Assembly (NCBI GenBank): GCA_903844775.1
Contig: CAIMUZ010000006.1
Location: forward strand, 1 to 32,344
DNA: 32,344 nucleotides
Reading direction: 5' to 3'
Source: an uncultured Burkholderiales bacterium
GTDB lineage: Bacteria; Pseudomonadota; Gammaproteobacteria; Burkholderiales; Burkholderiaceae_C
The notes beneath the pieces were generated by a model. The model was not told the origin of the DNA. It saw nothing but the letters and a program-made list of their open reading frames with translations, and searched no databases. Made by a program: the position numbers and the translations under genes. Shown in pieces: positions 1 through 32,344 of this stretch; the stretch's first letter is position 1; each line of letters starts with the position of its first letter.

Positions 1-58
1 CGAACCCCCGACCTACGGCTTAGAAGGCCGTTGCTCTATCCAGTTGAGCTACGGGCAG
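1..58 (-). tRNA. tRNA-Arg(TCT), 3' end beyond the window
   Basis: On the minus strand the D arm (GCTC...GAGC), a 5-bp anticodon stem (ACGGC/GCCGT), the loop CTTCTAA and the start of the T arm (GGGGGTTCG) are all visible. The anticodon is TCT, which reads AGA. The 5' acceptor strand would be CTGCCCG, ending at position 58. The T-stem 3' half and acceptor 3' strand lie off the left edge, so the pairing of C1 cannot be checked. Confidence 0.93.
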
Positions 59-60
59 AT

Positions 61-96
61 AAAAAGGCCCTAGAACCATGGTGGTCGGGCCTTTTT
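61..96 (-). terminator. hairpin terminator between the two tRNA genes
   Basis: AAAAAGGCCC at 61-70 is complementary to GGGCCTTTTT at 87-96, with a 16-base loop. On the minus strand the stem follows tRNA-Pro and ends in a T run, as an intrinsic terminator should. The flanking A and T runs make it symmetrical, so it could act in both directions. It suggests that tRNA-Pro and tRNA-Arg are separate transcripts, or that readthrough between them is partial. Confidence 0.7.
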
Positions 97-103
97 GGAA
101 TAT

Positions 104-180
<77 letters not shown>

Positions 181-191
181 ACAAGCCTCGT

Positions 192-197
192 ATTCTA
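192..197 (-). promoter_or_regulatory. possible -10 element of tRNA-Pro
   Basis: TAGAAT on the minus strand lies 11 bases upstream of the tRNA-Pro 5' end, a normal place for a -10 box. I found no convincing -35 at 16-18 bp spacing, so this is a weak positional call. Confidence 0.3.
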
Positions 198-263
198 ATC
201 CTTGATCTGGGAAATTCTTGAAAAGGGATTAAAAAGTTCGGTCGAAATTTTCAAAGGTTCCTA

Positions 264-1523
264 TCAGGCGCCCCGAGTGATTGGCATCTCAACTTCGCCA
301 GGGATCAGAAGTTGCTTTGCCAGTTCAAGTTTGGCCAGTGAGTTGCGATGGACTTCATCAGGACCATCGGCAAATCGAAGTGTACGTTGGTGAGCATATG
401 CATAGGCCAATGGGAAGTCTTGGCATAAGCCGCCAGCGCCATGTGCCTGGATAGCCCAGTCAATAATTTGGCAAGCCATGTTCGGTGCCACAATTTTGAT
501 CATCGCGATTTCAGCTTTAGCGATTTTGTTGCCAACAGTGTCCATCATGTAGGCGGCTTTGAGCGTGAGAAGTCTTGCTTGTTCAATCATGCAACGAGAT
601 TCAGCGATTCGTTCTTGCCATACAGTTTGGCGAGCAACTTCACGGCCAAACGCAACACGACTGTTGAGTCTTTTGCACATCAATTCCAGTGCTCTTTCTG
701 CGATGCCAATGGAGCGCATGCAATGATGGATACGTCCAGGACCTAAGCGACCTTGTGCGACCTCAAAGCCTCTGCCTTCACCTAGCAAAATATTCGTTGC
801 AGGGACTCGAACATTTTTGAGAATGACCTCCATGTGTCCGTGGGGAGCATCGTCGTAGCCAAATACTGAGAGTGCTCGAACAACAGTGATTCCTGGCGTA
901 TTTGAAGGCACGATGATCATGGATTGTTGCTGGTGCCTTCCAGCTTCAGGATCTGTTTTGCCCATGACAATATAAACTGCGCAACGAGGATCGCCCGCAC
1001 CAGATGACCACCACTTGCGACCGTTGATGACGAACTCATCACCATCACGTCGAATTTCACATTGAATGTTTGTTGCATCAGAGGATGCAACTTCAGGCTC
1101 GGTCATGAGAAATGCTGATCGGATTTCGCCTCTCAGTAAAGGCTCTAACCATTGGTCTTTGAGTTCCTCGCTTGCGTAGCGTTCGAAAGTCTCCATGTTG
1201 CCTGTATCGGGTGCCGAGCAATTAAAAACCTCGGCTGCAAAGGGCACACGACCCATGATTTCGCACATTGGAGCATATTCCAAATTAGACAAGCCTTGAG
1301 GTGCACGGTTTGACTTAGGTAAAAACAAATTCCAAAGCCCTGCTTTTTGTGCCAAAGGTTTGAGCTCTTCGACAATTTTCGTTGGAACCCAAGCGTTGCC
1401 CTTGGCACGGTTTTCGTCGATTTCTTTGAAAAAGCGCGCTTCATTTGGGTAAATGTGCTCATCCATAAAGGCCAACAAGCGAGCTTGCATGACTTTCACT
1501 TTGTCCGAGTATTCGAATTGCAT
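264..1523 (-). CDS. acyl-CoA dehydrogenase, ACAD10/11 type
   Basis: This 419-aa flavoprotein of the acyl-CoA dehydrogenase superfamily has a helical N-domain (about 1-130), a beta domain carrying the flavin-contacting [10 protein letters not shown] segment (141-150), and a helical C-domain. The stretch around [11 protein letters not shown] (258-268) and the C-terminal GPDEVH (387-392), in place of the common YEGT loop, are typical of the ACAD10/ACAD11 subfamily. Family knowledge: this group works with an APH-fold kinase on 4-hydroxyacyl-CoAs, removing phosphate after the kinase has phosphorylated the 4-hydroxyl. That kinase is the gene immediately upstream, with 24 bp between them. ACAD11 fuses both parts in one chain; here they are separate. 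The ATG at 1523 follows a good AGGAGA. It is the last gene of the minus-strand catabolic cluster. The exact substrate is unknown. Confidence 0.9.
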
Positions 1524-1547
1524 AAAGGATCTCCTGTTAAATCTAAA

Positions 1548-2636
1548 TCAAGAAACTTGCGCTGCAAATTGCCACGCAAGTTCCGCCATGGGTTTGGCCC
1601 CAGCACCTGAGGACTTGGCCTGTTCGCTTGAGGCTGTGCCGTCTTCAACACGTTTTGCGATGCCTTGCAAAATGGCGGCAATGCGGAAAAGGTTGTAGGC
1701 CATGTAAAAGTTCCAATCCACTGCCAGTTTGTCGGGGGTCGTGAAACCCGTGCGATTGCAGTAACGATTGATGTAGTCGGCTTCCTCCGGGATGCCAAGG
1801 GCTTTGTGATCGAGTCCACCAATTCCTCTGAACGAGCCAGGTTTGATGTGCCAAGCCATGCAGTGATAACTAAAGTCGGCCAAGGGATGCCCCAAGGTCG
1901 AAAGCTCCCAATCCAACACAGCCAAAACTTGGGGCTTTGTGGGATGGAACATCAGGTTGTCCAGCCTAAAGTCACCATGCACGATGCTCACAAGCGATTC
2001 GTCTTTTGCGCTGTTTGGCATGTTGGCAGGGAGCCATGCCATGATGCGGTCCATTTCAGGAATGTCTTGCGTACGTGACGCAAGGTATTGCTTGCTCCAG
2101 CGCCCAACCTGACGTTCAATGTAGTTGCCTGGCTTGCCGTAATTGGCCAATCCTTGATCGGCATATTTGACGCTGTGAAGTGCCGCAATCACGCGGTTCA
2201 TTTCGTCGTAAATTTCACCCCGCTGGTTTGGGGTCATGCCGGGCAATGACTGGTCCCACAAGACGCGGCCAGCGACAAACTCCATGACATAAAAAGCCCG
2301 ACCTATGATGCTCTCGTCTTCGCACAAAACATGCATTTTGGCCACGGGAACAGCCGTACCGTTTAAACCGTTCATGACCGCAAATTCACGCTCAATGGCA
2401 TGCGCCGAAGGCAGTAGTTTGGCCACGGGGCCGGGCTTGGCGCGCATCACATAGGCGCACTTGGGTGTGATCAATTTGTAGGTGGGATTGGATTGACCGC
2501 CCTTGAACATTTCTACGCTAAGAGGGCCTTCAAATCCTGCCATGTTGGCAAGCAGCCATTGCTCTAGTGCGGATAAATCAAAGACATGACTGCCGGTGAC
2601 GGGGCGGGTGCCTACAAAATGATCAAACTGGCTCAT
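1548..2636 (-). CDS. APH-family phosphotransferase, ACAD10/11 kinase-domain type
   Basis: This 362-aa protein has the aminoglycoside-phosphotransferase/choline-kinase fold. Visible elements are the glycine-rich FKGGQSNPTY loop (44-53), the conserved VMRAKPGP strand (63-70) with a Glu on the following helix, the catalytic loop HGDFRLDN (220-227, catalytic D222) and the metal-binding LDWE (241-244). Sequence style and context match the kinase half of ACAD10/11 and proteins such as LvaA, rather than antibiotic-resistance kinases. It probably phosphorylates the 4-hydroxyl of a hydroxyacyl-CoA, handing the product to the acyl-CoA dehydrogenase directly downstream. The Crp/Fnr gene ends 52 bp upstream. 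The start codon is an ATG with only a weak ribosome-binding site. Confidence 0.88.
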   Translation of the reverse strand: MSQFDHFVGTRPVTGSHVFDLSALEQWLLANMAGFEGPLSVEMFKGGQSNPTYKLITPKCAYVMRAKPGPVAKLLPSAHAIEREFAVMNGLNGTAVPVAKMHVLCEDESIIGRAFYVMEFVAGRVLWDQSLPGMTPNQRGEIYDEMNRVIAALHSVKYADQGLANYGKPGNYIERQVGRWSKQYLASRTQDIPEMDRIMAWLPANMPNSAKDESLVSIVHGDFRLDNLMFHPTKPQVLAVLDWELSTLGHPLADFSYHCMAWHIKPGSFRGIGGLDHKALGIPEEADYINRYCNRTGFTTPDKLAVDWNFYMAYNLFRIAAILQGIAKRVEDGTASSEQAKSSGAGAKPMAELAWQFAAQVS

Positions 2637-2688
2637 GTGAGATGACCGCTATCTTTTAACGACTGTTGAAAGGCTGAAAACTTTGACT

Positions 2689-3408
2689 TCAAATGTCTGA
2701 GTTCACAATTTTGAGCAAGGCTTGTCGGTCCATCACGGTTAAACCACCAGGCTCGATCTTGATGACATTTTCGCGCTCCATTTGCTTGAGCTCTTGGTTG
2801 ACCCGCTGCCTTGATGCACCCAACAACTGGGCCAGTTCTTCTTGGGCCAATTGCAAGCTGATGCGAATGGCTTTGGCGTCTGACAAACTGGGCACACCAT
2901 AGCTTCTGACCAAGTGATTTAACTGCTTCGCCAATCTTGCACGCAGCGGTAAAGTGTTCAGGTCTTCCACCAGGCCGAAAAGTTGACGGATTCGACGTGC
3001 ATGCAATCTCAACATCGCGTCGTAAAGCTCGATATGAGTGTCGAGAATTTTCTTGAAATCTGCTTTTGCCACATTGAGCGTGGTCGTTTCCCCGTGGGCA
3101 TACACATCGTGTGTTCGTCGATCGCCATCGAAGATGGAGACGTCGCCAAACCAAATGCCTGGTTCGACATAGGTGAGGGTGATCTGTTTGCCTGAGACCG
3201 AAGTGGAACTCACACGCACCGCGCCCTTCGCGCAAGCAATCCATTGCTCTGGCGGGTCGCCGCGAGCTGCAATCAGCTCGCCGTCTTTGTGTCGTTTGAC
3301 GTACGCGCATCGAAGTATGTCGTGTCTCAATGAAGGTGAAAGGGAAGAAAACCATCGGCCGGCGTTGATGGCCTCTCTTTCTTCCATCGTAAGAATGGGT
3401 TCGTCCAT
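2689..3408 (-). CDS. Crp/Fnr-family transcriptional regulator
   Basis: This 239-aa regulator has an N-terminal cyclic-nucleotide-binding-like beta barrel (about 19-125), a long dimerisation helix (about 128-165) and a C-terminal winged helix. The recognition region LAQEELAQLLGASRQRVNQE (187-206) is the standard Crp HTH. There is no N-terminal cysteine cluster of the Fnr kind, so oxygen sensing by an iron-sulfur cluster is unlikely. The effector is unknown. It sits inside the CoA-ester catabolic cluster, between the crotonase and kinase genes on the same strand, so autoregulation and local control of the cluster are reasonable inferences. A different-frame ORF of similar length overlaps it but shows no family features. 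Confidence 0.9.
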   Translation of the reverse strand: MDEPILTMEEREAINAGRWFSSLSPSLRHDILRCAYVKRHKDGELIAARGDPPEQWIACAKGAVRVSSTSVSGKQITLTYVEPGIWFGDVSIFDGDRRTHDVYAHGETTTLNVAKADFKKILDTHIELYDAMLRLHARRIRQLFGLVEDLNTLPLRARLAKQLNHLVRSYGVPSLSDAKAIRISLQLAQEELAQLLGASRQRVNQELKQMERENVIKIEPGGLTVMDRQALLKIVNSDI

Positions 3409-3463
3409 GGCCTGTCTTTTGAGTGACTGTGAGGTGAAAAGTTGTCGCCTGGGAGACCCAGAC

Positions 3464-4243
3464 TCATTCGTAGCGCGGCGTTTCTTTGCTTAAAAAAGCT
3501 GAAATACCAATACCCGCATTGGCGTTGTGCAAGTTTTTAACAAAATGATCACGTTCCGATGCGAGTTGCTGGTTCAACGAAGCTGATTCGGCATCATTGA
3601 GCAGTTCTTTGATGCTGGTCAAAGCATTGGGTGCACGATGGTTCAACTGTGAGGCCAATGTGAGGGCAGTACCAAGGGCCTGGCCAGGTTCACACAGTCT
3701 GTTCACCACGCCAAGTGCCTGCAATCGATCTGCCCCAATTCGTTCTCCCAACATTAAAAGTTCAGTGGCCAATTGTCGGGGCACAGAACTCATTAAGTGC
3801 GATGAGCCGCCGCCATCAGGCGACAAGCCGATGTTGCTGTAGGCCATGACAAAGATGCTGTTTCGTGCAGCCACAATCAAATCGCAAGCCAGGGCCAAAG
3901 AAAAACCTGCGCCCGCCGCAGGGCCTTCAACGGCTGCAATGATGGGCTTTGGGAAGGTGCGAATGGATTCAATCCAGTTGTGCAAACCTTCGATACTTTG
4001 CGCTTGAATCTCGGGAGCTTGCTGGCGGTTGTTTTGAAGGCGCTGCAAGTTGCCCCCCGCACTGAACAAGCCACCTTCACCCGTGATGATCACACTTCGC
4101 ACATCTGGACTTGACTCAGCTACATTCAAGGCTTCAACCCCGGCGGCATACATCTCTGGGCCGAGTGCATTTCTGTGTTCGGGATTGCTGATGGTCAGAA
4201 TGAGGGTGCCACCTTCAGTGGTGCTGAGTAATTGTGCAGACAT
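3464..4243 (-). CDS. enoyl-CoA hydratase/isomerase family protein (crotonase fold)
   Basis: The protein is 259 aa from the ATG at 4243; the open frame runs further upstream but only inside the preceding gene. The crotonase oxyanion-hole segments FSAGGN (60-65) and GPAAGAGFS (107-115) are present. The two glutamates of true hydratases (rat Glu144 and Glu164) align with S115 and N137. An aspartate follows in GLSPDGGG (D143), as in PaaG and other isomerase-type members. I therefore expect double-bond isomerisation or a related step rather than simple hydration; this is inference from alignment by eye. It starts 4 bp after the stop of the 3-hydroxyacyl-CoA dehydrogenase gene, so the two are almost certainly co-translated. 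Confidence 0.88.
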   Translation of the reverse strand: MSAQLLSTTEGGTLILTISNPEHRNALGPEMYAAGVEALNVAESSPDVRSVIITGEGGLFSAGGNLQRLQNNRQQAPEIQAQSIEGLHNWIESIRTFPKPIIAAVEGPAAGAGFSLALACDLIVAARNSIFVMAYSNIGLSPDGGGSSHLMSSVPRQLATELLMLGERIGADRLQALGVVNRLCEPGQALGTALTLASQLNHRAPNALTSIKELLNDAESASLNQQLASERDHFVKNLHNANAGIGISAFLSKETPRYE

Positions 4244-4247
4244 GGCA

Positions 4248-5768
4248 TTAATCCTCAGTGTGCAGTAAGGACAGACCAATGGCGCCCCGTCGGCGCAGCC
4301 ACGGACTTGGGCGATAGCGAGGATCGCCATAAACGGTTTGCAAGTTGAAAAGGACTTCGAGCACGTTGGTAGGCCCCAATTTGTTACCCAATGCCAATGG
4401 ACCCACTGGGTAACCCAAGCCCAGAGTGACGGCCACATCGAGGTCATCCGGTGTGCAAACACCTTGCTGGCACATGTCGGATGCAATGTTCACAATATGG
4501 GCAACCACCCGTTGTGTGATGAAGCCGCCGCTGTCTCGAATGACGCTAACGGCTTTACCATCTTTTGCGAATAAAGCATGCGCAGCATCTCTCATGTCCA
4601 AGCGTGTTGCAGGATTGGTTGCCAATACACGGCGCTTGGTGGCAGCGTCGTCAAACAACATGTCGATGCCAATGGTGCGCGCTGGATCAAGTCGCTCAAC
4701 TACTGCAACCGTTGTGATGTCAAAGCCTAAAGGCGCCACGATGTTGAGTGCCTGAGGTGAAGGTGATGCACCCGACTCGATGGTGGCCCCTAAATCTTTG
4801 AGCAGTTGCAGTAACTCAAGTCGGCGCGAAGCTCGGGGTGATACCCAGACAGGTGGAAAGACTGCGACGTCAGGGACGGGTTGCTCCGCTGGCATCACAG
4901 CTTTACTGTCCACATAGGCGTAAAAACCTTCGCCGACCTTTTTTCCAACGACGCCACCCGCCAAGCGTTGCGCTGTAATGACGCTGGGCCGGTACCGTGG
5001 TTCTTGGTAGTACTGGTTGTAAATTGACTCCATCACAGGGTGAGAGACGTCCAAGGCTGTTAAATCAAACAACTCAAAGGGGCCGAGTTTGAAGCCGACT
5101 TGGTCTTTCAGGATGCGATCGATGGTGGCGAAATCTGCAACGCCCTCTGACACAATTCGCAAAGCCTCAGTGCCGTAACCACGTCCTGCATGATTCACAA
5201 TGAACCCAGGTGTGTCATTGGCTTGAACAGCGGTATGACCCATTTGCTTGGCAAATGTGGTGAGCCTCTCGCAGACTAGCGGGTTAGTTTTTAAGCCCGC
5301 AATGACTTCCACCACTTTCATCAAGGGCACTGGATTGAAGAAGTGGTAGCCCGCAAATTGAGAAGGTCTTTTCAACGCGGCAGCGATGGCCGTGACAGAC
5401 AAGGACGAAGTATTGGTCACCAAAACGACAGATTCTGGTAGCAAGTTTTCGAGCTCCAAGAACAAGCTCTTTTTGATGTCGAGACGTTCAATGATGGCCT
5501 CAACCACCAGTTCACAAGACTGAAGCTCATGCAAGCTGGCCGCAGTGTGCAACTGTGACTTGTACTGGGTCACTGTGGCGGGATCTAAGCGGCCCTTCGC
5601 GGCCAGGGTGTCCCAAACTTGAAAGACAGCATCTTTGGCCTTTTGAGTGGCTTCGGATTGAGTGTCATAGAGCCAAACTTGGCTGCCAGCTTGTGCGGCA
5701 ATTTGCGCAATACCGCGCCCCATGGCACCGGCGCCAATGACTGCAACTTGAGTGAACGCAATGGTCAT
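4248..5768 (-). CDS. 3-hydroxyacyl-CoA dehydrogenase, PaaH type
   Basis: This 506-aa enzyme oxidises L-3-hydroxyacyl-CoA to 3-ketoacyl-CoA with NAD. The N-terminal Rossmann fold begins with GAGAMGRGIAQ (12-22). Catalytic-site residues are recognisable as H142 in YHFFNPVP, E154 in KVVEVI and N192 in GFIVNHAGRG. A first C-terminal HCDH domain follows (about 188-285), then a linker, and a second HCDH domain occupies the last ~110 residues. This double arrangement is usual for PaaH/PaaC-like enzymes of about 500 aa, which in phenylacetate degradation act on 3-hydroxyadipyl-CoA. No other phenylacetate genes are present, so the physiological substrate is open. It is tightly coupled to the crotonase downstream. 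Confidence 0.9.
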   Translation of the reverse strand: MTIAFTQVAVIGAGAMGRGIAQIAAQAGSQVWLYDTQSEATQKAKDAVFQVWDTLAAKGRLDPATVTQYKSQLHTAASLHELQSCELVVEAIIERLDIKKSLFLELENLLPESVVLVTNTSSLSVTAIAAALKRPSQFAGYHFFNPVPLMKVVEVIAGLKTNPLVCERLTTFAKQMGHTAVQANDTPGFIVNHAGRGYGTEALRIVSEGVADFATIDRILKDQVGFKLGPFELFDLTALDVSHPVMESIYNQYYQEPRYRPSVITAQRLAGGVVGKKVGEGFYAYVDSKAVMPAEQPVPDVAVFPPVWVSPRASRRLELLQLLKDLGATIESGASPSPQALNIVAPLGFDITTVAVVERLDPARTIGIDMLFDDAATKRRVLATNPATRLDMRDAAHALFAKDGKAVSVIRDSGGFITQRVVAHIVNIASDMCQQGVCTPDDLDVAVTLGLGYPVGPLALGNKLGPTNVLEVLFNLQTVYGDPRYRPSPWLRRRGAIGLSLLHTED

Positions 5769-5824
5769 TGTGTAGGCTCTAAATAGATGAAAATATTGTC
5801 AATTGGCAAACGCATCAAGAAACC

Positions 5825-6838
5825 TTAACGCCTAACTTGCAATGCGCCGGGATTCACGATGTTGGTCGGTGTTCCTTTGATAAAGTTCACCACGTTGTCG
5901 AATGCGGTGCCAAAGTACAACTCATAGCTGTCTTTTTCTACGTAGCCAATGTGAGGCGTGCAAATGCAATTTTCCAATCTGAGAAGTGCATGCCCTTGAA
6001 GGATGGGTTCGTGCTCAAATACATCAATGGCAGCGAGGCCGGGTCGTCCACGATTGAGGGCACTGATTAATGCATCAGGCTCAATCAGTTCTGCGCGAGA
6101 TGTATTAACGATCATAGCGCTGGTTTTCATGCGCGACAGATCCTCTAGCGTCACGATGCCGCGAGTGGCCTCGTTCAATCGAAGATGCAAAGAAACCAGA
6201 TCGCTTTGCTCAAAAAGTGCTTCTTTGGTGCTGGCAGGTATATGACCATCTTCTGCTGCTTTTTCTCTGGATGCTTTGCTGCCCCAAACTACGACCTGCA
6301 TGCCAAATGCTTTCCCATAGCCTGCAACGAGTTGGCCAATTTTGCCGTAGCCCCAAATGCCAAGCGTTCGACCTCTGAGAACGCTGCCCAAACCAAAGTT
6401 GGTAGGCATGGAGGCTGACTTCAGGCCGGATTGTTGCCAAGCGCCATGTTTGAGGTTGCCGATGTATTGGGGTAATCGACGCGCCGCGGCCATGATCAAG
6501 GCCCATGTCAATTCGGCAGGCGCAACCGGGGATCCGGTACCTTGTGCAACAGCGATGCCGCGTTCAGAGCAGGCTTCTAAATCGATATGTGAACCCGCGG
6601 AACCTGTTTGTGAAATCAGTTTCAAGCGTGGCAGTTTTTCAAGCAACTGTCGATTGAGGTGAGTACGCTCTCTAATCAGGACCAAGATGTCTGCATCTTT
6701 CAGTCGAACGGAGAGTTGCCCCAAACCCTTGACGGTGTTGGTGTAGACCTTGGCACTGTAAGCGTCTAGTTTTGCAGCGCAGTCGAGTTTTCGGACGACA
6801 TCTTGATAGTCGTCAAGGATCACAATATTCATAGGCAC
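5825..6838 (-). CDS. D-2-hydroxyacid dehydrogenase family protein
   Basis: This 337-aa NAD(P)-dependent enzyme belongs to the family of D-3-phosphoglycerate, glyoxylate and formate dehydrogenases. The nucleotide-binding GYGKIG lies at 163-168. The catalytic triad is visible as R248 (NTSRAE), E277 (DVFEHEP) and H296 (TPHIGY). The substrate cannot be named from sequence. I chose the GTG at 6838 because an AAGG sits 7 bases before it; the in-frame ATG two codons later (6832) is 13 bases from that AAGG, but remains possible. The gene is followed 56 bp downstream by the 3-hydroxyacyl-CoA dehydrogenase gene on the same strand. Whether it belongs to the same pathway or is only a neighbour is uncertain. 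Confidence 0.87.
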   Translation of the reverse strand: MPMNIVILDDYQDVVRKLDCAAKLDAYSAKVYTNTVKGLGQLSVRLKDADILVLIRERTHLNRQLLEKLPRLKLISQTGSAGSHIDLEACSERGIAVAQGTGSPVAPAELTWALIMAAARRLPQYIGNLKHGAWQQSGLKSASMPTNFGLGSVLRGRTLGIWGYGKIGQLVAGYGKAFGMQVVVWGSKASREKAAEDGHIPASTKEALFEQSDLVSLHLRLNEATRGIVTLEDLSRMKTSAMIVNTSRAELIEPDALISALNRGRPGLAAIDVFEHEPILQGHALLRLENCICTPHIGYVEKDSYELYFGTAFDNVVNFIKGTPTNIVNPGALQVRR

Positions 6839-6933
6839 TATTGTGCCTTGACCTGAGCCTGTTAGAGGACTGGCGCGCTCAAATTTTGTTCTTTAACGTT
6901 TGGCATATACCCGCTCTGAATGCGCTCATTGAA

Positions 6934-7218
6934 TCAGTGCGGCAAGGAGGGTTTGTTTTTGGCTTCAAGGGCAACCAAACGATCGAGTTCTGCACAGACG
7001 TCTGCCATGCGGCCTGAGATGATCATTCGGCCTGCACATTGGGGGGTTTCCCCTAATTCTGAAATCCTCAGAACCCTCAAGGCGCGCTGTTGTTTGGCCT
7101 TATTGTGGGTTGTTTGCGGATTGCGCAATGCATTGACATTTTGAAGTTGTGCCGATGCATTCATGAATTTGTGAATGCCGTTGTAAATGCTTGAAATACC
7201 GAACAGAGCGATTGCCAT
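6934..7218 (-). CDS. small conserved-looking hypothetical protein downstream of lexA
   Basis: This is a 94-aa protein of unknown function. The start ATG is preceded by AAAGG at good spacing, and the gene begins 39 bp after lexA on the same strand, so co-transcription with lexA is likely. The N-terminus is mildly hydrophobic (IALFGISSIYNG), the middle is basic and polar, and the C-terminal part contains the ordered-looking GRMADVCAELDRLVALE. I recall similar C-terminal motifs in uncharacterised Comamonadaceae proteins but cannot verify that. No catalytic motif, signal peptide or DNA-binding motif is apparent. A shadow ORF on the opposite strand (6920-7144) has no ribosome-binding site and no family features. 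Confidence 0.6.
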   Translation of the reverse strand: MAIALFGISSIYNGIHKFMNASAQLQNVNALRNPQTTHNKAKQQRALRVLRISELGETPQCAGRMIISGRMADVCAELDRLVALEAKNKPSLPH

Positions 7219-7257
7219 ATAAAGCCTTTAAAAATAGAAAGAGTGACAAATAGGTTG

Positions 7258-7929
7258 TTACATCAGAAGGGTGTTGCGGATGAGACCAACGGCCAAGCCC
7301 TCTATGTCAAAGGGCTCGCCAGGGTTGACCAAAATGATGGGGTAGTCTGGGTTTTCGGGAAGTAATTCGATGCGATCTTGCTGACGACGCAATCTTTTGA
7401 CGGTGACTTCGTCGCCTAGGCGAGCCACGACGATCTGACCGTTTCTGACTTCTTTGGTGGCTTTGACTGCCAGCAGATCGCCGTCCATGATGCCGGCATC
7501 GCGCATGGACATGCCTCGCACCCGCAAAAGGTAGTCGGGTTGCTCTTGGAACAAATGGCTTTCTACATGGTAAGTGCGATCGATGTGTTCTTGCGCCAAA
7601 ATGGGGGATCCTGCAGCGACACGGCCAATGAGAGGCAAGGCGAGTTGGGCAAAACCAGGTAAGGGCAGACTGAACAGGTCGTTTGAGTTGCGCATAGCTT
7701 GGCGAGAGGCGCCCTTGAGGCGGATGCCGCGAGAGGTGCCACTGACCAAGTCAATGGCACCCTTCCTGGCCAAAGCTTGAAGGTGCTCTTCTGCCGCATT
7801 GGCTGACTTGAAACCCAATACATGGGCTATTTCGGCGCGGGTAGGGGGGGCGCCCGTTTCTGCAATGGTTTTTTGGATGAGCTCCAAGATTTCTTGTTGG
7901 CGAGCCGTGAGTTTGGGGTGATCGATCAT
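7258..7929 (-). CDS. lexA: LexA, SOS response repressor and self-cleaving peptidase
   Basis: This 223-aa LexA has an N-terminal winged-helix DNA-binding domain (about 1-70, [12 protein letters not shown] onward) and a C-terminal S24 peptidase domain. The self-cleavage site is A106-G107 within GRVAAGSP. The catalytic Ser is S141 (RGMSMRD) and the general-base Lys is K178 (VTVKRL), spaced 37 residues apart as in E. coli. The protein is longer than the E. coli one (202 aa) because of a longer linker between the domains, including [17 protein letters not shown]. The start ATG has a clear AAGGA. Two LexA boxes lie 38-72 bp upstream, indicating autorepression. A small hypothetical gene follows. Confidence 0.97.
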
Positions 7930-7966
7930 GATGCAGTCCTTGTGAGGTGGCCGTGTTCCTAAACAA

Positions 7967-7982
7967 CTGTTTTCTTATCCAG
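7967..7982. promoter_or_regulatory. lexA: LexA box 1
   Basis: CTGT-N8-CCAG, one base off the CTGT-N8-ACAG consensus. It lies in the lexA/asparaginase intergenic region, nearer to lexA. Confidence 0.8.
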
Positions 7983-7985
7983 TAA

Positions 7986-8001
7986 CTGTATTTTTTACCA
8001 G
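7986..8001. promoter_or_regulatory. lexA: LexA box 2
   Basis: A second CTGT-N8-CCAG with an A/T-rich core. It is 19 bp from box 1 centre to centre, so dimers could bind side by side on nearly the same DNA face. Its right edge is only 11 bases before the ATG of the divergent asparaginase gene. Confidence 0.8.
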
Positions 8002-8012
8002 TCTTTTCAGAA

Positions 8013-9044
8013 ATGCAAGTAAATAATCAAAAAATTGTTGTTTTAGGCACGGGCGGCACCATTGCAGGGGAGTCCGCTTCTGAAACTGAAAGCCTGAACT
8101 ACCAAGCTGCGCAGCGCAGTATTGCCGACCTATTGAAGCCCATCTCGGGTCAAACAATGCAAGGACCCGCCTCGATTCAGCCGTTTGCAATTGAAGCGGT
8201 ACAAGTCGCTCAGATCGACAGCAAAGACATGGATTTTGAGGTTTGGCGACGACTTGCGGTCTGTTGCAGTGATCACTTAAGTCGGGATGAAGTGAAAGCG
8301 GTGGTCATTACGCACGGAACCGATACCCTGGAAGAAACGGCCTATTTTTTGTCCCAAGTCATTCACATTGACAAGCCCATTGTTCTAACTTGCGCCATGC
8401 GACCCGCCAACTTTAAAGATGCAGACGGACCGCAAAATTTGCGGGATGCATTGAATTTTGCCGCTCAAGCGAGGGGCCGAGGTGTTTGGTTGGTGGCAGC
8501 AGGAGAAATCCATCACAGTCAATATGTTCAAAAAGTTCACCCGACGCGATTGAATGCTTTCGATTCGGGCGAATGGGGTGCTGCAGCCTCGGTCCATGAA
8601 GATCAAATCAAATGGCTGAAATCGTTTGAAAAGAATAAGCCTCAATCAGGTTCTAACGGCATCTTGAAAGCGATTGACTTGCCTGAGGTTGCGCAATGGC
8701 CATGGGTTGAAATCGTGACCCACCACGTTCAGTCAAATGGCAGAGCCTTGTCTTTGCTGGTCAAGGCCGGCGTTCATGGTGTTGTGGTGGCGGGAACCGG
8801 AAATGGTTCTTTGAGCGCTTCACTCAAAGATGCGCTTCTCAGTGCGCAATCCCATGGCGTTCAGGTTTGTGTGGCCAGTCGTTGCAATCAAGGCCCAGTG
8901 CTACCCACTGAAAATCATGTGTTTAAAACTGCTGGCGAATTAAATGCTGTTAAAACCAGAGTGGCTTTGATCTTGGATTTAATGTCCAAGCAAAAAAAGT
9001 CTGAAGCTGACTTGTTCGAAAGCGGTAGCCCATTTTCAATTTAA
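8013..9044 (+). CDS. L-asparaginase family amidohydrolase
   Basis: This 343-aa protein of the asparaginase/glutaminase family hydrolyses L-asparagine (and possibly glutamine) to the acid and ammonia. The two signature motifs are clear: TGGTIAG (13-19, nucleophile Thr13) and HGTDTLEET (101-109, Thr103/Asp104). There is no signal peptide, so a cytoplasmic enzyme is expected even though its sequence resembles type II enzymes. The ATG at 8013 fits the family N-terminus, but no good Shine-Dalgarno precedes it. The gene is divergent from lexA, with LexA box 2 almost touching the start codon. It is convergent with adk, with 3 bp between the two stop codons. Confidence 0.92.
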   Translation: MQVNNQKIVVLGTGGTIAGESASETESLNYQAAQRSIADLLKPISGQTMQGPASIQPFAIEAVQVAQIDSKDMDFEVWRRLAVCCSDHLSRDEVKAVVITHGTDTLEETAYFLSQVIHIDKPIVLTCAMRPANFKDADGPQNLRDALNFAAQARGRGVWLVAAGEIHHSQYVQKVHPTRLNAFDSGEWGAAASVHEDQIKWLKSFEKNKPQSGSNGILKAIDLPEVAQWPWVEIVTHHVQSNGRALSLLVKAGVHGVVVAGTGNGSLSASLKDALLSAQSHGVQVCVASRCNQGPVLPTENHVFKTAGELNAVKTRVALILDLMSKQKKSEADLFESGSPFSI

Positions 9045-9047
9045 AAA

Positions 9048-9722
<675 letters not shown>

Positions 9723-9808
9723 TTAATTTTTCGCCATAGCCTACTTGGACGCTTGTGAAGAATATCATGGTCAGCCTAGATTTTCCTGACGAGTTAACCC
9801 CGTGTAAT

Positions 9809-10573
9809 TTAGGATTTAAAAAGTGCCTGAACCCGGGCTAAATCTTCAGGGGTGTCGACCCCAGGGCCTGGGGCTTTGTCTGCGACGTGGACGACAATTT
9901 TGTACCCGTGCCACAAAGCCCGCAATTGTTCCAGGGCCTCCCCTTGTTCAATCGGGGCTGGCGATAAGCCAGGAAACATTTGTAAAAAACCAACACGATA
10001 GCCGTAGATGCCAATGTGTCTGAGGGCCGCTGGTTTGGGGAGGGACTGAACGCCTGCCGCCGCAAATCCATCGCGCCACCAAGGAATGGGCGCCCGGCTG
10101 AAGTAAAGCGCAATTTGAGACTGATCGATCACCACTTTGACCACATTGGGGTTGATGAATTCAGCCACATCGTGAATTTCGTGGGCCGCCGTACTCATGC
10201 TTGCATGGGGATTTTTGCTCAAAAGGCTTGCGACTTGATTGATGAGGTCTGGGTCAATGAGGGGTTCATCGCCTTGTACATTGACGACCATGTCGGAGGG
10301 TTCCAGTCCCAATAATGCACTGGCTTCGGCCAATCGATCGCTGCCAGTGGGGTGATCAATTTGGGTGAGCAGAACGCGAATGCCATGCGCCTCGCAAGCC
10401 ATCACAATTTCGGGGCTGTCAGCGGCAACCACCACCTGCGTTGCTCTGGACAAAGCCGCCCGTTGCGCGACGCGAACCACCATGGGGAGGCCATGAATGT
10501 CGACCAAAGGTTTGTTGAGTAGGCGAGTTGATGCCAAACGTGCTGGGACAATTACAGTAAAAGCTTGCGACAT
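9809..10573 (-). CDS. kdsB: 3-deoxy-manno-octulosonate cytidylyltransferase (CMP-Kdo synthetase)
   Basis: This 254-aa enzyme activates Kdo with CTP to give CMP-Kdo, the donor for the inner core of lipopolysaccharide. The N-terminal nucleotide-binding signature [11 protein letters not shown] (8-18) is followed by NKPLVDI, and the conserved [10 protein letters not shown] and HIGIYGYR are present. Length is close to the family norm. It begins 5 bp after the stop of the Trm112-like gene and belongs to the lpxK-ycaR-kdsB operon that serves the outer membrane. Confidence 0.97.
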
Positions 10574-10578
10574 TGCGC

Positions 10579-10785
10579 TTAGACCAAGGGCGTTCTGGGT
10601 TTGAGTTTTTCTAACTCATCATCGCTCAAGGTCCTGGCTTCATTTTCTAGCAAAATGGGAATGCCATTGCGGATGGGGTAGGCCAGTCGCGCACTTCGTG
10701 ACCACAATTCTTGCGATTCACGTTGCAAATCTAGGGGGCCCTTGGTGACAGGGCAAACCAGCAGTTCAAGTAATTTGATGTCCAT
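10579..10785 (-). CDS. Trm112-family small protein (YcaR-like)
   Basis: This 68-aa protein of the Trm112/YcaR family begins with [14 protein letters not shown] and has the conserved [18 protein letters not shown] core. Only one cysteine of the zinc knuckle seen in eukaryotic relatives is present (C11), so zinc binding is doubtful. In proteobacteria the gene sits between lpxK and kdsB, as here, with 3 bp to lpxK and 5 bp to kdsB. Its role in bacteria is not well established; a partner-stabilising role like that of Trm112 is a guess. Confidence 0.9.
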
Positions 10786-10788
10786 GTT

Positions 10789-11775
10789 TCAATGATAACG
10801 TTGTACAGACCTGATGAGTGCTTCAAATTCAATCCAAAAAGCCTGTTCAGGTTCAAAAATCAGAGGGACTGCGATGGCATTGGGATATTGAGCCCAAAGT
10901 TTGACGGCGTCCTTTTCTGTGCAAAGCAGGCTGAGATTGGGTTGCTTCGGTGCCCAAGATGAAAAGTCGTGATGGTCTGGCAGCGCTGTTGCAACTTGAA
11001 TGCGGATGTTGGCATCTTCAAGCATCTTGATAAATGCTTGGGGCTTCGCAATTCCTGAAACAACTTCGACTGGTAGGCCTGCCAATTGATTGAGCGGCGA
11101 GAGTTGGCCATCTTTGGAGATTAATGTCTGACCAAGTTCCCGCTTAGATTCAAAACCTTCTGTAAACGTCCGCGTTTGGGTGTGGAGCAACAAATCGCAT
11201 TGCCGTGGCCAAGCTTCTCTTAACGGTCCTGCAGGAAGAAGATGGCCATTGCCAATGCCCATGGCGTCCATGACACAAATTTCAATGTCACGCTTGAGTG
11301 ATAAATGTTGGAGACCATCATCACAGATCAGAAATTGCGTATCTGGAAATTGTCTAAGCAGTTGCGTCGCTGCCTCAACCCTGTTTGCACTGACCACCAC
11401 GGGAACCTTGCATTTCTGAAAGATAAGCAGGGGCTCATCTCCCACCTCATGAGGCAAGCTTTGCGCATTGACAAATTGAAGCGCCTTGCTTTTCCGTCCA
11501 TACCCCCGAGAGACAACGCCCACTTTGTGTCCTTGATCAAGGAGCCTTTGAACAATGGCCAGGGTCAGTGGGGTTTTGCCACCCCCGCCAACAACCACGT
11601 TGCCAACCACAATGACAGTTGCATTGACGCTGTAACTTTTGAACAAGCCCGTTGCATACAGGACTTGACGAACGAAAAGTGCAAATCTGTACAAACACTC
11701 GATCGGCCACAACAAATAAGTCACTGCATTGGTTGATTGCCAATAGCTTGGAAGTCGTTGAAGCCAGCGATTCAT
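10789..11775 (-). CDS. lpxK: tetraacyldisaccharide 4'-kinase (lipid A 4'-kinase)
   Basis: This 328-aa enzyme phosphorylates the 4' position of the tetraacyldisaccharide precursor of lipid A at the inner face of the cytoplasmic membrane. The Walker A motif is GGGGKTP (about 63-69), preceded by VIVVGNVVVG; the conserved CDDGLQH follows at mid-protein. The N-terminal region carries a hydrophobic helix (about 18-40) as usual for membrane association. The ATG at 11775 lies 8 bp after the stop of the exbB-exbD remnant, with no strong Shine-Dalgarno. Its translation may therefore depend on coupling to that short ORF. Confidence 0.96.
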   Translation of the reverse strand: MNRWLQRLPSYWQSTNAVTYLLWPIECLYRFALFVRQVLYATGLFKSYSVNATVIVVGNVVVGGGGKTPLTLAIVQRLLDQGHKVGVVSRGYGRKSKALQFVNAQSLPHEVGDEPLLIFQKCKVPVVVSANRVEAATQLLRQFPDTQFLICDDGLQHLSLKRDIEICVMDAMGIGNGHLLPAGPLREAWPRQCDLLLHTQTRTFTEGFESKRELGQTLISKDGQLSPLNQLAGLPVEVVSGIAKPQAFIKMLEDANIRIQVATALPDHHDFSSWAPKQPNLSLLCTEKDAVKLWAQYPNAIAVPLIFEPEQAFWIEFEALIRSVQRYH

Positions 11776-11783
11776 TTTGTGAC

Positions 11784-12062
11784 TTAAGGTTTAGCGAGCT
11801 GAACGAGGATGGCTTGCTGCGTGGCAAAAGCAATTTTGGTAATGCCGTTAAAGCTTGCTGCTTCCAGCACATTGACAACAGCTGGATGGCTTGTAATGGC
11901 GTCAGCTTTGATCAGGAGTGTGCCATCTTCCTTGTCGAAACCCACTAAAGCTTCACGCAAATTTTGCGTGCGCCTGCCCTCCAGTTGGCTGCCATAGGCA
12001 TAAACTGAGCAGGCGATCAAAGGCCAAATTGGCCAGCCCGCGGCTTGTATGATGCTTAGCAA
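11784..12062 (-). pseudogene. exbB-exbD deletion fusion (remnant of TonB-energising proteins)
   Basis: This 92-codon frame joins two different genes. Residues 1-20 (MLSIIQAAGWPIWPLIACSV) match the N-terminus of ExbB/TolQ-type proteins of Burkholderiales. From residue 21, YAYGSQLEGR through LLIKADAITSHPAVVNVLEA to ITKIAFATQQ matches the periplasmic C-terminal part of ExbD. Intact ExbB has about 200 residues and three membrane helices; ExbD has about 140 with one. Nearly all of ExbB and the membrane half of ExbD are missing, implying a deletion of roughly 0.7-0.9 kb with its junction near 12000-12006. The frame stays open. The start would be TTG. The position just upstream of lpxK is where exbB-exbD normally stand in this group. 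An assembly error is the alternative to a real deletion. Confidence 0.82.
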
Positions 12063-12378
12063 AATGAATCTTTCTACTTCTGGTTTCAGTTTTGATTATG
12101 TCTGATCGAATTGTTCGCCATTTCTGTGGATAACTTTGTGAAGAACTTGACTGGAACGGGACGCTAGACCGCATGAATATTGGGTATGGGTTCAGTGCTT
12201 GTTATTTAGTCATGAAATAATTCAATAAAATCAAAGGCTTATGATGTTGTATGCGGATGCATGATGCAAAGTAGGGGCGAATGGCCAGATTTCTTCAATC
12301 TGTGGACTCTTTGAACCGCAAAGCACAAGGCTTAGCATCAATAATGGCTTTGAAAACCGCAAAAAATAAGGCAATTGA
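12063..12378. other. 316-bp divergent intergenic region, exbB remnant / xseA
   Basis: There is no gene here. It should hold the promoters for the exbB-lpxK operon (minus) and xseA (plus). I see no clear -35/-10 pair or hairpin. It contains a perfect single DnaA-box match, TGTGGATAA at 12125-12133, and A/T-rich stretches at 12200-12232. A minus-strand ORF covering its right half and the start of xseA (12231-12473) shows no family resemblance and is not called. Confidence 0.6.
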
Positions 12379-13683
12379 ATGGCGCGCTTAGATACTGAGC
12401 CACGTATTTGGTCTGTTGGGGCACTTTGCCTTGCAATTGCAGACACTTTGAATACAAGGTTCAACCCTGTCACTGTTAAGGGTGAGCTTTCAGGCTTTTC
12501 CCGCGCGGCCAGCGGGCATTGTTATTTCAATCTCAAGGACGACAGCGGTCAAATTCGCTGCGCTATGTTCAAAAGGGCCGCCAGTGCTGTGGGCTTGATG
12601 CCCAGAGATGGTGACATGGTGGAAGTTCGCGGAAGGTTGGGCGTCTATGAAGCGCGCGGTGATTTGCAACTCGTTGTCGAGTCCATGCAAAGGGCGGGTC
12701 AAGGTGATTTGTTTGCCCAGTTTTTAAAGCTCAAGGCCACGCTGGAATCAGTGGGGCTTTTTAACCCCAGCCGAAAACAAGAGATCCCCTCCCAGCCTCG
12801 GGCTATTGGGGTGATCACTTCATTGGGCGCTGCTGCCTTGCATGATGTTGCGACGGCTTTGCAACGGCGTGTACCGCACATTCCTGTTATTTTGGCCCCA
12901 GCTTCGGTGCAGGGCGCCAATGCCCCACTTGAGTTGCTTCGAAGCTTGAACAGCCTCGTGTCATGGCAATCCGACGGCTTGACCCAAAGGTTGTCCAGCC
13001 CCAGCGCACCATTGGCCGTTGACGTCATTTTGATGGTGCGAGGTGGGGGGTCAATGGAAGACCTTTGGGCCTTTAATGACGAGGCCCTGGTCAGGGCTGT
13101 GGCCGCATGTCCCATCCCAATCATTGCGGGAGTGGGGCACGAAACTGATTTCACACTGATTGACTTTGTTGCGGATTTGCGGGCCCCTACGCCTACAGCC
13201 GCTGCAGAATTGGTCGCCGCAGAGCGTGGTCAGCTTCTCAGTGATTTGTCACTCATGCAAGAGTCCCTTTCTGATTCTTTAACCCACGTGTTGGACCGCA
13301 TGAGTCAAAGACTTGATTGGCTGGGCAATCGACTGGGCCGTCCTTCTGGAAGAATCAGTGACCAAAAATCGAGCTTGTCTCGGATGGGTCAGGCTCTGCA
13401 GTTTGGACTCAAATCGCAGTTACAACGACAAAAACAAAATTTGGCCAGAACTGCAGACAGCTTGCCAAGGGCGCTTCAATCTCAGGTTCAGAGTCAACAA
13501 CAGTTGATTCACAACATGCACACAAGATTGGGTCTTCTCGACCCGCACCTGGTGTTAGAGAGGGGATACGCTTGGTTGACAGATGATTCTGGACAAGCAC
13601 TGACCCATGCCGAAGAGTTCAAGTCCTCACAGTCAGTCACTGCGACTTTGGCGGACGGGCAGGTGAAATTGCAAGTGAAATAA
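12379..13683 (+). CDS. xseA: exodeoxyribonuclease VII large subunit
   Basis: This 434-aa catalytic subunit of ExoVII degrades single-stranded DNA and, with XseB, acts in repair. The N-terminal OB-fold DNA-binding domain (about 8-105) contains VKGELSGF and the conserved GHCYFNLKD. The catalytic domain follows, with VITSLGAAALHD, RGGGSMEDLWAFNDE and GVGHETDFTL. The C-terminal part is a long coiled-coil helix region rich in Gln and Ser (about 275-385), and the end, LERGYAWL onward, closes the fold. Length is normal. An AAGG eight bases before the ATG supports the start. No xseB is in the window. Confidence 0.97.
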   Translation: MARLDTEPRIWSVGALCLAIADTLNTRFNPVTVKGELSGFSRAASGHCYFNLKDDSGQIRCAMFKRAASAVGLMPRDGDMVEVRGRLGVYEARGDLQLVVESMQRAGQGDLFAQFLKLKATLESVGLFNPSRKQEIPSQPRAIGVITSLGAAALHDVATALQRRVPHIPVILAPASVQGANAPLELLRSLNSLVSWQSDGLTQRLSSPSAPLAVDVILMVRGGGSMEDLWAFNDEALVRAVAACPIPIIAGVGHETDFTLIDFVADLRAPTPTAAAELVAAERGQLLSDLSLMQESLSDSLTHVLDRMSQRLDWLGNRLGRPSGRISDQKSSLSRMGQALQFGLKSQLQRQKQNLARTADSLPRALQSQVQSQQQLIHNMHTRLGLLDPHLVLERGYAWLTDDSGQALTHAEEFKSSQSVTATLADGQVKLQVK

Positions 13684-13809
13684 AACCATCGTTTACTTTT
13701 TTAACCAACCCTTTGATGAATGAGCCTATAGATTTTGAAGGGCAGACGGATTTTGCCGATCAACTTACAATAAGCTTTTGATTTTTTATTGCACCTTAAA
13801 GAGGACCTC

Positions 13810-14391
13810 ATGGAACACACGCTGCCCGCATTGCCTTATGCCATCGACGCATTGGCACCAAACTACAGTCAAGAAACATTGGAGTTTCACCACGGCAAGC
13901 ATCACAATGCTTACGTTGTTAACTTGAACAATTTGCAAAAAGGCACTGAGTTTGAATCCATGTCCTTAGAGGAAATCATCAAGAAATCCAGCGGCGGCAT
14001 CTACAACAATTCCGCCCAAATTTGGAACCATACTTTTTTCTGGAATTGCATGAAGCCCCATGGCGGCGGCGAGCCCACAGGTGCATTGGCTGCCGCCATT
14101 AACGCAAAATTTGGTTCTTACGCTGCATTCAAGGAAGCATTTGTTAAAAGTGCTGTCGGCAACTTCGGCTCGGGCTGGACATGGTTGGTTAAAAAGGCTG
14201 ACGGCAGTGTGGACATTGTCAACATGGGTGCCGCCGGAACTCCGTTGACAACCGGTGACAAAGCCTTGTTGACCGTGGATGTCTGGGAGCACGCCTACTA
14301 CATCGACTATCGCAACATGCGTCCTAAGTTTGTTGAAACTTTCTTGGACAAGCTGGTTAACTGGTCTTTTGCAGAAGCAAACTTTGCGTAA
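13810..14391 (+). CDS. sodB: superoxide dismutase, iron type
   Basis: This 193-aa cytoplasmic Fe/Mn-family SOD has metal ligands H27, H74, D157 and H161. Q70 in SAQIWNHTFFW is the outer-sphere glutamine at the position typical of Fe-SODs; Mn-SODs carry it elsewhere. The open frame begins 7 codons earlier, but the ATG at 13810 has a strong AGAGGA and gives the standard MEHTLPALPY N-terminus. It follows xseA by 126 bp and is ended by a strong hairpin terminator about 65 bp after its stop. Confidence 0.97.
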   Translation: MEHTLPALPYAIDALAPNYSQETLEFHHGKHHNAYVVNLNNLQKGTEFESMSLEEIIKKSSGGIYNNSAQIWNHTFFWNCMKPHGGGEPTGALAAAINAKFGSYAAFKEAFVKSAVGNFGSGWTWLVKKADGSVDIVNMGAAGTPLTTGDKALLTVDVWEHAYYIDYRNMRPKFVETFLDKLVNWSFAEANFA

Positions 14392-14454
14392 TTAGAAAAT
14401 GAAGTTCTTGAGTACGTTGTCACGGACGACGTCTCAATGAAGATTCTCAATTTC

Positions 14455-14493
14455 AAAAAAGCCCCGCATTCATTCAAGGTGGGGCTTTTTTTT
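14455..14493. terminator. bidirectional terminator between sodB and the SDR gene
   Basis: AAAAAAGCCCC at 14455-14465 pairs with GGGGCTTTTTT from 14481, with T8 on the plus strand and A6 giving a T run on the minus strand. It lies between convergent genes and can serve both. Confidence 0.9.
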
Positions 14494-14507
14494 GAGTTCA
14501 ATCCATA

Positions 14508-15269
14508 TCAGCGAATCATCATGCCGCCATCTGCAACAATGGTTTGACCTGTGATGTATTTGCCAGCTGCGCTTGCCAGCAAAACAGCAACGCCGCCAAT
14601 GTCATCGGGTTCACCAATGCGTCTGAGGGGTGTTTCGTTTTCTACCATGCCCGCTTTGACGGGATCGTCGGTGAGTGCTTTTGCAAAATCAGTTCGAATC
14701 AAGCCAGGCGCAATGCAATTGACACGAATGTTGTCTGGCCCCCATTCCACTGCCAGGTTTCTTGCCAATTGCATGTCAGCGGCTTTGGAAATGTTGTAAG
14801 CCCCAATGACGGGAGAGCCATGCAATCCGCCGACTGAAGATACCAACACTATGGCGCCATTCTTCTTGGCCTTCATGTCGGGATAGACCATGCTGCACAA
14901 CCAATTGCTGGACAAAACATTGTTGTGCATGATTTTGTTAAACACCTCATCGCTCATGCCACTCATCGGTCCATAGTAGGGGTTGCTGGCAGCATTGCAG
15001 ACCAAGATGTCAATGGGCCCCCAGGTGTCACGGGTCTTTTGAACCATGGCCTCCAATTGATCCTTCAGGGCGATGCTGGCGCTGATGGCCATGGCGGTGC
15101 CACCTTCGGCTTGAATCTCTTTTACAACAGCCTCGCAGGCATCCAGCTTTCTGCTTGAGATAACCACTTTGGCCCCCGCTCGGGCCAATTGAAATGCAAT
15201 AGATCGGCCAATGCCACGGCTTGCCCCGGTGACGATGGCGACTTTGTTGGTCAGGTCAAATAGATTCAC
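14508..15269 (-). CDS. SDR-family oxidoreductase
   Basis: This is a 253-aa classical short-chain dehydrogenase/reductase. The cofactor motif TGASRGIG is at 14-21. CNAAS (91-95) takes the place of NNAG. Catalytic residues are S144 or S145 with Y158 and K162 in the YxxxK arrangement. The C-terminal IAPGLIRTDF and YITGQTIVADGG are usual for this family. R40 at the end of strand beta-2 hints at NADP preference, which is not certain. The substrate cannot be told from sequence. It is convergent with sodB and divergent from the flavoprotein at 15403, with a 133-bp spacer. Confidence 0.92.
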   Translation of the reverse strand: MNLFDLTNKVAIVTGASRGIGRSIAFQLARAGAKVVISSRKLDACEAVVKEIQAEGGTAMAISASIALKDQLEAMVQKTRDTWGPIDILVCNAASNPYYGPMSGMSDEVFNKIMHNNVLSSNWLCSMVYPDMKAKKNGAIVLVSSVGGLHGSPVIGAYNISKAADMQLARNLAVEWGPDNIRVNCIAPGLIRTDFAKALTDDPVKAGMVENETPLRRIGEPDDIGGVAVLLASAAGKYITGQTIVADGGMMIR

Positions 15270-15402
15270 AGTTCTCCTTTTATCGAATGGTCATTTGCCA
15301 TCAAAATACCAGTATGACAGGACGCAAGGCGTGAAGCTGTCGTGCTTGTGTCACAGGGCGACACATCCGTGTTTAAAATTATCAATTGCTATCAGGGTTT
15401 AA

Positions 15403-16521
15403 ATGGATCGAATTGAAACTGTGGTCATTGGCGCTGGCGTCGTGGGCTTGGCTGTGGCGCGTGAGTTAGCGCTTTCGGGTCAGGAAGTCGTTGTCCTGGA
15501 GTCGCAAGACGCTTTTGGTACGGGTACCAGTTCTCGCAACAGCGAGGTCATTCATGCCGGTATTTATTATCCTGCCGGATCACTCAAGGCAAAGCTTTGT
15601 GTTCAAGGTCGCCAACTACTTTATGCCTACTGTCAAGAAAGACAAATTCCACACAAACGTTGCGGAAAATTGATCGTCGCCACTTCCTCCGCGCAAGTTG
15701 AGCAGTTGACCCATATTCAACACAAAGCGATTCTGAATGGTTTGACACAAGAGGATGCATTGCAACTTTTGTCGGCCAAGGATGCCATTGCCAAGGAGCC
15801 CGCGCTTTATTGTGAGGCCGCCTTATGGTCTCCCAGCACGGGCATTATCGACAGCCATGCTCTGATGCTCAGTTATCTGGGAGATTTTGAAAATGCGGGT
15901 GGCATATTGGCCCTTCAGTCTGCATTTGAGTCTGCAAAAGTAATCGGTACGGGCGCGGATTTAAATTTTGAAATTCGGACGATCGATGGCACTGAATTTT
16001 TGGCCCATCAGGTGATCAATTCAGCAGGTTTGGATGCACCCAATGTGGCGAGAAAATTTGCGGGTATGGACACTGCTTTGATGCCCAAAGCGTATTACGC
16101 AAAGGGCAACTACTTCAGTTTGTCTGGCAAATCGCCTTTTTCAAGCTTGATTTACCCCGTGCCGGAAGCGGCTGGCTTGGGGGTTCATCTCACCTTGGAT
16201 TTGGCCGGTCAAGCCAAGTTTGGACCTGACGTAGAGTGGGTAGATTCGCCCCAAGACTTGGCGGTTGATCCGCACCGAGGTGATCGCTTTTATGCCGAAG
16301 TTCGCAAGTACTGGCCAGGTCTGAAAGACGATTCTTTAATCCCTGCCTATTCTGGCATTCGACCCAAAATCAATGCGCCGCATGAGACTGCTGCTGACTT
16401 TTGTATTCTGGGGCCATCCCACCATGGTGTACCTGGATTGGTGCATCTTCTGGGCATAGAGTCACCCGGCCTCACCAGCTCATTGGCCATTGCCGATGAG
16501 GTTAAAAAATGCTTGAGTTGA
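15403..16521 (+). CDS. FAD-dependent oxidoreductase, L-2-hydroxyglutarate oxidase-like
   Basis: This 372-aa flavoprotein of the DAO superfamily starts with the FAD-binding [11 protein letters not shown] (10-20). [12 protein letters not shown] (46-57) is characteristic of the LhgO/L2HGDH group and carries the histidine expected near the flavin. Mid-protein INSAGLDAP (201-209) and the C-terminal GIRPKI and [16 protein letters not shown] also fit the group. Members oxidise L-2-hydroxyglutarate to 2-oxoglutarate and pass electrons to quinone or oxygen. The exact substrate here is inferred. The gene is convergent with pyrD (35 bp apart). Confidence 0.87.
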
Positions 16522-16556
16522 TGAGCGGTGTCAATTCGTCAACGCATTTGCACAAA

Positions 16557-17603
16557 TTAGGTGGCAGTTAGCTGCTTCAAAGCCTTCGCAACCTCATGAA
16601 CCAAGCAGGGCCCTTTGTAAATGAGGCCGGTGTAAATTTGAACCACATCTGCACCCGCTTCAATTTTGCTGACGGCATCGTAAGCACTCATGATGCCGCC
16701 AACGCCAATGATCGGGAACTTTGGCCCCAACTGCTGACGCAATAAACGGATGACCCGGTTGCTACCAGCCAATACAGGTGCGCCCGACAAACCACCTGTT
16801 TCCTTGCCATGGGTGAGTCCATTGACAGCCTCTCTGGCCAAGGTGGTGTTGGTGGCGATGACACCGTCAATGTTGTGTTTGCGTAGGCTGTGAGCAAGTG
16901 CCGTAATTTGTTCATCGTCAAGATCAGGGGCGATTTTTAAAAATACCGGGACTTGTTTTCGATGTTGTTCGGCCAGCGCTTGCTTGCGTTCATTCAATGC
17001 AGAAAGCAAGTGATCGAGGGCTTCATCAGTTTGCAGTGAACGTAAATTTTTGGTATTGGGGCTGGAGATATTGACCGTGACGTAGTCGGCATGTTCGTAG
17101 ACGCCGCTGAGCCCAATCAGGTAGTCGTCGGTGGCACGTTCGATGGGGGTGAGTGCATTTTTACCAATGTTCAAGCCAAGCAATCGACCCTGTTGTCGGA
17201 ATGTTGATTTCTTGACATTGGCCACAAAGGTATCAAGCCCTTCATTGTTAAAGCCCAGACGATTAATCAGTGCCTTGGCCTCAGGGAGTCTGAACATTCT
17301 GGGTTTGTCGTTGCCGGGTTGAGCCAAAGGTGTCACGGTGCCCACCTCCACAAAACCAAAGCCCATGGCACCTAAGCCATCGATGCACCGAGCGTTTTTG
17401 TCCAGACCTGCTGCCATGCCAACCCGATTAGGGAATGTGATGCCTGCCAGTTGAACTGGATCTGCAATCCAGGGTTGTCTGTAGCTTCGATCCAATAAGG
17501 TGTTCTGGGTGTTGGCCAATTGATTCAGTGTGAAATCATGGGCTGCCTCTGGATCAAGACTGAATAAAAAAGGGCGGGCGAGGGCGTAAAGGTTCAGGGA
17601 CAT
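16557..17603 (-). CDS. pyrD: dihydroorotate dehydrogenase (quinone), class 2
   Basis: This 348-aa flavoenzyme of pyrimidine synthesis oxidises dihydroorotate to orotate with reduction of quinone. The N-terminal helices (1-40) typical of membrane-associated class 2 enzymes are present. Other marks are [12 protein letters not shown] (59-70), EVGTVTP (86-92), the active-site NISSPNT (178-184, with serine as catalytic base) and the FMN-binding GVGGI near the C-terminus. Length is normal. It is divergent from rpiA, with the 43-bp gap shared by both start regions. Confidence 0.97.
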
Positions 17604-17646
17604 TGGATAATCTCTTTCAATACAAGCATTGTCTCAAATAAAGTTT

Positions 17647-18318
17647 ATGAATCAAGACGAACTCAAAGCATTGGTCGGCCAAGCCGCTCTTCAATATGTG
17701 GTGCCGGGTCAAATCGTGGGTGTTGGTACGGGCTCCACAGTGAATAAATTCATCGATGCCTTGGCATCCATGAAGGACCAAATTAAAGGCGCTGTGTCCA
17801 GTTCAGAGGCTTCTACGGCAAGGCTCAGAGCACTGGGCATCACCGTTTTTGACAGCAATGAGGTGTCAGAACTTGCGGTTTACATTGATGGCGCTGACGA
17901 AATTAACGGTCAGGGACACATGGTCAAAGGCGGTGGCGCCGCATTGACCCGCGAAAAAATTGTGGCAGCCCAGTCCAAGATGTTTGTTTGCATCGCCGAT
18001 GAATCCAAATTGGTCGACACACTGGGTGCATTCCCGCTTCCCGTCGAGGTGATCCCCATGTCAAGCGCGCGGGTCATCGCTCAATTTGCCAAGATGGGCG
18101 CACAAGCCTCGCTGCGATTGAAAGAAGGTGAGCCATGGGTCACTGACAATGGCCAACACATCGTTGACGTGAAGGGCTTGAAGATCACTGACCCGGTGGC
18201 GTTTGAATCTCAAGTGAGTCAATGGCCTGGCGTGGTGACCGTTGGCGTCTTCGCTTATCAGAAGGCGCAAATTTGTTTGCTGGGTACAGCTGACGGCGTT
18301 AAAACATTGAAATTTTAA
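17647..18318 (+). CDS. rpiA: ribose-5-phosphate isomerase A
   Basis: This 223-aa enzyme of the pentose phosphate pathway interconverts ribose-5-phosphate and ribulose-5-phosphate. Conserved segments are [11 protein letters not shown] (25-35), the SSSEAS loop (51-56), DGADEIN (81-87) and [11 protein letters not shown] (94-104), which holds the catalytic Glu103. I start at the ATG at 17647, which gives the family's usual N-terminus and length. An in-frame TTG at 17629 would add six residues and has no ribosome-binding site. Its stop is 17 bp from the convergent oligopeptidase gene. Confidence 0.95.
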
Positions 18319-18335
18319 TCGCCCAAAGCTTCGGC

Positions 18336-20396
18336 CTAAGCCTGGCTCGCCGACATGCCTTGATGCCTGAGTAAAGCGTTGAGGGAAGGCTCACGCCCCC
18401 GAAACGCAATGAAGGACTCTATTGCTGGGCGGCTGCCGCCGGCCTCCAAGATGGCCTCTCTATAACGTCTGCCTGTTTCCAAGTTTGGAGAACCATCAGG
18501 TAAAGCAGTTTCCTCAAATGCAGCATAGGCGTCAGCGGATAAAACTTCAGCCCATTTGTAGCTGTAATAACCGGCGGCATAGCCCCCGGCAAAAATATGA
18601 CTGAAGGTGTGAGCCATGCGGTTAAAGCTTGGTGCCTGGATAACAGCCACTTCAGCCCGAACTTTTTGCAAGAGCGGCATGAGGTCATTGTTCGGATTGT
18701 GCTCGCTGTGAAGCAGCATATCGAGCATGGCCAACTCAATTTGGCGAAGCGTTTGCAAGCCGCTTTGAAAGTTTTTTGCAGCAACCATCTTGTCAAACAA
18801 GGCTCTGGGCAAAGGTTCATCCGTTTGAACATGCGAAGTCATGTGTTTAAGCACCGACCATTCCCAGCAAAAGTTTTCCATAAATTGACTCGGAAGCTCG
18901 ACGGCATCCCATTCCACCCCACTGATGCCCGAAACATCGCGTTCATTGACCTGGGTGAGCATGTGGTGCAAGCCATGTCCAAACTCATGGAACAAAGTGA
19001 TGACATCGTCGTGCGTTAGCAAGGGCGGGTTGCCATCAACACCATCAGCGAAATTGCAGACCAAATGTGCCACGGGGGTTTGAAGTTGTCCCGTGTCGGG
19101 GCGCAGCCAACGAGCCCTCACATCGTCCATCCAGGCGCCGCCACGTTTACCCGAACGGGCAGGGGGGTCCAGATAAAACTGCCCCACCAATTGACCATTT
19201 CGTTCGATGCGATAAAAGGCAACGGCTGGATTCCAAGTGGGCGCATTGTCAGGCTTGATGCTGACCTCGAACAAGGTTTCGATAATTCTAAAAAGTCCAA
19301 GGCACACTTTGGGCGCAGTGAAATATTGTTTCACTTCTTGCTCGCTGAAGCTGTAGCGGGCTTCTTTGAGCTTCTCGCTGATATAGGGCCAGTCCCAAGC
19401 CTGCGGATCTTGCAAATTCAAATTCATTGCAGCAAATTCGCGCATGTCTTGCAAATCTTGTTCTGCGAAAGGACGTGCCCGCGTTGCCAAGTCGCGTAAA
19501 AAGGCGATGACCTTGTCAGGTGAGTCTGCCATTTTGGTTGCCACAGAAACTTCAGCATAGTTTTTAAATCCCAATAACAGCGCTTCTTCTTTTCGCAATT
19601 GCAGAATCTCTGCAATAAGCTTGCTGTTATCAAGAGAGGCAAATTCTGGATCGCATTGATCCGAGGCGCGGGTGACGTAGGCCTTGTAAAGGCGTTGACG
19701 TAAGGCGCTGTTTTTTGCAAATTGCATGATGGGCAGATAACAAGGCATTTTCAAGGTGATTTTGTAACCTTCTTTGCCTTCCTTTTCAGCCGCTTCACGG
19801 GCTGTCATCACGACATCCTCTGGCACACCCTCTAAATCATTGATTTCGGCATAAAACGCAAATTTGTCTGTTGCGTCCAATGCGTTTTCACTGAATTTTT
19901 GGCTCAACTCTGCCATTCGTTCTTGGATTTCAGCGTACCGTTTTTTTGCCGTCCCTTGAAGTTCTGCACCGCCCAAAACAAAGTTCCGAAGGGCATTCTT
20001 GAGCGCTTGCTTTTGGGCGAAGTCCAGAGAATTTACATTCACCTGTTTGTACTTGGCATAGAGTTTTTCATCAGCCCCTAAGCGGGTCCAAAATTCAGTG
20101 ATTTGCGGCAAAGCTTCGTTGTAGGCCGCTCTTAATTCGGGTGTGTCGGCCACGCTGTTGAGATGACTGACGGCACCCCACGAAGAACTCAGACGCTCTG
20201 CGCAGACATCAAGGGCCTTGGCAATGGCGTGCCAATCGGATGGGAAGTCAGAGGCCGTTACGGTCTCTAAGGCATCTGACGCTCTATGGAGTAATTCTTC
20301 TACGGCAGGTTTGACATGTTCTGGCTTAATTTGATCAAACAATGGCAAGCCACCATGTTGCAACAATGGATTGAAGGGGGTGCTAACAGTGTTCAT
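18336..20396 (-). CDS. prlC: oligopeptidase A, M3-family zinc metallopeptidase
   Basis: This 686-aa cytoplasmic oligopeptidase (M3 family, thimet-like) degrades short peptides, including cleaved signal peptides in E. coli. The zinc motif HEFGH is at 470-474, and the third ligand Glu is expected in the GVEWDAVELPSQF region about 25 residues downstream. The C-terminal FAGGYAAGYYSYKWAE is a hallmark of the family and contributes substrate-binding tyrosines. Length matches PrlC (about 680 aa). It follows folD by 23 bp on the same strand, so the two are probably co-transcribed. Confidence 0.96.
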   Translation of the reverse strand: MNTVSTPFNPLLQHGGLPLFDQIKPEHVKPAVEELLHRASDALETVTASDFPSDWHAIAKALDVCAERLSSSWGAVSHLNSVADTPELRAAYNEALPQITEFWTRLGADEKLYAKYKQVNVNSLDFAQKQALKNALRNFVLGGAELQGTAKKRYAEIQERMAELSQKFSENALDATDKFAFYAEINDLEGVPEDVVMTAREAAEKEGKEGYKITLKMPCYLPIMQFAKNSALRQRLYKAYVTRASDQCDPEFASLDNSKLIAEILQLRKEEALLLGFKNYAEVSVATKMADSPDKVIAFLRDLATRARPFAEQDLQDMREFAAMNLNLQDPQAWDWPYISEKLKEARYSFSEQEVKQYFTAPKVCLGLFRIIETLFEVSIKPDNAPTWNPAVAFYRIERNGQLVGQFYLDPPARSGKRGGAWMDDVRARWLRPDTGQLQTPVAHLVCNFADGVDGNPPLLTHDDVITLFHEFGHGLHHMLTQVNERDVSGISGVEWDAVELPSQFMENFCWEWSVLKHMTSHVQTDEPLPRALFDKMVAAKNFQSGLQTLRQIELAMLDMLLHSEHNPNNDLMPLLQKVRAEVAVIQAPSFNRMAHTFSHIFAGGYAAGYYSYKWAEVLSADAYAAFEETALPDGSPNLETGRRYREAILEAGGSRPAIESFIAFRGREPSLNALLRHQGMSASQA

Positions 20397-20419
20397 GAGG
20401 GTGCTTTGAAAATGGTTCT

Positions 20420-21271
20420 TTAAATGACGGTTCGCTCAGCTGCTTCTAAAGTATTCACCAGCAGCATGGTAATTGTCATTGGCCCCACACCGCCAGGAAC
20501 GGGTGTGATGTAACTGGCAATCTGTTCGACACCCGCAAAATCCACATCACCACACAGCTTGCCTTCGTCGTTTCGATTCATGCCCACATCCAAAACGACT
20601 GCGCCTGGTTTCACCATTTCGGCAGTCAAGACATTGCGTTTGCCTACGGCTGCCACAATCACATCTGCTTGTCGTGTGATGTCCTTTAAATTTTTTGTGG
20701 CACTGTGACAAATAGTGACAGTGGCATTTTGTTGAAGCAGCATCATGGCCATGGGCTTACCCACGATGTTGCTGCGGCCAATCACCACCGCATGCTTCCC
20801 TTTTAAATCGTAGCCAATGCTTTCCAGCATTTTCATGCAACCGAAAGGTGTGCAGGGCCAAAACCCAGGCATGCCCGTCATCAGAGCGCCTGCACTGGCA
20901 ATGTGAAAGCCGTCCACATCTTTGGCAGGGGAAATCGCTTCAATCACTTTCTGAGCATCTATTTGCACGGGCAGTGGCAATTGAACCAAAATACCGTGAA
21001 TACTGGCGTCATTGTTAAGACCATTGATGCGAGCAAGCAGCGCTTCTTCTGTCATGTTCTCAGGATACTTTTCAAGCACTGAGTAAAGACCGCTGTCTTG
21101 ACATGCTTTTACCTTGTTGCGAACATAAACCTGACTCGCTGGATTTTCGCCAACTAAAACAACAGCCAAGCCTGGTGTGACACCTTTGGACTTGAGCGCT
21201 GCAGTGCGATGTGTCACGTCTGCTCGAAGCTTTTGGGAAAGTGCGTTGCCGTCAATGCGTTGGGCGGTCAT
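20420..21271 (-). CDS. folD: bifunctional methylenetetrahydrofolate dehydrogenase/cyclohydrolase
   Basis: This 283-aa enzyme of one-carbon metabolism converts 5,10-methylene-THF to 10-formyl-THF, using NADP and then water. The folate-site YVRNK with catalytic Lys (52-56), the conserved LPLPVQID segment, the NADP-binding [12 protein letters not shown] and the C-terminal [12 protein letters not shown] are all present. Length is normal. It lies downstream of the two-component regulator gene, with a terminator hairpin in the 84-bp gap, and upstream of prlC. Confidence 0.97.
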
Positions 21272-21301
21272 AGAAATAAAAATTTTGAGTGTCTTTTGAA
21301 A

Positions 21302-21337
21302 GTAAAAACGCCCGCGAGTTAGCAGGTCACGGGCGTT
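21302..21337 (-). terminator. intrinsic terminator after the response regulator gene
   Basis: On the minus strand AACGCCCG, a 15-base loop and CGGGCGTT are followed by TTTA. It lies 18 bp after the response-regulator stop, so it should separate the two-component operon from folD-prlC. Confidence 0.85.
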
Positions 21338-21355
21338 GATTTGGATTGGATGCGT

Positions 21356-21982
21356 TTAAGCTTTTTGCACGTTTTGTCCCAATGCAATTTTGAGCAAATC
21401 TGCAACCGTGTTGGCATTCAATTTTTCCATGATATTGGCCCGATGGGCCTCCACGGTTTTAATGCTGATGCCCAAGTCATCGGCAATTTGTTTGTTCAAG
21501 CGACCCGCAACAATTCGCTCTAAAACTTGCGCTTCGCGACCTGTCAGTTTGGACAGCAAAGCATCTCGGTTGGCAGCATTTTGATGATCCGAGAAAGAAT
21601 CACGGGCACTGTCAAGCATGCGCTCAACCAATCCGACCAGCTCATCTTCTTTGAAGGGCTTTTGAATAAAGTCCATCGCACCTTTTTTCATGGTGTTGAC
21701 TGCCATGGGCACATCGCCATGGCCGGTAATGAAGACGATGGGCAGGGGGGAGCGACGTTCAACCAGCTTGTCTTGCAACTCAAGACCCGTCATACCGCCC
21801 ATGCGGATGTCCACAATGAGGCATGCGACCTCGCGCGGATCGTAACGGCTTAGAAAGGATTCGGCAGAATCAAAACACCTGACACGATAGTCTTTTCCTT
21901 CTAGCAACCATTGAAGAGAATCGCGAACAGCTTCATCGTCGTCAACGACATAAACAGTGCCTTTTTTCGGTATCAAACTCAT
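21356..21982 (-). CDS. response regulator, FixJ/NarL type (receiver plus LuxR-type HTH)
   Basis: This 208-aa two-component DNA-binding regulator has a receiver domain (about 9-125) with the acidic pocket DDD (14-16), phosphoacceptor D58 (LIVDIRM), T86 and K108 (QKPF). A LuxR-type HTH follows (about 143-205), with LTGREAQVLERIVAG and KTVEAHRANIMEKL. This arrangement is the FixJ/TodT/DctR-like class. Its kinase partner ends 24 bp upstream and the pair forms an operon closed by a hairpin. The neighbouring divergent operon is aceE-aceF-lpdA, which makes PDH control a plausible but untested target. Confidence 0.94.
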   Translation of the reverse strand: MSLIPKKGTVYVVDDDEAVRDSLQWLLEGKDYRVRCFDSAESFLSRYDPREVACLIVDIRMGGMTGLELQDKLVERRSPLPIVFITGHGDVPMAVNTMKKGAMDFIQKPFKEDELVGLVERMLDSARDSFSDHQNAANRDALLSKLTGREAQVLERIVAGRLNKQIADDLGISIKTVEAHRANIMEKLNANTVADLLKIALGQNVQKA

Positions 21983-22006
21983 AGGGTTTCCCGTTTTACG
22001 TGTCTA

Positions 22007-24553
22007 TTATCTGGGTACCGTCGTGGGTGAAGGAATCCAAAAGGAAAAACAACATCCCACCACATCGTCGGCATTGTAGAGGTTCTCAGCCTTAATTCTG
22101 CCTTGATGTGACTCAACGATCGATCTGCACAAATTCAGCCCAATTCCCATTCCCTCAACCTTGGTGGAAAAGAAGGCCTCGTAAAGGCGGTTCATGACCT
22201 CAGGGGGGAGTCCTTTGCCAGAGTCAGTGACAGAGAAAAAAACCGTGTTTTGGTGGTCAATGAGCTTTGGCACCACCCGCAATTCCACGTGCCTGCGCCC
22301 TAAAGGCCGCTCTGCATTGTCGATGGATTCAGCCGCATTTCTCATTAAATTGACCAAAACCTGCTCAATCAAAATGGGGTCGACGCTCAATTTCGGGAGC
22401 CTGGCGGCAACGTAGTGAGAAAGTCGGACATTGCGTCGTCTTAATTCAATCTCTGCCAATTCAACCGCTTCGTTGACCATTTGCAATACATCTGATTGGG
22501 ACCGGTTGGGTTCACTGCGCTTCACAAATGACCGAATTCGATGAATGATCTGGCCGGCTCTTTGGGCCTGGTGTGAGGTTTTTTCAAGGGCCCAAACCAA
22601 ATCGGCCTCTTCAATTTGTTGACCTTTGATACGAGACAACATGCCATTGCAATAATTGGTGATGGCCGTCAGCGGCTGGTTGAGTTCGTGGGCCACACTC
22701 GACGCCATTTCACCCATGGTGATCAATCGACTTGCATTTTGAGCGCGTTCGGCTTGTTGGGATGCGAGTTCTTCAGCTTGCCTGCGTGTCGTGATGTCAG
22801 TCGCAATGACCATTTGGGCCAGACGGCCATCGGTCCATTGGATGTAGCGGGTTCTGATTTCTAACCATTTGTCTAAATGTTTTAAATAAATCTCAGCTCG
22901 TTCAGCGGGCGCAATTGTCAAACTTTCTGTAGGCAAACCTGCCAAGGCATCGACATCGTCCATTTCTGACTCAGTGGTGCGAACGTCCAGCATGCCTGCT
23001 TTTTCAACCAAATTCAAATGACCTTGGGTATCGGATTCAAACCACTGTCGGTAGAGTTTGTTTGCAAAAAGTAACTCAGCGCTGCCGAGCGGTGCCACAG
23101 AAACAGACGCATCTAAGGCTTCCAGCACAATCGTAAAGCGCTCGTAGGATGCCGCGAGTTGCTCTCTGACTCGATTGGGTTCGGTAATGTCCGTCATCGA
23201 AGTCATCCAACCTGTTTGTTGGCCCATGGCGTCAATAAGGGGAGAAACATAAAGACGTGCGTCAAAAATGTTGCCGCCTTTGTGTTGAACACGAACTTGC
23301 GAGCCGCCCGAAGTATTTTTTCCGCTCAACTCCTCTTCAAGAAGCGTCATCAACAATTCTTTGTCAGATTCTGGCCAGTACGGAAAGGGCGCCACTGCAC
23401 CGACCAACTCACTTTCGTCCCATCCTGTCATTTGACAAAAGGCCAAGTTGACATAGGTGATTCGGCCTTCCATGTCCAAAGCACGCATGCCCGTCAAAAT
23501 GGAGTTTTCCATGGCGCGCCTGAAATTCGTTTCGGACACCAGTTCTTTTTGAGTTTGTTGCCTTTTCCGCGTGTGCCGCCAATTTGCAATTAGCATCCAG
23601 GCCGTCAATAAACTCAGAGCGCCTACCAACCAAAAGAGTCCTCTGCCCACTAAATCTTGTGAGGTGCGCCAAGTTTGTGCACGCAATATCAAACCGTTTC
23701 CAACGGGTGATACTGGAACTTCAAATTCATTATTTTGGCCATTCATTCCTGGTATGAAATTCCAAACGTTGACTCGTTTGGTCATCGATTGGCCTGCAAT
23801 TAAACTGCCATCACTGTCCAGCAGGGAGACTGCATATTTGGCCATTATTTCTGTGGGAACACCGTATCTGAGAAGGCTTTCCGCGTTGTATTCAGCCATG
23901 ATCACACCATTGAATCTGCCTTGAGAATTGGTCAGCGGGGTGTGCAATTGCAGCACCATGTTGCGTCCATAATTTTCTTGCGAAACATTTGTGTTGCCGA
24001 TTGCAAAAATACCGTCATCCTCTTGTGAGTAAACAGGCTGCATCAAATCGCGTGCCAAGCTAAAGTTGTTCTCAGATTCCCCCCATTTCAGAACATCGCC
24101 GACCCGCCATTTGAGACTGACCATCACGTTCGGTGCTGTTTGGCTTGCAATGATTTTTCTTTTCTCATCGACCCACGCCAGTGTTTGAACTTCTGGGTTT
24201 TTAAGAACAAATGCTTCAGCACGCCGCCCAAATTCTTTGAGGTCTACATCATTGTTGGAAATATCTCTGGCCAATCTCATGACTTGTTCTTGACGTTCAA
24301 GCAGGCGCAGACGCAATCGTTGCTGGCTGTATTCGACATCGCGCCTGACAGCTTCTTGCTCTCTGTCGATTTCTTCCATTCGCAGGTACCAGAATGAAAT
24401 GACGATGGCGCCGAAAAACAACACGACGGAGGCAATTGGCGCTAAGCTGGCAAACCGATCTTGTTTTGCAGGACTCTGCCTTTTCCACCACCTTCTCCAT
24501 GAGGAGATAGGTTTGATGGTCAAGATTGTTTTTGAGACGGTTTGCGACTTCAT
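22007..24553 (-). CDS. membrane-bound PAS-domain sensor histidine kinase
   Basis: This 848-aa kinase has one membrane helix at about 38-57 and a second at about 305-325. Together they enclose a periplasmic sensor region of about 245 residues, probably a double-PAS/CACHE-like fold. Cytoplasmic parts are a PAS domain (about 342-460), a second, less conserved PAS (about 470-590), a HisKA domain with phosphorylated H622 in SSVAHELNQPL, and an HATPase domain with its N-box in LVNLMRNAAES and the later DSGKGLP and GMGIGLNLC. The layout resembles DctB/FixL-like kinases, often sensors of organic acids; the ligand here is unknown. I prefer the ATG at 24553. An upstream TTG (24583) would add ten residues without a ribosome-binding site. 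It pairs with the regulator downstream and is divergent from aceE. Confidence 0.93.
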   Translation of the reverse strand: MKSQTVSKTILTIKPISSWRRWWKRQSPAKQDRFASLAPIASVVLFFGAIVISFWYLRMEEIDREQEAVRRDVEYSQQRLRLRLLERQEQVMRLARDISNNDVDLKEFGRRAEAFVLKNPEVQTLAWVDEKRKIIASQTAPNVMVSLKWRVGDVLKWGESENNFSLARDLMQPVYSQEDDGIFAIGNTNVSQENYGRNMVLQLHTPLTNSQGRFNGVIMAEYNAESLLRYGVPTEIMAKYAVSLLDSDGSLIAGQSMTKRVNVWNFIPGMNGQNNEFEVPVSPVGNGLILRAQTWRTSQDLVGRGLFWLVGALSLLTAWMLIANWRHTRKRQQTQKELVSETNFRRAMENSILTGMRALDMEGRITYVNLAFCQMTGWDESELVGAVAPFPYWPESDKELLMTLLEEELSGKNTSGGSQVRVQHKGGNIFDARLYVSPLIDAMGQQTGWMTSMTDITEPNRVREQLAASYERFTIVLEALDASVSVAPLGSAELLFANKLYRQWFESDTQGHLNLVEKAGMLDVRTTESEMDDVDALAGLPTESLTIAPAERAEIYLKHLDKWLEIRTRYIQWTDGRLAQMVIATDITTRRQAEELASQQAERAQNASRLITMGEMASSVAHELNQPLTAITNYCNGMLSRIKGQQIEEADLVWALEKTSHQAQRAGQIIHRIRSFVKRSEPNRSQSDVLQMVNEAVELAEIELRRRNVRLSHYVAARLPKLSVDPILIEQVLVNLMRNAAESIDNAERPLGRRHVELRVVPKLIDHQNTVFFSVTDSGKGLPPEVMNRLYEAFFSTKVEGMGIGLNLCRSIVESHQGRIKAENLYNADDVVGCCFSFWIPSPTTVPR

Positions 24554-24686
24554 CCCCTCGAGTTTAGGGTAATCCCGCCTCAATAAATTTCATAATATAA
24601 AATACAAAAGCACCATTTGAAATAATTATTACTTTGTGAGAGAATTCAAAAAAATAGTTTATTCACGGCCTACAAAGGAGACAAAC
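24554..24686. promoter_or_regulatory. divergent promoter region, sensor kinase / aceE
   Basis: This is the 133-bp spacer between the kinase gene and aceE. It is markedly A/T-rich from about 24580 to 24665 and contains the perfect 10-bp palindrome AATAATTATT at 24621-24630, a candidate but unproven regulator site. The aceE ribosome-binding site AAAGGAG lies at 24674-24680, 6 bases before the ATG. I cannot assign -35/-10 boxes with confidence. Confidence 0.5.
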
Positions 24687-27383
24687 ATGTCAGCCGTTCA
24701 GCCCAATCACATCCTGTCAGACCTAGATGCCATCGAAACTCGAGAATGGATGGATGCACTGTCCGCCGTCATTGAGAAAGAGGGCGGTGAGCGTGCTCAC
24801 TTTTTGTTAGAGCAACTTTTAGAACACGCTAGACAGAGCAGCATTGACCTGCCTTTTTCCGCCAACACGGGTTATGTGAACACCATTGAGCCGGATCAAG
24901 AAGTGCACTGCCCAGGGAACATCGAAATAGAAGAGCGGCTGCGCTCTTACATGCGATGGAACGCCATGGCCATGGTGGTCAAGGCCAACCGTCACAATCC
25001 TGAAGACGGTGGCGATTTGGGGGGGCACATTGGCTCCTTCGCCTCATTAGCCCACATGTTTGGCGCCGGTTTCAATCATTTTTGGCACGCAGAAAGTGAA
25101 AATCATGGCGGCGACTGTTTGTACATCCAAGGCCACGTTTCACCAGGTGTTTACGCACGTGCGTACCTAGAGGGTCGACTCACTGAAGAGCAGTTGCTCA
25201 ACTTCCGTCAAGAAGTAGATGGCAAAGGGTTGTCCAGCTATCCGCACCCCAAGCTAATGCCTGAGTTTTGGCAGTTCCCCACAGTGTCCATGGGACTTGG
25301 ACCTTTGATGGCCATTTACCAAGCTCGCTTCTTGAAGTACTTGCACGCGCGTGGCATTGCCAACACTGAAAACCGGAAAGTCTGGGTGTTCTGTGGCGAT
25401 GGCGAAATGGACGAAGTCGAATCTTTGGGCGCCATTGGATTGGCTGCTCGCGAGAATCTTGATAACTTGATCTTTGTTGTTAACTGTAATCTGCAACGTT
25501 TGGATGGCCCTGTCCGTGGCAATGGCAAGATTGTTCAAGAACTTGAAAGTGAATTCCGCGGTTCAGGCTGGAACGTGATCAAGCTCATTTGGGGCAGCGA
25601 ATGGGACAAGCTTTTGGCACGAGACAAAGACGGTGCCCTGCGCAAAATCATGATGGACACTTTGGATGGCGATTTTCAAGCTTTCAAAGCCAACGATGGT
25701 GCTTACGTTCGCAAACATTTCTTCGGTCGTGATCCACGCACCCTTGAGATGGTGTCGCACATGAGTGACGACGAAATCTGGTCTTTAAAACGCGGCGGTC
25801 ACGACCCACAAAAGGTTTATGCGGCTTATCACCAAGCGGTGAACACCAAAAATCAACCGACCGTGCTCCTGATCAAAACCGTCAAAGGTTTTGGCATGGG
25901 CAAAGCGGGCGAGGGTAAGAACAACGTTCACCAAACCAAGAAGCTCTCCGACGAGGACATTCGCTACATGCGCGATCGCTTCAATATTCCTGTCCCCGAT
26001 AGTGAGTTGGCCAATGTGCCTTTTTACAAGCCAGCGGACGATACGCCAGAAATGAAATACCTCCACGAGCGCCGTAAGGCCTTGGGTGGTTACTTGCCAC
26101 ACCGCCGTACCAAAGCCGATGAAAGCTTCACCGTTCCTTCATTGGACGTGTTTAAGTCTGTGATGGAGCCTACTGCTGAAGGCCGTGAAATTTCCACCAC
26201 CCAGGCTTATGTGCGTTTTCTCACACAACTTTTGCGTGACCAAGCACTGGGGCCGCGTGTTGTTCCTATTTTGGTAGATGAGGCACGTACCTTTGGTATG
26301 GAAGGCTTGTTTCGCCAAGTCGGTATTTACAACCCTGCAGGTCAGCAATACACACCGGTCGACAAAGACCAAGTCATGTATTACAAAGAAGACAAAGCGG
26401 GCCAGATATTGCAAGAAGGCATTAATGAAGCGGGCGGTATGTCAAGCTGGATTGCGGCTGCCACCAGCTACTCCACCAGTAACCGCATCATGGTGCCTTT
26501 CTATGTGTACTACTCCATGTTTGGTTTCCAACGCATTGGCGATTTGGCTTGGGCGGCTGGCGATATGCAAGCGCGCGGTTTCTTGTTGGGCGGCACTTCA
26601 GGGCGCACCACATTGAATGGTGAAGGTTTGCAGCACGAAGACGGTCACAGCCATATTTTGGCGGGCACCATTCCAAACTGCATCAGTTACGACCCGACCT
26701 TCGCGCACGAAGTGGGTGTGATCTTGCATCATGGCTTGAAGCGCATGGTGGAAACACAAGACAACGTCTACTACTACATCACCTTGTTGAATGAGAACTA
26801 CCCCATGCCTGGTTTAACGCCTGGCACGGAAGCACAAATCATCAAGGGCATGTACTTGTGCAAGGCCGGGGGCAAAAACAAAACACGAGTTCAGTTGATG
26901 GGCTCCGGTACCATTTTGCGAGAGTCTTTGGCAGCGCAGGAGTTGCTCGCCAAAGACTGGGGCATTGGGGCCGATGTTTGGAGCTGCCCCAGTTTCAACG
27001 AGTTGACACGCGATGGGCAAGACGCAGAGCGTTTCAACATGCTACACCCCTTGGAAGTACCACGTGTGCCGTTTGTGGCGCAACAATTGGCCAAATTCGA
27101 TGGCCCCGTGATTGCATCCACCGATTACATGAAAAACTATGCGGAGCAGATTCGCTCTTTCATTCCTAAAGGCCGTACCTTCAAAGTGTTGGGAACGGAT
27201 GGCTTTGGGCGCAGCGATTTCCGTAGCAAATTGCGTGAGCACTTTGAAATTAACCGCCATTACATTGTTGTGGCCGCACTGAAAGCATTGAGCGAAGAGG
27301 GCGCTGTACCTGTGGCCAAAGTTGCTGAGGCTTTGAAGCAATACGGCATCAAGACCGACAAGGTCAATCCTTTGTACGCTTGA
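24687..27383 (+). CDS. aceE: pyruvate dehydrogenase E1 component, homodimeric type
   Basis: This 898-aa thiamine-diphosphate enzyme decarboxylates pyruvate and acetylates the lipoyl group of E2. The ThDP motif begins at GDGEMDE (about 236-242) and ends at NCN about 30 residues later. The early GGHIGSFAS and HAESENHGGD segments form part of the active site. Full length is close to the E. coli enzyme (887 aa). The open frame extends 17 codons upstream, but the ATG at 24687 has a strong AAAGGAG and the usual short N-terminus. It is the first gene of aceE-aceF-lpdA, with 21 bp to aceF. Confidence 0.98.
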   Translation: MSAVQPNHILSDLDAIETREWMDALSAVIEKEGGERAHFLLEQLLEHARQSSIDLPFSANTGYVNTIEPDQEVHCPGNIEIEERLRSYMRWNAMAMVVKANRHNPEDGGDLGGHIGSFASLAHMFGAGFNHFWHAESENHGGDCLYIQGHVSPGVYARAYLEGRLTEEQLLNFRQEVDGKGLSSYPHPKLMPEFWQFPTVSMGLGPLMAIYQARFLKYLHARGIANTENRKVWVFCGDGEMDEVESLGAIGLAARENLDNLIFVVNCNLQRLDGPVRGNGKIVQELESEFRGSGWNVIKLIWGSEWDKLLARDKDGALRKIMMDTLDGDFQAFKANDGAYVRKHFFGRDPRTLEMVSHMSDDEIWSLKRGGHDPQKVYAAYHQAVNTKNQPTVLLIKTVKGFGMGKAGEGKNNVHQTKKLSDEDIRYMRDRFNIPVPDSELANVPFYKPADDTPEMKYLHERRKALGGYLPHRRTKADESFTVPSLDVFKSVMEPTAEGREISTTQAYVRFLTQLLRDQALGPRVVPILVDEARTFGMEGLFRQVGIYNPAGQQYTPVDKDQVMYYKEDKAGQILQEGINEAGGMSSWIAAATSYSTSNRIMVPFYVYYSMFGFQRIGDLAWAAGDMQARGFLLGGTSGRTTLNGEGLQHEDGHSHILAGTIPNCISYDPTFAHEVGVILHHGLKRMVETQDNVYYYITLLNENYPMPGLTPGTEAQIIKGMYLCKAGGKNKTRVQLMGSGTILRESLAAQELLAKDWGIGADVWSCPSFNELTRDGQDAERFNMLHPLEVPRVPFVAQQLAKFDGPVIASTDYMKNYAEQIRSFIPKGRTFKVLGTDGFGRSDFRSKLREHFEINRHYIVVAALKALSEEGAVPVAKVAEALKQYGIKTDKVNPLYA

Positions 27384-27404
27384 TAACTAGATTGGGAGAC
27401 AGAT

Positions 27405-28751
27405 ATGGCATTGGTAGAAGTCAAAGTTCCAGACATCGGTGATTTCGATGAAGTCGCGGTCATTGAATTGATGGTCAAGGTGGGTGACACCATCAAGGCC
27501 GAGCAATCCTTGATGACTGTTGAGTCTGACAAAGCAGCGATGGAAATTCCATCTTCAACAGCCGGCGTGGTGAAAGAACTGCGCGTGAAGCTGGGTGACA
27601 AGGTTAAAGAGGGTTCGGTGGTGTTGATGCTGGAAGCTGTCGGCGCTGTCGCCCCCGCCCCCGCTGAATCACCAGTTGTATCTGCGGCAGTGGTTACAGC
27701 GCAAGTTGCTGCTGCGCCAGTAGTTGCAACCCTTTCTGTTTCGGAACTTACGGTTGCTGTGCCTGTGGCCGCTTCAGTGAGTGGTTTAGCACCTGCACAC
27801 AACCCCGGCGCTCCTGCGCTTGGGCTGCCTCACGCATCACCCTCAGTTCGCAAATTTGCGCGTGAATTGGGTGTGCCTTTGGAAGAAGTGAAAGGCAATG
27901 GCCCCAAAGGCCGTATCTCACAAGACGATGTTCAAGCATTTACGAAAGCGGTGATGGCGGGTGCCACCCAAACCAAAGCACAAGCGACAAAAGCGCCTGC
28001 TGGTGGTGATGGTGCCGCGCTGGGCTTGATTCCATGGCCCAAGGTTGACTTCGCTAAGTTCGGCCCCATTGAGCGTCAAGAAATGGGTCGCATCAAGAAG
28101 ATCAGCGGGGCCAATTTACTGCGCAATGCCATCATGATTCCTGCAGTTACCAATCATGATGATGCCGATATCACTGAGTTGGAAGCCTTTCGTGTGTCAA
28201 CCAACAAAGAAAATGAAAAGTCAGGCGTGAAGGTCACCATGCTGGCTTTCTTGATCAAGGCTTGCGTAGCGGCATTGAAAAAATACCCAGAGTTCAACAG
28301 CTCCTTGGATGGCGATGCCATCGTTTACAAAAACTATTGGCACATTGGTTTTGCAGCCGACACGCCCAATGGTTTGATGGTGCCCGTCATCAGAAATGCC
28401 GACACAAAAGGTATCTTGCAAATCAGTCAGGAAATGGGCGAGTTGGCTAAGAAGGCTCGCGATGGCAAGTTAAGCCCTGCCGAAATGACGGGCGCTACCT
28501 TCACGATTTCAAGTTTGGGTGGCATTGGTGGCAAATATTTCACGCCCATCATCAACGCGCCTGAAGTGGCCATCTTGGGTGTTTGCAAGAGCACCCATGA
28601 ACCCGTGTGGGATGGCAAACAATTTGTGCCACGTTTGATGCTGCCTTTGTCCTTGACATGGGACCACCGTGTGATTGACGGTGCTGCCGCGGCACGCTTC
28701 AATGCGTATTTAGGTCAAATCCTTGGCGACTTCCGCCGTGTGTTGCTTTAA
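27405..28751 (+). CDS. aceF: dihydrolipoyllysine acetyltransferase (PDH E2), one lipoyl domain
   Basis: This 448-aa E2 core of pyruvate dehydrogenase transfers acetyl from lipoamide to CoA. Domains in order are one lipoyl domain (1-77, lipoylated K43 in ESDKAAM), an Ala/Pro/Val-rich linker (about 79-140), a peripheral-subunit-binding domain (about 142-180, SPSVRKFARELGV), a second linker, and the catalytic domain (about 215-448) with H421 and D425 in DHRVIDG. E. coli AceF has three lipoyl domains; here there is one, and the following E3 carries another. It is 11 bp from lpdA. Confidence 0.97.
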   Translation: MALVEVKVPDIGDFDEVAVIELMVKVGDTIKAEQSLMTVESDKAAMEIPSSTAGVVKELRVKLGDKVKEGSVVLMLEAVGAVAPAPAESPVVSAAVVTAQVAAAPVVATLSVSELTVAVPVAASVSGLAPAHNPGAPALGLPHASPSVRKFARELGVPLEEVKGNGPKGRISQDDVQAFTKAVMAGATQTKAQATKAPAGGDGAALGLIPWPKVDFAKFGPIERQEMGRIKKISGANLLRNAIMIPAVTNHDDADITELEAFRVSTNKENEKSGVKVTMLAFLIKACVAALKKYPEFNSSLDGDAIVYKNYWHIGFAADTPNGLMVPVIRNADTKGILQISQEMGELAKKARDGKLSPAEMTGATFTISSLGGIGGKYFTPIINAPEVAILGVCKSTHEPVWDGKQFVPRLMLPLSLTWDHRVIDGAAAARFNAYLGQILGDFRRVLL

Positions 28752-29000
28752 GAGGTTGAACCATGGCATTGATTGAAATTAAAGTTCCTGACATCGGCGA
28801 CTTCGACGAAGTGGCAGTCATTGAGTTGCTGGTCAAAGCTGGCGACGTGGTGAAGGCTGAGCAAAGTTTGATCACCGTAGAGTCTGACAAGGCCTCCATG
28901 GAAATTCCTTGCTCCCATGCGGGCGTGGTGAAAGAGCTCAAAGTGAAGCTGGGCGACAAAGTCAAGCAAGGCTCTGTGGTGTTGATGTTGGAAGGGCAGG
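27405..29000 (+). repeat. duplicated lipoyl domain (aceF 5' end and lpdA 5' end)
   Basis: The first 77 codons of aceF (27405-27635) and of lpdA (28763-28993) encode lipoyl domains identical at 65 of 77 positions by my count, including ten matching residues around K43. The two copies are direct repeats about 1.36 kb apart, pointing to an internal duplication. Confidence 0.9.
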
Positions 29001-30634
29001 CCACTGCTTCCGATGCCACACCGACCTCAACCGCTTCACCTGCTGTATCGTCTGCACCGCAAGCCAGCGCACCTGTTGCAGCGCCTTCTTCAGCGCCAGT
29101 TACTCAAGCCGTTGCAGTCAACATTCCTAACGCTTCTGCTTACAGTGGCACCGTCGACATTGAATGCGATTTGCTCGTTTTGGGCGCGGGCCCAGGCGGC
29201 TACTCTGCCGCTTTTCGCGCAGCTGATTTGGGCCTTAAGGTGGTGATCGTTGAGCGCTATGCCACCTTGGGGGGTGTGTGTTTGAACGTGGGTTGCATTC
29301 CTTCCAAGGCACTGTTGCACGTGGCTGCTGTCATGGACGAAGTCAGCCACATGGCCGATTTGGGCATTGACTTTGGCGCACCCAAAGTTGACATTGGAAA
29401 ATTACGCACGCACAAAGAAAAAGTCATTGGCAAACTCACGGGTGGTTTGGCGGCCATGGCCAAGATGCGCAAGGTCACCACGGTTCGTGGTGCGGGTCAA
29501 TTTCTGAGCGCGAACCATGTGCTTGTTGAAGAAACCACTGGCACAGGCCAAGAAAAAACGGGCGTGAAGAAAGCCATTGCTTTCAAAAACTGCATCATTG
29601 CTGCCGGTAGCCAAGCCGTTCGCTTGCCCTTCATGCCCAGCGATCCTCGCGTGGTCGACAGCACTGGCGCATTGGCATTGAATGAAGTGCCTAAGCGCAT
29701 GCTTATTTTAGGTGGCGGCATTATTGGTTTAGAGATGGGCACTGTCTACAGCACACTGGGCGCGCGCCTAGACGTGGTTGAAATGATGGACGGTTTGATG
29801 CAAGGTGCAGATCGCGATTTGGTCAAAGTCTGGCAAAAAATGAACGCACATCGTTTTGACAACATCATGCTCAAAACAAAAACAGTGGGTGCCAAAGCCA
29901 CCAAGGCTGGTATTGAAGTTACTTTTGAATCGGCAGAGGAGGGCGTTGCTGCCCCTGCCCCGCAGGTTTACGACTTGGTGTTGCAAGCAGTAGGCCGCAC
30001 ACCTAACGGCAATAAGATTGCTGCCGACAAAGCAGGTGTGTCTGTGACCGATCGCGGATTCATTCCTGTCGATATTCAGATGCGTACCAACGTGCCTCAC
30101 ATCTTTGCCATCGGTGACATCGTGGGCCAGCCCATGTTGGCGCACAAAGCGGTTCATGAAGCTCATGTGGCTGCCGAAGTCATTGCCGGTGAAATTCAAG
30201 GGAACAAAGAATTGGCTGCCAGTGCCTTTAATGCGCGCGTCATACCCAGCGTGGCATACACCGATCCCGAAGTTGCTTGGGTGGGCCTCACAGAAGATCA
30301 GGCCAAGGCGCAAGGCATCAAGGTCAAAAAGGGCTTGTTCCCATGGACGGCTTCAGGTCGCGCGATTGCCAACGGCCGTGATGAAGGCGTAACCAAGTTG
30401 TTGTTCGATGATTCACCCGAGGCCCATGGCCACGGCAAGATCTTGGGTGGTGGCATGGTAGGTACGCATGCGGGCGACATGATTGGTGAAGTGGCTTTGG
30501 CCATTGAAATGGGTGCCGATGCCATCGACATTGGCAAGACCATTCACCCGCACCCCACTTTGGGTGAAAGTATTGGCATGGCCGCTGAGGTGGCACATGG
30601 CAGCTGCACAGATTTGCCACCTGCAAAGAAATGA
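28763..30634 (+). CDS. lpdA: dihydrolipoyl dehydrogenase (PDH E3) with N-terminal lipoyl domain
   Basis: This 623-aa flavoprotein reoxidises dihydrolipoamide with NAD. Residues 1-77 form a lipoyl domain (K43), followed by an Ala/Ser/Pro-rich linker (about 78-125) and a full E3 from about 130. E3 features are the FAD motif GAGPGGYSA (141-149), the redox disulfide C173/C178 ([13 protein letters not shown]), the NAD motif [11 protein letters not shown], and the catalytic H597/E602 in HPHPTLGE near the C-terminus. Lipoyl-E3 fusions are known in betaproteobacterial PDH operons such as that of Cupriavidus and in Neisseria. It is the last gene of the operon; I see no hairpin terminator after it. Confidence 0.97.
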
Positions 30635-30656
30635 TCCGGCACGGTCAGCCAAGAAT

Positions 30657-31268
30657 TTAATTTTGCAATGGTTCTGCTTGAAGTTTGTCGGTTTGAACTC
30701 TTCGTGCGCCATTGAATCTTTTTTGCCAATAGGCCTCGCGCATGTCGTCCACTTGCACGGCCTTGCCCGGTCTGGGTGCGTGAATGAATTTGCCGTCACC
30801 CACATAAATACCCACGTGGCTGAAGGTTCGCTTCAGCGTGTTGAAGAAAACCAAGTCGCCTGGCTTGAGTTCGCTGCGATTGATTTCTTCTGTGACTTTG
30901 GCTTGCTCCTCAGCCCTTCGGGGCAATACCAGGCCCACAGATTTTTCATACATGTGACGCACAAAGCCGCTGCAATCAAAGCCTTTTTCTTCGCTGGTGC
31001 CCCCCCTTTTATAGGGGACTCCCAAAAGGCCCATGGCTTGAATCACCAGCTCAGACGCCCTGCCACCAAAGGTATTTCTAGCCGACTGAAGGGGGCCACT
31101 GAACGGGTTGATGATTTGCTGGGTGAGCTGATCCGTCATTTGATTGACCAAACCGCGCTCTTTGAGCATGCGCTCAAGGTCATCCTCAACGGGCACCGCG
31201 ATGGCTGCCGTTGTTAGAAATACCAGTCCACATAGAATCAAGCGCATAAGGAGGCAGTTTAATGCCAT
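30657..31268 (-). CDS. secreted NlpC/P60-family peptidoglycan hydrolase
   Basis: The protein is about 203 aa, with a signal peptide (hydrophobic LILCGLVFLTTAAIA, cleavage probably before VPVEDD) and a C-terminal NlpC/P60 domain. Catalytic Cys is in FDCSGFV (C99 from this start), with His in SHVGIYVGD (H151) and a third residue in HAPRPG (H163). Such enzymes cut peptide stems of murein in the periplasm. The region between (about 28-70) is helical and polar with no known domain. Start choice is uncertain: 31268 has GAGGAG directly before it, 31247 would give a neat short signal peptide, and 31292 is the longest. It is convergent with lpdA and divergent from the next gene. Confidence 0.9.
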   Translation of the reverse strand: MALNCLLMRLILCGLVFLTTAAIAVPVEDDLERMLKERGLVNQMTDQLTQQIINPFSGPLQSARNTFGGRASELVIQAMGLLGVPYKRGGTSEEKGFDCSGFVRHMYEKSVGLVLPRRAEEQAKVTEEINRSELKPGDLVFFNTLKRTFSHVGIYVGDGKFIHAPRPGKAVQVDDMREAYWQKRFNGARRVQTDKLQAEPLQN

Positions 31269-31342
31269 CTCCTCTTGGTTGATACCCCGCATTTGAAGGC
31301 TTATCCCCGAGAATCATGAATACTTAGTTCCAAGGTTTAAAA

Positions 31343-31954
31343 ATGTTGCTTGAAGTTGAATCCTCACAATTGGTTCTGGTTGATTACCAGCAAAAGCTAA
31401 TGCCTGCCATGAAAGATGCTCAAGCGGTTTGGCAGCGGGCAGAGGTGTTAGCGCGCACCGCAAAATTGCTCAATGTTCCAGTGTGGGCCACCGAGCAGAA
31501 CCCTTCTGGTTTAGGTGATACCTCTCCAGAAATTCGCCAACATTGCCAACGTGTACTGGCCAAAATGGCATTCAGTGGCGTGGAGGAGGGCTTGGGGGAA
31601 TGGTTAAGCCCGCCTGTCCCCGCTGCGCCAAAGGGAAATGCACGGAGCTTGCCGCGACATTTGCAGAAACCACCCGAACCTGCAGGCGGACCTTCGGTGG
31701 TCATTGCTGGCTGTGAAGCCCACGTGTGCTTGCTGCAAACGGCTTTGGATTTGTTGGAGGACGAGTTTGAAGTCTGGGTGGTCACGGATGCTTGTGCTTC
31801 TCGCACCGATCGAGATCGAGATGCCGCCTTTGATCGCTTGGCTGGGGCGGGGGCTGAACTTTTAACCACCGAAATGGTGTTGTTTGAATGGCTTCGTTCT
31901 GCTGAAAATCCCAATTTCAAGGAAGTTCAGGCTTGGATCAAAGCCTTGGTTTAA
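31343..31954 (+). CDS. isochorismatase-fold cysteine hydrolase
   Basis: This 203-aa hydrolase of the isochorismatase/nicotinamidase superfamily has the catalytic triad as D14 (LVDYQ), K74 (LAKMAFS) and C129 (GCEAHVCLLQT). A proline-rich insertion (about 88-117, SPPVPAAPKG and later HLQKPPEPAGG) separates the Lys and Cys regions. I recall similar insertions in Comamonadaceae homologues but cannot check this. Residues are not diagnostic for a substrate; nicotinamide, isochorismate or another amide are all possible. No signal peptide is present. Confidence 0.9.
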   Translation: MLLEVESSQLVLVDYQQKLMPAMKDAQAVWQRAEVLARTAKLLNVPVWATEQNPSGLGDTSPEIRQHCQRVLAKMAFSGVEEGLGEWLSPPVPAAPKGNARSLPRHLQKPPEPAGGPSVVIAGCEAHVCLLQTALDLLEDEFEVWVVTDACASRTDRDRDAAFDRLAGAGAELLTTEMVLFEWLRSAENPNFKEVQAWIKALV

Positions 31955-32110
31955 GCTTCTTTTGGGGCGTCCTTTCCCTGAAAGTCAGTTTGCAGCAAGT
32001 CCCTCATGAATAATTATGAATTCAGAAGGCGAGCTCGGCTAACCTGAGTTGTTTGCAAATAGTTACAATTTTTTGCAGTTCATTGCTTGAGAGCGGCGAT
32101 AGGAGACACC

Positions 32111-32344
32111 ATGGTTCAATTTGCAGATTTCCACAAACGTTCCATTCAGGATCGCGATGCGTTCTGGGCAGAGCAAGCCCAACAAATTGAGTGGCACAAA
32201 GCGCCTCAAGAAATTTGTGACTACAGCAACCCGCCATTTGCCAAATGGTTCAAAGGGGGTGAAACCAATCTGTGTCACAACGCCATTGACCGCCATCTGA
32301 AAGACCGTGGCGATCAAGCCGCGTTGATTTTTGTTTCTACAGAA
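32111..32344 (+). CDS. prpE: propionyl-CoA synthetase, N-terminal part (cut by window edge)
   Basis: The 78 codons from the ATG at 32111 stay open to the window end. They encode an ACAS-type N-terminal domain: MVQFADFHKRSIQDRDAFWA, then IEWHKAP, SNPPFAKWF, TNLCHNAIDRHL and ALIFVSTE. This matches acetyl/propionyl-CoA synthetases, and the CDYSNPPFAKWF style is closest to PrpE of Burkholderiales, which activates propionate with ATP and CoA. A GGAG six bases before the ATG supports the start. The adenylation motifs lie outside the window, so the choice of propionyl- over acetyl-CoA synthetase is by resemblance only. Confidence 0.85.
   Translation, partial: MVQFADFHKRSIQDRDAFWAEQAQQIEWHKAPQEICDYSNPPFAKWFKGGETNLCHNAIDRHLKDRGDQAALIFVSTE

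Follow-up and report, generated by a model that had tools for sequence, protein, structure and literature searches.

Directly before lpxK in an uncultured Burkholderiales bacterium lies a short open reading frame that begins like ExbB and ends like ExbD. It raises the question of whether such a frame is a dead remnant, a small protein in its own right, or a stretch kept open for the gene that follows it. We take lpxK to be essential and to encode the lipid A kinase. A preliminary description of the locus, made from the sequence alone, had proposed that a large deletion collapsed exbB and exbD into one in-frame fusion. Here, we examined the locus in its 32,344-nucleotide contig (the window, meaning the whole stretch of DNA analyzed) and in relatives of the genome that carries it (G000). 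G007 served as the main intact reference, and we infer that the genus of G000 and its relatives is Limnohabitans (Comamonadaceae).

RESULTS

The frame joins the start of exbB to the end of exbD

Alignment to the intact proteins of G007 assigned fusion residues 1 to 22 to ExbB residues 1 to 22 (95% identity) and fusion residues 24 to 92 to ExbD residues 74 to 142 (67% identity), close to the 20 ExbB and about 70 ExbD codons first estimated. The proposed collapse itself was borne out by intact copies in the nearest relatives, and the TTG start, the preserved frame of 92 codons, and the lack of an internal stop were all as described. The Pfam ExbD profile (PF02472) matched the fusion at 27.7 bits against a cutoff of 25.4, over profile positions 74 to 127 of 128 only. 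Genus-level hidden Markov models (HMMs) detected both genes in the single frame, ExbB at 41.7 bits and ExbD at 66.6 bits, against backgrounds of 8.4 and 6.7 bits, respectively (the best of 50 shuffles per gap over 21 gaps). Because both halves align to the relatives' intact ExbB and ExbD, a conserved but unrelated family of 92 amino acids was ruled out. At the fusion locus, there was no match to PF01618 (ExbB/TolQ), just the first 22 exbB codons being left of a three-helix protein. The N-terminal 73 residues of ExbD are missing from the fusion, and with them the membrane helix (FIDVLLV) whose conserved Asp is present in the intact relatives aligned. This Asp has a role in proton use.

The G007 DNA alignment runs from the xseA side into exbB, ends near codon 20, and restarts in exbD 8 bases farther on in the query (Table 1). 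The lost stretch corresponds to 804 bases of G007. Five-base overlaps were clearer at the junctions of two other genomes, CCAAT in G053 and GCCGC in G088. These short overlaps, together with TATGC in the window, fit a deletion between very short direct repeats, which is probably how the fusion arose.

Table 1. Features of the xseA-lpxK region, in window coordinates
Feature	Position	Strand	Basis or remark
exbB'-'exbD fusion ORF	11784..12062	-	92 codons, TTG start, without internal stop
exbB codons 1-22, first part of first membrane helix	11997..12062	-	95% identity to G007 ExbB 1-22 and DNA alignment to G007
exbD last 69 codons, C-terminal part of periplasmic domain	11787..11993	-	67% identity to G007 ExbD 74-142; PF02472 positions 74-127
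Deletion junction, approximate	11994..11999	-	TATGC, short overlap common to exbB and exbD sides, by eye; G007 alignment ends 8 nt apart
lpxK	10789..11775	-	8 nt 3' of fusion stop; PF02606, 292.8 bits; without Shine-Dalgarno tetramer
xseA	12379..13683	+	divergent neighbor; locus anchor
CATCATACAAGCCGC, nucleotide-level conserved exbB start	12040..12054	-	pattern without other site in G000
CATAAT, -10-like hexamer upstream of exbB/remnant	12095..12100	-	[CG]ATAAT in 20/20 loci (19 exbBD-less loci and G000)
TCACAAAGTTATCCACA, DnaA-box-like element, xseA/exbB intergenic	12125..12141	-	once per genome, here, in 16/20 genomes

exbB-exbD was lost repeatedly within one genus

To place the deletion, we surveyed the locus in the family and in the genus. 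The family survey comprised 60 genomes (59 besides G000), with LpxK found in 58 of those 59; in the 30 best LpxK loci, all from other genera, ExbD stood directly upstream of lpxK in 30 of 30. We therefore take the pair to be ancestral and to have been lost in this genus. Among 90 genus genomes searched, lpxK was found in 87, and the locus was examined in those 87. The pair is kept at 63 loci (G032, G060, and G064 being counted as intact from pieces on two contigs) and not kept at 21, and 3 loci are cut by contig ends (G048, G051, and G081), giving 84 decidable genomes. The 21 nonintact loci comprise 19 without a full exbB or exbD, the fusion of G000, and a broken locus in G083. The distance from xseA to lpxK is bimodal, 1386 to 1468 bp at intact loci versus 379 to 469 bp at lost ones, with 604 bp in G000 and 958 bp in G083. 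The nearest relatives of G000 have an intact exbB-exbD-lpxK order.

A tree of XseA plus LpxK from 86 genomes, built by a quick method, takes at least 7 changes between the intact and nonintact states, and if loss is irreversible, we read 8 separate losses from it. Five are single-genome losses (G000, G053, G088, G083, and G071, whose sister G074 is intact), and three are shared by clades, namely B5 (G056, G077, G078, G080, and G082), A4 (G004, G038, G052, and G073), and C7 (G005, G029, G033, G037, G041, G065, and G084). Forcing G053 and G088 into one clade was rejected (p 3.5e-10), as was forcing the three fusions of G000, G053, and G088 together (p 7.7e-34), both groups having been chosen with the tree already in view. 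How G083, G071, and B5 separate is less sure because it depends on G074 and on an open fork that includes a long branch. Our literature search returned no title or abstract beginning about loss of lpxK-linked exbBD and no paper on the function of the lpxK-linked ExbB/ExbD of the Comamonadaceae. As a side observation, G011 has two lpxK-exbBD loci (G011:C8 and G011:C124); this genome is flagged as 9% contaminated and is probably a mixed bin.

Recognizable remnants keep the frame up to lpxK

Both ends of the former gene pair are still recognizable in five remnants, and the frame is kept in 5/5. G000 retains 22 exbB and 69 exbD codons; G053 retains 12 exbB codons (LLGIIQAAGWPI) and an exbD tail of 28; G088 retains 8 (LLSIIQAA) and 21; G071 retains 7 (LLTIIQA) and 10; and G083 joins the first 11 to the last 29 codons of exbD. 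Both ends were seen by HMMs in G000 and G053 only. For G088, the exbD end scored 17.3 bits and the exbB end 1.4 bits, the latter resting on alignment to sister DNA; for G071, the HMMs saw neither end, and both rest on sister DNA alignment, which covers 40 nt on the right; and for G083, the start of exbD was identified by eye. The exbB of G083 has an in-frame internal deletion followed by a frameshift (L182, 2935-3484). Five in-frame events would occur by chance 1 time in 243, a pattern that was noticed after the fact.

Additionally, the remnant frames end close to lpxK. Their stops lie 8 nt (G000), 10 nt (G053), 10 nt (G088), and 8 nt (G071) before it, and that of G083 overlaps lpxK by 1 base. 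In the wrong frames, the first stops would fall 169 to 177 nt before lpxK in G000, 20 to 69 nt in G053, and 65 to 69 nt in G088. The remnants other than that of G000 range from 17 to 49 codons, according to which start is picked, and have little ExbD left. At the more fully deleted loci, clade A4 has no frame of at least 12 codons ending near lpxK (0/4), and in clade B5, 3/5 have a frame that can be started, passes through the former exbB start, and ends near lpxK. In clade C7, 6/7 loci (L161, L163, L164, L166, L172, and L180) carry a frame of 21 to 33 codons with the peptide FSHF that overlaps the lpxK start, its stop lying 0 or 9 nt into lpxK; in the seventh genome, G029, this frame has no stop near the lpxK start and continues. 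The FSHF codons differ synonymously among loci. As a homologue of ExbB or ExbD, the C7 mini-ORF was ruled out, with no HMM match above shuffles.

The preliminary description had offered, among its readings, a dead remnant and an ORF kept to couple translation to lpxK. Since four other lineages left in-frame remnants before lpxK, these two in combination fit best, the coupling being the conditional part.

lpxK lies at the end of the upstream frame

We next considered how lpxK might be translated. Of 63 intact genomes, 8 have a Shine-Dalgarno tetramer before lpxK, close to the 10% seen in shuffled sequence, and none precedes it in the window, while exbB has one in 39 of 62 genomes. The TTG start of the fusion has none of the six tetramers, and the Trm112 and kdsB genes of the window lack them as well; thus, lpxK is not exceptional in lacking one. 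At intact loci, the distance of the exbD stop from lpxK ranges from -3 to +25 nt (62 of 62). Among 80 named loci, which include a few same-genus genomes, it lies within -10 to +30 nt in 52 of the 68 that were usable. Genes translated by re-initiation usually start near the preceding stop. An exbD stop adjoining an lpxK without a Shine-Dalgarno signal suggests that lpxK depends on ribosomes arriving from upstream. The fusion shows two features of a coupled upstream ORF, a stop 8 nt before lpxK and an lpxK without a tetramer. In this, it resembles translationally coupled upstream or leader ORFs, short frames that end before a gene without a Shine-Dalgarno signal, but it differs from them in that its frame comes from a deleted gene pair.

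Nucleotide elements persist around the exbB start

Conservation of exbB codons 4 to 6 (ATC ATA CAA) extends to the nucleotide sequence even though ATA is rare (L080-L159). The 80 named loci contain 76 complete exbB genes, of which 69 have ATA as codon 5 and 74 have CAA as codon 6, compared with 3.3% ATA and 40% CAA elsewhere in those genes; in the genus, codon 5 is ATA in 46/61, versus 5.7% elsewhere. ATG is never used as the exbB start, neither among the 69 distinct starts of the named loci (TTG in 65 and GTG in 4) nor in the genus set (TTG in 46/46). Part of the motif is left where exbB is gone, namely CATCATACAAG in all five genomes of B5 and CATCATACCCAGC in all four of A4; neither occurs in the seven C7 genomes. 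We take the motif as a putative signal at the RNA or DNA level. It was rejected as a regulon site: a search of 40 of the 90 genus genomes with a longer version of the CATCATACAAG pattern found 25 sites, spread over 24 genomes (G011 having two such loci), all at an exbB start or remnant, and no exact match in the other 16.

Farther upstream, the DnaA-box-like TTATNCACA is present in 80 of 82 intergenic regions between xseA and exbB or lpxK, with CACAAAGTTATCCACA exact in 73 of 82; the search for TCACAAAGTTATCCACA (Table 1) covered 20 of the 90 genomes. A consensus scan found no sigma-70 promoter. Separately, the exbB 5' leaders of G074 (L242) and G083 (L182) contain a AAAGCAATCTGATTGCTTTTGTG stem-loop with a T-rich tail that looks terminator-like by eye.

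The remnant shows mild relaxation

Of 26 columns without variation across the other near genomes, the ExbD part of the fusion alters 4, whereas each of 21 intact near genomes breaks 0 to 2 of them and the more distant G054 breaks 7. Its mean identity residual, relative to XseA plus LpxK, is -0.085, compared with -0.051 to +0.063 for the 21 intact genomes and -0.081 for G054. A rate comparison had been suggested in the preliminary description. Over the 69 exbD codons, pN/pS to the three nearest relatives is 0.25 to 0.30, versus 0.12 to 0.20 among those relatives (synonymous sites being near saturation). To four more distant genomes, the fusion (0.39 to 0.49) hardly differs from its relatives (0.33 to 0.48). 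Judged by these comparisons, relaxation appears mild, which means that the deletion is probably young or that some constraint remains. In G053, the 28-codon tail is separated from six sisters by 9 to 12 nonsynonymous changes, compared with 0 to 3 between those sisters, and its frame is still open. A structure model of the fusion, built from nine sequences, had low confidence (mean pLDDT, 45.8).

Other energizer genes remain in the genome

The preliminary description held that the deletion implies loss of a TonB-energizing pair. The fusion's source, the lpxK-linked ExbB/ExbD (PF01618/PF02472) of the Comamonadaceae, supplied both of its ends and occupies the same place before lpxK, but the fusion is shorter by about 800 bases and has no channel-forming helix complete. 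TonB-ExbB-ExbD and TolQ-TolR belong to the same superfamily, and solved ExbD and TolR chains (6 distinct sequences) match the ExbD of an intact relative. However, the intact pair of G007 falls below every NCBIfam equivalog cutoff for TolQ, TolR, ExbB, and ExbD; its ExbB scores 86.8 of 221 bits for TolQ and 46 of 206.2 for ExbB, and its ExbD scores 76.6 of 127.3 for TolR and 47 of 123.45 for ExbD_2. The label "TonB-energizing" is thus not supported for the lpxK-linked pair, and the fusion matched no NCBIfam equivalog. In one published source (PMC6461280), lpxK and a tonB-exbB-exbD set appear apart from each other.

A wider search of the genome for such genes and for TonB-dependent receptors had been proposed. 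In G000, contig C231 has a TolQ above its cutoff (286 of 221) and a TolR-like protein just below (124.3 of 127.3); a second ExbBD-type pair (C40) and a contig-edge ExbD (C202) both lie below all cutoffs; and there are 8 TonB-dependent receptors. A clear tonB was not found in this 77.8% complete genome, in which the TonB C-terminal domain appeared weakly, below cutoff, in a TolA-looking frame; tonB may lie in the missing part. With other ExbBD/TolQR-type genes and 8 receptors present, loss of TonB energizing does not follow from the deletion. Equally, with no gene above an ExbB or ExbD cutoff and no clear tonB, intact TonB energizing is not established. Relocation of the lpxK-linked pair within G000, an incomplete genome, was rejected, since the other candidates were a TolQR with ybgC, a dapB-side pair, a glk-side ExbD, and two MotA proteins, the neighbor labels ybgC, dapB, and glk being read from translations.

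DISCUSSION

We favor, with some confidence, the reading that the fusion is a dead exbBD relic whose frame stays open because the ribosomes that translate lpxK come from the upstream frame. That the frame is a relic is well supported; that it couples translation is moderately so. A deletion, probably between very short direct repeats, removed about 800 bases of the lpxK-linked pair and, with them, the channel-forming parts, ExbB helices 2 and 3 (by the helix count that we assume for ExbB) and the ExbD membrane helix. Without these helices, the fusion would no longer work as an energizer. If the locus is expressed as we propose, ribosomes would load at the exbB start, finish shortly before lpxK, and re-initiate on it. 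A deletion that leaves the exbB start and the exbD stop in one frame would then be tolerated, since lpxK would still be fed from the exbB start, and out-of-frame deletions would stop ribosomes farther upstream. The event itself is an ordinary one, gene loss leaving an in-frame relic; the setting is unusual, in that it recurs in one genus with frames that run up to an essential gene.

Whether the deletion is real had to be weighed, because the window is an entire contig from a draft assembly that has 235 contigs and is 77.8% complete, and most ExbD residues are retained in the fusion, as could be expected if an intact exbB-exbD had been collapsed or chimerically joined in assembly or binning. 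We consider this very unlikely. In three relatives (G007, G089, and G075), the longest exact word common to exbB and exbD is 9 bases, which makes it unlikely that a repeat as long as an assembly k-mer caused a collapse. Gene order is the same as in G007:C4:240000-279999 across window positions 1 to 31951, the extent of the G007 stretch used, and exbB/exbD is the sole gene lesion that we noticed. The altered invariant ExbD positions set the fusion apart from the 21 intact near genomes (although not from G054), and the pair is also absent from other genomes, some in about 3 (G037) and 20 (G004) contigs. Highly improbable, in our judgment, is a small membrane protein that functions with a partial ExbD periplasmic domain, a reading that the preliminary description had also entertained. 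An open frame, a hydrophobic start, a PF02472 match above cutoff, and a pN/pS still well below 1 speak for such a protein, but it would lack ExbD residues 1 to 73, the membrane helix among them; its model is poor, albeit from only nine sequences; 4 of its 26 invariant positions are altered; and the parallel remnants hold little ExbD. Helix 1 of ExbB is normally oriented N-out/C-in, which would place the ExbD part on the cytoplasmic side.

A plain decaying pseudogene, its frame kept by luck and its ORF maintained by nothing, is a serious if rather unlikely alternative. Losses are frequent across the genus (21 of 84 decidable genomes), and the fully deleted clade A4 does without an upstream frame of at least 12 codons near lpxK. 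The mildly diverged remnant of the window may be recent and not yet broken, and genes of this operon often lack Shine-Dalgarno signals. Luck alone, however, would have to account for a frame kept in every recognizable remnant, for the preserved spacing to lpxK, and for the G053 remnant, which is strongly diverged in protein and yet open.

ExbD stood before lpxK in every other-genus locus examined, 30 of 30, yet the pair was lost about 8 times in one freshwater genus, and these repeated losses open the role of the lpxK-linked ExbBD to comparative study. We suggest, tentatively and as a possibility that we rate below even chances, that exbB-exbD has eroded repeatedly in this genus into short translated leader frames of lpxK. 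An energizer operon would thereby have turned into the cis-regulatory leader of an essential gene, in which selection sees the path of the ribosome and the ATC ATA CAA element and not the proteins. The genus offers a natural deletion series for asking whether translational coupling steers the decay of operon genes. If the coupling is true, short frames annotated as "hypothetical proteins" ahead of essential genes may be relics retained to keep ribosomes flowing.
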